Positions 1-64,000 of a DNA stretch of 64,000 nucleotides are shown here, piece by piece. Position numbers and translations under genes: made by a program. The notes under the pieces are model-generated. The model did no database searches. It was not told the DNA's origin and saw only the letters and a program-made list of their open reading frames with translations. Numbering within the stretch: the stretch's first letter is position 1; each line of letters begins with the position of its first letter. Origin of the DNA: an uncultured Clostridia bacterium (GTDB taxonomy: Bacteria; Bacillota; Clostridia; Lachnospirales; CAG-274); contig CANRHR010000012.1 of NCBI GenBank assembly GCA_947630475.1, forward strand, positions 1 to 64,000. The letters are read 5' to 3'.

Positions 1-119
1 TTTAGAAAACTTTTGGATAAGTACAATGTAATACAGTCATTTTCAGCCAAAGGCTATCCATATGACAATGCCGTTATTTAAAATTAGAAGAAATAAACAG
101 AAAAATATTCTGCAAATAA
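1..119 (+). pseudogene. IS3-family transposase (OrfB) remnant
   Basis: Frame 1 from base 1 reads SFSAKGYPYDNAV before a stop at 79-81. This is the conserved block near the last catalytic Glu of IS3-family DDE integrases. The text then resumes in another frame (75-116) as YLKLEEINRKIF, which matches what normally follows a few residues later (ESFFK-YLKKEEINRR in intact relatives). The short stretch holding the catalytic Glu is missing at about 76-80, with a frameshift. The copy is therefore dead, and its 5' part lies outside the window. The match is from memory of the family. Confidence 0.7.
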
Positions 120-179
120 TATTCTCTCTCCAAATCAAAAAGATAAGTTCTGTATTAAAAGTTTAAAACAATAAGATGT

Positions 180-206
180 AAAAATCTTGGGGCTACCCGC
201 CCCAAG
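180..206 (-). terminator. Probable terminator of the DUF6033-like genes
   Basis: CTTGGGGC (186-193) pairs with GCCCCAAG (199-206) around a 5-base loop. Read on the minus strand the hairpin is followed by ATTTTTA, so it could end transcription coming from the minus-strand genes at 315-1777. The flanking stretch to about 236 is unusually GC-rich. 207-314 holds no gene that I can see. Confidence 0.5.
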
Positions 207-314
207 CCCCAGCAAGCACACAGGCGCTTGACCCCGTTAGGTATATTTTTCATTTAGCTGTTCACTTTTTTGGCTATAGTCCAATCAATGTGATTTCCTT
301 ATCTTAAAGATACA

Positions 315-1004
315 TCAAATTTTAATGTCAAGACCTGCCATTTCAGTTATTGGTGTATTATCAAGATTTGATACTGCTTTAATTATTTTTTCCGTCAAAT
401 CCTGTATATTGCTGCCTTTAACCTTTATTTCATGTGATTGAAAAGCTTTGCTCTCTTCTTTTCTCTTTGCCCTCATTTTTGCAAGGTGTTCTTCCTGTTC
501 ACGCTTTGCCTGCTTCTTTTCTGTTTTTTTCTTTTCCGCAAGCTGTTCCTCTTTTTTCTTTTCCTGTAACTTCTTCAGCCAATCTGCCTGTCCGCTTTCT
601 TTACTCTTATTCGGGCTTTTTGATGTAGTATGAACTACCGCAGAAATATTTCCGTTATCGTCTATACTCCAAGTTTCGGAATAATACGTAAGTGTCCCTC
701 CGTTAGCTGCTGCCGCCCTCTGTGCGCTTTTATAGCCACGAGCGTAAATATCCTTAAATAAAGATAGATTTTCCTCCAGCTTTTTAGCTTCTTCAGGATC
801 ATTTGCACACTTTCCTAAATATGCGCCGGAAATGGACACATTGCCATTTTTTACACAATCATAGGTCTTTTGCAGATACAAATTGTAATCAGATGCTGTC
901 CGATTGGCAGGTGTCTGTTGCTCTTTAGCTTCCGTTTTATTAGCCGTTCTATTTTTCTGCATAGCATACGCGTTATAATTACTTTCAATCCCTGTTAATG
1001 CCAT
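315..1004 (-). CDS. DUF6033-like protein, copy 1
   Basis: A 229-residue soluble protein with no signal peptide or membrane segment. The start at 1004 is chosen because GGAGG (1013-1017) lies 8 bases upstream; an ATG at 1046 in the same frame lacks a good site. The N-terminal half has a SDYNLYLQKTYD stretch and a YLGKCANDPEEAKKLEENL block. Next comes a lysine/glutamate-rich, probably coiled-coil segment of about 50 residues. The C-terminus (HEIKVKGSNIQDLTEKI) is almost identical to that of the gene upstream at 1073-1777. The layout fits the Firmicutes family I remember as DUF6033, whose function is unknown; the family name is tentative. It probably shares a transcript with its paralog, 68 bases upstream. 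Confidence 0.75.
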   Translation of the reverse strand: MALTGIESNYNAYAMQKNRTANKTEAKEQQTPANRTASDYNLYLQKTYDCVKNGNVSISGAYLGKCANDPEEAKKLEENLSLFKDIYARGYKSAQRAAAANGGTLTYYSETWSIDDNGNISAVVHTTSKSPNKSKESGQADWLKKLQEKKKEEQLAEKKKTEKKQAKREQEEHLAKMRAKRKEESKAFQSHEIKVKGSNIQDLTEKIIKAVSNLDNTPITEMAGLDIKI

Positions 1005-1072
1005 AATAAATTCCTCCATTTCATTTTGATTGATTTTATAAATCAATGGAATTGCATTATTTTAAAGCTATA

Positions 1073-1777
1073 TCAAATTTTAAAGTCAAGACCTGCTGTT
1101 TCAGCTATTGATGTATTATTAAGATTTGATACTGCTTCAATCATTTTTTCCGTTAAATCCTGTATGTTGCTGCCTTTAACCTTTATTTCATGTGATTGAA
1201 GAGCTTCGCTCTCTTCTTTTCTCTTTGCACTCATTTTTGCAAGGCGTTTTTCATTTTCTTTTTTATCGGCTTTTTTCTTTTCAAGTTTTTCTAATTTTTC
1301 TTTTTGCTCTTTTGCTTTTCGTTTAGCATTTTCTCTGGCAATTCTTCCGTCAGGATCATTTGTACCTGAACTAATCATCGTAATATTTCCATTTGAATCT
1401 ATTTCAACTGAAAGGCTCGTAAGAGTTCCCAAAGAATGAGATGTCGCATAAGCTACGCAATCCGGAATAGCAGCAAGATTTTCTTCTAAATATTTAGCTT
1501 TTTCCGGATCATTCATACACTTTTTTAAAAATGCGCTCGATACCGATACAGTTGTCGGAACACCCTCCATGGAGGTAGTACCTGTATTCATATAGCTGTA
1601 TTTATCCTGTAAATATCTGGAATAATCATTTACATTGCTGTATCCTGTATTAATTTGCTCTGTTCTTGTTTTTCCGGGAGTTGAAGTTTTCAACTCAACC
1701 GTACTTGTTATAACATTACTTTTTTTTGCACTTCCTGCCGTATAATTACTGTAATTGTTTATAATTTCCATTGACAT
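1073..1777 (-). CDS. DUF6033-like protein, copy 2
   Basis: A 234-residue paralog of the 315-1004 gene with the same plan: YSRYLQDKYSYM near the N-terminus, then VSSAFLKKCMNDPEKAKYLEENLA, a Lys/Glu-rich helix, and the C-terminal block SHEIKVKGSNIQDLTEKM. The last 50 or so residues are nearly identical between copies while the middle has diverged. GGGGG lies about 8 bases before the ATG. The gene lies directly behind the sensor kinase gene and has a LytTR-like double repeat (1859-1888) about 80 bases ahead of its start, so it is probably a target of the neighbouring regulator. Its biochemical role is unknown. Confidence 0.75.
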   Translation of the reverse strand: MSMEIINNYSNYTAGSAKKSNVITSTVELKTSTPGKTRTEQINTGYSNVNDYSRYLQDKYSYMNTGTTSMEGVPTTVSVSSAFLKKCMNDPEKAKYLEENLAAIPDCVAYATSHSLGTLTSLSVEIDSNGNITMISSGTNDPDGRIARENAKRKAKEQKEKLEKLEKKKADKKENEKRLAKMSAKRKEESEALQSHEIKVKGSNIQDLTEKMIEAVSNLNNTSIAETAGLDFKI

Positions 1778-1858
1778 AATATCATACCCCCAAAAATAAA
1801 TCTAAATTAACAGTTCCTACTTTTTTTATCGTATTTTCTGCCATAAAATTCATAAACA

Positions 1859-1888
1859 TGGTGTGAATTACGGCATTTTTGGTGTGAA
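1859..1888 (-). promoter_or_regulatory. LytTR-type double repeat upstream of the DUF6033-like genes
   Basis: On the minus strand TTCACACCA (1888-1880) is repeated exactly at 1867-1859 after a 12-base spacer. Two 9-bp direct repeats 12 bp apart is the binding-site geometry known for AgrA/ComE LytTR regulators. The first repeat encodes the last residues of the sensor kinase (FTP); the second lies just past its stop. A TACGAT sequence 25 bases downstream could be a -10. A closely related pair stands before the regulator gene itself (4136-4165). Binding by this regulator is inferred. Confidence 0.65.
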
Positions 1889-3316
1889 TGTCTTTTCATA
1901 CATCATAACAGTCAAAATAAAATTTTTTCCTTTCTCTGTTTCTTTCACTGTAATGTCAATATCCCCCTTGTATTTTCTTGCGCATCTCTGTATGTTCTCC
2001 ATTCCGAAACCGTGAAGCCGCCTGTCCTCTTTGCTGCTGACCGGCAATCCTGTTTCCGTATCTATAATCAGGATGTCTTCAAAATCATTCTCAACCTCAA
2101 TAAAAAACAGGCTGCCTTTTTGATAAGACCGCACGATGATTTTTTTGTTTCCTGCTGTTTTTCGGGCAGCTTCAACTGCGTTTTCCAGTGCATTATTTAA
2201 CACAATCCCTATATCATATACATCTATCTGATTTTTATCGGGATAAATAAAATCCGATATAAAATTGATGTTTTGTTTCTCCGCTTCCTGCTTTTTTTGA
2301 TGAAGAATCACATCAATAATAGGATTTCCCGTCTGATAATAAAAGTCAAGTCTTCCTACTGTTTCTTCCATCTTTCCAATGTAACTGTCAAGCTCTTGCC
2401 GCTCTTTACCGTCTGTTCTGCCTACAACTGCCGCTATGCTTTCCAAGTGGCTTTTCATATCGTGCTTTAATCCTCTCATATCGGCATAAATATCCTGTAT
2501 CTCTTTAATTTCACGCTGCATCTGCACCATCTGGTTTTCCAGTATAGAGTGTTTCCGTTCTTCTTCATTAAGCTGTACCATTTTTTGAAAAAGAATCACG
2601 GAAGATACATTAACCCCCAACAGCAAAATACAGATAAGCGGCACCCAAAACAGTGTAGCGGGAACCCTGTCAAACATCATAGAGGTCACTTCATTTTCTG
2701 CCGGCAGTATCATCATTCGCAGCGTAATAGCAATACACAATGCTGCAATACTTGGAAGAATTAAAAACGCATTTTCATGTTTTTGAAGATAATAATCCTT
2801 TTTTACAAATTTAGTTGCCAAAACAGTAAAATATACAATAATCATTAATGCATACAATAAAATAATCATTGTTCCTAATATTCCATTGGAAACTGCTGTC
2901 CAGCTTTTTGCTTTATCTATGCTGTTAATTACTTCTTTTTCCAAAAAAATATAAGAAATTTTCCAACGCACATAATTTAAACCGATAGATAAAACTATTA
3001 TAATATAAATAATAATCTCTTTTCCGCCTATAAAACTGACTGCTACAAAAAACTGTTTGGATAAATTTTTTTGATATAAAACCATTTGCAAAAACAGTAC
3101 TATAACCATATCGACAGCAACCTTTAAAATATTGCCAAAAGGATATATGCCGCCGACCAATTTCCCTATCAGGCTTTTAAAAACAAAATAAAGAAACGCC
3201 CAAGCAATCAGGGCGGTTTTTCTTGATGTTTTGGCTTTCAGGAATTTATCTGCATAAATGCTTCCTGCTATACTGTTTATAAAATAAAGACCAAAAGAAA
3301 GCCCCCATTCAAACAT
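1868..3316 (-). CDS. AgrC-like sensor histidine kinase
   Basis: About 482 residues. The first 250 or so form six or more membrane helices. A long helix then leads into GLKHDMKSHLESI, which carries the phospho-accepting His, as in AgrC/ComD-type (HPK10) kinases. The ATPase part has the N-box NNALENAVEAAR and GFGMENIQ as the G-box. The start at 3316 is chosen because GGGGG lies 8 bases upstream; upstream start codons lie deep inside the regulator gene. It overlaps the regulator stop by 8 bases, so translation is probably coupled. No AgrB/AgrD peptide-signal genes are nearby, so the ligand is unknown. It should phosphorylate the regulator encoded just upstream. Confidence 0.88.
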   Translation of the reverse strand: MFEWGLSFGLYFINSIAGSIYADKFLKAKTSRKTALIAWAFLYFVFKSLIGKLVGGIYPFGNILKVAVDMVIVLFLQMVLYQKNLSKQFFVAVSFIGGKEIIIYIIIVLSIGLNYVRWKISYIFLEKEVINSIDKAKSWTAVSNGILGTMIILLYALMIIVYFTVLATKFVKKDYYLQKHENAFLILPSIAALCIAITLRMMILPAENEVTSMMFDRVPATLFWVPLICILLLGVNVSSVILFQKMVQLNEEERKHSILENQMVQMQREIKEIQDIYADMRGLKHDMKSHLESIAAVVGRTDGKERQELDSYIGKMEETVGRLDFYYQTGNPIIDVILHQKKQEAEKQNINFISDFIYPDKNQIDVYDIGIVLNNALENAVEAARKTAGNKKIIVRSYQKGSLFFIEVENDFEDILIIDTETGLPVSSKEDRRLHGFGMENIQRCARKYKGDIDITVKETEKGKNFILTVMMYEKTFTPKMP

Positions 3317-4034
3317 TGACAATACCCCCGTTTTTAGCATAATCCATATACCGCTTAACAAAATCGGCATATTTTTTATGAGCAAGGATCAGCCTATCCC
3401 TATTAACAACCTCAATCATATCTGTACCATAGGAAACTATCTTTTCCATATTCACAAGGTAGCATCTGTGGCAGCGGTAAAAACTGCCGCCTGCCGCCCT
3501 TTCCCATTCTTCCATTTTTCCATAAGTTTCCATAATGCCCGTTTTTGTGTGAATAATAACCTTTTTATTTGCGCTTTCAATGTAAAAAATATCTTTTAAA
3601 TACAATTTTGTCTGCACACCGGCATTTTTAACAAAAATATATTGTTTTCCATGCTCCTGCATTGCATATGCCTCTTTCCATGCCCGCCCGAAAACAGAAG
3701 CAAATTTTTCTTTATTCAGCGGTTTTACCAAGTATTGAAATGCCGAAACATCAAATGCATCATAAACATACTTGTCATAACCTGTTACAAAAATGATAAT
3801 ATTCTTTAATTTTCCGGCTTTCTCCTGATACTTTCTAATCTGCCTTGCCACATCAAGTCCTGATACTTCTTTCATTTCCACATCAAGAAAAGTAATATCA
3901 AAATCTCCATTAGCCTTCAATATTTCTTCTCCGCTTGCAAAGGTTGTAATCTCTGCGCCGGATTCCTGCTCTCTTATCAGTGAAACAATATGCTCCCTTG
4001 CCATTTTATCATCATCGCATACTGCAATCTTCAT
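3309..4034 (-). CDS. LytTR-family response regulator (AgrA-like)
   Basis: A 241-residue protein. Residues 1-120 are a CheY-like receiver: MKIAVCDDD gives the acidic pocket, TFLDVEM the phosphorylated Asp, and FVTGYDKY and YLVKPL the switch and Lys. The rest is a LytTR DNA-binding domain (IFYIESANKKVIIHT, FYRCHRCYLVN). The start at 4034 is chosen because AGGAAG lies upstream and the receiver begins there; a longer frame to 4079 adds only unrelated residues. First gene of a regulator-kinase operon, the usual order for agr/com-type pairs. A LytTR-like double repeat about 100 bases upstream suggests self-activation. Confidence 0.9.
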   Translation of the reverse strand: MKIAVCDDDKMAREHIVSLIREQESGAEITTFASGEEILKANGDFDITFLDVEMKEVSGLDVARQIRKYQEKAGKLKNIIIFVTGYDKYVYDAFDVSAFQYLVKPLNKEKFASVFGRAWKEAYAMQEHGKQYIFVKNAGVQTKLYLKDIFYIESANKKVIIHTKTGIMETYGKMEEWERAAGGSFYRCHRCYLVNMEKIVSYGTDMIEVVNRDRLILAHKKYADFVKRYMDYAKNGGIVNV

Positions 4035-4135
4035 AAATTCAAACTTCCTTTCTCTTGAACATTTTGTTTCTTTATCCAAAAAAGATTTTTATTTGTTATA
4101 TATATCGGCAAATTTTAAGGCGATTGGGGAAAATA

Positions 4136-4165
4136 TAGCGTGAATTGCTAAATTTTTGGTGTGAA
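4136..4165 (-). promoter_or_regulatory. LytTR-type double repeat upstream of the regulator operon
   Basis: On the minus strand TTCACACCA (4165-4157) and TTCACGCTA (4144-4136) are separated by exactly 12 bases, matching the pair at 1859-1888 in sequence, spacing and orientation. An AT-rich TATATA stretch that could serve as -10 follows about 30 bases downstream. This suggests the response regulator controls its own operon. The rest of 4166-4300 shows no gene. Confidence 0.62.
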
Positions 4166-4306
4166 ATTTTTTTATTTTGTATGATGACTGACTTTCCGGA
4201 TTGATTGGCAGATAACTTTAAAAAAACTATATTATAAAAAAGCCGCTTAAATGGCCAATGTGATAAATTTACAGCTGCCTGTTTTTAAGCTAATAACAAA
4301 AAAAGC

Positions 4307-4335
4307 TTGATATACTCTAAAGAGTATGCTATAAT
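4307..4335 (+). promoter_or_regulatory. Sigma-A promoter with palindromic operator
   Basis: TTGATA (4307-4312) and TATAAT (4330-4335) are separated by exactly 17 bases. The spacer contains a perfect palindrome, ATACTCT-AA-AGAGTAT (4312-4327), placed where a bound repressor would block RNA polymerase. It drives the YoaK-like gene. No obvious cognate repressor is encoded beside it. Confidence 0.75.
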
Positions 4336-4458
4336 ATAATTATAAAACAAAAAATAAACTTGAATAATTGACAAATTATATAAAAAATAAATTTTTCATT
4401 TTATCAAAAAAGATATTACAAAGTGCATTTATATTTTGCGCTATTTAGGGGGATTATA

Positions 4459-5172
4459 TTGGAGAGCAAACTTAATCATAATGTGTATTTAACTTGCGAA
4501 CGCTATTATATATACGAATTGCTTATTATGGTAGCTGGTATGCTTGGAGCTTATACGCTTAATCTTAGAGGCGGTGTCTTTTGCAATGCTCAAACGGCAA
4601 ATGTTGCTCTTATGGCGGTTGAATTAGGAAGCGGCAACTTTACCAAAGGATTATATTATTTAATTCCAATATCAGCATATACCGCAGGATCGATACTATC
4701 CGAATATCTGCCCAAAAAGGTAAGACATATACATTTCTTGCGTTGGGATACATATTTAATAGGATTTGAAATGATAGTAATTTTTATTATCGGCTGGATA
4801 CCGTTAAGCTATCCTCAGCAAATAGCACAAGTTCTAATCAATTTTATTTGCTCTATGCAATATAATACTTTTCGCCAAGCCGAAGGCATACCCATGGCTA
4901 CGACATTTGTTACAAATCACATAAGACAGTTTGGAATAGGAATATCAGAATTGCTGACAAAGAAAGATGTCAAATTTTTAGTTAGAGCCATGAAACATTT
5001 AAGAATGATCCTTTTCTTTTTTGGCGGCGGTATTTTTATGGCAGTAATCTGCAAAATAATGAAGGAACGCTCAATATGGCTTGCTTTGTTACCAATGGTT
5101 GTTATTTTTATATTTCTTGCCCACGCTGATTTGTCAAATGAGGATATTGAACAAAAACCACGAGGCCACTAA
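4459..5172 (+). CDS. YoaK/DUF1275 family membrane protein
   Basis: A 238-residue inner-membrane protein with about six helices. The N-terminal part, MLGAYTLNLRGGVFCNAQTANVALM, carries the Gly-rich and QTxN pattern of the DUF1275 (YoaK) family, found widely with no settled function. The start is taken as TTG 4459, because AGGGGG sits 6 bases upstream; an ATG at 4423 in the same frame has no comparable site. Transcribed from the promoter at 4307-4335, probably alone. The channel gene that follows has its own ribosome binding site 110 bases on. Confidence 0.82.
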   Translation: MESKLNHNVYLTCERYYIYELLIMVAGMLGAYTLNLRGGVFCNAQTANVALMAVELGSGNFTKGLYYLIPISAYTAGSILSEYLPKKVRHIHFLRWDTYLIGFEMIVIFIIGWIPLSYPQQIAQVLINFICSMQYNTFRQAEGIPMATTFVTNHIRQFGIGISELLTKKDVKFLVRAMKHLRMILFFFGGGIFMAVICKIMKERSIWLALLPMVVIFIFLAHADLSNEDIEQKPRGH

Positions 5173-5285
5173 ATCAATTGCCTTATCTTGCATAATTAGG
5201 ATTTAAAACCAAACGTGAACAATCAAAATATTTTTGATAAAATTATTACTATTATTGAAAAACGATTGATTAAGGGGAAGCTTGT

Positions 5286-5996
5286 ATGAAACAAAAAATA
5301 TACAAAATCACAGTCTGTATTCTGTGTATTGTATCAGTTACATTCGCAATCCTTGATTTCAGTAAAGGTCTTACACCCCTGCAAATTTGGATTGATAATA
5401 TAATATACATAATATTTGTGGTTGATTATATAGTAAGATTTATGATTGCCGGCCAAAAAAAGAAATTCTTCAAAGAAAACGTTTTTGATCTTATTGCAAT
5501 AATTCCATTCAATTCTGCATTTAGAATTTTCAGAATTTTAAAATTTTCAAAACTTTTAAGACTTGCAAAATTCACAAAGCTGTTAAGAATAGGCTCTGTA
5601 TTTGCAAGGTTCTTAACAAAAGCAAGAAGATTTCTAAACACCAATGGATTCAAATACATATTAATACTTTCAGGAACATCAATTCTTGCAGGAACTTTTG
5701 CAATGATGTATTTTGAACAAATGAATTTTTCTGATGCTCTGTGGTGGTCATTTGTGACTGCCGCAACAGTTGGTTATGGTGATTTATCGCCTTCCACCAA
5801 TGCGGGAAGAATTGTTGCCTCACTGCTGATGCTTGTTGGAATCGGGCTTATCGGATCACTGACATCTTCAATCACATCTTTTTTTCTTCATCCAATTGAA
5901 GAAAAATCTTTCAGTTCAGATAAAGTTGAAATGGTATTTACCATGTATCAATCATTATCCGATGAAGAAAAAGAGGAATTTAAGAAAAAAATATAA
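5286..5996 (+). CDS. Potassium channel, voltage-gated-like (ion transporter family)
   Basis: A 236-residue protein with six predicted membrane helices. S4 is a clear amphipathic arginine/lysine ladder (RIFRILKFSKLLRLAKFTK), as in voltage sensors. The pore loop carries the K+ selectivity filter TVGYGDL, followed by S6. The short C-terminal tail is charged and has no RCK/TrkA-N domain. This fits the small KvAP-like bacterial channels. GGGGAAG lies before the ATG. It should pass K+ across the cytoplasmic membrane; gating properties cannot be told from sequence. Confidence 0.88.
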   Translation: MKQKIYKITVCILCIVSVTFAILDFSKGLTPLQIWIDNIIYIIFVVDYIVRFMIAGQKKKFFKENVFDLIAIIPFNSAFRIFRILKFSKLLRLAKFTKLLRIGSVFARFLTKARRFLNTNGFKYILILSGTSILAGTFAMMYFEQMNFSDALWWSFVTAATVGYGDLSPSTNAGRIVASLLMLVGIGLIGSLTSSITSFFLHPIEEKSFSSDKVEMVFTMYQSLSDEEKEEFKKKI

Positions 5997-6008
5997 AGCC
6001 TGTCAAAA

Positions 6009-6034
6009 CCCACCTCCTAAGAGGCGGGGCTTTT
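6009..6034 (+). terminator. Terminator after the K+ channel gene
   Basis: CCCACCTC (6009-6016) pairs with GAGGCGGG (6021-6028), with one mismatch and a CTAA loop, followed by GCTTTTATT. The gene ends 13 bases earlier. The arms resemble the hairpin at 52264-52301. Confidence 0.7.
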
Positions 6035-6093
6035 ATTGCAACTTCGTCACAAACGCAAATAATTTTATATATGTCATTATAGCCGGATAAAAA

Positions 6094-6357
6094 TTATTTA
6101 AAAAGTTTATCGATTAAGCCAATAAGCTCATCTGCCTTTTCATCTATTGAATTATCCTGTGCCGCAGCTTTTACACAATTTTTTATGTGTGCCTTTAAAA
6201 TTTCATTATTTGCCTTTTTTATAACTGCTTGGGCAGCCAAAAGCTGAGTGGAAATATCTATACAGTAACGATCCTCATCTATCATTTTAAGTATTCCGTC
6301 AAGTTGTCCTCTCGCTGTTTTTATGAGTCGTTCAATTTGCTTTTTGTCAGCTTTCAT
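6094..6357 (-). CDS. csoR: CsoR-type copper-sensing repressor
   Basis: An 87-residue all-helical protein of the CsoR/RcnR (DUF156) family. The three Cu(I) ligands of CsoR are present: Cys in RYCIDI, and His and Cys in AHIKNC. It therefore belongs to the copper branch rather than FrmR or RcnR. The start at 6357 follows GGAGG; an in-frame start at 6387 would overlap the hairpin upstream. It lies 50 bases behind copA on the same strand and should repress that operon until Cu(I) binds. The palindrome at 8988-9002 is its likely operator. Confidence 0.92.
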   Translation of the reverse strand: MKADKKQIERLIKTARGQLDGILKMIDEDRYCIDISTQLLAAQAVIKKANNEILKAHIKNCVKAAAQDNSIDEKADELIGLIDKLFK

Positions 6358-6376
6358 AAAAAACCTCCATAATATT

Positions 6377-6397
6377 GCCTTTCGCAAAGCGAAAGGC
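6377..6397. other. Perfect hairpin between copA and csoR
   Basis: GCCTTTCGC (6377-6385) and GCGAAAGGC (6389-6397) form a 9-bp perfect stem with an AAA loop. It lies 10 bases past the copA stop and 20 bases before the csoR start on the minus strand. No long U run follows, so it is more likely an RNA processing or stability element, or a partial terminator lowering csoR output, than a full stop. Confidence 0.6.
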
Positions 6398-6407
6398 GTG
6401 GACTTAC

Positions 6408-6620
6408 TTATTGATTAATAATATCAACAACTTCATAACCGGCTTGGGCAACAACGTTTTTAAGCTCTTCGTCAGATACTTCCTTTAAAAGATCTACATA
6501 TGCAGCTTTATCCTCAAGGCTTACATTTACTTTTACTCCTTCAATTTCATTTAAAGCTTTTTCAACTCTCCCTGTGCAGTGTGCGCACATCATTCCTTCA
6601 ATTTTAATTGTTTTTTTCAT
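6408..6620 (-). other. Possible internal start giving a free CopZ-like chaperone
   Basis: Inside copA, codon 782 is an ATG with AAGGAG (6630-6635) 9 bases upstream, a near-ideal ribosome binding site. Translation from it would yield a 70-residue protein beginning MKKTIKIEGMMCAHC, the size and sequence type of CopZ. Seen: site, spacing and domain boundary coincide. Inferred: a separate product is made, or the two genes fused recently by loss of a stop codon. Confidence 0.55.
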
Positions 6621-8963
6621 TTTGTAATTCTCCTTTTCTTCAATTTTATTATTTTTTTTATTATTTTTTATATAAACCGCATTTACTTCTTCATAATTAA
6701 ATGACGGCTTAAAAAGCTTAAGTCTTAATGCATTTGTAACGACAAAAAACGAGCTTAAACTCATAGCGGCAGCGGCAAACATCGGATTGAGAAGCCAGCC
6801 GAAAAAATTATAAAACACTCCCGCCGCAAGCGGTATTCCTATACAGTTGTAAAAAAATGCCCAAAACAAATTCTGTTTTATATTTTTTATTACAGCTCTG
6901 CTTAATTCTATAGCATAAACGGCATCAAGCAAAGAATTTTTTATAAGCACAATATCCGCCGATTCTATTGCTATATCTGTTCCCGCCCCTATAGCTATGC
7001 CTACATCCGCCCTTGCCAAAGCAGGAGCATCATTTATACCGTCGCCTATCATTGCAACTTTTTTGCCTTCTGCCTGCAACTTCTTTATTTCATTTTCTTT
7101 ATCCGACGGAAGAAGCTCCGCTGCAACCTTTGTTATTCCTATTTTATTTTTAATGGCATTGGCTGTAATTTTATTATCGCCTGTAAGCATTATAACATCA
7201 ATATTCATTTCTTTAAACTTGGATACGGCAGAAACACTCGTAGGCTTTATTTTATCGGCAAGAGCTATAATACCCAAAGGCTTTTTATTGAAAGCAAACA
7301 TCAATACCGTTTTCCCATCGTTTGAAAGTTCATTTATTTTATTTTTAAAAAATTCTATGGCTATATTATTTTTTTCCATAAATGCCATATTGCCTCCAAA
7401 AATAATTCCATCATCCGTTTCTGCGCTTATTCCTCCTCCTGCAACAGCTTTAAAATTTTTAAGCGGAATTGATTTTATATTGTTTTGTTCGGCATACTCC
7501 ATAACAGCCAATGCTAAAGGATGTTCCGAAAATTTTTCAATTGAAAACGCAAATTCCATTAATCTCTGCTTATCTGTATCCTCCGCTGTTACAATATCGG
7601 TAACAAACGGCTTGCCCTCCGTTATTGTCCCTGTTTTATCCAAAACAACGGTATTAATAAGATGTGCCGTTTCAAGGCTTTGGGCTGATTTTATCAATAC
7701 TGCGTTTTCGGCTCCCTTTCCCGTTCCTACCATTATAGCCGTAGGTGTTGCCAGACCCAAAGCACATGGGCATGAAATAACAAGAACAGCCACGGCAACA
7801 GACAAACTAAAGCCTGCGCTTTGCCCCAAAATAAGCCATACAACTGCAGTAATCAAGGCTATAGAAATAACAGCAGGCACAAACACTGCGCTGACTTTGT
7901 CGGCAAGCTTTGCAATAGGCGCCTTAGAAGAAGCGGCTTGCTCAACAAGTCTTATAATCTGAGAAAGTGTGGTATCCGCACCCACCTTTTCGGCTTTTAT
8001 TTTAATAAAGCCTCCTTTATTTACGGATGCACATATGACCTTGTCATTTACAGTTTTTTCAATAGGCATACTCTCTCCGGTTATAAGAGATTCGTCAACG
8101 TAGGCGCCGCCTTCTATAATTGTACCGTCAACAGGAACAGAAGCCCCCTGCTTAACTATTACAATATCTCCCGGCACAACCTCTTCAATCCCCACGCTGA
8201 TTTGTTCACCATTTCTTAAAACCAACGCTGTTTTGGGAGCAAGATCAATAAGCTTTGTTATTGCTTGAGAAGTTTTTCCTTTAGAGTGAAGCTCTAAAAG
8301 CTTTCCAACGCTTATCAATGTTAAAATCATAGCTGCAGATTCAAAGTAAAGGTTCATTGATGCCGAATGGGCATTACTCAAATCCCCTCTTCCCATGTAA
8401 TATGCCATTGAAAAAACAGAATAAAGGCTGTAAATAAAAGCAGCCGAAGAACCTATAGCTATAAGAGAATCCATATTTGGAGATAAATGAAAAAGTGATT
8501 TAAATCCATTTTTATAATAATGTCCGTTTATTATCATAACAGGTATTGTCAAAAGCATCTGGACCAATCCGTAAATAAGTATATTTTCATCTTCGGAAAT
8601 TATACTCGGAAGCGGCAGACCCAGCATAGAACCCATTGAAACATAAAAAAGAGGAATTAAAAATATAAAAGATAATATAATTTTTAATTTTTTATCTTTA
8701 AGCTCTTTTTTTATGGCTTCGTTTGGCTTGTCTGATGAAGCTTTGTTTTTATTGTTTCTTAAAGAAGCTGAATAACCGCTTTTTTCAACAGCAGATATTA
8801 TTGCTTCCGATGAAATGATATTTTCGTCAAAATCAACGTACATATTATTTTGAAGAAGGTTTACATTTACAGAATTTATGCCGCTAAGCTTTTTTATTGC
8901 TTTTTCTATATGGCTTGAACAAGCGGAGCAAGTCATTCCTGTTATGTTAAACATTTCTTTCAT
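6408..8963 (-). CDS. copA: Copper-exporting P1B-type ATPase with fused CopZ-like domain
   Basis: 851 residues. An N-terminal heavy-metal-associated (HMA) domain has CSAC at 12-15. The ATPase core follows, with TGES near 295, the membrane CPC at 398-400, DKTGT at 442-446, SEHPLA near 480 and GDGINDAPAL later. CPC plus the HMA domains places it with Cu(I) exporters. Residues 782-851 are a second HMA domain (MMCAHC, Cys 793 and 796) after an Asn/Lys-rich linker; it looks like a complete CopZ chaperone fused to the C-terminus. First gene of copA-csoR behind a CsoR operator. Confidence 0.95.
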   Translation of the reverse strand: MKEMFNITGMTCSACSSHIEKAIKKLSGINSVNVNLLQNNMYVDFDENIISSEAIISAVEKSGYSASLRNNKNKASSDKPNEAIKKELKDKKLKIILSFIFLIPLFYVSMGSMLGLPLPSIISEDENILIYGLVQMLLTIPVMIINGHYYKNGFKSLFHLSPNMDSLIAIGSSAAFIYSLYSVFSMAYYMGRGDLSNAHSASMNLYFESAAMILTLISVGKLLELHSKGKTSQAITKLIDLAPKTALVLRNGEQISVGIEEVVPGDIVIVKQGASVPVDGTIIEGGAYVDESLITGESMPIEKTVNDKVICASVNKGGFIKIKAEKVGADTTLSQIIRLVEQAASSKAPIAKLADKVSAVFVPAVISIALITAVVWLILGQSAGFSLSVAVAVLVISCPCALGLATPTAIMVGTGKGAENAVLIKSAQSLETAHLINTVVLDKTGTITEGKPFVTDIVTAEDTDKQRLMEFAFSIEKFSEHPLALAVMEYAEQNNIKSIPLKNFKAVAGGGISAETDDGIIFGGNMAFMEKNNIAIEFFKNKINELSNDGKTVLMFAFNKKPLGIIALADKIKPTSVSAVSKFKEMNIDVIMLTGDNKITANAIKNKIGITKVAAELLPSDKENEIKKLQAEGKKVAMIGDGINDAPALARADVGIAIGAGTDIAIESADIVLIKNSLLDAVYAIELSRAVIKNIKQNLFWAFFYNCIGIPLAAGVFYNFFGWLLNPMFAAAAMSLSSFFVVTNALRLKLFKPSFNYEEVNAVYIKNNKKNNKIEEKENYKMKKTIKIEGMMCAHCTGRVEKALNEIEGVKVNVSLEDKAAYVDLLKEVSDEELKNVVAQAGYEVVDIINQ

Positions 8964-8975
8964 GTAATCACCTCG

Positions 8976-9002
8976 ATTATAGGCATTTACCCCACGGGGG
9001 TA
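8976..9002 (-). promoter_or_regulatory. copA promoter with CsoR operator
   Basis: On the minus strand TATAAT (8981-8976) is preceded by the GC-rich palindrome TACCCC-CGT-GGGGTA (9002-8988), the known type of CsoR operator. It sits in the spacer upstream of the -10, so bound CsoR would exclude RNA polymerase. The -35 is weak (TATACC, 17 bases upstream). 9003-9265 holds no gene that I can see and presumably carries the tilS promoter. Confidence 0.8.
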
Positions 9003-9265
9003 TAGTATTATTATGGGCTTTAATTTTTATTTTGTCAAGATTAATAACTTATTTCATATAAAAATAAGCAATTTTTATAAATTTTATAAATTTGCTGCTT
9101 CCAAATATAAAGTAAATTCCGCTTTATAAGCATTTCTGTTTATCAATAAAATCATAATTTTTCTTTACATAAGCTATTTTTCGTTATAAAATTAATCTGT
9201 GAATTTGCTTTATATTTATTCAAGCAATTTTTTATATACTTAAGGCTAAAACAGGAGATATTTTT

Positions 9266-10666
9266 ATGTTTGAAAAAGCTGTTGAAACAACAGAAAAATA
9301 TAATCTTATAAATAACGGTGAAAAAATTATCATAGGGCTTTCGGGGGGTGCGGATTCCGTATGTCTTCTTTATTTTCTTTATACCCTTGCGAAAAGCCGT
9401 GATTTAAAGCTGTTGGCTATACATATAAATCATGGCTTAAGGGGCAGCGAAGCCGATGATGACGAAATGTTTTCAAAAGAACTTTGCCTTAAGCTTAATA
9501 TTGAATTTTTAGCTTATCATATCAATTTATGTGAAGAGGCAAAAAAAAGAAATATGACAGAGGAAGAATCCGGAAGAAGCGTAAGATATGAAATATTTTA
9601 CAATGCTGTAAAAAATTTTAAAGCAGATAAAATAGCCGTTGCGCATACAATGAATGACAATGCCGAAACAATGCTCATGAATTTATGCAGAGGAACCGGA
9701 ATAAGCGGCTTATGCGGCATAAGCCCTTTAAGAGATAATATAATAAGGCCTCTTATTGAAATGAGCCGCAGCGAAGTTGAACAATGCCTTAATGAACTTA
9801 AAATACCGTTTAAAACAGATTCGACAAACAAAAGCCTAAAATATACCAGAAATCGCATCAGGCTTAAGCTTATTCCTTGGATAAAAGAAAATATAAATCC
9901 CTCTGTTATAAAAGCTCTTTCAAAAAGCTCTTCTATAATAAAAGAAGAAAATTCTTATCTTGATGAGCTTGCTCAAAAAAGTTATGAGCAATGTATAATT
10001 AAAGATGACTGCATAAGATTAAGCTGTAAAAAGCTTAAAGAGCTTGATAAGGTTATATTAAGAAGAGTCTTAAGAACAGCCTGCCGCAGTTACAACAAAG
10101 AGCTTCACAACATAAGCTTTGAGCATATTGAAAAAATTATCGAGCTTTTAGATAAACAAACAGGCAAAAAATTAAATCTCCCCAATAATATATGCATACA
10201 AAAAGCATCTGATTCAATATTAATATTAAAAGAAAAAATTAATAACGGCTATTGTTATTTGATAAAAGAGGAGCAGCCTATATTTATAAAAGAAATTCGT
10301 CAATATGTAACCCTTTCAAAAAAAAAGAAAATATCGTTTGAAAATTATTTAAATATCTGTACCGTAAGCCTAAATTATGATAAAATAAACGGTGATTTGT
10401 TTATAAGAACAAGACAAACGGGTGATAAGATATATCTTAAAGGAATTAACGGATACAAAAGACTTAAAACTCTTTTTATTGATTTAAAAATTCCTCAGAC
10501 AAAAAGATCCTTAATTCCCCTGCTCGCCAATGAAAAAGAAATTATTTCTGTTATTGGCATTAAAAATTCTGCTTTATATTTAAGCTGCGAAAATTGTAAC
10601 GCTATATATATGCAGCTTTGGGAGGAAAATAAAATTGAAAGAAACAATAACTGCTCTTATTTCTGA
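9266..10666 (+). CDS. tilS: tRNA(Ile)-lysidine synthetase
   Basis: 466 residues. The N-terminal PP-loop ATPase motif SGGADS is at residues 26-31, followed by HINHGLRG and VAHTMNDNAETMLMNLCRGTG, typical of TilS. The C-terminal substrate-binding domain has RTRQTGDKI and KTLFIDLKIP. The enzyme attaches lysine to C34 of the tRNA(Ile) with CAU anticodon, making it read AUA; it is essential in most bacteria. AGGAG precedes the ATG. First gene of the common tilS-hpt-ftsH cluster; its end overlaps hpt by 32 bases. Confidence 0.96.
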   Translation: MFEKAVETTEKYNLINNGEKIIIGLSGGADSVCLLYFLYTLAKSRDLKLLAIHINHGLRGSEADDDEMFSKELCLKLNIEFLAYHINLCEEAKKRNMTEEESGRSVRYEIFYNAVKNFKADKIAVAHTMNDNAETMLMNLCRGTGISGLCGISPLRDNIIRPLIEMSRSEVEQCLNELKIPFKTDSTNKSLKYTRNRIRLKLIPWIKENINPSVIKALSKSSSIIKEENSYLDELAQKSYEQCIIKDDCIRLSCKKLKELDKVILRRVLRTACRSYNKELHNISFEHIEKIIELLDKQTGKKLNLPNNICIQKASDSILILKEKINNGYCYLIKEEQPIFIKEIRQYVTLSKKKKISFENYLNICTVSLNYDKINGDLFIRTRQTGDKIYLKGINGYKRLKTLFIDLKIPQTKRSLIPLLANEKEIISVIGIKNSALYLSCENCNAIYMQLWEENKIERNNNCSYF

Positions 10667-11162
10667 AGAAGAAATTAAAAAAAGAATATCCAAACTTGCC
10701 GATGAAATCGAAAAAAGCTTTAATTACGAGCCTTTAACCGTTATATGTGTGTTAAAAGGCGGCGTTGTTTTGGCGATTGATTTAATAAGGCATATGAAAA
10801 AAAGCGTAGAGCTTGATTTTGTAGAGCTTTCAAGCTATGGCGATTCTATGGAATCTGTTGGGAAGGTTACGGTAAAAAAAGACATCTCCGTTCCAATAAA
10901 AGGGAAAAACGTTTTAATTGTTGAAGATATAATCGATTCCGGCAGAACTATGGATTTCCTTGTTAACAGGCTTAAGCGTGAAATGCCAAAGTCTGTTAAA
11001 ATATGCACACTGCTTAATAAAGAACAACAAAGAAAGTTTGATATTAAAGCTGATTTCATTGGATTTGATATTCCCGATAAATTCGTTGTCGGCTATGGAT
11101 TGGATTATGCTCAAAAATACAGAAATTTGCCGTATATAGGCACTTTATCCATTGAAAAATAA
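10635..11162 (+). CDS. hpt: Hypoxanthine phosphoribosyltransferase
   Basis: 175 residues, the usual length. The PRPP-binding loop VLIVEDIIDSGRTM and the early VLKGGVV are diagnostic of the type I phosphoribosyltransferase fold; FVVGYGLDY near the end is typical of Hpt. It salvages hypoxanthine and guanine to IMP and GMP in the cytoplasm. The start is TTG 10635 with GGAGG 9 bases upstream, inside the last codons of tilS, so translation is probably coupled. Confidence 0.95.
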   Translation: MKETITALISEEEIKKRISKLADEIEKSFNYEPLTVICVLKGGVVLAIDLIRHMKKSVELDFVELSSYGDSMESVGKVTVKKDISVPIKGKNVLIVEDIIDSGRTMDFLVNRLKREMPKSVKICTLLNKEQQRKFDIKADFIGFDIPDKFVVGYGLDYAQKYRNLPYIGTLSIEK

Positions 11163-11260
11163 TTTTTAATTAAATAATCTTTGAATTAAAACATTGAAAA
11201 ATAATATATAATATGTTAACATAAAAAGATGGTAATAATAACAAAAAAGGAGGAACAGGT

Positions 11261-13132
11261 TTGAAAAATAACAATCTTAACGGCTATGGTATGTATATAA
11301 TCATTACAATTCTTATTATCATAGTTATGATTGCATCAAATAACATAAATTTTTTAGTTCCAAACAAAAGTAAAGATCTGACTTATACAGAGCTTCTTCA
11401 GCAGGTAAAATCATCTGAAGATGTAAATAAAATCAGTTCGTTGGAAATAAAAAGGGATTCTGAAATAAACGATGCCGGTGAAGCTGTCGTTAATTATATC
11501 GACGGAAGCAAATCACCCAAAATAAATATTGTAAGCATATCAAAATTTATGGACAGCGTTGACGAGGCAATTACCGAAAACAATCTAAATGTAAGAATCC
11601 TTGAGCCTTCAAAAACAGGGATTTTTATGACTTTTGTTCCGTTTATAATACTTGCTGTTGTTGTGATAGTAATTTTTATGTTTATATTTCAGCAAATGCA
11701 GGGCGGCGGCGGAAATAAAGTGATGAATTTCGGCAAAAGCCGTGCAAGGCTTGTTAATAGTGATAAAAACAAAATCACTTTCAATGATGTTGCCGGTCTT
11801 CAGGAAGAAAAGGCTGATCTTGAAGAAATCGTTGAATTTTTAAAAGAACCAAAAAAATTTATAGACATAGGCGCAAGGATCCCAAAAGGGGTGCTTCTTG
11901 TAGGCCCTCCCGGAACAGGAAAGACACTGCTTGCCAAGGCTGTTGCCGGAGAAGCGGGAGTTCCTTTTTTCAGTATCTCAGGCTCTGATTTTGTTGAAAT
12001 GTTTGTAGGCGTAGGCGCCTCCAGAGTAAGAGATTTATTTGAAGAAGCGAAAAAAAATACTCCCTGTCTTGTTTTTATAGATGAAATCGATGCTGTCGGA
12101 AGAAAAAGAGGAGCAGGGCTTGGCGGCGGTCATGATGAAAGAGAACAAACTCTTAATCAACTTTTGGTCGAGATGGACGGCTTTGGTGTAAATGAAGGTG
12201 TGATAGTTCTTGCTGCAACAAACAGACCTGATATTTTAGATCCGGCGCTTTTAAGGCCCGGCAGATTTGACAGACAAATAGTTGTAAATAAGCCTGATGT
12301 AAAAGGAAGAGAAGAAATACTTAATGTCCATGCAAAGGGTAAAAAAATAGCAAAAGATGTTGACCTCGAAGAGGTTGCAAAAACAACATCCGGCTTTACC
12401 GGGGCAGATTTGGAGAATCTCCTTAATGAAGCTGCTCTTCTTGCGGCAAGAGAAAATAAAAAATATCTGGAAGCTGACGATTTAAGAAAAGCTTTTGTTA
12501 AAGTCGGCATCGGAACAGAAAAGAAAAGCAGAGTAGTTACCGAAAAAGAAAAGAAAATTACAGCTTATCATGAGGCAGGTCATGCTATAATATTTGAGGT
12601 GCTGCCTGATTTGGATCCTGTTCATATTGTTTCGATTATACCTACAGGTTTGGCGGGGGGATATACTATGCCTCTGCCAAGCGATAAGGGCTATCAGTCA
12701 AAGAGCTATATGGAGCAGGATATAATCTCTCTTTTTGGCGGCCGTGCGGCAGAAGAACTTATACTTAATGACATTACTACAGGGGCTTCAAATGATATTG
12801 AAAGAGCCACAGCAATTGCAAGAAATATGGTTATGCGTTACGGTATGAGCAAAGCTTTAGGGCCAATCCAATTTGGGGATGACAATCAAGAGGTCTTTCT
12901 TGGCAGAGATATAGGTCACGCAAGAAATTATGGTGAAGATATAGCAACAAAAATTGACAACGAAATTACAGATATTATCTCACACGCTTATTCAGAAGCA
13001 AAAAGGATATTAACCGAAAATATTGATGTGCTTCACGAAACCGCAAAACTTCTTATAGAAAAAGAAAAAATTACAGGTGATGAATTTAGAGCTATTTTAA
13101 ATAAAAATAAGCTTAATACATCCGAAGCATAA
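11261..13132 (+). CDS. ftsH: ATP-dependent zinc metalloprotease FtsH
   Basis: 623 residues. Two membrane helices (about 12-28 and 121-145) flank a short external domain. The AAA module has Walker A GPPGTGKT (215-222), Walker B VFIDEIDA (about 271) and the second region of homology [18 protein letters not shown]. The zinc site HEAGH is at 437-441. It degrades misassembled membrane proteins and short-lived cytosolic ones. The start is TTG 11261 after AAGGAGGAACAGG. Its place after tilS-hpt is conserved in Firmicutes. Confidence 0.97.
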
Positions 13133-13137
13133 ACAAC

Positions 13138-13167
13138 AAAGACCGTCGATTTTTATCGGCGGTCTTT
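13138..13167 (+). terminator. Terminator after ftsH
   Basis: AAAGACCGTCGAT (13138-13150) pairs with ATCGGCGGTCTTT (13155-13167) around a TTTT loop, a 13-bp stem with one wobble. It begins 6 bases past the ftsH stop. The U run is short, being part of the stem. Confidence 0.7.
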
Positions 13168-13277
13168 AAAAAATATAAAGCTATTTGTTATCGTCAATGA
13201 TATTCGTACTCTGCTTATGCTCACAATCAACGGTTTTTGGCGAAGTATCCGCTAAGATATGGGGACTTGCTTGTTGG

Positions 13278-13646
13278 TTAAAATTCTTTATCGGAGCCTG
13301 CCAAAGAAAACAAACCGTTTAAATTTTCTGACGAACAATGAATATCGACCTTATAATATTTTTTAAAAAAAGATTTTTTCCAAGTAATGCCCTCGCTTTT
13401 ATTTGGCTTAACTGTAACAGTGCCTTGCCCCTTAACATAAAGCGAAACATCCTTTGTTCCGTTATTGGTGTAATACGCTTTCCCATATGGCTGAGAATTT
13501 GATAATTCTATGTGTGTGTTAAAATGGTTTGTATCTAAAATCTTAAAGCTGCTGAAAACATAATTTTTATCTGTATCAGCAATTATATTTTGGGCAAAAA
13601 CACCCAAGTATATCCCTATTAATATAAATATCGCTATTTTTTTCAT
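13278..13646 (-). CDS. Small secreted protein of unknown function
   Basis: 122 residues with a clear signal peptide (MKKIAIFILIGIYLGVFAQ). The mature part of about 100 residues looks beta-rich: YGKAYYTNNGTKDVSLYVKG followed by TVTVKPNKSEG, like a small beta-sandwich. I recognise no family. GGAG lies before the ATG. It begins 14 bases after the decarboxylase stop on the same strand and could share its transcript, although a functional link is not evident. Confidence 0.7.
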   Translation of the reverse strand: MKKIAIFILIGIYLGVFAQNIIADTDKNYVFSSFKILDTNHFNTHIELSNSQPYGKAYYTNNGTKDVSLYVKGQGTVTVKPNKSEGITWKKSFFKKYYKVDIHCSSENLNGLFSLAGSDKEF

Positions 13647-13660
13647 AAAACATAACTCCT

Positions 13661-15133
13661 TTATTGCTGTTCTCCGAGAACCTTTATAAGCCCCATCTGG
13701 CTGTCATCACTCATAAATACGCAATTTTGCTGCATATAATATTTATAATTTGTGATAATTTTTTTTGTTATTAATTCTCCCGGAACAATAAGAGGTATGC
13801 CCGGAGGATAAATCATAATTGACTCACCACATACCTGCCCTAAAGCATCATCTATTTTAACAGTACTTTTAGGGCTGAAATAAGCATCTCTTGGCAATAC
13901 TATTGTTTTTGGCTTTTCAAAAAAATCGGCGATTTCAATTTTAAACGGCTCTTTTTTCCCATAAAACCTCTTTGCTATATCCTCAAAAGCCTCTACAAGC
14001 TTATTAATAGATTCATCAGTATCGCCTATACCCACAACCGCAAGCACAACATAGCTCTCTGCAAGCTCAAGCTGTATGTTGTATTCTTTCTTCATTATAT
14101 CGTAAACCTCAAAGCCGGATAAGCCAAGCTCATTTACTTTTATAATAAATTTTGTATCGTCAAAATCATAAATACCATGCTCATCCTTTTCATCTATATA
14201 ATCTTCGGAAATAACGGAAAGACCGGGTACTTTTGCAAGTCTTGCCTTTGCCTCCGCACATTTTTTTAAAAGCCGTGAAAATATTTTCTTTCCTTTTAAA
14301 GCAAGATTTGAGCGGGCAAGATCCATGCTTGCAAGCAGAAGATATGAGGCGCTTGTTGTCTGCATAAGATTTATTGTCGATCTTACCTTATCCAAATCCA
14401 CAAGCCCTTCGTTATGAAAAAGCGCCGAGCTTTGGGTTAAAGAACCAACGGTTTTGTGAAGACTTGCCGTAGACAAATCGGCGCCAAGCTTCATTGCGCA
14501 ATCCGGCAGATAAGGATGAAAAGGAAGATGAGCGCCATGCGCTTCGTCAACTATAACGGCTATATTATGTCTGTGACATATTTTTATTATTTTTCTTAAA
14601 TCGGATGCAACTCCAAAATAAGTCGGATTTATTATAAAAATTGCCTTCGCATCAGGATTTTGCTTTATTACCTGTTTTACGGTATCTACCTTTACTCCAT
14701 TTGCTATGCCATAATTATAGTCAATCTCAGGATTTATAAAAACCGGCTTAGCTCCTGAAAGAATTATAGCATTAATAACAGATTTATGTACATTCCTTGG
14801 AACTATAATCTTATCCTTTGGCGAACACACGCTTAATATCATCGCCTGAACCCCAAAAGTTGAACCGTTTACAAGCATAAAAGCGTTGTCAGCTCCGTAA
14901 GCATCGGCAAGAAGACGCTCTGCTTCGGCTATTATTCCAACAGGATGAGAAAGCATATCAAGCTCCTTTGTTGAATTGGCATCAAGAGCTATTATATCTT
15001 CTCCCAAAGCTTTTGCAATAAATGTGTTTTTATTTTTTTTATGCCCCGGTACATCAAAATGAGTTATATTGCTTTTTCTGTATTTAATCAAAGCCGAATA
15101 TATAGGCGTATTTTTTTGAAGCTCCAAATCCAT
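13661..15133 (-). CDS. Orn/Lys/Arg decarboxylase family PLP enzyme
   Basis: About 490 residues, the shorter biosynthetic-type form without the N-terminal wing domain of E. coli inducible decarboxylases. It opens with THFDVPGHKKN. The PLP fold shows VIVDEAHGAHLPFHP, with the Asp that contacts the pyridine nitrogen, and SLHKTVGSLTQSS, with the Schiff-base Lys. The C-terminal domain carries IYPPGIPLIVPGE. It likely decarboxylates arginine, lysine or ornithine for polyamine synthesis; the substrate cannot be fixed from sequence. The start at 15133 follows AAGGTG; an upstream start at 15175 is less likely. Confidence 0.88.
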   Translation of the reverse strand: MDLELQKNTPIYSALIKYRKSNITHFDVPGHKKNKNTFIAKALGEDIIALDANSTKELDMLSHPVGIIAEAERLLADAYGADNAFMLVNGSTFGVQAMILSVCSPKDKIIVPRNVHKSVINAIILSGAKPVFINPEIDYNYGIANGVKVDTVKQVIKQNPDAKAIFIINPTYFGVASDLRKIIKICHRHNIAVIVDEAHGAHLPFHPYLPDCAMKLGADLSTASLHKTVGSLTQSSALFHNEGLVDLDKVRSTINLMQTTSASYLLLASMDLARSNLALKGKKIFSRLLKKCAEAKARLAKVPGLSVISEDYIDEKDEHGIYDFDDTKFIIKVNELGLSGFEVYDIMKKEYNIQLELAESYVVLAVVGIGDTDESINKLVEAFEDIAKRFYGKKEPFKIEIADFFEKPKTIVLPRDAYFSPKSTVKIDDALGQVCGESIMIYPPGIPLIVPGELITKKIITNYKYYMQQNCVFMSDDSQMGLIKVLGEQQ

Positions 15134-15387
15134 TTTTTTCACCTTAAATATTGCAGTACAGCCACAATATCGCATCCGTTCTGTATATTATACTGCTTAA
15201 AAAAATCAAACATATCCAAAAATATAACATAAAAAGCAGTTAAGATTTATTCTATCACATTTTCAGTTAATTTCAACATAAATTTTAAATATTTTAGAGA
15301 TAAATTTTTGTGCAGTATTACTTTGCAAATACATGTAAAAGGCCGACTTTTGATAATTAATGCTTGTTATAACCCCTACATACAAAA

Positions 15388-15416
15388 CAGGCTGCCAAAT
15401 GCCTATTGGCAGCCTG
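15388..15416 (-). terminator. Terminator of the VWA/ABC operon
   Basis: An 11-bp perfect stem, CAGGCTGCCAA (15388-15398) with TTGGCAGCCTG (15406-15416), is followed on the minus strand by TTTTGTA. It lies 6 bases past the stop of the 15423-17471 gene. The remaining 15134-15387 shows no gene and should contain the decarboxylase promoter. Confidence 0.85.
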
Positions 15417-15422
15417 CTATTG

Positions 15423-17471
15423 CTACTGCATAATTTTATCTTCGGTTATTGTCCAGCCAAGCTTTGTTTTTTGGGCTTTTATTTTATGTTTTCTGTAAAA
15501 TTGAATTTCTTCAGAGCCTTTTACTCCAACCCATGTATCCTGAACAACCGCAACGGCAGAGTCATTATCTATTCTTGAGCATAAAACACTGGCTCCGTAA
15601 TTTGGCTTCTGCTGCGTTTCTATGGGTTCATAATTGCTCATTAAGGCGGAATCTTCCAAAACAGATTCCTCAAAGCCTATTATCGATGCGAAGCTTCCTC
15701 TTTGAGATTTATATTTTAATCTTGATTCAAATGCCGTTGTTACAGTTTCATTAAATGTTTCAATAGAAAGATTCTGATTTTCCGAAAATTGATTATAATT
15801 AAGATGTATTTTTACATCATCCATTTTTATCATAAAGGCTTTTATATTTACCCTCAGATTATCTCTGCTCACTGCGTAAATAAAGTTTCTTGCAGATTCA
15901 TCAACGGGAAAAATCATATCTGTTCCTCTTTGAGCGGCGCTGCATGTTCCATCCAAAATAACTTCCATGCCTGTATCGGTTGTTCCCACAAGCTGAGCGT
16001 CAATTATTGCTTCAACTCTGTTATCAAGAGGATTTTTAGGGTCATAAACTTTATTTTTATCCTCTGCATGAAATACCAGAGCAATCCTGTCGTTAAATGA
16101 AGCCAAACCCTCAAAAATAAAACGATATCCATCTATATCGATAGTTTGAGTTTTATTCTCCCCTCCTGCCGATACAGATGAAGCCAAAACATTTTCATTT
16201 ACATCATATCTTTTGTACAAATCCGTCATTGTTATATAATAATTTCCGTTAAGGCTTCTTACATGACCAAAGTCCATTCTGCCAAGCATTTTTTCATTAT
16301 TATCAAATGAATACATTTCTGGGATCGATTTTTTGGCAACCAAATTGGCTGAGCCTTCCTCAAATTCAAGGTATGTACTGTTATTTTTAAAGCTTTGTAT
16401 TACCTTATAATTTTTATTGCCGATATTGTTAATACAGTATTCAACAATAGTTCCGCTTGAAGATAGTATAACATCTGTAATTTCTGCCGAAAAATCATCA
16501 TTCTTTACTTCAACAGGCTTTTTTAAATATCTTACCTCGCTCATTTGCAGCTTCTCGTTAAATCCTATTTTAAAATCTGCGCTCTTTAATTCATCTCCGG
16601 GGTTTTCGGGATAATTTTCTCTTATATTTAAATTTATACTTTTTGCGCTTGGAGTTAAAGGCTCAAATCGTATAACTGTGGAAGACAAATTATCAGAGCT
16701 GTTGTTTTCCGCAAAATACAAATCCATTGAATAGAGCTTTTCATTATTATCAGTTAAAACAAAACTATATTTTTGAGTATCCAAATCTGTTTCAAAATAA
16801 AAAATTGTCGCTACCGGATCAGCAATCATTCTTGAAAGCTTTATCTCTTTATCGCCAAGATACTCAACCTGCTTTAAATATATATAATTGGAGCTGTTTG
16901 ATGTAAAATCAGTTTGTTCAGCCATATACATTTTTTTAGGCGGAGGTGAATTTTCATCAACAGGCGGATTAAGAAGGTGCTTATTTATGTTAATGACAAC
17001 AAAAAGCGCAACAGCGGAAGCCAAAACCATAAACAACAAAGCGCACATAATTATTATAAATATTTTTGGTATAGCTTCTGTTTGTTTTTCAATCTTAGTT
17101 TCTTCTTCTTCGTTTGTAACATCGCTTTTTTCGTTCCTTACGGTATCGTATACAGAAACATCATTAATATAATCATAATTTACTTCTACAAGATCTGTTT
17201 CGGCATCTTCTCTTAAAAGCTCGTTAATTTCGGCATTCAGATTAACCGGCTTTTCCTGCTCGGCAGCTTCGGGCTGAGGGTTTTCCGATGATGGAGTATC
17301 TGAATTTTCAGTCTGAGTCTGTTCTTGATTTTGATCTTGAGCTTGCTCATTGTCAGGGTGTTCATCAGGCTGTTTATCATCTTCTTTTGTTTCAAACAAA
17401 TCCTCAAGATCTGAATTATTATCCGATTTGTTTTTTTTATTAAATATATTTTTTAATTTTTCAAAGACCAT
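15423..17471 (-). CDS. Membrane-anchored protein of unknown function, last gene of the VWA/ABC operon
   Basis: 682 residues. Residues 1-115 are cytoplasmic, acidic and Gln/Glu-rich (EQAQDQNQEQTQTE), like low-complexity linkers. One membrane helix follows (about 140-165, IFIIIMCALLFMVLASAVAL). The remaining 500 or so residues face outside and look beta-rich, with no recognised domain. AAGGTG lies 6 bases before the ATG at 17471. The start overlaps the stop of the VWA gene upstream, so the two are translationally linked. It may be the extracellular output or sensor of the complex formed by this operon; that is inference. Confidence 0.8.
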   Translation of the reverse strand: MVFEKLKNIFNKKNKSDNNSDLEDLFETKEDDKQPDEHPDNEQAQDQNQEQTQTENSDTPSSENPQPEAAEQEKPVNLNAEINELLREDAETDLVEVNYDYINDVSVYDTVRNEKSDVTNEEEETKIEKQTEAIPKIFIIIMCALLFMVLASAVALFVVININKHLLNPPVDENSPPPKKMYMAEQTDFTSNSSNYIYLKQVEYLGDKEIKLSRMIADPVATIFYFETDLDTQKYSFVLTDNNEKLYSMDLYFAENNSSDNLSSTVIRFEPLTPSAKSINLNIRENYPENPGDELKSADFKIGFNEKLQMSEVRYLKKPVEVKNDDFSAEITDVILSSSGTIVEYCINNIGNKNYKVIQSFKNNSTYLEFEEGSANLVAKKSIPEMYSFDNNEKMLGRMDFGHVRSLNGNYYITMTDLYKRYDVNENVLASSVSAGGENKTQTIDIDGYRFIFEGLASFNDRIALVFHAEDKNKVYDPKNPLDNRVEAIIDAQLVGTTDTGMEVILDGTCSAAQRGTDMIFPVDESARNFIYAVSRDNLRVNIKAFMIKMDDVKIHLNYNQFSENQNLSIETFNETVTTAFESRLKYKSQRGSFASIIGFEESVLEDSALMSNYEPIETQQKPNYGASVLCSRIDNDSAVAVVQDTWVGVKGSEEIQFYRKHKIKAQKTKLGWTITEDKIMQ

Positions 17472-17476
17472 AAAAA

Positions 17477-20197
17477 TCACCTTCCATTTCTTTTTTTCTT
17501 ATTGCGGGCTAAAATTTCGGCTGTTTTAAGTTTTTTGTCCGGCTCTTTATCGATAATATTTTTATCTTTTAAGGAATTTTCCGCTTCATTTATTTCATTT
17601 TCTTTAATTTTTTTAATAGCCTTATTTTCTTTAAGGAAATATTTCACAAAAGCATAGTATAAAAATTCTTTAAATTTTCTCATTCCAATATCTATTATAA
17701 ACAAAAATAAAGAAATTGTCATTAAAATATTAGATAAATTTTTATTTTTATATGCCTTTGGTTCGATTTTATCAAAAATATTGCTTTTATAATCTATAAC
17801 CTTTCCTGCGCAGGCATATGCCAGCTCCTCTAAAAATTCTTTGTTTTTTTCCAAGCCCGAAAAATCATACTCCCTTGCCCAGCTCACAAAATCATATGCT
17901 GTAAAATCGGCTTTTTTGGCATTTTCATCTTGATATTCTATATTTATTGTATAAAATCCTTTATCCAAGTTTTTAGTTTCAGCCCTATAGATATTTGAAG
18001 ATACCGCTTTAAACTCCAGATTTACTTCACTCTCTGTTCCTGTAATTTTGCCTGAATTTATAATAATTGAGCTGTCATATGTTTTAACATATACATAATT
18101 TTTTCCGTTTTCAGCCTTTATTTCAGCCTCCATACCCGCCGAATCATTATTTTTAAGCACTTTTGAAACAGAAGCTATAAAAATCTCCATTCCTTCATTT
18201 GACGAAAACCACTCTGAACACCAATTCGACGTGTCTGTTGCAAAAACCCCTGTTTTGCCAAGGCCATACCTCATAAATGCCAAAACAGGCTCATTTTTTT
18301 GAGTTTTTAAAACCGCTTCGACATTCGGCTTAAATGATGATGCTATATAACCGTTAAGCATCGGAATATTGTCAATATTTGAAATTATAGGCGAATCTCC
18401 TGCCGCTTCAGGATAAAAATCAATTTCATTTAAAAATTCCTTTCCCGCTGATTTTGTTTCATCTGCAAAAATTTTAGGAAGATCTGTAAATTCATCCGTA
18501 TAATAATATCTGCCGTTTCCTGCCTGCGCAAGGTTTTGAAGAAGCTGTGTGTCGGCATCGGAGCCTACACCCACACATGACAGCGTTATTCCGCCATTGT
18601 TTATTCGATTTATAAGATAAGAATAACCGCTTGTTTCAGCCTGTCCGTCTGTCATTAATATAATATGCTTATATCGGCTTTTAGAAGCCTCAAGCCTTGA
18701 AACGGCATCATCAAGCGCCGGCAAAATACTTGTTCCCATACCTACGCTTATAGAGTTAATATTATCTTTTATGCTTTTTCTGTTCTCCCCTACTTTTTCA
18801 AGATTAACCACTGTTTCGGGGAAACTGTCAAAGGCTATAACTGCAAGGCTGTCTTTGTCTTTCAATGCATCAAGAGAGGCTGATGCCGCTTCTTTAGCAA
18901 TTGAAAGAGCCGAAACGCCATAATGAACCGCCGACATACTTGCTGAGCGATCCAATACAATCACCATAGAAAGATCATATTCTTTTGCATCATCAACAGG
19001 CTTCATATTAACAGGAAGAATTTTTTCAAGCGCAGTATTTTCATATCCTCCCATGCCAAAAGAATATTTTCCTCCGGTAACAAACAATCCTCCGCCACTG
19101 TTTTTTACATAATTTTCGATATTATCTATAGTTTTTTCTCCCAAATCGTCATAACTACAGTCTGCAATTATAATTTCATCATATTTAACCAATGATGCCA
19201 AATCATATTCATTCCCTGCCTTAACTATTGAGCCATTAAATCCATTTTGGCTTAAGGCTGAATAAATCTCTTTGCCGCTGCCGCTGTCATTTTCTATAAT
19301 CAAAATTTGAGGAGCATCATCAACATATACATAGCAGAAGCCAACATTGTTATCTTTAAAAGTATCATTTTGAGATGAAATTTCAGCCTTTAAAGTGATT
19401 CCTCCGCCATCATCGGCTGTATCCGAAAACAAAAATTTATTTTCTCCTTTTTGAAGCTCAATATTACGTTCGCAAATCAAGTTGTTATTTTTATAAAGTG
19501 CAATACTTGCTGTATTATCTGAAACACTGTAAATAACCGCTTCTATTTCATATAAAGCATTTTTGTTTACTCTTGTATCAGCATTTAATTGCGAAAGTTG
19601 TATCTCGTTTTTCAAATTATTTTCAATAAACAGTGTATCAACCTCTGCGCCGCTTTTAACTATATTTTCAGCCTCATTTAAAGCGCTGCCGATATTTTCT
19701 CCTCCATCAGATATTAAAACAATCCTTTTGCTTTTGTCTTTATCCATAACGGAAACAGCATTATGCAGTGCCTGCTCTATGTTGCTGCCCTCTTTATTTA
19801 TATCAGATTTAATTTCAAAATGATTGTTTTCTTTTTCAGGCATTTTTTCAATTGCAGAATTTTCACCAAAAATCATAAATCCAACTTCTTCATCGGCAGG
19901 CTTGGCCTTAAGCTTATCATTGATAAAGCCTAAAATTTCATCCGATTTGCCGACGCTGTATGAATTATCTGCAATAAACATAGTCTGTGTTTTAAAATTA
20001 ATCAAATTAATCTGAGGTTCACTAAGTGAAAGCATAATCAAAGTTATTATTATCATTCTAAATAAAGTTAAAAAACAACTGAATTTATTTTTTATGATTT
20101 TTTTTGATTTAAAATCAATCATGCCTATCGCAAAAATAATAGCTGCCGCAAACGGAATTAAAAACAAAACCCAATAATTTAAAAATTTAATTTCCAT
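17477..20197 (-). CDS. Membrane protein with two VWA-like domains and a GATase-like domain
   Basis: 906 residues. Two N-terminal helices are followed by a VWA-like fold (MFIADNSYSVG, a DxSxS metal site). Next is a segment resembling class I glutamine amidotransferases (EIIIADCSYDD, GGGLFVTGGKYSFGMGGY). The second, canonical VWA domain has VIVLDRSASMS, VIAFDSF and ILMTDGQAE. A beta domain, a helix near residue 850 and a lysine-rich tail end it. This layout is known from BatA/YegL-like loci beside MoxR ATPases, but no MoxR is here. It overlaps the previous gene by 11 bases. VWA domains bind protein partners through Mg2+, so an assembly role is likely. Confidence 0.87.
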   Translation of the reverse strand: MEIKFLNYWVLFLIPFAAAIIFAIGMIDFKSKKIIKNKFSCFLTLFRMIIITLIMLSLSEPQINLINFKTQTMFIADNSYSVGKSDEILGFINDKLKAKPADEEVGFMIFGENSAIEKMPEKENNHFEIKSDINKEGSNIEQALHNAVSVMDKDKSKRIVLISDGGENIGSALNEAENIVKSGAEVDTLFIENNLKNEIQLSQLNADTRVNKNALYEIEAVIYSVSDNTASIALYKNNNLICERNIELQKGENKFLFSDTADDGGGITLKAEISSQNDTFKDNNVGFCYVYVDDAPQILIIENDSGSGKEIYSALSQNGFNGSIVKAGNEYDLASLVKYDEIIIADCSYDDLGEKTIDNIENYVKNSGGGLFVTGGKYSFGMGGYENTALEKILPVNMKPVDDAKEYDLSMVIVLDRSASMSAVHYGVSALSIAKEAASASLDALKDKDSLAVIAFDSFPETVVNLEKVGENRKSIKDNINSISVGMGTSILPALDDAVSRLEASKSRYKHIILMTDGQAETSGYSYLINRINNGGITLSCVGVGSDADTQLLQNLAQAGNGRYYYTDEFTDLPKIFADETKSAGKEFLNEIDFYPEAAGDSPIISNIDNIPMLNGYIASSFKPNVEAVLKTQKNEPVLAFMRYGLGKTGVFATDTSNWCSEWFSSNEGMEIFIASVSKVLKNNDSAGMEAEIKAENGKNYVYVKTYDSSIIINSGKITGTESEVNLEFKAVSSNIYRAETKNLDKGFYTINIEYQDENAKKADFTAYDFVSWAREYDFSGLEKNKEFLEELAYACAGKVIDYKSNIFDKIEPKAYKNKNLSNILMTISLFLFIIDIGMRKFKEFLYYAFVKYFLKENKAIKKIKENEINEAENSLKDKNIIDKEPDKKLKTAEILARNKKKRNGR

Positions 20198-21935
20198 TAT
20201 TATACACCAGCCATTCTGTCAGAAGCAAAATAAAAATTAATATGCCTAATAAATATTTCATACTTTGATTTGTTTTTACTTTATTTGCCGTAATATTTGC
20301 CGGCATAATACTATTTTCTTCATGTTCATCCAAATTAGGGTTTACGGCAAAATAATATTCTCTTTCGTTATTTAATATCTTATAAATTCCGCTTTCATCA
20401 CAGCTTCCAATCGACAATGAATCCCCATTTATCCGCTCTGTTTCATTATTCGGCTTTATAAGCAAAGAATCTGATGATAAATTTAGCTTAATGCTCTCAC
20501 CCTGATTAACATCATTATTTTCTGTTATGCTCATTGCGGAAAAATCATTTATAACATTTTTTATCAAAATCGGAAAATCAACCTTTAAAACAATGTCTGA
20601 ATCATACAGATCAAATGAAAATACAATTATCTTTTGTCCATTTATCTGCGCTGCATATATAACAGGATTATTTTCACTTGTAACGGCAGCTTTAAGCGAA
20701 GAATCTCTGCTTTCAACAATCCTGCTTTGTATAAGCTTAAAATCAAGCCCATTTAAATATTCAAAGCCTTTTATATTCTTAAACTCTAACTTATTCGCTT
20801 TGGCATAGCCTTTTATATCAAATAAATCTGTACCGTTAAGGGGATTAAAAATCACTATGTTGCCTGTTTTGGGCAAAGTTTTTGGAAGCTTTCCATTAAA
20901 TACATATATCTGATACTGCTGTGTATCTAAATTGTCAAAATCCTCAATTTTATAAATATCTCCTTTAAACGCTGCTTTCAAAGCTTTATTTAAATAATAG
21001 TTTTCGCTGCCGCAAACGATAAGCTTTGAAGATTTTGCATTATTCCCCGCCAAATATCTTACATCATCCTCTTTAAGCTGCTCTTCCTGCTTTGTACAGA
21101 CTTTATAATATGAATATTTATTGTCGATATTATCAAAACTTATTGTGCTTATGCTATTTTTATCAATATTTACATCTTTAAAATCGATAAGATTATTTTC
21201 ACCGTAAAGCATTACTGTTCTGTTAAGAGAATTATCGGAATAATTTTTTATCTCCGCCTTTATATAATTGTTTTCAAAATCACCAAAAGCAGAAATAACA
21301 GCTGTATTATCCGAAATTTCTCCCACAATAAAATTATGTATCCTATTGTTATCTGTTTTTATTGTTCTTGTTGAAAAAATATATATTTCGGTGTTTTCAC
21401 CCGAAATCTTATTTGCAAGCTCCAGCGTATTATCCAAATCCGCATACAAATATGAAGCTTTAAGAGAATTAACAGCCTTAAGTGCATCGGACTTATTGCT
21501 TCTGTTTGTTAAAATTTCGGCATTTTTATCTGTTTTTATAACAGATACAATGCAGCCGTCATCAATATTTTTTAATAATTTGCTCATTTCATCCTTTGCT
21601 TTATCAAGAAAAGATACAGAGCCGTTATCTGCCAGCATGGAAATTGAACAATCGGCAATTAAAATTATATCCTCACTCTTTTTATCCGAATTTATATAAG
21701 GCTCAGCTATAAAAAAAGAAAATCCAAATATCGATAAAATTTGCAAAAGCAAAAGCAAATTTTTTTTAAGCTTGTTTAATGCTTTCTTTTTAACGTTTTC
21801 ATTTTCTGAAATCTTATTCCAAATAAAAAGGCTTGGAACGGATTTTTGTTTATTTTTATTTTTGTAAAGATGAAATAAAATCACAACGGGTATAAAAGCA
21901 ATAAACCACAACCCGTTTATATTATTAAAGCTCAT
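20187..21935 (-). CDS. BatA-type membrane protein with VWA domain
   Basis: 582 residues. Residues 1-75 form the BatA N-terminal module: two helices, with FIPVVILFHLYK and SVPSLFIWNK as the recognisable pattern. Next is a VWA domain with IILIADCSISM (metal site) and ADLDNTLELANKIS. The long external part ends in a membrane helix (YLLGILIFILLLTEWLV). AGGGTGA lies before the ATG. It lies between the coiled-coil gene and the larger VWA gene and probably pairs with the latter. In aerotolerance (Bat) operons such proteins lie beside MoxR and DUF58 genes, both missing here. Confidence 0.85.
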   Translation of the reverse strand: MSFNNINGLWFIAFIPVVILFHLYKNKNKQKSVPSLFIWNKISENENVKKKALNKLKKNLLLLLQILSIFGFSFFIAEPYINSDKKSEDIILIADCSISMLADNGSVSFLDKAKDEMSKLLKNIDDGCIVSVIKTDKNAEILTNRSNKSDALKAVNSLKASYLYADLDNTLELANKISGENTEIYIFSTRTIKTDNNRIHNFIVGEISDNTAVISAFGDFENNYIKAEIKNYSDNSLNRTVMLYGENNLIDFKDVNIDKNSISTISFDNIDNKYSYYKVCTKQEEQLKEDDVRYLAGNNAKSSKLIVCGSENYYLNKALKAAFKGDIYKIEDFDNLDTQQYQIYVFNGKLPKTLPKTGNIVIFNPLNGTDLFDIKGYAKANKLEFKNIKGFEYLNGLDFKLIQSRIVESRDSSLKAAVTSENNPVIYAAQINGQKIIVFSFDLYDSDIVLKVDFPILIKNVINDFSAMSITENNDVNQGESIKLNLSSDSLLIKPNNETERINGDSLSIGSCDESGIYKILNNEREYYFAVNPNLDEHEENSIMPANITANKVKTNQSMKYLLGILIFILLLTEWLVYNNGN

Positions 21936-21944
21936 AAAATCACC

Positions 21945-23360
21945 CTAACGCAAATCGGAAAAATATTCTTTAACGACCTGTTTATCTTCATTTGAAAGAT
22001 TATAATCCTCAATATTTTTTAAGGCAGCGCTCTTATATTCAGAAACCTTATTTTTATAAGAAATCTCATCATTTTTATCTGCTTCAACATATACTTTTTT
22101 AATTTCAGCCTCATAATTTTGATTACCCTCAACAGAATCGATTTTTTTAGCGGTTTCATTTTTATTTAATTTTTCATTTTTATCACTGCCGTTATTTTCA
22201 ATATGTCCGCTTCCGGCATTACTCTGAGATGTATTATCCATTGTTTTTTCAAAATTTTCACGAGTTTCCGTCAAAACCTTTGATATTTTTAAATTTTCTT
22301 CTTCATTAAGAATATTTTTTTTAATTGTATCGGTCAATTCCTCTTTAAGAGCATTGTTTAAATTTTCAGCTTTACTTAAATCCGTCTTTCCGTTTGAAAT
22401 AGCCGACATTTCTTCCGAACAGTTGTTTAAAACTTTTTTAAGCTCTTCATTTTCATTTGAATCAAGGCTTTTTTCTGCTTTTTTTAAGGCATCTCCTATA
22501 GCTTCGGCATCTTTTAAGCTTAAATTATCAAGATTGCGATTTAAATTATCAACTCCAATTTCTGCCTGCCTTACATCATTATTTTCCAGTGCATAACCTA
22601 TGCTTTCAAGGCTTTCATTTTCTTTGAATATTTCCGCCAAAGCCTTTATATCCTTGCTTTCTGAATCTGCTGTTTTTTTAAACTCTATTTCCGAATTTTT
22701 TATTTTTTCCGATACCGATTTTTCATTTCTTTCAAATTTAATTTCTTTTTCAAGTTTTTTCAGCAAATTTTTCTTATCTTCATAATTATACAAATTCTCA
22801 GCATTAATCATATCTTTAGCTTCGCCTATTTTCTCCGCCGCCTGCTCTGTTTTTATAAAAGCTTTTCTTTGCCGCTCAAGGTCAGCCAAAAACGGAGATG
22901 GTACAAAATAAAGCATAAAACTTAAAATTAAAAGAAAAATACCAAACACAGCAGCATTTTTATTAATATTAAATTTATATATCTTTATAAAATTACTTTT
23001 TTCGGCTGTTGATATCGCATCTTCAATCGCAAGTTTTTGAATCTCTGTTTGTTCGGCTTTTGCGCTCAATTCAAATGCCGTTATAAATCTCTCCTTAAAA
23101 CCAAGGCTGTCAGCTTTCAAAACCACAGCCTTGGTTTTGGGCAGCAAAATTATAAAAACAAAAAACGAAGCAACAAAGCCTGCCAAATGAACAAACATAA
23201 TAAGACGGAAAATTTTGTTAATATAAAAAAGCTTTGATATAAATATTATGCCCAAATCGGCAGCAAAACACAAAGCCAATGCAAATATAAATATATTTGC
23301 GGCATTTTCAGCCATCATCAAAATTCTTAAATTTTTTAGAGCCGCCTTTATCCTTTCCAC
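21945..23360 (-). CDS. Membrane-anchored coiled-coil protein
   Basis: 471 residues. Three membrane helices lie within the first 170 residues (about 15-38, 50-73 and 148-168). After them comes an almost purely helical, Lys/Glu/Asn-rich region of some 280 residues, with heptad-like leucines, that should form coiled coils. The overall plan recalls DUF4175-like proteins found in VWA clusters, but I cannot confirm the family. The start is GTG 23360 with GAGGGTG upstream. It may be a scaffold between the ABC unit and the VWA proteins. Confidence 0.78.
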   Translation of the reverse strand: MERIKAALKNLRILMMAENAANIFIFALALCFAADLGIIFISKLFYINKIFRLIMFVHLAGFVASFFVFIILLPKTKAVVLKADSLGFKERFITAFELSAKAEQTEIQKLAIEDAISTAEKSNFIKIYKFNINKNAAVFGIFLLILSFMLYFVPSPFLADLERQRKAFIKTEQAAEKIGEAKDMINAENLYNYEDKKNLLKKLEKEIKFERNEKSVSEKIKNSEIEFKKTADSESKDIKALAEIFKENESLESIGYALENNDVRQAEIGVDNLNRNLDNLSLKDAEAIGDALKKAEKSLDSNENEELKKVLNNCSEEMSAISNGKTDLSKAENLNNALKEELTDTIKKNILNEEENLKISKVLTETRENFEKTMDNTSQSNAGSGHIENNGSDKNEKLNKNETAKKIDSVEGNQNYEAEIKKVYVEADKNDEISYKNKVSEYKSAALKNIEDYNLSNEDKQVVKEYFSDLR

Positions 23361-23379
23361 AAAATCACCCTCAAAAAAA

Positions 23380-24225
23380 TTATCGGTATTTGTTTTTTCC
23401 TATAGGATCTATAATACTGGCAGAAAGCTTTGCAAAAAAACAGGAAATTATAATATTAAAAAAAATTGCCATCTGCCATATTTTTATTCCGTTTTCGGCA
23501 TTTCCTCTGCCAAATAAAAACATCATAATATCTGTTCCGGAAAAATACGCTATAATAGACAAACAGGCTGCAATTGGATTTACAGACATAATAATTTTAA
23601 AAAGCCAAGAAGAATCAGTTATATTATAATCGCCGGCATAAATCAATAATGTTAATACAGTTATAATAATAGGATAAAAAACAAGCGTTAAATAGCTTAA
23701 AACCGTTGAGATTACAGTCCTTTTAAATAACGATGAAAAAAATATTGAAATTGAGCCTATTGAAGCTGCATATGTAAGATCGAAAAAATATACCAAAATT
23801 AAATCCGGTATAGAAACCCCTCCGTAATAAAACACCACCGAATATACAGGCAGAGCGGCTGTTATCATAATAAAAACAAACAGAAGCGAGCTTAAAAGCT
23901 TTCCCCAAATAATATCCGATGTACTCATCTTAGTTAAAAGCATAAGATCAAAAGTCTGCCTTTCTCTTTCTCCGCTTATTGCCGATGCCGAAAAAGCCGG
24001 AACAGCCAAAAAAACAACCATTGTCTGAAGAGCAAGCATACAGCAAAACAGCTCTATTGTCACCTTGGGATCAAAACCGTTAAAGCGACTATTATCCAAT
24101 ATTACATCAAATAAAATAAGCGCCGTTATTCCAAGCATTCCCAAGCCATAAGCTCCTATTGCAATAAAAGTTCTGAAGCTTCTGAACATTGTATTTATTT
24201 CTCGTTTAAAAACAGGATTTTTCAT
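23380..24225 (-). CDS. ABC-2 type transporter permease
   Basis: 281 residues with six predicted helices. It opens MKNPVFKREINTMFRSFRT, the usual cytoplasmic lead of ABC-2 permeases, and has the ISGERERQTFDLMLLTKMS loop seen in Nat/gliding-type permeases. Its ATG overlaps the ATPase stop (ATGA), so the two are coupled and should form one transporter. Substrate unknown; context suggests export or extraction of a membrane or cell-wall component. Confidence 0.9.
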   Translation of the reverse strand: MKNPVFKREINTMFRSFRTFIAIGAYGLGMLGITALILFDVILDNSRFNGFDPKVTIELFCCMLALQTMVVFLAVPAFSASAISGERERQTFDLMLLTKMSTSDIIWGKLLSSLLFVFIMITAALPVYSVVFYYGGVSIPDLILVYFFDLTYAASIGSISIFFSSLFKRTVISTVLSYLTLVFYPIIITVLTLLIYAGDYNITDSSWLFKIIMSVNPIAACLSIIAYFSGTDIMMFLFGRGNAENGIKIWQMAIFFNIIISCFFAKLSASIIDPIGKNKYR

Positions 24226-25169
24226 TGCTTCACCTCTGTTTCTTCAGTTTGTGCGTCTTGTGTCAGCTTTATAAATAAATCTTCGAGATCTCCCTCTTTT
24301 TCACCGAAGCTGACAACAGATACATCTTTTTTAACCGCCTGAGTTAAAATCTGAGATAAAATCAAATCATCACCGTTAAAGCTGAAATTAATCTCACCAA
24401 TACCCTCTTTTATTTCAAAAACTTCTTTATATTCCTTAAGAATCAGCAAAAGCTTTTCGCCGTTATTCAGATATTTAACATAAATATTTCTGTATTTTGA
24501 GCCTCTAATCATAATATCATTAATACTGCCGCAGTCTATCAGTCTGCCATGATCTATTATTCCGATTTCACTGCACATTTGATGAAGTTCAGGCAAAATA
24601 TGAGAGCTTATTATTATCGTTTTGTCAAGCTGTTTAAGCTGTTTTAAAATATCTTTCATTTCGGCTCTTGCCATTGGATCCAAACCCGATGCAGGCTCAT
24701 CCAATATCAATATATCGGGGTCGTTTATAAGGCTTCTCGCCAAGCAAAGCCTTTGCTTCATACCCCTTGAAAGGCTGTCGACATAGCTGTCAATCTTTTG
24801 TGACAAATTAACTGTTTCCAAAAGATTATTTATAAGATCTTTCCTTTCATTTGTAGGTATATAATATGCATCCGCATAAAAATCCATATATTCGCTTACC
24901 TTAAGGTTGTCATATACTCCAAAAAAATCAGGCATATATCCTATCTTTTCTTTAATTATCGATGGATTTTTTACTATATCAACATCATCAATAAATATAC
25001 TGCCAAGGCTTGCCCTCATAAGCCCTGCCATAATTTTCATTGTTGTGGTTTTTCCCGCACCGTTTGGGCCTACAAATCCAAAAACAGAGCCTTTTTCAAT
25101 TGTCAGATTTAATCCGTCAACAGCATTAATTTTCCCAAATGTTTTTACTAAATTTTCTATTTTAATCAT
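24222..25169 (-). CDS. ABC transporter ATP-binding protein
   Basis: 315 residues. Walker A GPNGAGKTT, signature LSRGMKQRL, Walker B ILILDEPASGLDP and the H-loop SSHIL are all intact. This is the CcmA/NatA class that works with ABC-2 permeases. The C-terminal 80 residues form the extension usual for that class. It starts 3 bases after the exported-protein gene and overlaps the permease by 4. Similar ATPase-permease-GATase sets serve gliding motility (Gld) in Bacteroidetes; whether that comparison holds here is inference. Confidence 0.94.
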   Translation of the reverse strand: MIKIENLVKTFGKINAVDGLNLTIEKGSVFGFVGPNGAGKTTTMKIMAGLMRASLGSIFIDDVDIVKNPSIIKEKIGYMPDFFGVYDNLKVSEYMDFYADAYYIPTNERKDLINNLLETVNLSQKIDSYVDSLSRGMKQRLCLARSLINDPDILILDEPASGLDPMARAEMKDILKQLKQLDKTIIISSHILPELHQMCSEIGIIDHGRLIDCGSINDIMIRGSKYRNIYVKYLNNGEKLLLILKEYKEVFEIKEGIGEINFSFNGDDLILSQILTQAVKKDVSVVSFGEKEGDLEDLFIKLTQDAQTEETEVKQ

Positions 25170-25172
25170 GTT

Positions 25173-27551
25173 TTATTCTCCCGAAACATTAAAGCTTATT
25201 TTAGGAATATTTACACTCTTTCTGTTTGTTTTTACAACAAGCTTTACTTCATTTGAATCGCTTATATAATCAAGGCTTTTAGATGCCAAAATTCCGTCAT
25301 AATAATTCTGCCATATTCCATCACGGAAATTATAAATTAAATAACTGCATTCGTTTGTATCCAAATCAAGCGCAAAACTTTTTATATTTACACCTTTTGG
25401 CGCCGCAAAGGTTAAGTCAGCATTATCAGGGTCATAAAATTCATATTCGGGTATTTCTTCATAGCCTACTGTATAAAGCTCATCATCTTTAATATATGCC
25501 CCGCTGCCCTCCGCATGAGGGCTTACAAAACCGTAAGGAATACAATTATTTTCAAAACTGCTGTTATTTATTCTGTTTTCGGCATAAAAAATATTTGTTG
25601 TAAAAATATTTGGATATTTTCCGTTTACCTCAAAGCCTCCAATTATTTCTTCATTGTTAAAGCCCAAAACCATAAACGCCGCATCGGTTTTATTTTCATA
25701 AACAGCATTAAAAATATCATCTCTCAATCGAGTTTCGTAAATCCTTTGTTCATCATTTTTGTCCGCTGTGCGGCTCAAAATATTCTCGCTATCATCAAGG
25801 CTGATAAAATCATCTAAACCAGCCAATGCAATAGTTTCTCCGTTTTCTAATTTATCAACAACAAAATAACTGCCGCTTATACGTGAAGCTATAATAACAT
25901 CATAAAGATCATAGCCTGTATTATTGGAAATATTTCCGCTAAACACATTATCCGCCGTTATTTTAACATCAATATTTATTCCTCCAACATTGCCTTCAGC
26001 CTTTTTTACGGCGGCAAAATTAATTTGCTCCCACTTAGGCATATCAAAGGATGTAACACTGTTTTTTTCTCCCAAAATTTTTTCTGCTTTAATGTCTTTA
26101 TTTTTTAATGATTCCGAATCAAAAGAAGCATCCTCATAAGTTATGTCATTTAAAATATCATTTCTAAAAAACAAAACAGACAAATCATTTGCAAAATCTA
26201 TTTTAATATCGCCCTTAATGGGAGAAGAAACGCTTACACAGGCAACAGGCATAAAGTTTCCGGTTGTATAAAAATGACTGTCCTGCTCAAAATATGTAAT
26301 CATATTTATAATAGGTCTTTTATATACAGTTTCAATACTGAATAATTGTATTATAAGTATGACAACCAAAGAAGACAAAGGAATTATAAATATACTGAGT
26401 TTAAGCTTATCCTTTTTTTTCAAAATAAAATACAAAATGAAACCTATAAAAATAAAATATAATAAAATGATAATAAATATAATCTTTATTGTAATATCAT
26501 TAAAATAAATCGGACGGCGGTCGTTAAAATACATCGCCGTTTCACTGAAGTCATTCGCAAAATTATCGCTTTGAATAAGATCATTGGATAAACTTACTAT
26601 TTCATTTGAAAAGCTCAAAGAATTTGTAAATGAATCATTAAAATAAAAATTATTGTAATAAATTTTACCCGATCCATAGCTTAAAACCGTTATATTATTT
26701 TGTATTTCCTTTTCTGTTTCATAGGCAGCCTCATATTCGGTTTCAATAAAATTTTCATACTTTATTGTATTGCCTAGTGTATTGGACAAAGACTTAAGCT
26801 TTTCAAATTCAGAGCTGAATGAGCTTGAGGCAATTAAAATTCCTCCGTTATATATCCAATCTTCAATAGCGGTCTTTTGATCTTCATTTAAGCTGTCAAA
26901 TTCAAAATCATCTATAATAATCAGATTAAAATTATACAAAACATATCTTGATTTTGGAAAATTATTTTCATCAAACTTAAAAAGTGTTTTATTAATGTAT
27001 TCATCATATCCGGTGTAATATTTAATTAAGCTTAAAACTTTACTGTTTTCAGTTTCATTGGCATTAGTGAGCATTGCCGTCCATTTATCAGATTGGCTGT
27101 GGCATACAACAGGAAATTCTTCTGTTTTTATGGTTTCATTATTTTTGTCGTTAACCTCAACGCTAATACTCTTTGAGATTGAACCTACAGGCTCTTCAAA
27201 ATATACGCTCTCTTCGCTTTTGGGATTTATCTCAACATAGGCTTTAAGCCTTTTATAGCTTTCGGAGTTTAAATTTAAAGCTATACTGACATTTCCTTCA
27301 AAAACCTTATCTGAGTTGTTTTTCACTTTTATTTTAAATTCCGTTAAACAACAGTACTTGTTTTCCACAACCTTAATATTGCCGTTGAAGCCTATTTCAG
27401 CCTCAACAGCAATATCATCGGAGCCACTAGGCTCAGCGCCGGCAACAGGTATTATAAACGGAAGCGCAGCGCCAATCAGCATCACAACTATAAGTATAGC
27501 GGCTGTAATACTTAAAATCAGTCTTTTCTTTTCCGGCTTTAATCTTTTCAT
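25173..27551 (-). CDS. Large membrane protein heading the VWA/ABC operon
   Basis: 792 residues. An N-terminal helix (LILSITAAILIVVMLIGAALP) is followed by an external region of about 300 residues: beta-rich at first, then a GATase/Rossmann-like part (LIIIDDFEFDSLNEDQK, GGILIASSS). Two more helices lie near residues 355-410, then another external domain of about 380 residues. The start ATG at 27551 follows AAGGAG; a GTG six bases upstream is less likely. The combination of a GATase-like fold and an ABC transporter recalls GldG-like subunits of ABC-2 systems, but similarity is too weak to name it. Confidence 0.8.
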   Translation of the reverse strand: MKRLKPEKKRLILSITAAILIVVMLIGAALPFIIPVAGAEPSGSDDIAVEAEIGFNGNIKVVENKYCCLTEFKIKVKNNSDKVFEGNVSIALNLNSESYKRLKAYVEINPKSEESVYFEEPVGSISKSISVEVNDKNNETIKTEEFPVVCHSQSDKWTAMLTNANETENSKVLSLIKYYTGYDEYINKTLFKFDENNFPKSRYVLYNFNLIIIDDFEFDSLNEDQKTAIEDWIYNGGILIASSSFSSEFEKLKSLSNTLGNTIKYENFIETEYEAAYETEKEIQNNITVLSYGSGKIYYNNFYFNDSFTNSLSFSNEIVSLSNDLIQSDNFANDFSETAMYFNDRRPIYFNDITIKIIFIIILLYFIFIGFILYFILKKKDKLKLSIFIIPLSSLVVILIIQLFSIETVYKRPIINMITYFEQDSHFYTTGNFMPVACVSVSSPIKGDIKIDFANDLSVLFFRNDILNDITYEDASFDSESLKNKDIKAEKILGEKNSVTSFDMPKWEQINFAAVKKAEGNVGGINIDVKITADNVFSGNISNNTGYDLYDVIIASRISGSYFVVDKLENGETIALAGLDDFISLDDSENILSRTADKNDEQRIYETRLRDDIFNAVYENKTDAAFMVLGFNNEEIIGGFEVNGKYPNIFTTNIFYAENRINNSSFENNCIPYGFVSPHAEGSGAYIKDDELYTVGYEEIPEYEFYDPDNADLTFAAPKGVNIKSFALDLDTNECSYLIYNFRDGIWQNYYDGILASKSLDYISDSNEVKLVVKTNRKSVNIPKISFNVSGE

Positions 27552-27620
27552 AAACACACTCCTTAAGGTTTTGTTGAGATAATTATATCAAATAAGATTC
27601 TTTTATGCAATTTACAATAA

Positions 27621-27657
27621 AAAATCTCTTAACAAATATGCGATGTTAAGAGATTTT
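27621..27657 (-). terminator. Terminator of the cobalamin-regulated operon
   Basis: A 14-bp perfect stem, AAAATCTCTTAACA (27621-27634) with TGTTAAGAGATTTT (27644-27657), ends in TTTTTT on the minus strand. It follows the stop of the binding-protein gene by 9 bases and separates this operon from the VWA/ABC operon. Confidence 0.93.
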
Positions 27658-27665
27658 AAAAATTA

Positions 27666-29099
27666 TTAATGAACATCAAGACAGCTTAAAGCCTTGATTA
27701 TTTCATTGTTTGTTACATATCTTTCAGGCTCAAAGCAGCCGTTATTAAGCTCAAAAATATGATTATCAACAAGAATTTGAACTATTCTTTTATGAGAGCT
27801 TTTTTCCAAATCGTCAATAGGTATATTAACATCGACATTCTTAAAATCACCCATAACAAACAGCCACTGTGCAAGCTCATCACGGCTTACATTTTTATCT
27901 GCGTTAAAATATTCTTTGCCGCCTTCTCCTTTATCCCATGACACATATCCATTTTCAACAGCCGTTTCTATATAATCAAAATCTTTATCATTCCAATCTA
28001 TATCCTCAAAAAGTCCAAATGTATGTCCTTTATGCTCGGTTGAATAATAGCTTGATGAGCTTGGAATAAATATAGGAATATGTTTATACTTTACCGCCAT
28101 AATTGCAAAATCACGCCTTGTTGCGATGTTGTCATTTTTATATTCATCAATATTATCCATCAAATCGGGATACAAAAACCTTGCAGCCTCTCTGACTCCC
28201 TTTACATACCTAAAGCTTGGTGATGATATGATTTTTTCGTTAATTACAAAAACCTTGCCTTCCTTTACCGCCTTAATTGTATCAAAGCCTGGTCTTTGCG
28301 ATATTGATATCAAATCTCCGCCGGAATTCATAGAGCCTCTCTGAGAGATATAAACATCTATTTTATCGGCATTTTCAAGTATCTTTTCTTCGCCGAAAGG
28401 CGCTATAGTGCTGCCCTGATCGATGGGCTTTGCATCCTTTGCCAAATTTATTCCTCCGGCAGTCTCAATTGCAAGCCCTGCCATAGAATCAGGTGTTACT
28501 GTCCTAATATTAATATCTGTTGATTCAAAAAAAACATTTTTCTTATCTTGTTGTTTTGATGTTAATTCTTTAATTGTGTTTATTTCATTATGAAAGTCAT
28601 CAAGAAGCTTTTTGGCATTTTGCTCTGTTGCAGTTAATAAAGCCAGCTTGTTTATATATTCGTCAAATTCATCAAAGCTTGACGGATACAATGAAACAAC
28701 AGGTATGCCTGCATTTTCGATAGTTTTTATGTAATCCGGAGCCTTTTGTCTTATAAAAGGCCTTATAAGCAGCAAATCAGGCTGAGCGGCAATTACCTGC
28801 TCGGGATCTCCCTTATAATCGTATTCATCCAAAAATGCGGCTTCCGGTGGATATATACAGTTGTATCCTCCTATAAGCTTATCTCCGGCGCCCAAATAAT
28901 AAATATTTTCCGTATGGGCTGAATACATGGATATAATTCTTTGCGCAGGCTTTTCAAGAGAAATTTCTTTCCCGTCATCATCGATAAATTGTATCTTTGC
29001 GTTATTTGATTGCGAAACGCTTTCATCTAATTTTCCGCAGCCTGAAAAGCTTAGTAAAACCAAAAATATTAAAAATAAAATCTTGCATTTAAAATTCAA
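27666..29099 (-). CDS. Substrate-binding lipoprotein (BtuF/FecB-like) with SLH-like C-terminus
   Basis: 477 residues. The signal peptide ends in the lipobox FSGC (Cys 21). Residues about 40-310 are a helical-backbone-linked binding fold of the PF01497 type: RIISMYSAHTENIYYLG, DLLLIRPF and IAPFGEEKIL. The last 150 or so residues contain two or three degenerate SLH repeats (FEDIDWNDKDFDYIETAVENG, NADKNVSRDELAQWL). Start TTG 29099 follows GGAGGG. It should capture a corrinoid, iron or tetrapyrrole ligand for the permease at 30843. Dual anchoring by lipid and SLH would be unusual; the SLH call is from pattern only. Confidence 0.85.
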   Translation of the reverse strand: MNFKCKILFLIFLVLLSFSGCGKLDESVSQSNNAKIQFIDDDGKEISLEKPAQRIISMYSAHTENIYYLGAGDKLIGGYNCIYPPEAAFLDEYDYKGDPEQVIAAQPDLLLIRPFIRQKAPDYIKTIENAGIPVVSLYPSSFDEFDEYINKLALLTATEQNAKKLLDDFHNEINTIKELTSKQQDKKNVFFESTDINIRTVTPDSMAGLAIETAGGINLAKDAKPIDQGSTIAPFGEEKILENADKIDVYISQRGSMNSGGDLISISQRPGFDTIKAVKEGKVFVINEKIISSPSFRYVKGVREAARFLYPDLMDNIDEYKNDNIATRRDFAIMAVKYKHIPIFIPSSSSYYSTEHKGHTFGLFEDIDWNDKDFDYIETAVENGYVSWDKGEGGKEYFNADKNVSRDELAQWLFVMGDFKNVDVNIPIDDLEKSSHKRIVQILVDNHIFELNNGCFEPERYVTNNEIIKALSCLDVH

Positions 29100-29102
29100 T
29101 TA

Positions 29103-30047
29103 TCAGCCCTCCAAAGCAGCCCTTGTATGCTCAACAAAAAGATTTCTTATGCCTTCATATTCTCCAAGTCCCTTTATAACAGGAATTGTTTCATAACCTT
29201 CTTTTTTAAACATTGTTTTCCAAGAATCCTCTTCATCTCCTGCCATATCGTTATTGGCATGATCTCCCGCAACTATCATAAACGGGTATAAAACAACTTT
29301 TTTTGCGCCGGAATTGTTTACTTCCTCAAGCACATCATCAAAATCAGGCGTGCTCTCAACAGTGCCTACAAATACATTGTCATAGCCCATTTCTTTAAGC
29401 TTATCGTTAAGCTTAGCATAGGCTGAATTTGCCGGGTGATCTGTTCCATGCCCCATAAAGACTACTGCGCTGTCTTTATCTTCGGTCTCCGGAATTTCGC
29501 TCATTACCGCTTTTATTGCCTCTTCATAATCTTTATCGTCATTAAGAAGCGGCGTGCCATAGCTAAGTGAAGAGAATTTAGCTTCAAACGGCTTTACAGC
29601 TTCTTTCATTTCGTCATACTCGTAGCCGTTCATAATATGTGTAGGCTGAACCACAACCTTGCCGAATCCCTCATCATATAACTTTTGCATAGCCTGCTCA
29701 ACGTTATCAATCTCAAGGCCATCTCTATCTTTAAGCTTATTTATAATCATGCCGCTTGTAAAAGCTCTTCTTACCTCATAATCAGGAAATGCTTCCGTTA
29801 TTTTATTTTCAACGGCGCCAATTGTCTTTTCTCTGGAGTCGTTATAGCTTGTTCCAAAGCTTACTACAAGAATAGCTTTTTTGCTTTCATCGGTATTAAC
29901 TTTATCTGAATCCTCACCGCTGTCTTTGTTTTCGGATACCTCTTGCTCACCTTTGCTGTTGCTCTCGGATACACTTTGGCTGTTTGTGCAGCCCGCCATC
30001 GCAAAAACGAATAAACCAACGGTTAAAAACATCAGCAATTTTTTCAT
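29103..30047 (-). CDS. cbiK: CbiK-type cobaltochelatase, predicted lipoprotein
   Basis: 314 residues. The signal peptide ends in lipobox AMAGC (Cys 20), followed by an acidic linker. The enzyme part opens ILVVSFGTSYNDSREKTI and has both metal-site histidines of CbiK: PTHIMNG and FMGHGTDHPAN. CbiK inserts cobalt into sirohydrochlorin in anaerobic B12 synthesis, normally in the cytoplasm. Here it should sit outside the membrane, suggesting metal loading or binding linked to uptake. The start at 30047 follows GGAGG. It lies 25 bases after the ATPase gene and 3 before the binding protein. Confidence 0.9.
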   Translation of the reverse strand: MKKLLMFLTVGLFVFAMAGCTNSQSVSESNSKGEQEVSENKDSGEDSDKVNTDESKKAILVVSFGTSYNDSREKTIGAVENKITEAFPDYEVRRAFTSGMIINKLKDRDGLEIDNVEQAMQKLYDEGFGKVVVQPTHIMNGYEYDEMKEAVKPFEAKFSSLSYGTPLLNDDKDYEEAIKAVMSEIPETEDKDSAVVFMGHGTDHPANSAYAKLNDKLKEMGYDNVFVGTVESTPDFDDVLEEVNNSGAKKVVLYPFMIVAGDHANNDMAGDEEDSWKTMFKKEGYETIPVIKGLGEYEGIRNLFVEHTRAALEG

Positions 30048-30072
30048 TTTATTACCTCCATTTTTCAGTATT

Positions 30073-30846
30073 TTAACATATGCTGTGAATAAAAAATCGA
30101 TCATTGCTGTAAATATCGGCTTTTACCCCAAAAACCGATTTAAAAAACTCCTCATTTATAAGTTTTTTGCTTTCATCAAAATACAACATACGCCCATTTT
30201 TCATGGCCATTATTTTATGGCTGTATTCAAAAGCAGAAGACAAATCATGAACTATCATAATAACAGTCATATTGTTTTCTTCACAAATTTTCTTCAGCAA
30301 ACTTATAAATCTTATTCTTGAGGCTATATCCAAATTTGAAACAGCCTCGTCCAAAAACAACAGCTCCGGCTTTTGAACAAGAGCCTTTGCCAAAATAACT
30401 CTTTGGCGTTCACCTCCGCTTAATTCTGTTATTTTTTTATTACAAAAACAATAGGTTCTGGTAAGCTTCATTATTTTTGTTATAAAATCCACATCAGCCC
30501 TGTTCATTCTTTCAAACGGCGCTTTATGAGGATATATACCCATAGAAACTATTTCAAAGCAGCTAAATGGGAAATTTGTTTTGGTATTTTGATAAACCGC
30601 CGCTATTTTTTTTGCTCTTTGCTTTAAAGAAATACCGAAAATATCCTTTTCTTCAAATAAAACCCGCCCGCCTTTAGGCTTAAGAGCGCCGCTTAAGATA
30701 TGCATAAGAGTAGTTTTTCCACTGCCGTTTTCTCCTAAAATACTTATCATTTCGCCTTTTTTAATGCAAAAGCTTAAATCATCTATAAAAGGAGCTTTAT
30801 CATAAGAAAAGCTTATACCCTCCGCCCTTAAAACAATATCATTCAT
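30073..30846 (-). CDS. FecE/BtuD-like ABC ATP-binding protein
   Basis: 257 residues. Walker A GENGSGKTT, signature LSGGERQRV, Walker B LLFLDEAVSNLD and the H-loop IVHDLS are intact. The sequence is of the class pairing with FecCD permeases that take up iron complexes, haem or cobalamin. GGAGGGG lies before the ATG, which overlaps the permease stop (ATGA). It powers import through the permease encoded just upstream. Confidence 0.93.
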   Translation of the reverse strand: MNDIVLRAEGISFSYDKAPFIDDLSFCIKKGEMISILGENGSGKTTLMHILSGALKPKGGRVLFEEKDIFGISLKQRAKKIAAVYQNTKTNFPFSCFEIVSMGIYPHKAPFERMNRADVDFITKIMKLTRTYCFCNKKITELSGGERQRVILAKALVQKPELLFLDEAVSNLDIASRIRFISLLKKICEENNMTVIMIVHDLSSAFEYSHKIMAMKNGRMLYFDESKKLINEEFFKSVFGVKADIYSNDRFFIHSIC

Positions 30847-31922
30847 ATACTGACCCCTCCGGTCTTTTTTCGTTTAATAAAAATATACACAAAAAACGGG
30901 CCTCCTATAAGGGTAGTCAAAATACCTACAGGAATTTCTCCTGAAGCTAATGTTCTTGTAATATTATCCGCAATACACAAAAGCAAAGCTCCCGATAAAG
31001 CGGAAAATGGAATTAATATTTTGTTGTCGGCGCTTAACCGATATCTTAAAAGGTGTGGTACAATAAGCCCCACAAAGCCTATTATTCCGCATACACATAC
31101 ACAAAAAGCGCTTAAAAGCGAGCCTATTATAAGGCATATCAACCTTGTTAACGAAGCATTAACGCCAAGAGCCTTTGCATTATCATCACCAAGCGTCATT
31201 ATATTTAAGCTTTGAGCGTTAAACATAGTTAAAGCAATACCAAAAAAAATCATAGGCGATATAAAAAAAACATCCTTCCAGCTTTTTGATGAAAAGCTTC
31301 CCATCAGCCAAAAAACTATAGCGCTCACGTTTTCGCCGCTTAACAGCTTAAGAAGACTTATGCCCGATGAAAAAAATGAGCTTACTATAATGCCTGCCAT
31401 AATCAAATCAGAGCTTTCCCACGATACTCCTCTTCCTGCAATTATTATAACCGCCGCAAGAGTCAGCCCCGCAAAGATCATTGCTCCAAGGCTTATAGGA
31501 AGACACAGACCATAGCTTATGTTCAAAAATATTATAAGGCTTGCTCCGAACGATGCGCCCGTTGATACCCCTACAGTATATGGATCCGCAAGAGGATTTT
31601 GCAGTATAGCCTGAAAAATCACTCCGCTTGTTGCCAATCCGGCTCCAACCAAAATCGAGCAGAGTATTCTGGGCAGTCTTATTTCCCAAACAACTGCCGT
31701 TACATTGCTCTTAATTTCGGACAGAAGCTCCTGCTTTGAAAAAATTTTTCCAATAACAATTTTTAATATTTGTAAAAAGCTTATTTTCATTGCGCCCATA
31801 TTTAAGCTTGCAAAAATTGTTATAAAAAGAAAAAACATTAAAATAAGAAAAAGAAAAAATATTTTTATTTTATCTTCATTCAATTTTTTATATATATCTA
31901 AATACCTCCCACCCAAAAACAA
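30843..31922 (-). CDS. FecCD/BtuC-like ABC permease
   Basis: Up to 359 residues with nine or ten membrane helices. Recognisable are LGAGLATSGVIFQAILQNPLADPYT-type signatures (VWEIRLPRILCSILVGAGLA, NPLADPYTVG) and GFVGLIVPH. First gene of the operon, directly behind the riboswitch terminator. The start is unresolved: the frame opens at TTG 31922, inside the terminator U-run and without a ribosome binding site. GGGAGG (31910-31905) lies inside the frame, with no ATG, GTG or TTG at good distance; ATA 31895 or TTG 31883 are the next options. Confidence 0.88.
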   Translation of the reverse strand: MFLGGRYLDIYKKLNEDKIKIFFLFLILMFFLFITIFASLNMGAMKISFLQILKIVIGKIFSKQELLSEIKSNVTAVVWEIRLPRILCSILVGAGLATSGVIFQAILQNPLADPYTVGVSTGASFGASLIIFLNISYGLCLPISLGAMIFAGLTLAAVIIIAGRGVSWESSDLIMAGIIVSSFFSSGISLLKLLSGENVSAIVFWLMGSFSSKSWKDVFFISPMIFFGIALTMFNAQSLNIMTLGDDNAKALGVNASLTRLICLIIGSLLSAFCVCVCGIIGFVGLIVPHLLRYRLSADNKILIPFSALSGALLLCIADNITRTLASGEIPVGILTTLIGGPFFVYIFIKRKKTGGVSI

Positions 31923-31947
31923 AAAAAATCATCCAAACACAGGATGA
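31920..31947 (-). terminator. Riboswitch-controlled terminator
   Basis: On the minus strand ATCATCC (31947-31941) and GGATGAT (31933-31927) form a stem with a 7-base loop followed by a run of T. A second small hairpin (AGGC...GCCT, 31951-31970) lies just ahead. Position between the aptamer and the permease gene suggests it is the expression platform: B12 binding would favour it. Confidence 0.8.
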
Positions 31948-32049
31948 TATTAGGCAAACAAACAAAAGCCTATTTTGTTAAATATCAAAAATAAGCTTAT
32001 TGTTATATCCTGTCGTGATATCCTCCGGTATGTCCGCAGAGTTTAAAAC

Positions 32050-32165
32050 TAAAAGCACAGCAAAGCAATCTGACTTACAGCAAATACTGCTCACAGTAAC
32101 GGCCTTGTGCAGGAATTTCACCTGTCTTCCCTTTGAGGTTGATACCTATGTAAAACACATCTATG
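32050..32165 (-). promoter_or_regulatory. Cobalamin riboswitch aptamer
   Basis: Read on the minus strand the conserved pieces occur in the known order: GGTATCAACCTC, then GGGAAGACAGGTGAAATTCC (32131-32112), GCCGTTACTGTGA (32103-32091), and the B12-box-like AAGTCAGATTGCTTTGC starting at 32076. The promoter at 32199-32227 places the transcript start some 30 bases ahead of it. It should shut off the downstream operon when adenosylcobalamin or a related corrinoid is plentiful. Confidence 0.9.
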
Positions 32166-32198
32166 CTCCCGCATATAACAAAATATTAATTTAAAGCT

Positions 32199-32227
32199 AT
32201 TATAATCCAATATAAAAAGCTTGTCAA
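32199..32227 (-). promoter_or_regulatory. Consensus promoter of the riboswitch operon
   Basis: On the minus strand TTGACA (32227-32222) and TATAAT (32204-32199) match the sigma-A consensus at all 12 positions with a 17-base spacer. The leader downstream carries the cobalamin aptamer. 32228-32321 shows no gene. Confidence 0.93.
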
Positions 32228-32321
32228 CATAACAGGATAAAATTTTACAGAGATATTCGTAGTTTGTTTATGACTTAATTGACTTTTAAGTATTTCCTGC
32301 ATAAACGTCAAAACAACAAAA

Positions 32322-32359
32322 AAGCGAGCTTAAATTTATTTTTTCATAAAAGCCCGCTT
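32322..32359 (-). terminator. Terminator after the oxidoreductase gene
   Basis: AAGCGAGCTT (32322-32331) pairs with AAGCCCGCTT (32350-32359), one wobble, and is followed on the minus strand by TTTTTTG. It begins 8 bases past the stop of the gene at 32367. Confidence 0.85.
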
Positions 32360-32366
32360 ATCTTCT

Positions 32367-33482
32367 TCATTCCTGCTCACAGTGAGCAGCCAACATTCTG
32401 TCATATTCATCCGCATCAATAGGAAGCTTAACGGCTTCACCTTTCCAGGCTGAGTAATAAGCCGCATTTGTAAGCATAATCGGATTAACGGCATTTCTTC
32501 CATCGGCAATAAGAGTATTTTCCCCAAAAACTGCGCCTGCAAAATTTTCAAGCATTTGTGCATACGGTTCTTCAATTTTGTCAAATTTAATTATTTCTTC
32601 GTTAATGCTTAAATTTTCTCTTGAATTTACTTTTGCCGTTTTTATATAATCATCACAGTTTTCACTGTAGCTGTATATATGAAGAGTATCGTCCTCAAGC
32701 AAAATTTTGCCTTTATTGCCCACAATCTCAAGCCTTTCCTGATGAACAGCCTCACCTGTTGTAAGCATAAAAACAGCCGTAAGATTATTTTTGTATCTCA
32801 TCTGTATGGTAAGCTCATCATCAACCTTAAAGTCATTATACTTGCCAAAGCAAATATCTGCATAAAGGCTTTGCGGCATATCAAAAAGCCACTGCCATAT
32901 ATCCAAAATATGCTGACCTTGATTAATAAGCGCACCTCCGCCCTCTCCGCTCCAGCTGCTTCTCCAGCTTCCGGATTTATGGTAATGGGATGTCCTTAAA
33001 TATCGTGAATTTACAAGCATAATCCTCTTTAAATCACCAAGCCTGCCTTCATTTAAAATTTCTTTAATTTTTATATGCTTAGGATATAGCCTTTGGTGAA
33101 ACATCATAGCATATATTTTGTTTGATTTTTCGGCAGCTTTACTCATTTTAACCGCATCCGAAACAGAAATACCCGCAGGTTTATCGCACATAACGTGTTT
33201 GCCAAGCTCAAAGGCATTATTTGCAAGCTGTGGGTGGCTTTTATGAGGCGTTGCTATTATAACGGCGTCGTAATAATCCGGATTTTCAAAAAGCTTTTCA
33301 GCGCTTTCAAATATTTTTATATCCCTGCCAAGAGCTTTTACCCACTTTGCCGCATCGGAATTTCTGCATACAACCGCCGTAAGCATAATTCCTTTAACTT
33401 CTCCGTCACATATCATCTTAGCATATTTTTTGCCCATCACACCTATGCCTATCAATGCAGTGCGAATATATTTTCCATTCAT
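32367..33482 (-). CDS. Gfo/Idh/MocA family oxidoreductase
   Basis: 371 residues. The N-terminal Rossmann domain opens RTALIGIGVMGKKYAKMI, with the Gly-rich NAD(P) loop, and has VIIATPHKSHPQLA and HVMCDKPAGISV, the EKP/DKP-type Lys motif. The C-terminal half is the family's beta-sheet domain; WSGEGGGALINQGQHILD carries the usual GG-HxxD catalytic stretch. It likely oxidises or reduces a sugar or inositol-like compound. AGAGGA lies before the ATG. It stands alone, so the substrate cannot be inferred. Confidence 0.9.
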   Translation of the reverse strand: MNGKYIRTALIGIGVMGKKYAKMICDGEVKGIMLTAVVCRNSDAAKWVKALGRDIKIFESAEKLFENPDYYDAVIIATPHKSHPQLANNAFELGKHVMCDKPAGISVSDAVKMSKAAEKSNKIYAMMFHQRLYPKHIKIKEILNEGRLGDLKRIMLVNSRYLRTSHYHKSGSWRSSWSGEGGGALINQGQHILDIWQWLFDMPQSLYADICFGKYNDFKVDDELTIQMRYKNNLTAVFMLTTGEAVHQERLEIVGNKGKILLEDDTLHIYSYSENCDDYIKTAKVNSRENLSINEEIIKFDKIEEPYAQMLENFAGAVFGENTLIADGRNAVNPIMLTNAAYYSAWKGEAVKLPIDADEYDRMLAAHCEQE

Positions 33483-33556
33483 AACTGTTTTCCTCTTTCA
33501 TAATTGCTTAAGCAAACCCTGCCATCTAAAGCAAGGCTTGCCTATCAGTTAAAATT

Positions 33557-34810
33557 TTATTTTCCGCTTAAATTTATCTCATAAAACTTAGGCGCATTTC
33601 CGTTTTTATCAACACTGAACCAAACAAGTTTACCCTCATTGTATATAGGCTTGCAGTTTGAAAGAACTCCATTTTTATATTCTTTTACTTTTCCTACATC
33701 TGCATTTCCTGAAATTGATACATATTTAACGGTTGTATTTGTTCCTCTTTTTTCCTGCCAAAGCAGAATAAAATTATCATCATCCACTTTAACAAGCTGT
33801 TGATTTGTGATATCAACTCCATCAGCCTCTTTGTATTCCGTTATAAATTTTGTTCTTACAAGATTGCTTTGTATCTGTGTTTTGCTTACTGTTGAAATAA
33901 ACACGTTTTTATCTTTATTTTTTTCAAAATTCGCATCTTGTGTAACCGATGTTCCGGCAACAATATAATTTGTTTTTGAAGCATCAAAACCATCAAGAGT
34001 TATACCGTTGTCTGCGCTCTTTTTTGATTCAAATGTTTTAAACATATAAGCTTCGCCGGCCTTTTCTTCGTTTGTAAAATCAACGCCTTTCATAACTATA
34101 CTGTTAAGATCTCTGTAGCAGCGAGCAAGAAAGTTTTCCTGACCATATGCCAAATATGATTTCAATGAATTGTCAGTTTTATGATCTTCAAATCTTATTC
34201 TATGTTTCTCATTTAATATTGAAGCTGTCATATGCTGTATATCATAATTTATTATTATACAGCCCTGCGTTCCCAGATTGCTTTCTTTTTTAAAATCTAC
34301 AGAATCCAGCATTGAAAGAATGTTTCCGTTTCGTACTATTTCAAGCCCGCCCGAAACTACGGTTTTGTCAACATTATTTTTTGCTGCGGTAATTATTGTT
34401 GATTTTCCTTTTTTCTTTCCCTGCTCGTTGTATTTATCAATTATATAAAGCTGTGTCCTGTCGCTTTCTCTGTCATTGGCGGAGATAATATAATGATTTT
34501 TTCCGTCATAATAATATCCCGCAAATTTAGAGCCGGAAATAAAGAAAGATGCTTGAGAAACAGGCTTAAAATCGGCTGATCTAACCTGAACATAAAGCCT
34601 GTCGCTTGCTGTTATAACGCTGTATGTACCGTCTTCATTAAGATAGATATATGAAGGCGAATCTGTTTTTTGAAGATTTGATGAAAATTTTACAGTATCA
34701 TTTGCCGTATCGCTTACAGTATTTACTTTTTTATCTGCCGCAGCCGCCGCAAACGTGTTTGTGCTGAATAACATTGCCACAACCGCCGCTAAAATTAATT
34801 TCTTTTTCAT
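33557..34810 (-). CDS. Secreted protein of unknown function
   Basis: 417 residues with a signal peptide (MKKKLILAAVVAMLFSTNTFAAAAA). The mature region looks beta-rich, with repeated short strands such as SPSYIYLNEDGTYSVITASD and KYVSISGNADVG that could form a propeller-like fold; I recognise no family. The start at 34810 follows AAGGAG. Its first 80 or so residues are closely copied in the truncated gene just upstream. The start lies within the tail of that copy. Confidence 0.75.
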   Translation of the reverse strand: MKKKLILAAVVAMLFSTNTFAAAAADKKVNTVSDTANDTVKFSSNLQKTDSPSYIYLNEDGTYSVITASDRLYVQVRSADFKPVSQASFFISGSKFAGYYYDGKNHYIISANDRESDRTQLYIIDKYNEQGKKKGKSTIITAAKNNVDKTVVSGGLEIVRNGNILSMLDSVDFKKESNLGTQGCIIINYDIQHMTASILNEKHRIRFEDHKTDNSLKSYLAYGQENFLARCYRDLNSIVMKGVDFTNEEKAGEAYMFKTFESKKSADNGITLDGFDASKTNYIVAGTSVTQDANFEKNKDKNVFISTVSKTQIQSNLVRTKFITEYKEADGVDITNQQLVKVDDDNFILLWQEKRGTNTTVKYVSISGNADVGKVKEYKNGVLSNCKPIYNEGKLVWFSVDKNGNAPKFYEINLSGK

Positions 34811-35078
34811 TGATGCATTCTCCTTCGATGTGATGATTTTCATTTAATTGAACACAATGCCTACCGTTTGCTGTTATAACACTGTATGTACCGTCTTCAT
34901 TAAGATAGATATAATATGCAGGTGAATCCGCTTTTTGAAGATTCGGCAAAAAGTTTGCGATAGTATTGTTAATTACATTGTTTGTAGTATTTGCTTCTTT
35001 ATCCGCCGCAGCCGCCGCAAATGTATTTACGCTGAATAACATTGCCAAAGCTGCTGCTAAGATTAATTTCTTTTTCAT
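34731..35078 (-). pseudogene. Truncated duplicate of the secreted-protein gene
   Basis: Has its own AAGGAG site and ATG. It encodes MKKKLILAAALAMLFSVNTF, then NLQKADSPAYYIYLNEDG and YSVITANG, a near copy of residues 1-80 of the 33557-34810 product. After that it runs out of homology, passes through the ribosome binding site of the intact gene and ends at 34731 in a different frame over that gene's signal peptide. The Cys-rich tail is thus an out-of-frame artefact. Best explained by partial tandem duplication; a short secreted peptide could still be made. Confidence 0.8.
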
Positions 35079-35188
35079 TTTTGTATCATCTCCTTTAATA
35101 TGGTTTACTTTTTGTTATTATGCCCTCCTTTAATGTAATTATATAAGCAGTTCTCCGCCCCTTAAAGGCAGAGAACAAACTTAGCATC

Positions 35189-36727
35189 TTATTTTATATA
35201 ACCATAGTATCCAACAACATTATTGTTGTCCATCCACTGTTTTTTGCAGTCCATAAGATAGTTTATGGTATCGCTTGATCTGTTAAAATATTTATATAAT
35301 ATATCTTTTGTTTTGTAAAGATCATTATAAGTAAGATAAGGATAATCAACCATAATATTTGCCGTGCCCGTATACATAATTGCATAAGCAAGATTATTAT
35401 CCTCTAAAACCCATTGATCTTTCGTATCCTCTATACCTGAAAGCATTAAATCTCCTCTTTGCTTGTAGCTTTCTTCACCTGTAATATTATAAAGTTCATA
35501 AAGGAAATTTATTTCCGCAAGCTGGTGATTAAGAGAAACATGAGTTCTTGTATAAACATCACTTCCTGCATAATCCTCAACAAGCCAGCCTCCGTTTTCG
35601 GTTTCATAATGGTTTTTAGCGGAAAAATCCATAAAATATTCGGCATAATTTACCGCAGATGTTAAAAATTCCTTATCGGCATAGCTTTTATATGCAGCTA
35701 AAAGACTTACAGCAAAATCTGTATTAAATCTTGTATCATAAAAGCCGGCTCCAATCCCAAAGTCCTCTTCAAGCCAAAGAGATTTAGGCCCTGTTGCCCA
35801 ATATCCATCAGGATTTTGATTTTTCATGCAAATTTGGGTCATAACATATCCCATATCCTTCATAAGAAGATTAGAGCCATTTTTTGTCCAAGATGCGCCT
35901 GTGTAATTTGCCGGATTTCTGTATAAAAAATTTTCTCCGTTGGGAATATAATTATAAGGAATAGGAAAATAATATCCATCCCAAGACCATCGTCTTTCTA
36001 TGGATAAATCATGATCTATTAAATCGGTAAATGAAGAAGCCTTACTCCAATCAACAAGGCTATTTACAGATTGTATAGCCCATATTTCGCCTATCAGATT
36101 TGTTTTTTGAGCAAATTCGGCAATTATTTTATATTCTCCGTCTAATTTTTCAATTTTAATAGGTTTTTCTAAATCTTTCATTATTTGAAGAGTATTGGCT
36201 TCAAATGAATTATTGTAAACAGCCGCAACACTTATAACCATATGGTATTGATCTGTATCGATAAAAAGCATAGTTTTGGGAAGATCTTCTATAACAGAAG
36301 TATTAACCCACTGCTTATCACTTTCAGAAATATATCTTATTTCTATATAATCTCCGGGAATTGTAAAAGAAGTTAAATAAGGCTCGTCCTTATCTGCTTT
36401 ATATTCGATCCTTTTCATCCAATAATAATCGCCGTTTTCAAACAAATATTCTTTAAGGCTAACAAGATTTTCGTCGGTTTGGCTGCTGTTTTCTCTTTGA
36501 GATGGCAAAAATGCTTGATTATAATTGGCAGTATTGTTAACTATGTTATATACCTTTAATGCCTTTCCTTCCAAAGCAACACCATTTTTATCGAGAGGAA
36601 CAGATGTCTGGCTCCCATTTGAAGTATTTGATTGATCTGAATAAACTTCATCCGCAAAGGCAGCAGACGGGGAAACTATCATCATTAAAAAAGCAATGAT
36701 GATAAACAAACTTTTTTTAATATTCAC
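35189..36727 (-). CDS. Secreted protein, probable alpha/alpha-toroid fold
   Basis: 512 residues with signal peptide (SLFIIIAFLMMIVSPSAAFA). Residues about 60-250 look beta-rich. The C-terminal half is helical with aromatic-rich repeats (YAEYFMDFSAKNHYETENGG, LNHQLAEINFLYELYNITGE, YKQRGDLML) as in alpha/alpha-toroid enzymes such as glucuronyl C5-epimerase C-terminal or glycosidase-like domains. I cannot name the family. The start is GTG 36727 with GAGGGTG 6 bases upstream. It may act on an extracellular polysaccharide, by inference from the fold. Confidence 0.75.
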   Translation of the reverse strand: MNIKKSLFIIIAFLMMIVSPSAAFADEVYSDQSNTSNGSQTSVPLDKNGVALEGKALKVYNIVNNTANYNQAFLPSQRENSSQTDENLVSLKEYLFENGDYYWMKRIEYKADKDEPYLTSFTIPGDYIEIRYISESDKQWVNTSVIEDLPKTMLFIDTDQYHMVISVAAVYNNSFEANTLQIMKDLEKPIKIEKLDGEYKIIAEFAQKTNLIGEIWAIQSVNSLVDWSKASSFTDLIDHDLSIERRWSWDGYYFPIPYNYIPNGENFLYRNPANYTGASWTKNGSNLLMKDMGYVMTQICMKNQNPDGYWATGPKSLWLEEDFGIGAGFYDTRFNTDFAVSLLAAYKSYADKEFLTSAVNYAEYFMDFSAKNHYETENGGWLVEDYAGSDVYTRTHVSLNHQLAEINFLYELYNITGEESYKQRGDLMLSGIEDTKDQWVLEDNNLAYAIMYTGTANIMVDYPYLTYNDLYKTKDILYKYFNRSSDTINYLMDCKKQWMDNNNVVGYYGYIK

Positions 36728-36947
36728 TTTTTACACCCTCACTTATTTTTTGATAGTCGGTTTTTTTAAATACAAACCTTTATTTTCATTTGCTTATACT
36801 TTAACCTTTTAACAAACCGCTTGTGTTAAAAAGCCTGTATTCCTGCCGGCAATAAGCAAAACAACGCATAAAATCAATAGATTTGCTCTCTGTATGTATT
36901 GCAAAATTATGTATTTTCAGTTAAAATTTGTTTTACCTCTAAAACAT

Positions 36948-36984
36948 AATTAAGCTTCCAATGCCTAAAAAGGGAAGCTTAATT
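36948..36984 (-). terminator. Probable terminator downstream of the chemoreceptor gene
   Basis: AATTAAGCTTCC (36948-36959) and GGAAGCTTAATT (36973-36984) form a perfect 12-bp stem; the minus strand continues ATGTTTTAG. It lies in the 485-base gap 36728-37212, 230 bases past the chemoreceptor stop. The rest of the gap is AT-rich with no convincing gene. Confidence 0.6.
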
Positions 36985-37212
36985 ATTGGGTAATCATAAT
37001 GTTCACTTTATAATATAAATATAACTGCAATTAATGCAAATGACACTATTGTAAGTATAATTATAAGTATATATATTTATAAAATATTGTCAATAGCATA
37101 TCTTATACAAAATTTCGGTTATCCTCGTTTATACTATACAGTTTTGTCAAAACTTTCATCAATAGTAAGACCCGATTCCTTATGGTACTTATTTATCGAA
37201 GTAAATCTTATT

Positions 37213-39492
37213 TTAATTGCTCTTTAAAACAAATTCTTTTACCATACCGTTAAACAATTCCGCCTGACTTGCAAGCTGTTCGGCGGCTGAAGCTGACTCT
37301 TGGCTTGAATTTGAATTATCGTTTACAACATCCGATATTTGAGTAATAGCTGCTGCTATCTGCTCAAAGGCTTCAACCTGCATTTTTTCATTTTCTGAAA
37401 CTTTAGAAGCAAGGTTAGATATCTCTATAACTTCATTTACAATCTTTTCCAAAGCTTTTGCCGCTGAGCTTGCCAACAGAGTTCCTTCTTCAACCCTGTT
37501 AATTGAATTTTGAATAAGTGTGGAGGTTTCTCTTACAGCCTCGCCGCTTCTGTTTGCAAGGCTCCTTACCTCATCGGCAACAACTGCAAAGCCCTTGCCA
37601 TGCTGTCCTGCTCTTGCCGCCTCAACAGCAGCATTAAGAGCAAGTATATTTGTTTGGAAAGCTATGTCATCAATAACCTGTATAACATTTGAAATATTGT
37701 TTGAGGCTTCGTTTATTTCTTCTATGGAAGCAAGCATTTTTTTCATTTCTTCTCTGCCGCTTTCCACATTTTCCTTGGCGCTCTTGGCTCTAATATCTAC
37801 GTTTTCTACAATATCAACATTCTGCCTTGATTGTTCTGATACACTTTCGACAGATGCATTAATTTCTTCAACAGTAGACGCCTGTTTTGACACACCGTCT
37901 GAAAGAGAAATACTTGATTGCGCAATATGATTTGAGCCTATTGTTATTTGCTCGGAAGATTTCTTTATCTCCATAATCAATTCGTTAAAATTATTTATAA
38001 TCATTTCAAGAGCGGTTTTTATACCGGAAAAATCACCTTTATAGTTTTGAACAATTTCAATATTCAAATTCTTTTGAGACATTTTCGTTAAAACGGAGCT
38101 TATCTCTGATATATATTTTTTAAGGCTATCGGCAACATCTTGAATATTTTTCACAACAACGGCAAATTCTCCCTCATAATAATTATCTGTTTTAATATCA
38201 AGCTTGCCCTGAGCAAGATTCATGCAAGCATTGCTTACATCGTCAAACGGCGCCTTAATCCTTTCAACAAGCAGATTCATATTTTCGACAAGCTTTCCCC
38301 AGCTTCCTTGATATTCTCCATCTGAAAGCCTAAAGTCGAGATTTCCCTTTGTGATATTTTCTATCAAAAGGTTAACGTCATCGATTGTATCATTAAGATT
38401 TTTCTTAACTTTATCCATAGTTTCGTGAAGAACAGCCTTTTTTCCCGGACATCTTGGGAATACATAATCAAAACTTCCGTTTGCGTAATTGTTTATTCCA
38501 TCAGCCAAAGAAAAAAGCTGAGTATTGCTTTCTTCCATAAATTTGTTAAAAAGAGAAGCAACTTCTTTATATGCCCCTTTAAAGGCCGATTCATCTATTC
38601 TTGCGTCTGTATTTCCCTCTATGGCATCATTGGAACAGGTTTTCATTTCACTCATTATCTTTTTGATTATATCTTCAAGCTTTCCAAAATTATTGGTAAG
38701 CTCGCCGATTTCATCTCTGTCATTGCTTGCGCAAATATTATTTAAATTGCCGTTTGCAATTTCGGAAGAAATTTCCGTAAGATTTTTGATTCTTTTTGAT
38801 ACGCTTGAAGCTACGGTTTGAGAAATAAATACAGAAATAACAGCTATCAAAACAAAAAGAATTATTACGCTTACCACATCCTTTTTTACAACCGAGCTTA
38901 CAAACTCCTGCGTTGATGTATTATGCTCATCCGCATAATTAAGCATAGTATTATATTCGCTCTCTATTTCGGAATAAACAGAATCTACCCTTTCAAGAAG
39001 GTCAAATATTTCTTTTTCATCCAATCCCTGTACATTTGCATATATTTCATCGACAACGGCTGTCAAATCATCGGTTATTTTTACCTCAGCGTTATCCGTA
39101 CGTGTATAAAGCTCCGCTTTAACATCATCGCTTATTGCAGAACCCGATATGGCAGGCTTAATCTCCAAATTTTCTCTGAACTGATCTATATAATCATACA
39201 GAGTATCTATGTTTGAATTTATGTTATCGTAATATTCATCTAAAGCATTTGCGTCATCTGCATATATGATCATATCCGATATATCTCTGTCTATATCCTG
39301 CAGAGCATAAAGAGATTCAAAAATCATATCGTATCTCGAATCACTTGTTTCAAAATAATCATTGTAACTCGAGCTTATAACAAATACACCTACTATTTCA
39401 AAAATCGAAACTAAAAGCATTAAAACAAATATAACAGTGGCAACAAACATAATTTTTGATTTAATCGGAATATTTTGTATAAATTTCTTCAT
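37213..39492 (-). CDS. Methyl-accepting chemotaxis protein with serial HAMP-like repeats
   Basis: 759 residues. Helices near 13-37 and 204-226 enclose a helical sensor domain of about 165 residues. A HAMP domain follows ([12 protein letters not shown]). Further HAMP-like blocks are visible by the recurring pattern ...[17 protein letters not shown] and [17 protein letters not shown]. The signalling tip is canonical: [20 protein letters not shown]. Ligand unknown. No chemotaxis genes are nearby. The C-terminus lacks a receptor-methylase pentapeptide. Confidence 0.92.
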
Positions 39493-39718
39493 AACAAAGC
39501 CTCTTTTCTTATAATTTTCCTATATTATGTTTTAATTATTCTATCATATTTCTAGGAATTTTTCAACAAATTATTTTTATCTTTATAATATAATTTATAA
39601 AAATTGTAAAATTAATTCAATTTCAATGATACTCTGCCTGTTCATAATCGATAGCTTGTTAGGGATATCGTATTCCGCTTACGGTTAAAAAATTTTTATA
39701 AAAAATAATTAATCGCAC

Positions 39719-39747
39719 TTGACTTAATAATGTTTTTTTTGTATAAT
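39719..39747 (+). promoter_or_regulatory. rpsU promoter
   Basis: TTGACT (39719-39724) and TATAAT (39742-39747) with a 17-base spacer, some 50 bases ahead of the rpsU start. The rest of the 304-base gap 39493-39796 shows no gene; 39628-39690 resembles other intergenic stretches here. Confidence 0.88.
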
Positions 39748-39796
39748 TTTATGGTGCATTTATGCATTGAAAAGGTAACTGGAGGGAGGGAAATCA

Positions 39797-39973
39797 ATGT
39801 CAGAGGTAAAGGTAAAAGAAAACGAATCTTTAGACAGCGCTCTTCGCCGTTTTAAAAGAAGCTGCGCAAAGGCCGGCATCATGGGTGAGGTTCGTAAAAG
39901 AGAAGCTTATGACAAGCCTAGCGTAAAACGCAAGAAAAAATCTGAAGCTGCCAGAAAACGCAAATATAACTAA
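39797..39973 (+). CDS. rpsU: 30S ribosomal protein S21
   Basis: 58 residues beginning [20 protein letters not shown] and ending in a very basic tail ([14 protein letters not shown]), characteristic of S21. A long GGAGGGAGGG site lies before the ATG. S21 joins the small subunit and helps mRNA selection. It precedes a YqeY-domain gene, the standard Firmicutes arrangement. Confidence 0.97.
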
Positions 39974-39990
39974 TTAAAGGGATGATGTAT

Positions 39991-40437
39991 ATGTCATTAA
40001 AAGAACAGCTTTTCGCTGATTTGAAGGAGGCTATGAAGCAAAAAGATAATATCCTCAAGGATACCGTTCAAATGGTTCGTGCCGGAATTCTTCAAATTGA
40101 AAAGGATAATAAAATTGAACTTGATGATGACGGTGTTATTGAAGTAGTAGCTAAAGAGCTTAAAAAATGCTGTGATGTGCTTCCTGATTACAAAAAAAGC
40201 GGCAGAACTGATCTGATTGACGAGCTTACCAAAAGATGTGAAATTCTTAAATCATACCTTCCCGAACAGTTGACAGAGGACGAACTTAAAGCTGTTATAG
40301 CTGAAGCAGTTATTAAAACAGAAGCTCATTCCATAAAGGATATGGGCAAGGTTATGGCTGCCGTTTTACCAAAAGTAAAGGGGCGTGCAGACAACAAAAC
40401 AGTAGGCGATATTGTGAAAAAGACTTTACAAAAATAA
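39991..40437 (+). CDS. GatB/YqeY domain protein
   Basis: 148 residues, the usual size. SLKEQLFADLKEAMKQKD at the start, LKSYLPEQLTEDELKAVI in the middle and MGKVMAAVLPKVKGRAD near the end match the YqeY family, related to the tail domain of GatB amidotransferase. It probably binds tRNA; the exact role is unknown. Three ATGs lie close together; 39991 fits best with AAAGGG. It lies 17 bases after rpsU and should share its promoter. Confidence 0.93.
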   Translation: MSLKEQLFADLKEAMKQKDNILKDTVQMVRAGILQIEKDNKIELDDDGVIEVVAKELKKCCDVLPDYKKSGRTDLIDELTKRCEILKSYLPEQLTEDELKAVIAEAVIKTEAHSIKDMGKVMAAVLPKVKGRADNKTVGDIVKKTLQK

Positions 40438-40537
40438 AAATGTATTTTTTATAAATTGGCTACTCAAAAACGAGATATCAATCAGAGCTTTTAATTCAAG
40501 CTTTGAATACCAAAATCTCATATCAAAAATTAAAAAA

Positions 40538-40590
40538 TAAGGACGAGTTTTCAGCCTTTTAAAACTTTTTAAAAGCTTAGCTCGTCCTTA
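40538..40590. terminator. Bidirectional terminator between yqeY and pyrD
   Basis: A 10-bp perfect outer stem TAAGGACGAG (40538-40547) / CTCGTCCTTA (40581-40590) encloses a second stem of CTTTTAAAA type. It lies between convergent genes and can serve both. Confidence 0.8.
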
Positions 40591-40599
40591 AGCTATATT

Positions 40600-41511
40600 T
40601 TAATCAATAATCCCTCTTATGCTGCTTAAATCTTGTATATCATATTTATCCATATATTCTTCAATGCCGTCTATAACCTCCATAGTTACATATGGATTGT
40701 TAAAATTGGCTGTTCCTATACTTACTCCAGTTGCCCCTGCCATAATAAATTCGATGGCATCTTCGCTGTTTGATATTCCTCCCATACCTATAACAGGCAC
40801 ATCAACGCATTTACAAACCTGATAAACCATTCTTACCGCAATAGGCTTAATTGCAGGGCCGCTCATACCGCCTATTTTTCTTTCCAAAACAGGCTTTCTC
40901 CTGTAAATATCAATCTTCATTGCGCTTAAAGTGTTTATAAGCGACAGTGCATCGGCTCCTCCGTCCACGGCAGCTTTTGCAATCTCCGTTATATCCGTAA
41001 CATTTGGGCTCAGCTTTACTATCAACGGCTTATCGGCATATTTTTTTACCTCTCCTACAACCATATTAACCATATTTTTGTCGGTTCCAAACGCCATGCC
41101 GCCTTCGCTTACATTAGGGCAGGATATATTAAGCTCAATTAAATCTATATCTTCTCCTCTAAGCCTTTTAACCACATTAATATATTCCTCAACAGAATGA
41201 CCGCATACATTCACTATTATTTTTGTGTCAAATTGTCTTAAAAAAGGAATATCCTCTTTTATAAAATGCTCGACCCCCGGGTTTTGAAGCCCTACGCTGT
41301 TAATCATTCCTCCATATACCTCGGCAATTCTTGGGGAAGGATTTCCTTTCCAAGGCTTATCGGCAACCCCCTTTACAACAATCGCCCCAAGCCTGTTAAG
41401 ATCAACAAAATCGCTGTATTCTCTTCCGCTTCCGAATGTGCCCGAAGCGGTCATAACCGGATTTTTAAGCTCTACGGAAGCTATTTTTATTTTTGTATTT
41501 TTTTTGCTCAT
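40600..41511 (-). CDS. pyrD: Dihydroorotate dehydrogenase B, catalytic subunit
   Basis: 303 residues, a TIM barrel binding FMN. Seen are PVMTASGTFGSGREY, NISCPNVSEGG with the catalytic Cys of class 1B enzymes, LIVKLSPNVTDI and GMGGISNSEDA for the phosphate grip. It oxidises dihydroorotate to orotate in pyrimidine synthesis and passes electrons to PyrK. The start at 41511 overlaps the pyrK stop (ATGA) with GAGGTG upstream. No other pyr gene is in the window. Confidence 0.96.
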   Translation of the reverse strand: MSKKNTKIKIASVELKNPVMTASGTFGSGREYSDFVDLNRLGAIVVKGVADKPWKGNPSPRIAEVYGGMINSVGLQNPGVEHFIKEDIPFLRQFDTKIIVNVCGHSVEEYINVVKRLRGEDIDLIELNISCPNVSEGGMAFGTDKNMVNMVVGEVKKYADKPLIVKLSPNVTDITEIAKAAVDGGADALSLINTLSAMKIDIYRRKPVLERKIGGMSGPAIKPIAVRMVYQVCKCVDVPVIGMGGISNSEDAIEFIMAGATGVSIGTANFNNPYVTMEVIDGIEEYMDKYDIQDLSSIRGIID

Positions 41512-42281
41512 TCCCAAATCACCTCCTCGGAATCAAAAACAGGGCCGTCCTTGCAAACCTTTTTATATATCCAATCATCATCATTTTTAATCTTAATACT
41601 GCAGCCGACACAAGCCCCTATCGTACATGCCATTCTTTCTTCCATTGAAACCTGACAAGGAATACCCTCCTGATGTGCATAAATGCTTAAACTCCTAAGC
41701 ATAGCTCTCGGGCCGCATGAATAAATCATTTTTCCTTTAATTTTAAGGCTTTTTAAAAGCTCAACCGCATTGCCCTTAAATCCGACGCTGCCATCATCCG
41801 ATGCAATATATACATCATCGGCATATTTTTTAAATTCATCAACAAGAAAGCTTGAACTTCTAAAGCCAAGCACTGCACTTTTTTTCCCTTTCAAACGCTT
41901 TGTAAGCTCCAGAAGAGGAGGTATTCCTATTCCACCTCCAACAATGATATGCTCTGAAATATTATCATTCAACATATATCCGTTACCGGACGGACCCAAA
42001 ATTTTTATGCTGTCACAGGCTTTAAGCTTTGAAAAATACTCGGTTCCTTTTCCTATCTTTTGATAAACAAATCTAAGTATGCCTTTATCGGCTTCAATTT
42101 CACAAATACTTATAGGCCTTGGCAAAAGCAAAGAATCCCTATCGGCATAAATACCCACAAATTGGCCTGCAACAGCATTATCTGCAATCTGAGGCGCTTT
42201 AACCGTCATATCATATATATCGCCTATATCGCCGCTTATAGCCTTATTTGACAGCACCTGCGCCAAAACGACTGTTTTCAT
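41508..42281 (-). CDS. pyrK: Dihydroorotate dehydrogenase B, electron-transfer subunit
   Basis: 257 residues: FAD-binding beta barrel (LLLPRPISICEI), NAD-binding domain (IVGGGIGIPPLLEL, YSCGPRAML) and a C-terminal 2Fe-2S site (CTIGACVGCSIK, then VCKDGP). This is the PyrK layout. It lets PyrD use NAD+ as electron acceptor. GGAGGG precedes the ATG. 42282-42501 separates it from the divergent plsC gene; no attenuator of PyrR type was recognised there. Confidence 0.96.
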   Translation of the reverse strand: MKTVVLAQVLSNKAISGDIGDIYDMTVKAPQIADNAVAGQFVGIYADRDSLLLPRPISICEIEADKGILRFVYQKIGKGTEYFSKLKACDSIKILGPSGNGYMLNDNISEHIIVGGGIGIPPLLELTKRLKGKKSAVLGFRSSSFLVDEFKKYADDVYIASDDGSVGFKGNAVELLKSLKIKGKMIYSCGPRAMLRSLSIYAHQEGIPCQVSMEERMACTIGACVGCSIKIKNDDDWIYKKVCKDGPVFDSEEVIWE

Positions 42282-42501
42282 ATGTATCCCTCCATTTATT
42301 AAACATCATTTTATCATGCATATTTATATTTTTGTTGTAATAATTTAAATTTTACTTTTAAAACCGCTGCAATAATATTATAATAAACCTACAGACCTGT
42401 CGGCTTTCCGTGCTCATTGCCGATATCTTATAATAACATAATTATGTTTTTTTTAAAAGAATTTATTAATCTTTAACAAATTAAATTTATGGAGGAAGTT
42501 T

Positions 42502-43224
42502 ATGTTTAGAAGTATTTATTGGTATACAAAATTTGCCTTTTCACTTATATTTTCAAAAAGCGCTTTAAAAAAAGCCCAAAATTTGAAAGAAAACGGATCC
42601 GAAGAGGAATTTGACAAATTTTCATACGAAACAACCACTAAATGGGCTGAAAACAGGCTTAAAGACTGCGCAGGCGAAATAATAGTACATAACAGCGAAA
42701 GAATACCCAAAGATAAAAATGTTCTGTTTGTGAGCAATCATCAAAGCAACTTTGATATATTGATTTTTATGGCTAAAATAAAAAAGGATACGGGCTTTGT
42801 AGCTAAAATCGAGCTTGGAAAAGTTCCCTTCCTTAATCAATGGATGAAAAATATACACTGCATATTTATGGACAGAGATGATTTAAAACAATCTATGCAG
42901 ACAATTTTAGACGGCATAGCCCTTCTAAAAAAAGGCAAAAGTCTTGTTGTTTTTCCCGAAGGCACAAGAAGCCGAGGTGATAAAATGGGCGAATTTAAAG
43001 CGGGAAGCTTTAAATTGGCGTTAAAATCAAAAGTTCCTATTGTTCCCGTATCGCTAAACGGCTCATACAAACTTATGGAGGGCAATAAAAACAGGATTCG
43101 TGCAGCTAAGGTTGATGTTTATATTCATGAACCAATCTATACCGATAAGCTTTCAAAGGAAGAAATAAGCAGACTTCACGAAACCGTAAGAAATATTATT
43201 GCCTCAAAGGTTGACAACAACTAA
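42502..43224 (+). CDS. plsC: 1-acyl-sn-glycerol-3-phosphate acyltransferase
   Basis: 240 residues. The catalytic motif NHQSNFD (NHx4D type) and the substrate motif FPEGTRSRG are at the expected spacing; VPIVPVSLNGSYKL follows. It transfers an acyl chain to lysophosphatidate, making phosphatidate for membrane lipids. One N-terminal amphipathic helix should hold it to the membrane. GGAGGAAG lies before the ATG. Confidence 0.93.
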   Translation: MFRSIYWYTKFAFSLIFSKSALKKAQNLKENGSEEEFDKFSYETTTKWAENRLKDCAGEIIVHNSERIPKDKNVLFVSNHQSNFDILIFMAKIKKDTGFVAKIELGKVPFLNQWMKNIHCIFMDRDDLKQSMQTILDGIALLKKGKSLVVFPEGTRSRGDKMGEFKAGSFKLALKSKVPIVPVSLNGSYKLMEGNKNRIRAAKVDVYIHEPIYTDKLSKEEISRLHETVRNIIASKVDNN

Positions 43225-43232
43225 TACAATAA

Positions 43233-43293
43233 AAGCGCCCTCTCCTATTAAGGAGGAGCGCTTACTTAATTTATCGGTGAGAGTAAGTCACCG
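43233..43293. terminator. Bidirectional terminator region between plsC and glgA
   Basis: A GC-rich imperfect hairpin, AAGCGCCCTCTCCT with AGGAGGAGCGCTT (43233-43262), is followed by a second, CGGTGA/TCACCG (43275-43293). The genes converge here. Confidence 0.7.
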
Positions 43294-43343
43294 AATATTA
43301 ACAAATATAATCTAATATTATCAATTATTGCAGCAAAATTATA

Positions 43344-44780
43344 CTAAGCCTCATCTTTCAGCTTTTCATAAATCTTAATATATTCCTGCGCTGAATGATC
43401 CCAGCTAAATCTTGTGTTTATAGCATTTTTTACTACCTTTTCCCATTTTCCTTCAGGGTTATAATAAACATTAAGAGCTTCATTTATAGCCCATAATAAT
43501 CCGCTTGACACATAATCGTGGAATAAGAAGCCATTTCCCTCTCCACTCTCGCTGTCAAAATGCTTAACGGTATCAACAAGGCCGCCGGTTGTTCTTGCAA
43601 CAGGCACAGTGCCATAGCTCATAGCAAAAAGCTGCCCTAAGCCGCATGGCTCAAAAAGACTTGGCATAAGGAATATATCAGAACCTGCATAAATTTTTTG
43701 GGCAAGAACATCATCAAACAAAATATTTGCACTTACCTTATCAGGATATCTGTATGAAAACTCTCTGAAAAGATGCTCATATCTTCCCTCACCGGTGCCT
43801 AAAATAACAACCTGAACATCACGGCCAACCAAATCATACATAGCCTCTATAATAAGATTAATGCCCTTCTGATCTGCAAGTCTTGATACCACACTTATCA
43901 TAGGCACATCTTTCTGAGGAAGCCCAAGCTCTTCTTGAAGACGTCTTTTGTTTTCCTTTTTGCCTGAAATATCCTCAGCGCTGAAATTTGCAAAAATCTT
44001 TTTGCTTGTAGCCGGATTGTTTTCATCGTAATCTATACCGTTTACTATACCGTAAAGAACATTGTTTCTGCACCTTAAAACCCCGTCAAGGCCGTATCCA
44101 TACTGCCCTGTTTGGATTTCATATGAATAAGTTTTGCTTACCGTGCTTACTGCATCAGAATACAATAAACCTGCTTTCATAAAGCTTACCATACCGTTAA
44201 ATTCAAGCTTATCATTCGTAAAATAGCCATCGTTTAAGTCCATCATACCAAGGGTTTCTTTTCCAAAAATGCCCTGATACTGTAAATTATGAACGGTAAA
44301 AAGAGTTTTTATTTTTGAAAAACTTACGATTTTTTTATAAATATCCTTTAAGTATACACAAACAGGGCCACTCTGCCAGTCATTGCAGTGTATAACATCG
44401 GGGATAAAATCTATAACGTCCAAAAATTCAATAACGGCTTTTGAAAAATAAGAGAATCTCTCATTGTCATCACCATATCCATAATAGCCGTCACGCTCAA
44501 AATAATAGTCGTTGCCAAGCATATAGGTATCAACATCACAGTTTAATTTATATACTGTTGTATATTGCTTTCTCCAGCCAAGATTAACGGTAAGAGAGCC
44601 AACATTAACAGCATCGCTTAAATATTTTTCTTTAATGTTTTTATATTTTGGAAAAACAACCTTTACATCAACTCCTGCCGCTTTAAGAGCTTTCGGCAGC
44701 GAGCCTGCAACATCTCCGAGTCCTCCGCTTTTTGCATACGGAGAAACCTCCGATGAAACAAACAAAACCTTTAATCCCAT
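43344..44780 (-). CDS. glgA: Glycogen (starch) synthase
   Basis: 478 residues. The ADP-glucose-binding KSGGL is at residues 17-21 (YAKSGGLGDVAG), then VIHCNDWQSG and, in the C-terminal domain, SLFEPCGLGQLFAMSYGTVP, the GT5 retaining-glucosyltransferase signature with its Glu. It extends alpha-1,4 glucan chains. The start at 44780 follows AAAGGAGG; a longer frame to 44855 adds residues atypical of GlgA. No other glg gene is nearby. 44781-45068 shows no gene. Confidence 0.96.
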   Translation of the reverse strand: MGLKVLFVSSEVSPYAKSGGLGDVAGSLPKALKAAGVDVKVVFPKYKNIKEKYLSDAVNVGSLTVNLGWRKQYTTVYKLNCDVDTYMLGNDYYFERDGYYGYGDDNERFSYFSKAVIEFLDVIDFIPDVIHCNDWQSGPVCVYLKDIYKKIVSFSKIKTLFTVHNLQYQGIFGKETLGMMDLNDGYFTNDKLEFNGMVSFMKAGLLYSDAVSTVSKTYSYEIQTGQYGYGLDGVLRCRNNVLYGIVNGIDYDENNPATSKKIFANFSAEDISGKKENKRRLQEELGLPQKDVPMISVVSRLADQKGINLIIEAMYDLVGRDVQVVILGTGEGRYEHLFREFSYRYPDKVSANILFDDVLAQKIYAGSDIFLMPSLFEPCGLGQLFAMSYGTVPVARTTGGLVDTVKHFDSESGEGNGFLFHDYVSSGLLWAINEALNVYYNPEGKWEKVVKNAINTRFSWDHSAQEYIKIYEKLKDEA

Positions 44781-45068
44781 TCTTAAAACCTCCTTTAAAC
44801 CGTATTTGTGTGTAGGGACAAGCAAAAAATATAAAAAATCGTACCAATATGGCATAAAAGATAATAATATTTACACCTTTACTGCCTTATATGTTATATG
44901 ATACTATTTATTTTAAACAAATTCAAGCTAAATTTTTCCTTAATCATATTCAAAAATAACATAAAATAAAAAACAGACAACTGTATTGCACTCTGCTTGC
45001 TCCTCCTGCTCATAATCCGCTAAATTTATTAAGTAATTATCCGCCGATTTAAAGACTTTTTTAAATAA

Positions 45069-46574
45069 TTATATTTTCCATTTAAGCAAAATTTTCCTTT
45101 GGTTATTTTCTGTTGTTTCACCCACTATTATTTCTTCCAGAAAGCTCTGCGCCAAAATAAACGGCAGGCTTTTTTCATTAAGCAGATTATCAAATCTTAA
45201 GTCTTTAAAATCCTTTTCCTTTAAAAGCTTAAGAGCCTTTTCTTCCTTAAGCTTTTCTTCTGCTATTCTTTTTTTAATTATAAAAAATTCATCTTTATTT
45301 AAAATTGAGCTGCTGAAATCATCATAAAGCTTTAAAAGCCTATTATCATATTCCAATATTTTCATTTCCGATTTTTTTATTTTTTCCGAATTATCTTCAT
45401 AATGCTCCGGCTGTTCTTCTCCTATATATTTATTTTTCATATCTTTTATTTTAAGAAAAATTTCATTCTCAATATCATTATTTAATATTCCCTCATTGCT
45501 GCAGCTTTTTGATGAGCTTTTATACTTAAGAGAGCATCTGTAATAAAAACCGTTTTTTTCTCTGTTAAGGCTTCCTCTTTGGAAACGGCAGCCGCATTTA
45601 CCGCATTTAATTATGCCGGACAACACGCTTTTTAGTCCGCTTTTTGCATCACTTAGGCTCCTTTGTGACATAATTTGTGCCGCTTTTTCAAAGCTTTCAA
45701 TATCTATAATGCCTTTGTGGGTTTTAAACGCCCTTATTCTGTCTTCGTTTTTTACAGTAATAACTTTTTTGCTTTTATAACTTATTTTTTTTGTTTTGCC
45801 TTGAACCATATCTCCTATATATACAGGATTTTTCAGTATATTCCTTATTGTGCTTGCAGACCATATATCAGAACCGACAAGCCCAAAGTTAGGATTATAA
45901 AATTTTTCTCCGTTTAATTTTTTGTATTCTGTCGGAGTTAAAATACCTCTGTCGGTTAGTATAGCTGCAATTTTTTTCATTCCGTTGCCCTCTATATAAA
46001 GCCTAAAAATTTCTTTTACTATTGATGCCGCATATTCATCTGCTTCAAGTCTGCTTTTATTATCTTCCATCTTTTTGTATCCGTAAGGAGCAAAGCTTCC
46101 TATAAATTCTCCTCTTTGCATTTTGCTTTTAAAAACTGCATTTACGCTTTCCGATAAATCTTCACAATACCACTCGTTTATAAGAGAATTGATTTGCCTC
46201 GCCTTTTTACCGCTTTTATTAAAGCTGTCTATACCGTCTGTAAGGCTTATAAATCTTATGTTCCACAAAAAAAAGAGCCTGTTTATATATTTTTCCGCCG
46301 CCTCTATATCTCTGGTAAAACGTGATTGGCTTTTGCATAAAATTATATTAAACAAACCTCTTTCGGCATCTTCTATAAGTTTTTTAAATGCAGGTCTTTC
46401 ACTGTCAAGCCCTGAAAAATCCTCATCGCAGTATATATTAAAAATTCTCCAGCCCCTTTTTTGGGCATAATCCACAAGAATCGCCCTTTGGTTTTTAATG
46501 CTTTCGCTTTCATCCTTTTTATCCTCATCCTCAACAGAAAGCCTTATATAAATTGCCGCTGTATTATTCGGCAT
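45069..46574 (-). CDS. Large serine recombinase
   Basis: 501 residues. The resolvase domain has the catalytic Ser 13 in IYIRLSVEDED, followed by Arg-rich SQSRFTRD. The recombinase domain (FAPYGYKKMED ... TPTEYKKLNGEKF ... IRNILKNPVYIG) and a zinc ribbon (CGKCGCRF ... YRCSLKYKSSSKSC) follow, then a coiled coil. It is complete and may be active. Relatives integrate phages or conjugative elements or excise sporulation-gene inserts. No phage or transfer genes lie near. AAGGAG precedes the ATG. Confidence 0.93.
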   Translation of the reverse strand: MPNNTAAIYIRLSVEDEDKKDESESIKNQRAILVDYAQKRGWRIFNIYCDEDFSGLDSERPAFKKLIEDAERGLFNIILCKSQSRFTRDIEAAEKYINRLFFLWNIRFISLTDGIDSFNKSGKKARQINSLINEWYCEDLSESVNAVFKSKMQRGEFIGSFAPYGYKKMEDNKSRLEADEYAASIVKEIFRLYIEGNGMKKIAAILTDRGILTPTEYKKLNGEKFYNPNFGLVGSDIWSASTIRNILKNPVYIGDMVQGKTKKISYKSKKVITVKNEDRIRAFKTHKGIIDIESFEKAAQIMSQRSLSDAKSGLKSVLSGIIKCGKCGCRFQRGSLNREKNGFYYRCSLKYKSSSKSCSNEGILNNDIENEIFLKIKDMKNKYIGEEQPEHYEDNSEKIKKSEMKILEYDNRLLKLYDDFSSSILNKDEFFIIKKRIAEEKLKEEKALKLLKEKDFKDLRFDNLLNEKSLPFILAQSFLEEIIVGETTENNQRKILLKWKI

Positions 46575-46636
46575 AAAAATCTCCTTTCAGCTTAATTATA
46601 TAAATTTAAAACTTATTTATTAATCCGGATTAAGAT

Positions 46637-46675
46637 AAAAAAGCTTTCCGATTTAACAGCAGGAAAGCTTTTTTT
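46637..46675 (-). terminator. Terminator of the HPr-like gene
   Basis: AAAAAAGCTTTCC (46637-46649) pairs with GGAAAGCTTTTTT (46662-46674); A and T runs on both sides make it usable on either strand. It lies between the HPr-like gene end and the recombinase start. Confidence 0.9.
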
Positions 46676-46696
46676 AACGTAGCAGATGATTTGATA

Positions 46697-46927
46697 TTAT
46701 ACAATAAACTCTTTAAGTACAGTTTCAGGGTCGCTCATAGAAGCATTATCATGAATATCAAGACGAAGAACATTGCTGATATCAAGGCTAAAAATACCCA
46801 TAATTGATTTTGCATCTATTACATATCTTTCTGTAACAAGATCAAAATCACCCTCAAAGGTGTTAATTAAATTAACAAATTTTTTAACCTTGTCAATAGT
46901 GTTTAAGCTTACATTGACAGACTTCAT
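46697..46927 (-). CDS. HPr-like protein without the phosphorylated histidine
   Basis: 76 residues with the HPr fold length and the regulatory-Ser stretch KSIMGIFSLDIS, similar to KSIMGVMSL around Ser46 of true HPr. The active-site HARPA-type loop is replaced by LNTIDKVKKF, so there is no His to accept phosphate from enzyme I. It therefore cannot relay phosphate in the sugar transport system in the usual way. Such HPr-like proteins occur in Clostridia, perhaps as regulators. AAGGAGG precedes the ATG. It stands alone. Confidence 0.85.
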   Translation of the reverse strand: MKSVNVSLNTIDKVKKFVNLINTFEGDFDLVTERYVIDAKSIMGIFSLDISNVLRLDIHDNASMSDPETVLKEFIV

Positions 46928-47146
46928 AATTTATCCTCCTTATTTAAAAATTCTATTAAGCAGGCTGTGATCAAAACATATCAAATAAGATTTAAATTTT
47001 ATATGCATAATTATTTTATATAAAATAATTAAAAAGCCATATAAAAACTTAAGCTTACAGATATAATTAAATCCGCTCTTACTTAAATATATATATATTT
47101 ATCATACCCTTAAATGAAGAATATGTCAAATAAAAAATAACAACCT

Positions 47147-47740
47147 TTAAATAAAATCAAAACCTTCAAGAAGCTCAAATACCGAATCTTCATTATCATT
47201 ATAAGTTTGGTAGTCTTTAGCAGTTATTTTAAATACATATGCTCTGGAATCCTTTAAAACAAAGCCCAATTCGGAAAATTCCTCTGTTGGCTCCGTATCT
47301 AAGCCCTCTACATTTAAGTTGCTGTTTTCAACAGGCGTAAGCTCAAGCCAACATCCATCTGCATCCTTAACCTTAAACTCAACCGGCTGAACGATTCCCG
47401 TACCTGCATAAGCCGAATAGTAATCTATGGCGGTTTTTAAATCTTCGTCTTTTTCGCCTATATCTTCAGATTTTATAAAAAGCTTTATATCGGCATTTTT
47501 TTCATCTTCACCGGGGATTAAAGCCACGGCATAGCCTTCGCCGCCGTCATCACTTACGGCTCTCCATGGGTCGGAATATACAATTTTAAAGGTTTTTTCG
47601 TTATCTTTAAATGTATATTTTTCTGTAAGTATATTTGAAGAAACCTTAGGCGGATTTTCTCCGACACTGCCCGATGAGCAGCCCGTAACCAAAAGCAAAG
47701 CCGCCGCTGCCGCCAGAGCAGTTTTTTTCATAATTCTCAT
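47147..47740 (-). CDS. Lipoprotein of unknown function
   Basis: 197 residues. The signal peptide ends in lipobox LVTGC (Cys 21). The mature part is acidic and about 170 residues long, with FKIVYSDPWRAVSDDGGEGYAVAL and YVFKITAKDYQTYNDN; it resembles in general shape PsbP/Mog1-like small domains found in Firmicutes lipoproteins, but this is uncertain. The start at 47740 has GGAGGG 7 bases upstream. The gene is probably monocistronic; 46928-47146 shows no gene. Confidence 0.8.
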   Translation of the reverse strand: MRIMKKTALAAAAALLLVTGCSSGSVGENPPKVSSNILTEKYTFKDNEKTFKIVYSDPWRAVSDDGGEGYAVALIPGEDEKNADIKLFIKSEDIGEKDEDLKTAIDYYSAYAGTGIVQPVEFKVKDADGCWLELTPVENSNLNVEGLDTEPTEEFSELGFVLKDSRAYVFKITAKDYQTYNDNEDSVFELLEGFDFI

Positions 47741-47925
47741 TTGTATACCCTCCATTTTATGTTTTATAAAAATATTATATCACTCTTTATAAAATAGTCA
47801 AGAATGCACACTTTTTCACATATAATCACTTTTTGCCTTTTATTGGGCTTTTTTATAATTATTCCCCAAAAAAGTTGATGATATTCATATTTGCTTACTA
47901 TGTAATAATAACAAAATTACACATA

Positions 47926-48747
47926 TTAATTGTTGTCGGCTAAAATCTCGTTAAGCTCCCCTATTCCAACAAAATTTATTCCTTTGCTCTCAAGCTGTTT
48001 GTATGTATTGCTTATTGCCTGGTAAGTAACTGTACCTCCCTCTGCGCCAACATGGCCTATTGCTACGGCATAACCCTTTTTTAACGCTATTTCTCCTGTT
48101 TTTAAAACATTTTTCTCAACCGCAGACAAATCCTGAGTAGAATCCAAAAAAACATCTCTTTTAATCAAATCCAGATTAAGCTCCTCGGCAACCTCTTCGG
48201 TTACCGATTTGCCTGTTGTCATACTGTCTATATAAATTAAATTTTTGCTTTTAAGCTGAGTAAAAACCTCTTCTATCAATGCTCTGTTTTCCGTAACCTT
48301 AGAGCCCATATGATTATTAACGCCTATGCAATACGGTATCTGTTTTAAATTATTCTCCAACGTAGCTGCCGCCTTTTGTCTTGTATCATCATTAAGTATG
48401 GGAGTTTCACCAAGCCAGCTTCTTTTGCCTGTATGAGCCTCCATAGGCTGATGAAGTATTACATCCTTGCCGGCATTATGCAAAAGCTCCGCCTCTTGTC
48501 TGCTGTTGGGAAGCGAAGGCATAACGGCCCCTGTAAATTTTATGGGAAGAGAAATCATCTGCTCGGTTCCCTTTGAATTATTGCCAAAGTCATCAATAAT
48601 AATTGCCACATAACAAGGCTTGTTTTCTCCCATTGCGGCTATGGCTCTTCGATTAAAAGTCTTTGCTGCCGTTGCGACAAATATTCCTGCCATAAAAAAG
48701 CTGAAACAGACAGCAAGTCTTTTTTTTGTTGTCATAAATATAAGCAT
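47926..48747 (-). CDS. YibQ-type divergent polysaccharide deacetylase
   Basis: 273 residues. One N-terminal helix anchors or exports it. The domain shows VAIIIDDFGNN, VILHQPMEAHTG, VNNHMGSKVT and AIGHVGAEGG, the divergent deacetylase (DUF610) motifs. The family is thought to act on cell-surface polysaccharide, though no activity is established. GGAGAG lies before the ATG at 48747. Confidence 0.9.
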   Translation of the reverse strand: MLIFMTTKKRLAVCFSFFMAGIFVATAAKTFNRRAIAAMGENKPCYVAIIIDDFGNNSKGTEQMISLPIKFTGAVMPSLPNSRQEAELLHNAGKDVILHQPMEAHTGKRSWLGETPILNDDTRQKAAATLENNLKQIPYCIGVNNHMGSKVTENRALIEEVFTQLKSKNLIYIDSMTTGKSVTEEVAEELNLDLIKRDVFLDSTQDLSAVEKNVLKTGEIALKKGYAVAIGHVGAEGGTVTYQAISNTYKQLESKGINFVGIGELNEILADNN

Positions 48748-48858
48748 ATATTCTCTCCAATGTTTTTATTTTATTTTATGAAAAAAAATATATGCTTATG
48801 CCGAAACCAATTATACGGCCGCATAAAATATTCAGACTTTAATTTTGGCTAAAATTAT

Positions 48859-49512
48859 TTAACAAAAGCCGAAAAGCTGACTTATCGCCAAAACAATAAG
48901 AACAATACCCGAAAATAAAGCAGGAATATTCTTTTTTGAGGATTTAAAATTTATTTTTCCTCCAAGCATAATGCCCAAAATTAAAAATAAAATCTGCGCC
49001 GCACAGCTTATTGCCGCAAACAAAAAAGGATTAAGACCAACAGCCCCCACGCCTACCGCCGCACCCACAGAATCTATTGAAAGCGCCGTTCCGAGATAAA
49101 ACGCCTCTTTTGGTTCTATAGAATTTGATTTATCAATATCTCCCTGCTCGGGACTTTTTATTATATTTATTGTTATACCCAAAAATTTTATAAAAAATGA
49201 AAAGCTGTTTTTTAACTCAGCTTTATCCTTATGCTTACAGATATAAGGCTTATCGTCTGTAAGCGTTTGACGAATTATAAAAGCGCCTATTAAAAACAGC
49301 ATTACAGAACCTATAATATGAGAAACTCGTTTTGTAAAAATCAGCGGGAGCATAGAGCCGAAAAAAGCCGATGCGGCGCATATAAAAAGAGAAACAAAGC
49401 TCATTGTCAGCATCGAACAAAATGTTATGCTTATTTTTCTTATGCCATAAGATATCCCTATCCCAAAGGAATCTATGCTAAGTGACATGGCAAGTAAAAT
49501 TAAGGCTGTCAT
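48859..49512 (-). CDS. ytaF: YtaF-like membrane protein (MntP-related)
   Basis: 217 residues and six helices arranged as two repeats. Each repeat carries an Asp-Ser motif in a helix (LSIDSFGIGISYG and LSIDSVGAAVGVG), as in the YtaF sporulation membrane protein and the MntP manganese exporters. The hydrophilic loop between the halves is typical of YtaF. In Bacillus ytaF belongs to the sporulation set; its transport role is unproved. The start ATG 49512 follows GGGGTG. Confidence 0.88.
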   Translation of the reverse strand: MTALILLAMSLSIDSFGIGISYGIRKISITFCSMLTMSFVSLFICAASAFFGSMLPLIFTKRVSHIIGSVMLFLIGAFIIRQTLTDDKPYICKHKDKAELKNSFSFFIKFLGITINIIKSPEQGDIDKSNSIEPKEAFYLGTALSIDSVGAAVGVGAVGLNPFLFAAISCAAQILFLILGIMLGGKINFKSSKKNIPALFSGIVLIVLAISQLFGFC

Positions 49513-49633
49513 TTTATACACCCCGTTATTTTCATACTCTATTTTTAATATATGAGAATAATTTTAAACGGTGAAAAATATATTATAAATAAACATTAAG
49601 GACAAACTATATTAAAAATGGAGTGATAAACCA

Positions 49634-52225
49634 ATGAATTGGCACAGCTTAAAGCTTGAAGAAGTATTTAAAAATTTAAATTCCTCAAAAAACGGACTGG
49701 AAACAAAGGAGGCTGAAAAAAGGCTTTTAAAGGGCAAAAATATATTGGCTCAAAAAAAGAAAACAAACCCAATTATTAAATTTTTAGCTCAGTTTAATGA
49801 CTTTATGGTTATTGTATTAATTATTGCGGCGGCAGTTTCCCTTTTTGTATCATATTACAGCGGTGAGAAAGATTTTTTGGATTCGATTATTATAATGGTT
49901 ATTGTTTTTTTAAATGCTCTTTTAGGCTTTATACAGGAAAATAAAGCAGAAAAGGCTCTTGAAGCTCTAGAGAAAATGTCAGCGCCAAAAGCCAGAGTGC
50001 TCAGAGATAATTTATGGAAAGAAACACAGACGCAAGATTTGGTTGCCGGCGATATAATAAAGCTTGAATGTGGAGATTATGTTCCCGCAGATTTAAGGCT
50101 TATCGAAGCAAAGGCTTTAAAAGCCGATGAAGCATTTTTAAGCGGAGAAAGCGAAGCTGTTTTTAAAGATTCATCAACAATCTGCGAGCAGGACGCATCA
50201 ATAGGCGAAAGAGTAAATATGCTTTTTGCCGGCAGCACAATAACAAGCGGCAGAGGGCTGGGCATAGTATGCGAAACCGCAATGAACACTCAAATGGGAA
50301 AAATAGCTAAAATGATAATGTCTGAAAAACCCGAGCCTACTCCTCTTCAGATAAAGCTTGATGAAACAGGCAGACTGTTGGGCATAGGAGCTATGGCTAT
50401 CTGCTTTATTATTTTTATATTGGGGCTTTTAAGACATATTCCTGTTTTTGATATGTTTATGACATCGGTAAGCCTTGCCGTAGCCGCTATACCCGAAGGA
50501 CTGCCCGCCATTGTCACAATTATGCTTGCTCTCGGAGTTGAAAGAATGGCAGGCAAAAATGCAATAATAAGAAAACTTCCCGCTGTTGAGGCTCTTGGAT
50601 GCGCAACGGTTATATGCTCCGACAAAACAGGCACTCTTACACAAAACAAAATGAAAGTAGTGGAAATAAAACAAGGAAATAAAGATAAACTTCTTAAGCT
50701 TATGTGCCTTTGCAACAATGCTCAGATAAACGGAAAAAACTTAAAAATAATCGGCGAGCCTACTGAAGCCGCTCTTCTTTATGCCGCCGAAGAAAACGGC
50801 ATACATAAGGCGCAAGAAGAAAAAAAATACAGAAGAATAGACGAAATACCGTTTGATTCAAAAAGAAAACTTATGACAACTATACATAAAACAGACAATG
50901 GTTATATGATAATTACAAAAGGGGCTTATGAAGTTGTTCTTGAAAAATGTACAAGCTATGAAGATGAAAAAGGAAATATTCATGAAATGGATTCTCTTAA
51001 AAGAAACGCTCTAAAAAAAGAAGCCGAAAAAATGGCTGAAAAAGCTCTTAGAGTTATGGCGGCAGGCTACAGAGAAAAATCCGAACTTGGAAGAAAAAAC
51101 AACAGCCTTAATACCGAAAACAGCCTTATATTCTGCGGCTTTGCGGCAATGATAGATCCTCCTAGGGCTCAGGCTCCAAAAGCAATTGAAACCTGTAAAA
51201 AAGCCGGAATAAAAACAGTGATGATAACAGGCGATCATGCCGTAACCGCAAGGGCTATAGCAGAAAAGCTTAAGCTTAACGAACACGGCGTATCAGTTAT
51301 GACAGGCAGAGAAATAGACAGCCTAAGTGATGAAGATTTTTATGAAAGATGTTCAAAATATGATGTTTTTGCAAGAGTATCTCCCGAAAATAAGGTTAGG
51401 ATAGTTAAAGCCTTAAAACAAAAAGGAAATATAGTGGCTATGACAGGAGATGGAGTAAATGATGCGCCTGCCCTTAAAGCCGCCGATATAGGCTGTGCCA
51501 TGGGCATTACCGGTACGGATGTTGCAAAGAATGCTTCCGATATGATTTTATCCGATGATAATTTTGCAACCATTGTATCCGCCGTTAAGGAGGGAAGATG
51601 CATCTATGCAAATATAAAAAAATCCGTACACTTTCTTTTATCAAGCAATATAGGAGAAATACTTAGCATACTTGCGGCTCTTTTAATAGGCTTTAAAACA
51701 CCTCTTGCTCCTATTCAGCTTTTATGGATAAATCTTGTTACAGATTCTCTTCCGGCGATAGCCTTGGGGCTTGAGCCTGCTGACGATGATATTATGTCGG
51801 GCAGGAAAGTTCTTAATGAAAAAGGTCTTTTTACAAAGGACATTTGGATAAGGATAGGTCTTGAAGGAATAATGATAGGTATGCTTTCACTTTTAAGCTA
51901 CGCCATAGGCAGTGTGTTTTTTGACGAAACCACAGGCAGCACAATGGCATTTGCTGTTTTAAGCATATCTCAGCTTGTACACGCCTTTAATATGAAAAGC
52001 GACAAAACAATATTTGCCCACAAACTTACAGACAACGGTTTTCTTGTTGCTTCACTTATAATAGGCATAATTTTGCAGGCAGGCGTAATTATGTATAAAC
52101 CGTTTGCCGATATTTTTAAGGTATGCTGCTTAAGTCCATGCCAATGGCTTATAGTATGCGCTATGTGCATTATGCCGATTATTATAGTTGAAATTGAAAA
52201 AGCATTTGGAGAAAAGAATTTATAA
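49634..52225 (+). CDS. Calcium-type P2A ATPase
   Basis: 863 residues with the full P-type set: SGES near 170, M4 PEGLPAIVT (287 on), DKTGTLT from 330, GDHAVTA, GDGVNDAPAL. Ca2+ ligands of SERCA are kept: Glu in PEGLP, Asn and Glu in SSNIGEIL (M5), and Asn, Thr and Asp in NLVTDSLPA (M6). It should pump Ca2+ out of the cell. The N-terminal cation-ATPase domain is present. GGAGTGA precedes the ATG; the gene diverges from ytaF. Confidence 0.93.
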   Translation: MNWHSLKLEEVFKNLNSSKNGLETKEAEKRLLKGKNILAQKKKTNPIIKFLAQFNDFMVIVLIIAAAVSLFVSYYSGEKDFLDSIIIMVIVFLNALLGFIQENKAEKALEALEKMSAPKARVLRDNLWKETQTQDLVAGDIIKLECGDYVPADLRLIEAKALKADEAFLSGESEAVFKDSSTICEQDASIGERVNMLFAGSTITSGRGLGIVCETAMNTQMGKIAKMIMSEKPEPTPLQIKLDETGRLLGIGAMAICFIIFILGLLRHIPVFDMFMTSVSLAVAAIPEGLPAIVTIMLALGVERMAGKNAIIRKLPAVEALGCATVICSDKTGTLTQNKMKVVEIKQGNKDKLLKLMCLCNNAQINGKNLKIIGEPTEAALLYAAEENGIHKAQEEKKYRRIDEIPFDSKRKLMTTIHKTDNGYMIITKGAYEVVLEKCTSYEDEKGNIHEMDSLKRNALKKEAEKMAEKALRVMAAGYREKSELGRKNNSLNTENSLIFCGFAAMIDPPRAQAPKAIETCKKAGIKTVMITGDHAVTARAIAEKLKLNEHGVSVMTGREIDSLSDEDFYERCSKYDVFARVSPENKVRIVKALKQKGNIVAMTGDGVNDAPALKAADIGCAMGITGTDVAKNASDMILSDDNFATIVSAVKEGRCIYANIKKSVHFLLSSNIGEILSILAALLIGFKTPLAPIQLLWINLVTDSLPAIALGLEPADDDIMSGRKVLNEKGLFTKDIWIRIGLEGIMIGMLSLLSYAIGSVFFDETTGSTMAFAVLSISQLVHAFNMKSDKTIFAHKLTDNGFLVASLIIGIILQAGVIMYKPFADIFKVCCLSPCQWLIVCAMCIMPIIIVEIEKAFGEKNL

Positions 52226-52263
52226 AAATTTATATTATCAGTCAGAACTTTCTCTTTTACTAA

Positions 52264-52301
52264 AAGTAAGTACCCGCCTCCTAGGAAACGGGTACTTGCT
52301 T
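52264..52301. terminator. Bidirectional terminator between the Ca2+-ATPase and corA
   Basis: AAGTAAGTACCCG (52264-52276) pairs with CGGGTACTTGCTT (52289-52301), a 13-bp stem with one wobble and a 12-base loop. The genes converge here. Its right arm continues into ATTGATTAA, a sequence recurring at 6401-6416. Confidence 0.82.
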
Positions 52302-52318
52302 ATTGATTAAAAGAACTG

Positions 52319-53257
52319 TCAAAACAAATTTTTCCTACTCATAAATTTTGCGATAACAAAACATATTACGGCTGTGCCTACAATAAGCCAATAAAATGCA
52401 AACGGATTTTGTGCAAAAGGCACAGGCACATTCATTCCGAAAAAGCTTGCCACTATTGTAGGAATACCCATAACTATGGTTATAGATGCAAGAACTTTCA
52501 TAACTATATTTAAATTATTGGAAATAACCGAAGCAAATGCATCCATTGTGCCGGAAAGAATATCAGAGTAAATTTTTGCCATCTCCATAGCCTGTCTGTT
52601 TTCAATAATAGTATCTTCCAAAAGCTCTGTATCTTCTTCATATTTATGAATAAAATTGTATCTCATAAGCTTTTCCATAACAAGTTCGTTAGCTTTTAAA
52701 GATGTGGAAAAATAAACCAAACTTTTTTCAACACTTAAAAGCTCAATCAGCTCTTTATTTTTCATAGACTTATGAAGTTCGTTTTCAATAGCGCTGCTGT
52801 GCTTATCTATCTGCTTAAGATACATCAAATAATAAGATGCGTTGCGGTACAAAAGCTGAAGAATAAATCTCGATTTTTTAAACGTATAAAATGTTTTAAC
52901 TGCATTATTTATAAAGTCACTTACTATAACATTTTCTTTAAGGCAAACTGTAACAATGGCAATATCTGTTGAAATTATTGCCAATGGCATTGTTTCGTAT
53001 ATTTTAGAGTTTCTTTCCTCTGAGGCAATGGGAATATCCACCAAAATAAGACGATGCTGTGTATCGCTGTCTATCTCTATACGTGAGCGCTCCTCTTCGT
53101 CCAAAGCCGCTTTTAAAAAATCCGGATCAAGATTAAGACTTTTGCTTATAAGAGAAATTTCATCTTCATTTGGATTTATCATATTAATCCACACACCGTC
53201 AACAATTTCATCTGTTTTTTTTATTCCCCGATTGTCTGAAATATAATAATCAATCAT
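52319..53257 (-). CDS. corA: CorA-family Mg2+ channel
   Basis: 312 residues. A large cytoplasmic alpha/beta domain is followed by long stalk helices and two C-terminal membrane helices. The selectivity signature GMN stands in ASFFGMNVPVPF at the end of the first helix, with a basic C-terminus. It should carry Mg2+ or other divalent cations inward. AAAAGGAGG precedes the ATG. Confidence 0.93.
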   Translation of the reverse strand: MIDYYISDNRGIKKTDEIVDGVWINMINPNEDEISLISKSLNLDPDFLKAALDEEERSRIEIDSDTQHRLILVDIPIASEERNSKIYETMPLAIISTDIAIVTVCLKENVIVSDFINNAVKTFYTFKKSRFILQLLYRNASYYLMYLKQIDKHSSAIENELHKSMKNKELIELLSVEKSLVYFSTSLKANELVMEKLMRYNFIHKYEEDTELLEDTIIENRQAMEMAKIYSDILSGTMDAFASVISNNLNIVMKVLASITIVMGIPTIVASFFGMNVPVPFAQNPFAFYWLIVGTAVICFVIAKFMSRKNLF

Positions 53258-53307
53258 TTTTTCGCCTCCTTTTTATATTTTAATTTTAACTCATACTATA
53301 AATTTTT

Positions 53308-55134
53308 TCAACAGTTATCATTTAAGCTAACATCAAAATCAAGAAAACACTCAAAAGTTCTGCCCCATGGAAAAGAATATTCGGTTAAAGCTATATCCGA
53401 TATATTATATTTTTTGTCATTTAAAGTTAAATTTTTATTTTTAAAAGAGTTTAAAACATTCTCATAATCCAAAACAGATATAAGCTTTTGGCTTTTGGTT
53501 TTATCGTCATTTGTCGGAATATATCCTTCATTTGACAAAATCCTTTTTGTGTTGCAGGTATAAATTCCGTCCTCTGTAAAATGCTGACAAAGCATTTTTA
53601 TTTGAGCGCCGAGCATAGCCTTATCATCCTGAGTTATATTTTTTGAAACGGCATAAACCTGAGCGTGCGCCGCACCCAAGCCTATTGCGTTTGCATTTGT
53701 GTTCCATGCGCTGTAAAAAGCCAAATCAGAAATATCCCCGCTTTCAAGCATAGCTTTAAAAAGCTTGTTGTCACCCGTATTTAAAACTTCGTTTGAATAA
53801 ATTTCAACAACGCCTGTATTTTTATTTTCGGATATTGATTTTTTTATCTGCTCAAGCGTATATTCAAGCTTACTGTCATTGTGATTATTGTAATCGTAAA
53901 GATAAAAATCAGTTTTGTCTATTGCTTTCGCACCGTCGGCTCTTACAAAATTTACAGCATTTTTAAGAAGCTCGTTTACAGAAACAACATCAAATGTTTC
54001 TACCCTGTCGCTGTTGTCCGATATAAGCTTAAAATCAGTTGTTTTGCCTGTCCTTTCCGATAAAGCCCTTGCGTATATAAGCTGAGGAAGCTCATCTGTT
54101 CCAAAAATAAAATTTACGGCTTTATTTTTTCCTTTCAGCGCCTTGGCAGTATAGTCCTCTCCCATTTCAGATTTTAACTGTTTAACTATAGAATAAACCC
54201 CTGTTGACATATAAGTCCTTGCAAAGCTGAATTTAATTGCCGAATTATTCTCTCTTGGTATGTCGCTTCCCTCGAGCGAATCAAAATAAACTATTGAATT
54301 TGGAAGCTGAAAATCATCATTGCTTATTATTATTTCATCGATAAGACCATTTTGATGATATCTTAAAAGCGTTGAAAACATATCCGCTACAGTAAAATAA
54401 GGCAGCTTATATTCATATATATATGATCTGTATGGCTCTTTATTTTTAAGCCTTTCAAAATCTTCCAAAAAAGCTTTTTCGTAATCTTTCATATAGGCTT
54501 CTCCCAGTTCACTCTTTTTATTTATAAGATAGCTGTATTCCATAAGAAACTGTATGGGAGTTACGGTTTTAAGGTTTTGCTTTATGTATTGCTTATTTTC
54601 ACTTTTAGGATTAAGCTTAAGATAGTAATAACCTAACCCGTTTAAGCTCTTTTCGTTAAACCATACCTTATTAAATCTTGTTTCCGGCAAGGTTCTCGGC
54701 ATAGAAAGATTTATATAATATTTAGGCTCCGGATAATCCGTCAAAAGCTCTTCAAGCTCCTTCATAGATTTTTTAACATCTTTATAATTTATTCCGCATC
54801 GGCTGCCTACAAGACCTTTTGTAAAATATGTAGATGTATTTATTATTACCGTCGTATCACTGTTATTATTTTCCGAAACCAAACGTCTTATTTCTTCTCT
54901 TATCAAAGCGCTGTCTGCAAAATGATTTTCTTCATCCGATGATGAAAAATAATCCATATTATCCTTTGACGGATAAAGCAGAGTATCCCCTGCCATATCG
55001 GCAAGATTACCAAGATAATCGGTTGATATAGGTCTGCTGTCTATGGGCGAAGTGATAACAACAGCACCAAATGCACAAACAGAAGCCGTCGGCAAAAATA
55101 TTAAAATCAAAAACAAAAAAATAAATTTTTTCAT
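53308..55134 (-). CDS. DUF4127 family exported protein
   Basis: 608 residues with a signal peptide (FIFLFLILIFLPTASVCAFG). The mature protein opens VVITSPIDSRPISTDYL, the DRP motif that marks DUF4127, and has NTSTYFTKGLVGSR and EIIISNDDFQLPN. The family is common in Firmicutes, of unknown function. The start at 55134 follows AAGGGG. 55135-55365 is intergenic, partly GC-rich near 55203-55230. Confidence 0.88.
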   Translation of the reverse strand: MKKFIFLFLILIFLPTASVCAFGAVVITSPIDSRPISTDYLGNLADMAGDTLLYPSKDNMDYFSSSDEENHFADSALIREEIRRLVSENNNSDTTVIINTSTYFTKGLVGSRCGINYKDVKKSMKELEELLTDYPEPKYYINLSMPRTLPETRFNKVWFNEKSLNGLGYYYLKLNPKSENKQYIKQNLKTVTPIQFLMEYSYLINKKSELGEAYMKDYEKAFLEDFERLKNKEPYRSYIYEYKLPYFTVADMFSTLLRYHQNGLIDEIIISNDDFQLPNSIVYFDSLEGSDIPRENNSAIKFSFARTYMSTGVYSIVKQLKSEMGEDYTAKALKGKNKAVNFIFGTDELPQLIYARALSERTGKTTDFKLISDNSDRVETFDVVSVNELLKNAVNFVRADGAKAIDKTDFYLYDYNNHNDSKLEYTLEQIKKSISENKNTGVVEIYSNEVLNTGDNKLFKAMLESGDISDLAFYSAWNTNANAIGLGAAHAQVYAVSKNITQDDKAMLGAQIKMLCQHFTEDGIYTCNTKRILSNEGYIPTNDDKTKSQKLISVLDYENVLNSFKNKNLTLNDKKYNISDIALTEYSFPWGRTFECFLDFDVSLNDNC

Positions 55135-55365
55135 AGCTTTACCCCTTATTACAATTATTAACAATAACTTACAACCGTCAGAGTGTCGAAAATACAATTT
55201 CCGCCTGCGGATTTGATGCCTGCGGCGCCCTTAAAAACTTATAAAATCAACAAAGGTTAGGTTTATTGACAGTCTGCGTTATTTTTAATATTTTAACATA
55301 AAATAATAATATTAAAAAGCTAAAATGAAAATTATTCACATAAATTAATTTTTGTAAAAAAAGTG

Positions 55366-55394
55366 TTGACTTTATTGCGTGTATAGTATACTAT
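55366..55394 (+). promoter_or_regulatory. Promoter of the GntR-ABC operon
   Basis: TTGACT (55366-55371), a 17-base spacer and TACTAT (55389-55394). A palindrome ATAGTATACTAT overlaps the -10. The start codon is 50 bases further. Confidence 0.75.
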
Positions 55395-55403
55395 CATAAG
55401 TAG

Positions 55404-55428
55404 TACAGTTATTACAGTTGATACAGTT
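55404..55428 (+). repeat. Three TACAGTT repeats, candidate operator
   Basis: TACAGTT occurs at 55404, 55413 and 55422, exactly every 9 bases, just past the promoter and ahead of AAAGGAGG. The position suits binding by the GntR regulator encoded next, or another factor. Function is inferred from position. Confidence 0.6.
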
Positions 55429-55444
55429 TAAAGGAGGTGAATAT

Positions 55445-55831
55445 ATGTTTGATATTGACATTAAAAGCAGCACGCCTATTTATGAGCAAATAACAAATAA
55501 AATAAAATCAGCCGTTGTTAAAGGATATCTAAAACATGACGATATTCTTCCATCGGTAAGAAAGCTTTCTTCAATGCTTAATATTAACCCCAACACTGTG
55601 GCAAAGGCATATAATGAGCTTGAAAGACAAGGAGTTATAGTAACTGTCAGAGGAAGAGGCACATTTATAAACAGCGAAGAAAATGTTATTAAAAAAAATG
55701 ATATTAAAAATGAGCTGAAAAAAATACAGCCTATTTTAACCGAGCTTAAATACAAGGGGTTGAGCGATGACGAAATTTTAAATCAAATAAAAACCCTATT
55801 AATCGATATAGGAGGGAACAATAATGATTGA
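55445..55831 (+). CDS. GntR-family regulator, YtrA type
   Basis: 128 residues. The winged helix carries PIYEQITNKIKSAVVKG, LPSVRKLSSMLNINPNTVAKAYNELERQG and VRGRGTFI, the GntR pattern. There is only a short helical tail instead of an effector domain, which defines the YtrA subfamily. Relatives repress adjacent ABC exporters. The start at 55445 follows AAAGGAGG. It overlaps the ATPase gene by 8 bases. Confidence 0.93.
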   Translation: MFDIDIKSSTPIYEQITNKIKSAVVKGYLKHDDILPSVRKLSSMLNINPNTVAKAYNELERQGVIVTVRGRGTFINSEENVIKKNDIKNELKKIQPILTELKYKGLSDDEILNQIKTLLIDIGGNNND

Positions 55832-56699
55832 AATAAAAAATATCACCAAAAGCTTTAACGGCTATATAGCTGTTGACAATGTAAGCATAAATGTTAAAAA
55901 AGGCACAATACACGGCATAATAGGTGAAAACGGGGCAGGCAAAACAACTGTAATAAAATGCCTTACCGGTATTTATAAGCCGGATAAGGGCAAAATTTTA
56001 ATTGACGCAAACGAAGTTTACGAAAATCCGACGGTTAAAGAAAAAATAGGCTATGTTTCGGATGGCGGCAGTTTTTTTAACGATTATAATCTTTTAAGCA
56101 TGATTAAATTTTATAGCGGCATTTATAAAACCTTTTCAAAAGAAAAATTTGATGAGCTTAACAATGTTTTTAATATAGATACCAAAAAAAAGATAGGCAG
56201 AATGTCAAAAGGGCAAAAAATGAGAATTTCTTTTATGCTTAATCTCAGCATTTTGCCGGAAGTATTTGTTCTGGACGAACCGACAAGCGGTTTGGATCCC
56301 ATTGCAAAAAGGCAGCTTTTAAATATGCTTACAGATGAAGTAGAAAAAAGACAAATGACCGTTTTTATTTCTTCTCATCATTTAAGCGAGCTTGAAAGGC
56401 TGTGTGACGAGATAAGCATAATAAACAACGGGCGAATAACCTATCAAAGCAGCATTGATTCTATTAAGCAGCAAGTTAGAAGATTTCAGGTGCTTTTTAA
56501 AAACAACCCCGATTTAAGTTCTGTTAAAGACAAAATTGAAATCGAAAAAATAGGAAGCATTTATTATATCACAACAGACAGCTTTGATAAGGGGCTTGAA
56601 GATACACTTTACAGCTTGGGCGCCGAATTTATCGAAGAAATAGGAATGAACCTTGAGGAAATATTTATCTATACTCATCAAAGGAGGAATAAAATATGA
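55824..56699 (+). CDS. ABC transporter ATP-binding protein
   Basis: 291 residues. Walker A GENGAGKTT, signature MSKGQKMRI (a degenerate form), Walker B VFVLDEPTSGLDP and the H-loop SSHHLSEL are all visible. This is the class that works with ABC-2 permeases in GntR-linked operons. GGAGGG lies before the ATG. The end overlaps the permease start by 4 bases. Confidence 0.95.
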   Translation: MIEIKNITKSFNGYIAVDNVSINVKKGTIHGIIGENGAGKTTVIKCLTGIYKPDKGKILIDANEVYENPTVKEKIGYVSDGGSFFNDYNLLSMIKFYSGIYKTFSKEKFDELNNVFNIDTKKKIGRMSKGQKMRISFMLNLSILPEVFVLDEPTSGLDPIAKRQLLNMLTDEVEKRQMTVFISSHHLSELERLCDEISIINNGRITYQSSIDSIKQQVRRFQVLFKNNPDLSSVKDKIEIEKIGSIYYITTDSFDKGLEDTLYSLGAEFIEEIGMNLEEIFIYTHQRRNKI

Positions 56700-57778
56700 C
56701 AATTCATCCTTTATTTAAAAGATATTTTAATATATCTATTTGGTATATTTTGGCGGGCATAGTAATAATTTTATTTTTTTCGGCAGCCGAGTTTAAATTA
56801 TCATTGGAATACAATAAAAGCTTTGATAAGTTTGCTGACAACTTCATAGCAAATAAACAAAATTATACCGAAATAAAAATAACAGATGATGCGATCAACT
56901 GCCTGGATAAATCCGATAATCAATATATTTATTTTAATTGCAGAAATTATTTTTATAACGCATTAGATTTATATTCAAAATGCTTAGGCGCTGTTGTTAT
57001 AATGCTGCTTTGCCTTAATATTAATCTTTTCAGCGATGAAAACAGAGAATTTATAAACGTACTGCCAATAAAAAAGCAAAATATTTATTTATTGCGTGCT
57101 CTATCTACACTTGCGGTAGCAATAATTTTGGATATTATTATTGCGGTTATCGTACTTTATTTCTTTAGATATAATCAATATATCCAACTTGCTGTTATGA
57201 GTAAAATTTCTAAAATTGATTTTAATTGGATAAATGATTTTTATGGAATAAAAAGATTTGCTGCAGATTTTGTTCATCGTTCTTTGCTGATAGTTGCAGG
57301 CGCAGGATTTCTGTCATTTTTAAATACAATTTTTTCAAAACCACGCTTAGTGTTTATATTAGGCTTTATAAGTTTTTTTGTAACTTTGGCAGGTTTTAAA
57401 GGCATAGCGATTTTTGCCGATTATTTTTCTTTATTTAATAAAAATGCGTTTTATACGTTCTGTTCCGATATTGAAAATTACTCTTTAAGCCCTATAAGCT
57501 TAATTTTACTTACAATATTTTTTACCATAGCCGGAGCATTTCTCTACAAAAAAGAAAAAAACGAAAACAGACAAGGGTTCTTTATGTTTTATCCTTTAAG
57601 ATATTTATGCTATGCATTGGGCAGCTTTTTTGGCGGATTCTCATTTTTTGCTATGATTAATTTAAAAATATTGAGCCACATTCCAAAAATTAATATGTTA
57701 ACAAGTATTATTATTGTTATTTTCGGTGCATTTATGGCTTTTTTCATTATTAAAAAACTGATTGATACCCTTGAATAG
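56696..57778 (+). CDS. ABC exporter membrane subunit
   Basis: 360 residues with six or more helices: one near the N-terminus, a cluster at about 95-155, two at 190-235, and two near the end. Between the first two lies an external loop of about 70 residues. It starts inside the ATPase stop (ATGA), so the pair is coupled. No family beyond ABC-2-like permease is recognised. Likely function is export or removal of a membrane-active compound. Confidence 0.85.
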   Translation: MTIHPLFKRYFNISIWYILAGIVIILFFSAAEFKLSLEYNKSFDKFADNFIANKQNYTEIKITDDAINCLDKSDNQYIYFNCRNYFYNALDLYSKCLGAVVIMLLCLNINLFSDENREFINVLPIKKQNIYLLRALSTLAVAIILDIIIAVIVLYFFRYNQYIQLAVMSKISKIDFNWINDFYGIKRFAADFVHRSLLIVAGAGFLSFLNTIFSKPRLVFILGFISFFVTLAGFKGIAIFADYFSLFNKNAFYTFCSDIENYSLSPISLILLTIFFTIAGAFLYKKEKNENRQGFFMFYPLRYLCYALGSFFGGFSFFAMINLKILSHIPKINMLTSIIIVIFGAFMAFFIIKKLIDTLE

Positions 57779-57795
57779 CAAAAGGAGGCGATATT

Positions 57796-58776
57796 ATGAA
57801 ATTTTTTGCAATTTATAAATTTGAGCTGAAAAAAATATTTTTTATACTGTTTGCCACTATTTTTATTATATATCTTTTTGATGTGCTTACATTTAATCAA
57901 GATTTAAACAACGCTTTTTTAAGTTATATTCAAGGCAATTATACCGAAATTCATAATTATATTTCAATTTTAAATATAATTTGGATAATTTTAATGGCTA
58001 TTTTTCAATTTTTCAGTTACGATCTAAACCAAAGAGGAAATCTTCCTTTTACCAAAAGCCGCCTATTTTTATCGGTTGTATCGGCAGGCATTACAATAAT
58101 AGCCGCTGCCGCCGTATTTTACTGGGCTGTGACGGGCTTTGAATACATGAGATATTCATTTGTTTTAAGCTCTTTAAATGAAGTTAATCATATATATAAT
58201 TACAGCTTTTTTGATCTTACAATTAACGTTTTTATTCTGTTTTTAGAAATGCTCCTTGTTTATCTTTCAGTGATAATATTTATATTTGCATTTAAAAATC
58301 CTATTATCGGCTGTGTTTTTTGGTTTTTTTGGAATCTCGGTTTTAATATATCTTCATCGATTATTTCTTCAAGCATATTTTGTTTTTTTAATTTATTTGA
58401 TTGGTTTGATTATTCATTTTACATTATATTAAAAGATCTTAAAGTAATTTATTCATCACATCAGATAGGCGTATTATTGGAATTTTTAATTTTAACATTC
58501 TTTGTTTCGGCATCAATTATTTCTTTTATACTTGCGTTTTCTCTTTTCAAAAAAACGGATTCCGACATAAAGAACATATTTGCCAAAACAAAATTGGGAG
58601 AGTTTTTTATTTTTGCAGATTCAGGCATAATTGTATTTTATCTTATAGCCGGCAGCTTTAATTTTTATGAATGTACAGTTTTTAAAAAAATTATAATAAT
58701 TTTGCTCTCGGTTTTAATTGGAATAATCTCTGTCTTAATCAGCAGAGCAGCATACAAAAGGGGGAAAGTAAAATGA
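57796..58776 (+). CDS. Second multi-helix membrane protein of the GntR-ABC operon
   Basis: 326 residues with six to eight helices and many aromatic residues. The general plan resembles the preceding permease, and with it may form a heteromeric transporter. The region NQRGNLPFTKSRLFLSVVSAG looks like the cytoplasmic loop of ABC-2 permeases. AAAGGAGG precedes the ATG. It overlaps the next gene by 4 bases. Confidence 0.82.
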   Translation: MKFFAIYKFELKKIFFILFATIFIIYLFDVLTFNQDLNNAFLSYIQGNYTEIHNYISILNIIWIILMAIFQFFSYDLNQRGNLPFTKSRLFLSVVSAGITIIAAAAVFYWAVTGFEYMRYSFVLSSLNEVNHIYNYSFFDLTINVFILFLEMLLVYLSVIIFIFAFKNPIIGCVFWFFWNLGFNISSSIISSSIFCFFNLFDWFDYSFYIILKDLKVIYSSHQIGVLLEFLILTFFVSASIISFILAFSLFKKTDSDIKNIFAKTKLGEFFIFADSGIIVFYLIAGSFNFYECTVFKKIIIILLSVLIGIISVLISRAAYKRGKVK

Positions 58777-59678
58777 CAAAAATTGTAAAAGGTCTGTTTA
58801 TTATTTCAATAGTTATATTTTTTGCCTGCATTTTGATTATTCAATTATTGTCTTTAAATACTGATAAAATGGAATTTTATGAAGCCCCATATAATATATA
58901 CAACTCTGAAGATTTTGTGCAAGCTGATGAAAAAGCCTATTTCTACAAAGAGCTTTATAAATATCTCAATTTTAAATATTCAAATTTTTATACAGATCTT
59001 TTAAGTAAAAACGGAACCAAAAAATTTGGAGATAATTTAATGCTTTTAAATCCAAAAGAATATATCTCAACTATGAACAAAATAGACAATATAAAAATAT
59101 CGGTATTGAGAGCTGATGGCGAGCATCCTGTTAAAATCTACTCCGATTCTGCTAAAAAAGGATTTTATATTTTAAACGACGGCTCAAACTATCAATTTTA
59201 TATAAACGATAAAGAGAAGCCTAAAAAATACCTTGATTTAATAAATAAAATTGAATCGGAAACCCCTCTTTTTTATAAAAGCGCAGCATTTGGCGAATAT
59301 GATAAGCTTATTTTCAGAAATGCAGAAATGGATCTGATTTTAAACAATGATATGCCGGCTATTATATATTCATACAGCTATCCCGACCTAAGCTTTGAAT
59401 GTGAAAATCTGCCGTTTGAAATTATATACACCATAAAAAATTCGGTTATAGAAAAAACAGAAATTGCTTTTATAAACATAGGTTCCAAATCGACAGCCGA
59501 TTACAAAACAGATAAAAATTTATTTTTTGGAGATAATGCCGATAAGCTGTATGAAGTATTCAATACCTCTTTAATAAACAAAAAAAGCATAGAAAAAAAC
59601 GGCATTAAATGTGATTTTAAAGATGTTTTTAATATAGACAACAACTACAACTGTGGTTTTTTAACTTTAACGGAATGA
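58773..59678 (+). CDS. Single-helix extracellular protein ending the GntR-ABC operon
   Basis: 301 residues. One N-terminal helix (GLFIISIVIFFACILIIQLL), without a lipobox, anchors a mixed alpha/beta external domain with no recognised family. GGGGGAAAG lies before the ATG, which overlaps the preceding stop. Its position last in the operon suggests an accessory or sensing subunit. That is inference. Confidence 0.8.
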   Translation: MTKIVKGLFIISIVIFFACILIIQLLSLNTDKMEFYEAPYNIYNSEDFVQADEKAYFYKELYKYLNFKYSNFYTDLLSKNGTKKFGDNLMLLNPKEYISTMNKIDNIKISVLRADGEHPVKIYSDSAKKGFYILNDGSNYQFYINDKEKPKKYLDLINKIESETPLFYKSAAFGEYDKLIFRNAEMDLILNNDMPAIIYSYSYPDLSFECENLPFEIIYTIKNSVIEKTEIAFINIGSKSTADYKTDKNLFFGDNADKLYEVFNTSLINKKSIEKNGIKCDFKDVFNIDNNYNCGFLTLTE

Positions 59679-59683
59679 AAAAA

Positions 59684-59722
59684 GGAGCTGCACACTAAGT
59701 GATTAGTGTACAGCCCTTTTTT
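59684..59722. terminator. Terminator between the GntR-ABC operon and the pectinase gene
   Basis: GCTGCACACTAA (59687-59698) pairs with TTAGTGTACAGC (59703-59714), one mismatch, followed by TTTTTT on the plus strand and preceded by AAAAAA. It serves both converging genes. Confidence 0.9.
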
Positions 59723-59736
59723 AAATTATTAAAACA

Positions 59737-62700
59737 TTATGCGGCTTGCTGAGTAACCTTATCTGTTACAGCATCATAAAGATTAGACATAAGAACTGCC
59801 ATTTGAGCTCTTGTCATATCAGCCGTAGGTGTAACAGTAGTATCGCTTGTACCGTTTACAAGACCGTTTTGAATAAGGAATGCAACATATGGCTTAGCAT
59901 AATCTGCAATACTTCCGGCATCGACATATGAATTAAGAACAGAAACATCTGCACTGCTTACATCATAGCCGACAGCATCAAGCGCTCTTGCGGCAAGAAC
60001 CATCATATCTTGACGAGTAATAGGTGCTTCAGGATTAAACTTATTATCTCCCGTTCCGCTTGCAAGGCCGAGATCTTTTGCAATATTAACGGCATTGGCA
60101 TAATATGAGCCGCTTGGCACATCAGAAAAGCTTGATTTAGGAGTACCCGTTATACCGAGAACTTTTGTAAGCATAACCATAAAGTCGCCTCTCTTGCTCT
60201 TTTCATCCGGAGCAAATTTTCCTTCTCCTACTCCGTTTATAACGCCCATAGAAGCCAACTTATTAATAGCATTGTTAGCCCAGCTTCGGTTTGATGTATC
60301 ATTAAAATTGGCAGAAGGAACTAAGCTCGAATTATTTAAGCTTGAACCTGCTACAACCTGACCGCTTGAATTTTTCAAAGCAGGAGGATTAATAGTAAAG
60401 CCATTTTTAGTTACAAAATCTCCTGTGCTTGCTACTTCTGCGCCTTTATCCGGCGAAGAAGAACTGTTGTTGTCTGAAGAACTTTCGGAGCCGGTATTTT
60501 CTGTATTTCCTGTATTTGTACTTCCGGCATTGTTTTCAGAGCCTGATGAAGCCGATGAAGAAGATGAAGCCTTTCTTGATGAGCTTCCGCCGCTTGACGA
60601 GCTGCTTCCGCCGCCTGATGAACTTCCTGATGAGCTGCTTGAGCTGCTTTCAGAAGATGACTCGCTTGCACTTTCTGATGAAGTTTCGCTTGTACTCTCT
60701 GTTGTAGATTCATCTGTGTTATCTGTTGAAGCTTCACTTGTACTCTCTGTTGTAGATTCACTTGTACTCTCTGTTGTAGATTCACTTGTACTCTCTGTTG
60801 CAGGTTCATCGCTTCCGGAGTTCATATTATCAGCTATACGCTTAATTGTATCATTAATGTATTTTGTCCAATATTCACAGGCAACAGAATCATCATATTG
60901 ACCCTCTGCATTTTCGCCATAGCCTGTAAAATATCCGCTTGTATCTACAATAAATTCAGGATAATCACTTGAATCCGTAATGAGTAAAGGTTTATCCGGA
61001 GCTTTAATAGCCTTTGCAAGAGGCGTATTCATACCTTGGATTATTTCGGCAAGATCCGCAGCAAAAGCAAAACCGCCAAGCTTAGATTGGTGAGTTTTGT
61101 CACCGTGAACATATGCTCTATCCGCAAGTACGCTGCTGCCGTTTTGGCCGTCAATTTTATATGCGCCTTCAATCATTTCCTTTGTATGAGAATAAAAATC
61201 AATTATAAGAACATCATTTTCCTGAGCAACCTGCTGCATTGCAGTTACATAGTTGTCATCATTATTTGTGCCATGATGAGGCCTTATAGTACCATCAGAA
61301 TTAATATACTTTCTTGTAACAGGAGTTACCAAAACAGGAGTTGCGCCAACTGCTTTGGCTGCATCAACATACTGCTTAAGATAATATTTATATGTGCCGT
61401 CTGCTGCCCTAGGAGCTGAAGGAGCGGTATAAGGATAAATACCGTTTGCATCGGCTTCTCCCAATGGAACATATCTTTCAGCATCTTCAATATAACAGTC
61501 GTTATGACCAAACTGTATAAACAGATAATCTCCCGCCATCATTTGATCAACTATCTTTTGAAGATCTGCATCACTGTAATTGTTTGAAGCGGTTCCGTCC
61601 ATAAATGTTCTTGAGCTTCTTCCGCCTCTGCCGTAATCCATTACCTCATAATTATTGTCATTTATAAAATATTTAAGGAACTCTCCCCAAGAGCCTTCAT
61701 TTCTTTGTTTTCCTGAGTTGTTTATCGCTCCTGCTGAGTAATCCATAACAGTTGAATCACCCGCAAGGAATACAACAGCTTTTCCGCTTGGTCTTTCAGT
61801 ATCAACAGAGCCTGAACCTATTTCAATAGCATTTTCTGTTATAACAGAAGCCGGTTCACCAACAGCGCCAAAAATTGTTTTTGGTGTTACAGTTACCTTA
61901 AGCTTGCTTCCTTTCATCAAAGGTACAAGCTTAACGCCTGTATCTGCAATTGCAGTTGTTGTTTTAACAACTGTTTCGGTTCCCTCTGCATCTATAAGGC
62001 TATATACAATTACAGAAGCATCATTGGCATCATTATCACCCAATGAATAGCCTACAATAAATGTATCTCCGGTTACAGGACGAAGAACATCGCCACCTGT
62101 TATAAAATACGGTTCTTGTGAAAATGAAACGGTATCGGAGCCTTCTGTATAGTAGGTTGCATCCCAGCCAAGATATTCCGCCTTTGCGTCATAACTCGGA
62201 GCTTCGCTGAGAACTGTACCAGCTACTCTTCGTGAAGTATCAACTGCGGTTCCGTCAACTGTTGTTGTTCCAAACTCCTTAAAGTTTGCATTTTCGGGCT
62301 TATTTCCTGACATTTCATACCAGCCTGACGGTTCAATTGCATCTGCGTTTTCCAAAATTGTATTTAAGAAGGTTACCGTAGCATCAGCTCCCCATGGTCT
62401 TCCAAAGTAGCCGGCTGTATGTTTATTGCCCTCTTTATTTGTAACTGTGCAGGCTCTAAACAAATAGCCCTTGCAATCTGCAATTCCGCCAAGTCTTGCT
62501 GCTGTTATATAACCGCCCATAGCGGTATCGCTGTAACCGCAGAAACGAAGCTCACAGCCATCAAACAAAGCGTTGCCGCTTCCGAAGATATAATCTGTAC
62601 AACCCTCTATCTGACAATTTTTATAGTATGTATGGGTATTATCTCCCATATATAATGTATCCTGAGAGCTGTTGAAAATACAGTTTTTAAATTCAGCCTT

Positions 62701-64000
62701 ATCGCCTTCAACAGCAATGGCAGTTGATCTTTCGGTTGCAGCCTTAGATTCGGGATCGACAGAATAGTTTCTTACCTGCGGAAGATTTCCATTTTCCGCT
62801 CCTTCGCTCTTAACTGCTCCATCGGCAATCTCTTCATCTGTGATATATTTATTAAATGAAGCCTCAAATACTATATCTTCAGCCTTAAAGCCAACGGCCG
62901 TGCTTTGGATATAAGTGCCTACGCCCCATTTTTCAGCTATATGCTTGTCATACTTATCAAATGCCTTTTCGTAATTATAAAATCCTTTTTCATCGGCTGA
63001 ATAATACTCATAGCCAATTCCGTAATACCAAGTAAGTTTAACTTCTCCTTTGCCGTATGGCTTGAATGTAAGATAAGGAGTTGCAACTTTAAGCTGCTCT
63101 CTGTACACTCCGGGAGCAATGTTAATTGTTACTCTCTGGTCCTCTGAAGTAGGATTCATAACAGCCGCCGCTTTAAGCGCCTCTGTCATTGTAGCAAAAT
63201 TATTTGTTTTGCCCTCAACACCTACATAGATATCTCTTACACTTGTATCAACCGTAGGAGGAGTTTCTTCTTTAGGAACAAATAAAATATCCTTTTGGGT
63301 ATCTTTATCTTCAACAACAACGTGACCATGAGTTACAAAGCCTTCTGCTTCGGCAGATACTTCATATGCGCCTGTTCTCAAATCAACCGTATAAGAAGAG
63401 CCTTCAACAGTTCCGTCATAAATATAGCCATCTTCAACGTTTTTAAATTGAAGCTTTGTAACAGATGCGCCGCCTACAATATTTCCGGAAGCCTTGTACA
63501 TAGCTTTAAGAGCAACCTTTATTGTCTGATTAGGATCTTCTGTGCCGGAAATAGTTCCTCCCTCTGTTATCTCATAATCATTTGCGCCGGAAATAGAAAC
63601 CGTATACTTAACATCGGGATCGAGTGTTACTGTATAATTCATTCCTTCAAGCTTAGCTTCTGAAGGATCTGAGCCTGAGCCTTCCTCGGGATTGAAAATC
63701 ACCTTAAGCTTGGAAGTATCGTAACCCTCTGCAAAGCCTTCTATTTTACCGGTTGCCGTATAGGTTGATTTTGCTTCAACATCAAATGTCAAATCCTTGC
63801 TTGCTGAAAGCAAATCATTAAGTTCAAGATTGAATTTTCTTGTAGCATTTGTAAATCCAACTCCCTGCACACCGGAAAGTGATGCTGTATAAGAATATCC
63901 AGGTGTTAACGGAAGAGAAACTTTATCTGATTCTGTCGGCTTTGAAATTTCTGCGCCTGTTGAATCATTTCTTAATTTAATCTCATAACCTCCGGCAAGC
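59737..64000 (-). CDS. Pectinesterase / GDSL acetylesterase with SLH domains (5' end missing)
   Basis: At least 1421 residues; the frame stays open to the window edge, so the start is outside. From N to C: carboxypeptidase-regulatory-like beta repeats (to about 63270); a pectin methylesterase domain (about 63250-62190) with SQDTLY, the catalytic Asp in CTDYIFGSG, and GYFGRPWG; an SGNH hydrolase (about 61800-61010) like rhamnogalacturonan acetylesterases (FLAGDSTVMD, FQFGHND as FIQFGHND, and a His block); a Ser/Thr-rich linker (60820-60430); and three SLH repeats (about 60310-59760). It should strip methyl and acetyl groups from pectin at the cell surface. One in-frame GTG at 63870 is internal. 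Confidence 0.93.
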   Translation of the reverse strand, partial: LAGGYEIKLRNDSTGAEISKPTESDKVSLPLTPGYSYTASLSGVQGVGFTNATRKFNLELNDLLSASKDLTFDVEAKSTYTATGKIEGFAEGYDTSKLKVIFNPEEGSGSDPSEAKLEGMNYTVTLDPDVKYTVSISGANDYEITEGGTISGTEDPNQTIKVALKAMYKASGNIVGGASVTKLQFKNVEDGYIYDGTVEGSSYTVDLRTGAYEVSAEAEGFVTHGHVVVEDKDTQKDILFVPKEETPPTVDTSVRDIYVGVEGKTNNFATMTEALKAAAVMNPTSEDQRVTINIAPGVYREQLKVATPYLTFKPYGKGEVKLTWYYGIGYEYYSADEKGFYNYEKAFDKYDKHIAEKWGVGTYIQSTAVGFKAEDIVFEASFNKYITDEEIADGAVKSEGAENGNLPQVRNYSVDPESKAATERSTAIAVEGDKAEFKNCIFNSSQDTLYMGDNTHTYYKNCQIEGCTDYIFGSGNALFDGCELRFCGYSDTAMGGYITAARLGGIADCKGYLFRACTVTNKEGNKHTAGYFGRPWGADATVTFLNTILENADAIEPSGWYEMSGNKPENANFKEFGTTTVDGTAVDTSRRVAGTVLSEAPSYDAKAEYLGWDATYYTEGSDTVSFSQEPYFITGGDVLRPVTGDTFIVGYSLGDNDANDASVIVYSLIDAEGTETVVKTTTAIADTGVKLVPLMKGSKLKVTVTPKTIFGAVGEPASVITENAIEIGSGSVDTERPSGKAVVFLAGDSTVMDYSAGAINNSGKQRNEGSWGEFLKYFINDNNYEVMDYGRGGRSSRTFMDGTASNNYSDADLQKIVDQMMAGDYLFIQFGHNDCYIEDAERYVPLGEADANGIYPYTAPSAPRAADGTYKYYLKQYVDAAKAVGATPVLVTPVTRKYINSDGTIRPHHGTNNDDNYVTAMQQVAQENDVLIIDFYSHTKEMIEGAYKIDGQNGSSVLADRAYVHGDKTHQSKLGGFAFAADLAEIIQGMNTPLAKAIKAPDKPLLITDSSDYPEFIVDTSGYFTGYGENAEGQYDDSVACEYWTKYINDTIKRIADNMNSGSDEPATESTSESTTESTSESTTESTSEASTDNTDESTTESTSETSSESASESSSESSSSSSSGSSSGGGSSSSSGGSSSRKASSSSSASSGSENNAGSTNTGNTENTGSESSSDNNSSSSPDKGAEVASTGDFVTKNGFTINPPALKNSSGQVVAGSSLNNSSLVPSANFNDTSNRSWANNAINKLASMGVINGVGEGKFAPDEKSKRGDFMVMLTKVLGITGTPKSSFSDVPSGSYYANAVNIAKDLGLASGTGDNKFNPEAPITRQDMMVLAARALDAVGYDVSSADVSVLNSYVDAGSIADYAKPYVAFLIQNGLVNGTSDTTVTPTADMTRAQMAVLMSNLYDAVTDKVTQQAA
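60661..60804 (-). repeat. Tandem 24-bp repeat in the Ser/Thr-rich linker
   Basis: Six head-to-tail 24-base units; three (60685, 60733, 60757) share TTCACTTGTACTCTCTG or differ by one base, and the others are degenerate. They encode repeated ESTTESTS. The length can change by slippage or recombination. Confidence 0.9.

Follow-up and report, generated by a model that had tools for sequence, protein, structure and literature searches.

Introduction

Two-component systems of the AgrC/AgrA type and the related LytTR systems (AgrA, ComE, SilA) combine a membrane GHKL kinase with a REC-LytTR response regulator, use 9-bp direct repeats with a 12-bp spacer upstream of the promoter, and are autoregulated. 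LytTR regulators activate from 9-12-9 repeats located 4-11 bp upstream of the -35 element (PMC6193735), and the repeats of AgrA are centred near -60 (PMC4227749). In the HdrRM/BrsRM LytTR Regulatory Systems, a LytTR regulator is paired with a membrane protein, and the promoters are written as sigma-70 (PMC6193735). The SigD/FliA regulon of Bacillus, which contains flagellin, chemoreceptor and autolysin genes, has the consensus TAAA-N15-GCCGATAT (PMC5200910). In C. difficile, an agrA mutant showed lower expression of flagellar genes, fliA included, according to the passages of PMC3754575 consulted, in which no sigma-28 promoter with a LytTR site was seen.

Here, we analysed a stretch of 64,000 nucleotides from an uncultured Clostridia bacterium (the window), for which a first-pass annotation had proposed an operator pair shared by an orphan Agr-like system and two DUF6033-like genes. 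The cassette resembles the AgrC/AgrA-type systems in its kinase and regulator, in the length, spacing and upstream position of its repeats and, by prediction, in autoregulation. However, the genome lacks AgrB, the -10 elements are sigma-28-type instead of sigma-70-type, the output is DUF6033, and the half-sites diverge between clades. Compared with HdrRM/BrsRM, the cassette has a kinase and a receiver domain, and its promoters look sigma-28-type. With the Bacillus SigD/FliA regulon it shares a GCCGATAT-like -10, and at DUF6033 A a putative, TAAA-like -35 (TGAA) precedes the -10 with N15, but here an extra LytTR operator abuts a degraded -35, and DUF6033 is not described as a member of that regulon in the literature found. 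As in the C. difficile agr locus, a LytTR regulator is tied to flagellar gene expression; compared with the agrA mutant effect described there, the difference is a LytTR site on an apparently FliA-dependent promoter.

Results and discussion

Organization of the cassette

On the minus strand, the cassette runs from operator 1 through the response regulator, the kinase, operator 2, DUF6033 A and DUF6033 B to a terminator-like hairpin (Table 1; start codons were assigned by inspection), and the start of the kinase gene overlaps the stop of the regulator gene. With a REC-LytTR regulator beside a membrane GHKL kinase, and 9-bp repeats with a ~12-bp spacer upstream of the target promoters, it has the make-up of a LytTR-type two-component system. 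An HdrRM-type LytTR regulatory system, in which a kinase-less regulator is paired with a membrane inhibitor protein, was rejected because the receiver domain and the GHKL kinase are present. Membership in Agr quorum sensing was also rejected because AgrB is missing: no PF04647 match was obtained at E <= 0.001 in the genome, which is 99.6% complete, in line with the orphan system of the first-pass annotation. The genome encodes two LytTR proteins, and its only DUF6033 genes are DUF6033 A and B, both of which score above the curated Pfam cut-off and can be called DUF6033 outright. A scan of the upstream region found no repeat or operator 5' of DUF6033 B, which is probably co-transcribed.

Table 1 Features of the cassette and of an RNA element in Lachnospiraceae loci
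Feature	Position	Strand	Basis and remarks
Operator 1, direct repeat TTCACACCA-N12-TTCACGCTA	4136..4165	-	5' of regulator gene; sequence and genome search
Operator 2, direct repeat TTCACACCA-N12-TTCACACCA	1859..1888	-	Spans kinase stop codon, 5' of DUF6033 A
Putative sigma-28-type -10 GCCGATAT, regulator promoter	4102..4109	-	Sequence; position conserved in related cassettes
Putative sigma-28-type promoter TGAA-N15-TACGATAA of DUF6033 A	1826..1852 (-35 1852-1849, -10 1833-1826)	-	Sequence; position conserved in related cassettes
Response regulator, REC and LytTR domains	3309..4034	-	Pfam PF00072 and PF04397
Sensor kinase, 482 aa, about six transmembrane segments, GHKL domain	1868..3316	-	Pfam PF14501; hydropathy
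DUF6033 A	1073..1777	-	Pfam PF19498, 31.9 bits (cut-off 25)
DUF6033 B	315..1004	-	Pfam PF19498, 41.3 bits (cut-off 25)
Terminator-like hairpin CTTGGGGCGGGTAGCCCCAAG, then T-rich tail	186..206	-	Pattern scan
Two-hairpin RNA element	L016:5911-5979, L037:2043-2111, L041:4347-4415, L073:4290-4358, others		Alignment

Operator pairs and promoter elements

The two operators have half-sites of 9 bp, a spacer of 12 bp and identical orientation. Read on the minus strand, operator 1 (4165..4136) is TTCACACCA-AAAATTTAGCAA-TTCACGCTA with 2 mismatches and operator 2 (1888..1859) is TTCACACCA-AAAATGCCGTAA-TTCACACCA with 0 mismatches. Operator 1 lies between genes. In operator 2, the first half-site (at 1888) is coding and belongs to the C-terminus of the kinase (TTC ACA CCA AAA ATG CCG TAA, FTPKMP-stop), and the second follows immediately 3' of the stop codon. 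In dinucleotide-shuffled windows, repeat-pair matches averaged 0.05, and two matches occurred in 0 of 100 shuffles. In the whole genome (2,181,967 bp), operators 1 and 2 are the sole two matches of the repeat pair at <=3 mismatches, and a reversed-pattern control gave 0 matches over the same length. The exact 12-base gap and equal orientation reported in the first-pass annotation are therefore borne out by the sequence, the shuffles and the genome search, and its placement of one pair before the regulator operon and the other before the DUF6033 genes, half of it in the kinase stop region, agrees with the positions found here. Its comparison with AgrA/ComE sites also fits the 9-12-9 direct repeats of LytTR operators (PMC6193735), and its expectation of a small regulon is matched by the two sites in the genome.

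What the present analysis adds is a sigma-28-type -10 at a fixed distance, a strict co-occurrence of DUF6033 with flagella, and clade-specific half-sites. In the window, CGATA lies 27-28 nt downstream of each repeat pair in a sigma-28/SigD -10 context, and both GCCGATAT and TACGATAA are close to the FliA-type -10 GCCGATAT. The regulator promoter has no recognisable -35. These promoters appear to be read by FliA (sigma-28/SigD) RNA polymerase, because the -10 is (G/T)(C/A)CGATA(T/A) and the -35 is weak (TGAA) or absent. The same arrangement is found in promoters of the window's clade, where CGATA stands at a near-constant distance 3' of the repeats, mostly inside GCCGATAT, GACGATAT, TACGATAA or GGCGATAA. 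Among non-redundant regulator promoters, 23 of 32 have a repeat of 21-bp period with CGATA 24-33 nt later (shuffles: mean 0.055, max 1). When adjacent periods were used, 0-3 of the 32 promoters had the composite, and control words in place of CGATA gave 0-1, except TATAA (7), which overlaps CGATATAA. At DUF6033 promoters, the composite was found in 10 of 46 (shuffle mean 0.08). A lower share would be expected here if transcription from the regulator promoter continues into many of the DUF6033 genes.

A genome-wide search for TAAA-N14-16-NCCGATA was uninformative, with 70 matches and 64 for the control, so that the bare sigma-28 pattern shows no enrichment, and the flagellin promoters of the genome match the SigD consensus only partially, e.g. 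TAAG-N14-GACGATAT. A sigma-70 promoter scan around both operators gave no excess over shuffles. Because the flagellin matches are partial and the bare pattern is unenriched, the case for sigma-28 rests on three observations: the fixed -10 position, the joint presence of DUF6033 and FliA, and the DUF6033 promoters that lack repeats.

Co-occurrence of DUF6033 with flagella

The window genome encodes FliA above the curated cut-off (TIGR02479) in a fla/che operon together with FlhA, FlhB, FliR, FlhF, FlgG, CheD and CheY, and it has eight flagellin genes. Among 393 genomes of the order, DUF6033 was found in 123 (E <= 0.001; 116 above the curated cut-off), FliA in 245 and FlhA in 244. FliA and FlhA were both present in all 123 DUF6033 genomes, and DUF6033 was found in 0 of 148 FliA-negative genomes (Fisher p = 6e-33 for DUF6033 and FliA, a value that ignores shared ancestry). 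The carriers are spread over nine families. Within the family of the window genome, DUF6033 is present in just 5 of 48 genomes, each of which also has FliA, a distribution that points to patchy gain or loss. The nearest relatives of DUF6033 A come from Lachnospiraceae bins named Lapin, and the cassette may have been transferred from one family to another.

We also checked 40 canonical DUF6033 genes from other genomes, which were taken as best family matches and not picked by cassette. A sigma-28-like promoter was found with >=10 of 12 matches in 31 of these genes and with >=11 of 12 in 15, compared with 8% and 0.8% in shuffles. Only one of the 40 promoters had a 21-bp repeat, apparently in coding sequence, and the repeat-free promoters combined the -10 seen in the cassettes with a TAAA-like -35. 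Because canonical DUF6033 genes have sigma-28-like promoters without repeats, control by sigma-28 seems to go with the family itself, and the LytTR operator seems to have been added in these cassettes.

Divergence of operators among related cassettes

A scan with DUF6033 A yielded 78 loci, mostly from Lachnospiraceae; they were gathered using one DUF6033 protein and are weighted to gut Lachnospiraceae metagenome bins. The order regulator-kinase-DUF6033 is kept in most of them. The TTCAC-type repeat gave 19 matches at the 12-bp spacer versus 0-3 at each other spacer from 6 to 18. Within the window's regulator clade, the paired sites precede both the regulator gene and a DUF6033 gene in 12 cassettes, the window's included, and because they recur in this way, the loss of the motif upstream of orthologous genes, which the first-pass annotation had named as evidence against its proposal, is not seen in this clade. 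The literal motif given there holds for this clade, but other clades of the cassette use other half-sites. The two sites within one cassette are slightly more alike than sites of different cassettes (14.0 vs 13.3 of 18 positions, p = 0.011).

When 39 regulator promoters were grouped by LytTR identity, seven clusters were obtained, with half-sites such as TTCACRCC (window clade), TCCAGTTGC, TCCAGTCAC, ATTCACGCT or ATTCACGTA, TTCRTTACA, TGCCTTTCG, and TTCACTRCA. The 21-bp period and the position of CGATA are kept in all clusters, and this layout is common to at least seven operator classes. The similarity between operators goes along with the identity between LytTR domains (r = 0.86, uncorrected for ancestry; the highest value among 2000 permutations was 0.21). 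This correlation between sequences shows joint divergence and is not evidence of binding, because the common descent of locus and regulator plays a part in it. Cassettes of different classes can coexist in one genome, e.g. L032. In three loci, L034, L063 and L077 (near 5990, 5990 and 5112), DUF6033 genes have repeat and CGATA promoters with no regulator gene within the locus, which suggests that they are targets controlled in trans.

Proposed mechanism and alternatives

We think it likely that the window carries a stand-alone, positively autoregulated LytTR two-component cassette that gates sigma-28 promoters and works as an AND gate on flagellar assembly and the kinase signal. The membrane GHKL kinase would phosphorylate the REC-LytTR regulator, and the phosphorylated regulator would bind the 9-12-9 direct repeats beside the -35 region of the two promoters and help FliA-RNA polymerase where the -35 is weak or missing. 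One promoter would drive the regulator and kinase genes, with operator 1 providing positive feedback, and the other would drive the DUF6033 genes. Because the LytTR operators adjoin sigma-28-type promoters, DUF6033 output would require free FliA plus an active kinase. In model flagellar systems, FliA is freed after hook completion. If the combination of LytTR and FliA is true, it would couple Agr-like signalling directly to the flagellar assembly checkpoint, whereas the LytTR operon promoters in the literature found are written as sigma-70. In addition, a role open to test can be proposed for DUF6033, a family without a phenotype: expression is predicted to be fliA-dependent, and the proteins are expected to function in motility or surface behaviour of gut Lachnospiraceae and related bacteria. 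The operators that diverge with their regulators are also a natural set for the study of change in LytTR DNA specificity.

The repeats could instead be AgrA/ComE-type operators at sigma-70 promoters, in which case CGATA would be a chance feature or would belong to the operator, and the association with flagella would reflect lineage only. This would agree with the LytTR operon promoters as written in PMC6193735 and with the unenriched bare sigma-28 pattern in the genome. We regard it as unlikely, since the sigma-70 scan found no excess at these sites, CGATA stays in place even between operator classes whose half-sites are unrelated, repeat-free DUF6033 genes share the -10 with a TAAA-like -35, and the DUF6033 carriers of nine families are all FliA-positive. 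From these observations, we infer sigma-28 use at the window promoters.

The direction of control and the operator nature of the repeats also have to be considered. A regulator that sits upstream of the sigma-28 promoters as a repressor, and blocks or bends the DNA until it is dephosphorylated, has a precedent in the repression of bsaA by AgrA, which acts from a site downstream of the bsaA promoter (PMC4227749). In the window, however, the -35 downstream of the repeats is weak or missing, and each repeat is centred ~54-55 bp before the presumed start site, near the position of AgrA activation (PMC4227749) and of the repeats of positively acting LytTR operons (PMC6193735); repression is accordingly improbable, and activation is the direction we infer. 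It is harder still to believe that the repeats are not operators and were kept by the coding of the kinase C-terminus or because the region was recently duplicated. Operator 2 does have a coding first half-site, and linkers inside one cassette can be alike, but its second half-site lies beyond the stop codon, operator 1 is intergenic, and classes whose half-sites are unrelated still have the 21-bp period with CGATA.

DUF6033 proteins and neighbouring elements

The literature search found no paper on DUF6033. The predicted model has a mean pLDDT of 76 with disordered ends, and hydropathy analysis indicated no transmembrane segment and no signal peptide. Foldseek with this model gave no match at E <= 0.001, and a likeness to the ClpX/ClpB small C-terminal domain (Z 5.6, 79 aligned, rmsd 3.0) was too weak to be taken as a relationship, so that the model has no clear relative among solved structures. 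Under the AND-gate cassette proposed above, DUF6033 proteins presumably act in or with the flagellum. A bolder and rather doubtful extension is that they are unrecognised late flagellar proteins exported via the flagellar gate, that what the kinases detect is itself a product of this class, and that several insulated LytTR cassettes form a flagellum-tied recognition system. Export is suggested because DUF6033 seems to be sigma-28-driven, has a disordered N-terminus and no signal peptide, and occurs only in genomes with FliA and FlhA; it is consistent with the data, but it is a guess.

Many cassettes carry a second paralogous type ('MSILGVNGALAGAYQYANRTQK' or 'MNLGLSNIANMYYKRYANQQNK') beside DUF6033 A, e.g. 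at L016:5181-5909, L037:2139-2867 and L047:9573-10307, which accounts for the 0.7-0.9-kb gap seen 3' of the kinase gene at several loci. In Lachnospiraceae loci, tandem DUF6033-like and 'MNVNGIG' genes have, shortly 5' of their start codons, a conserved RNA element of ~65 nt with two hairpins, the first with the loop GGACTTAYY and the second with GAAYGACAG; it occurs in up to several copies per locus. Rfam gave no match in the five loci scanned, and compensatory changes are seen in 7 of 13 pairs of the element.
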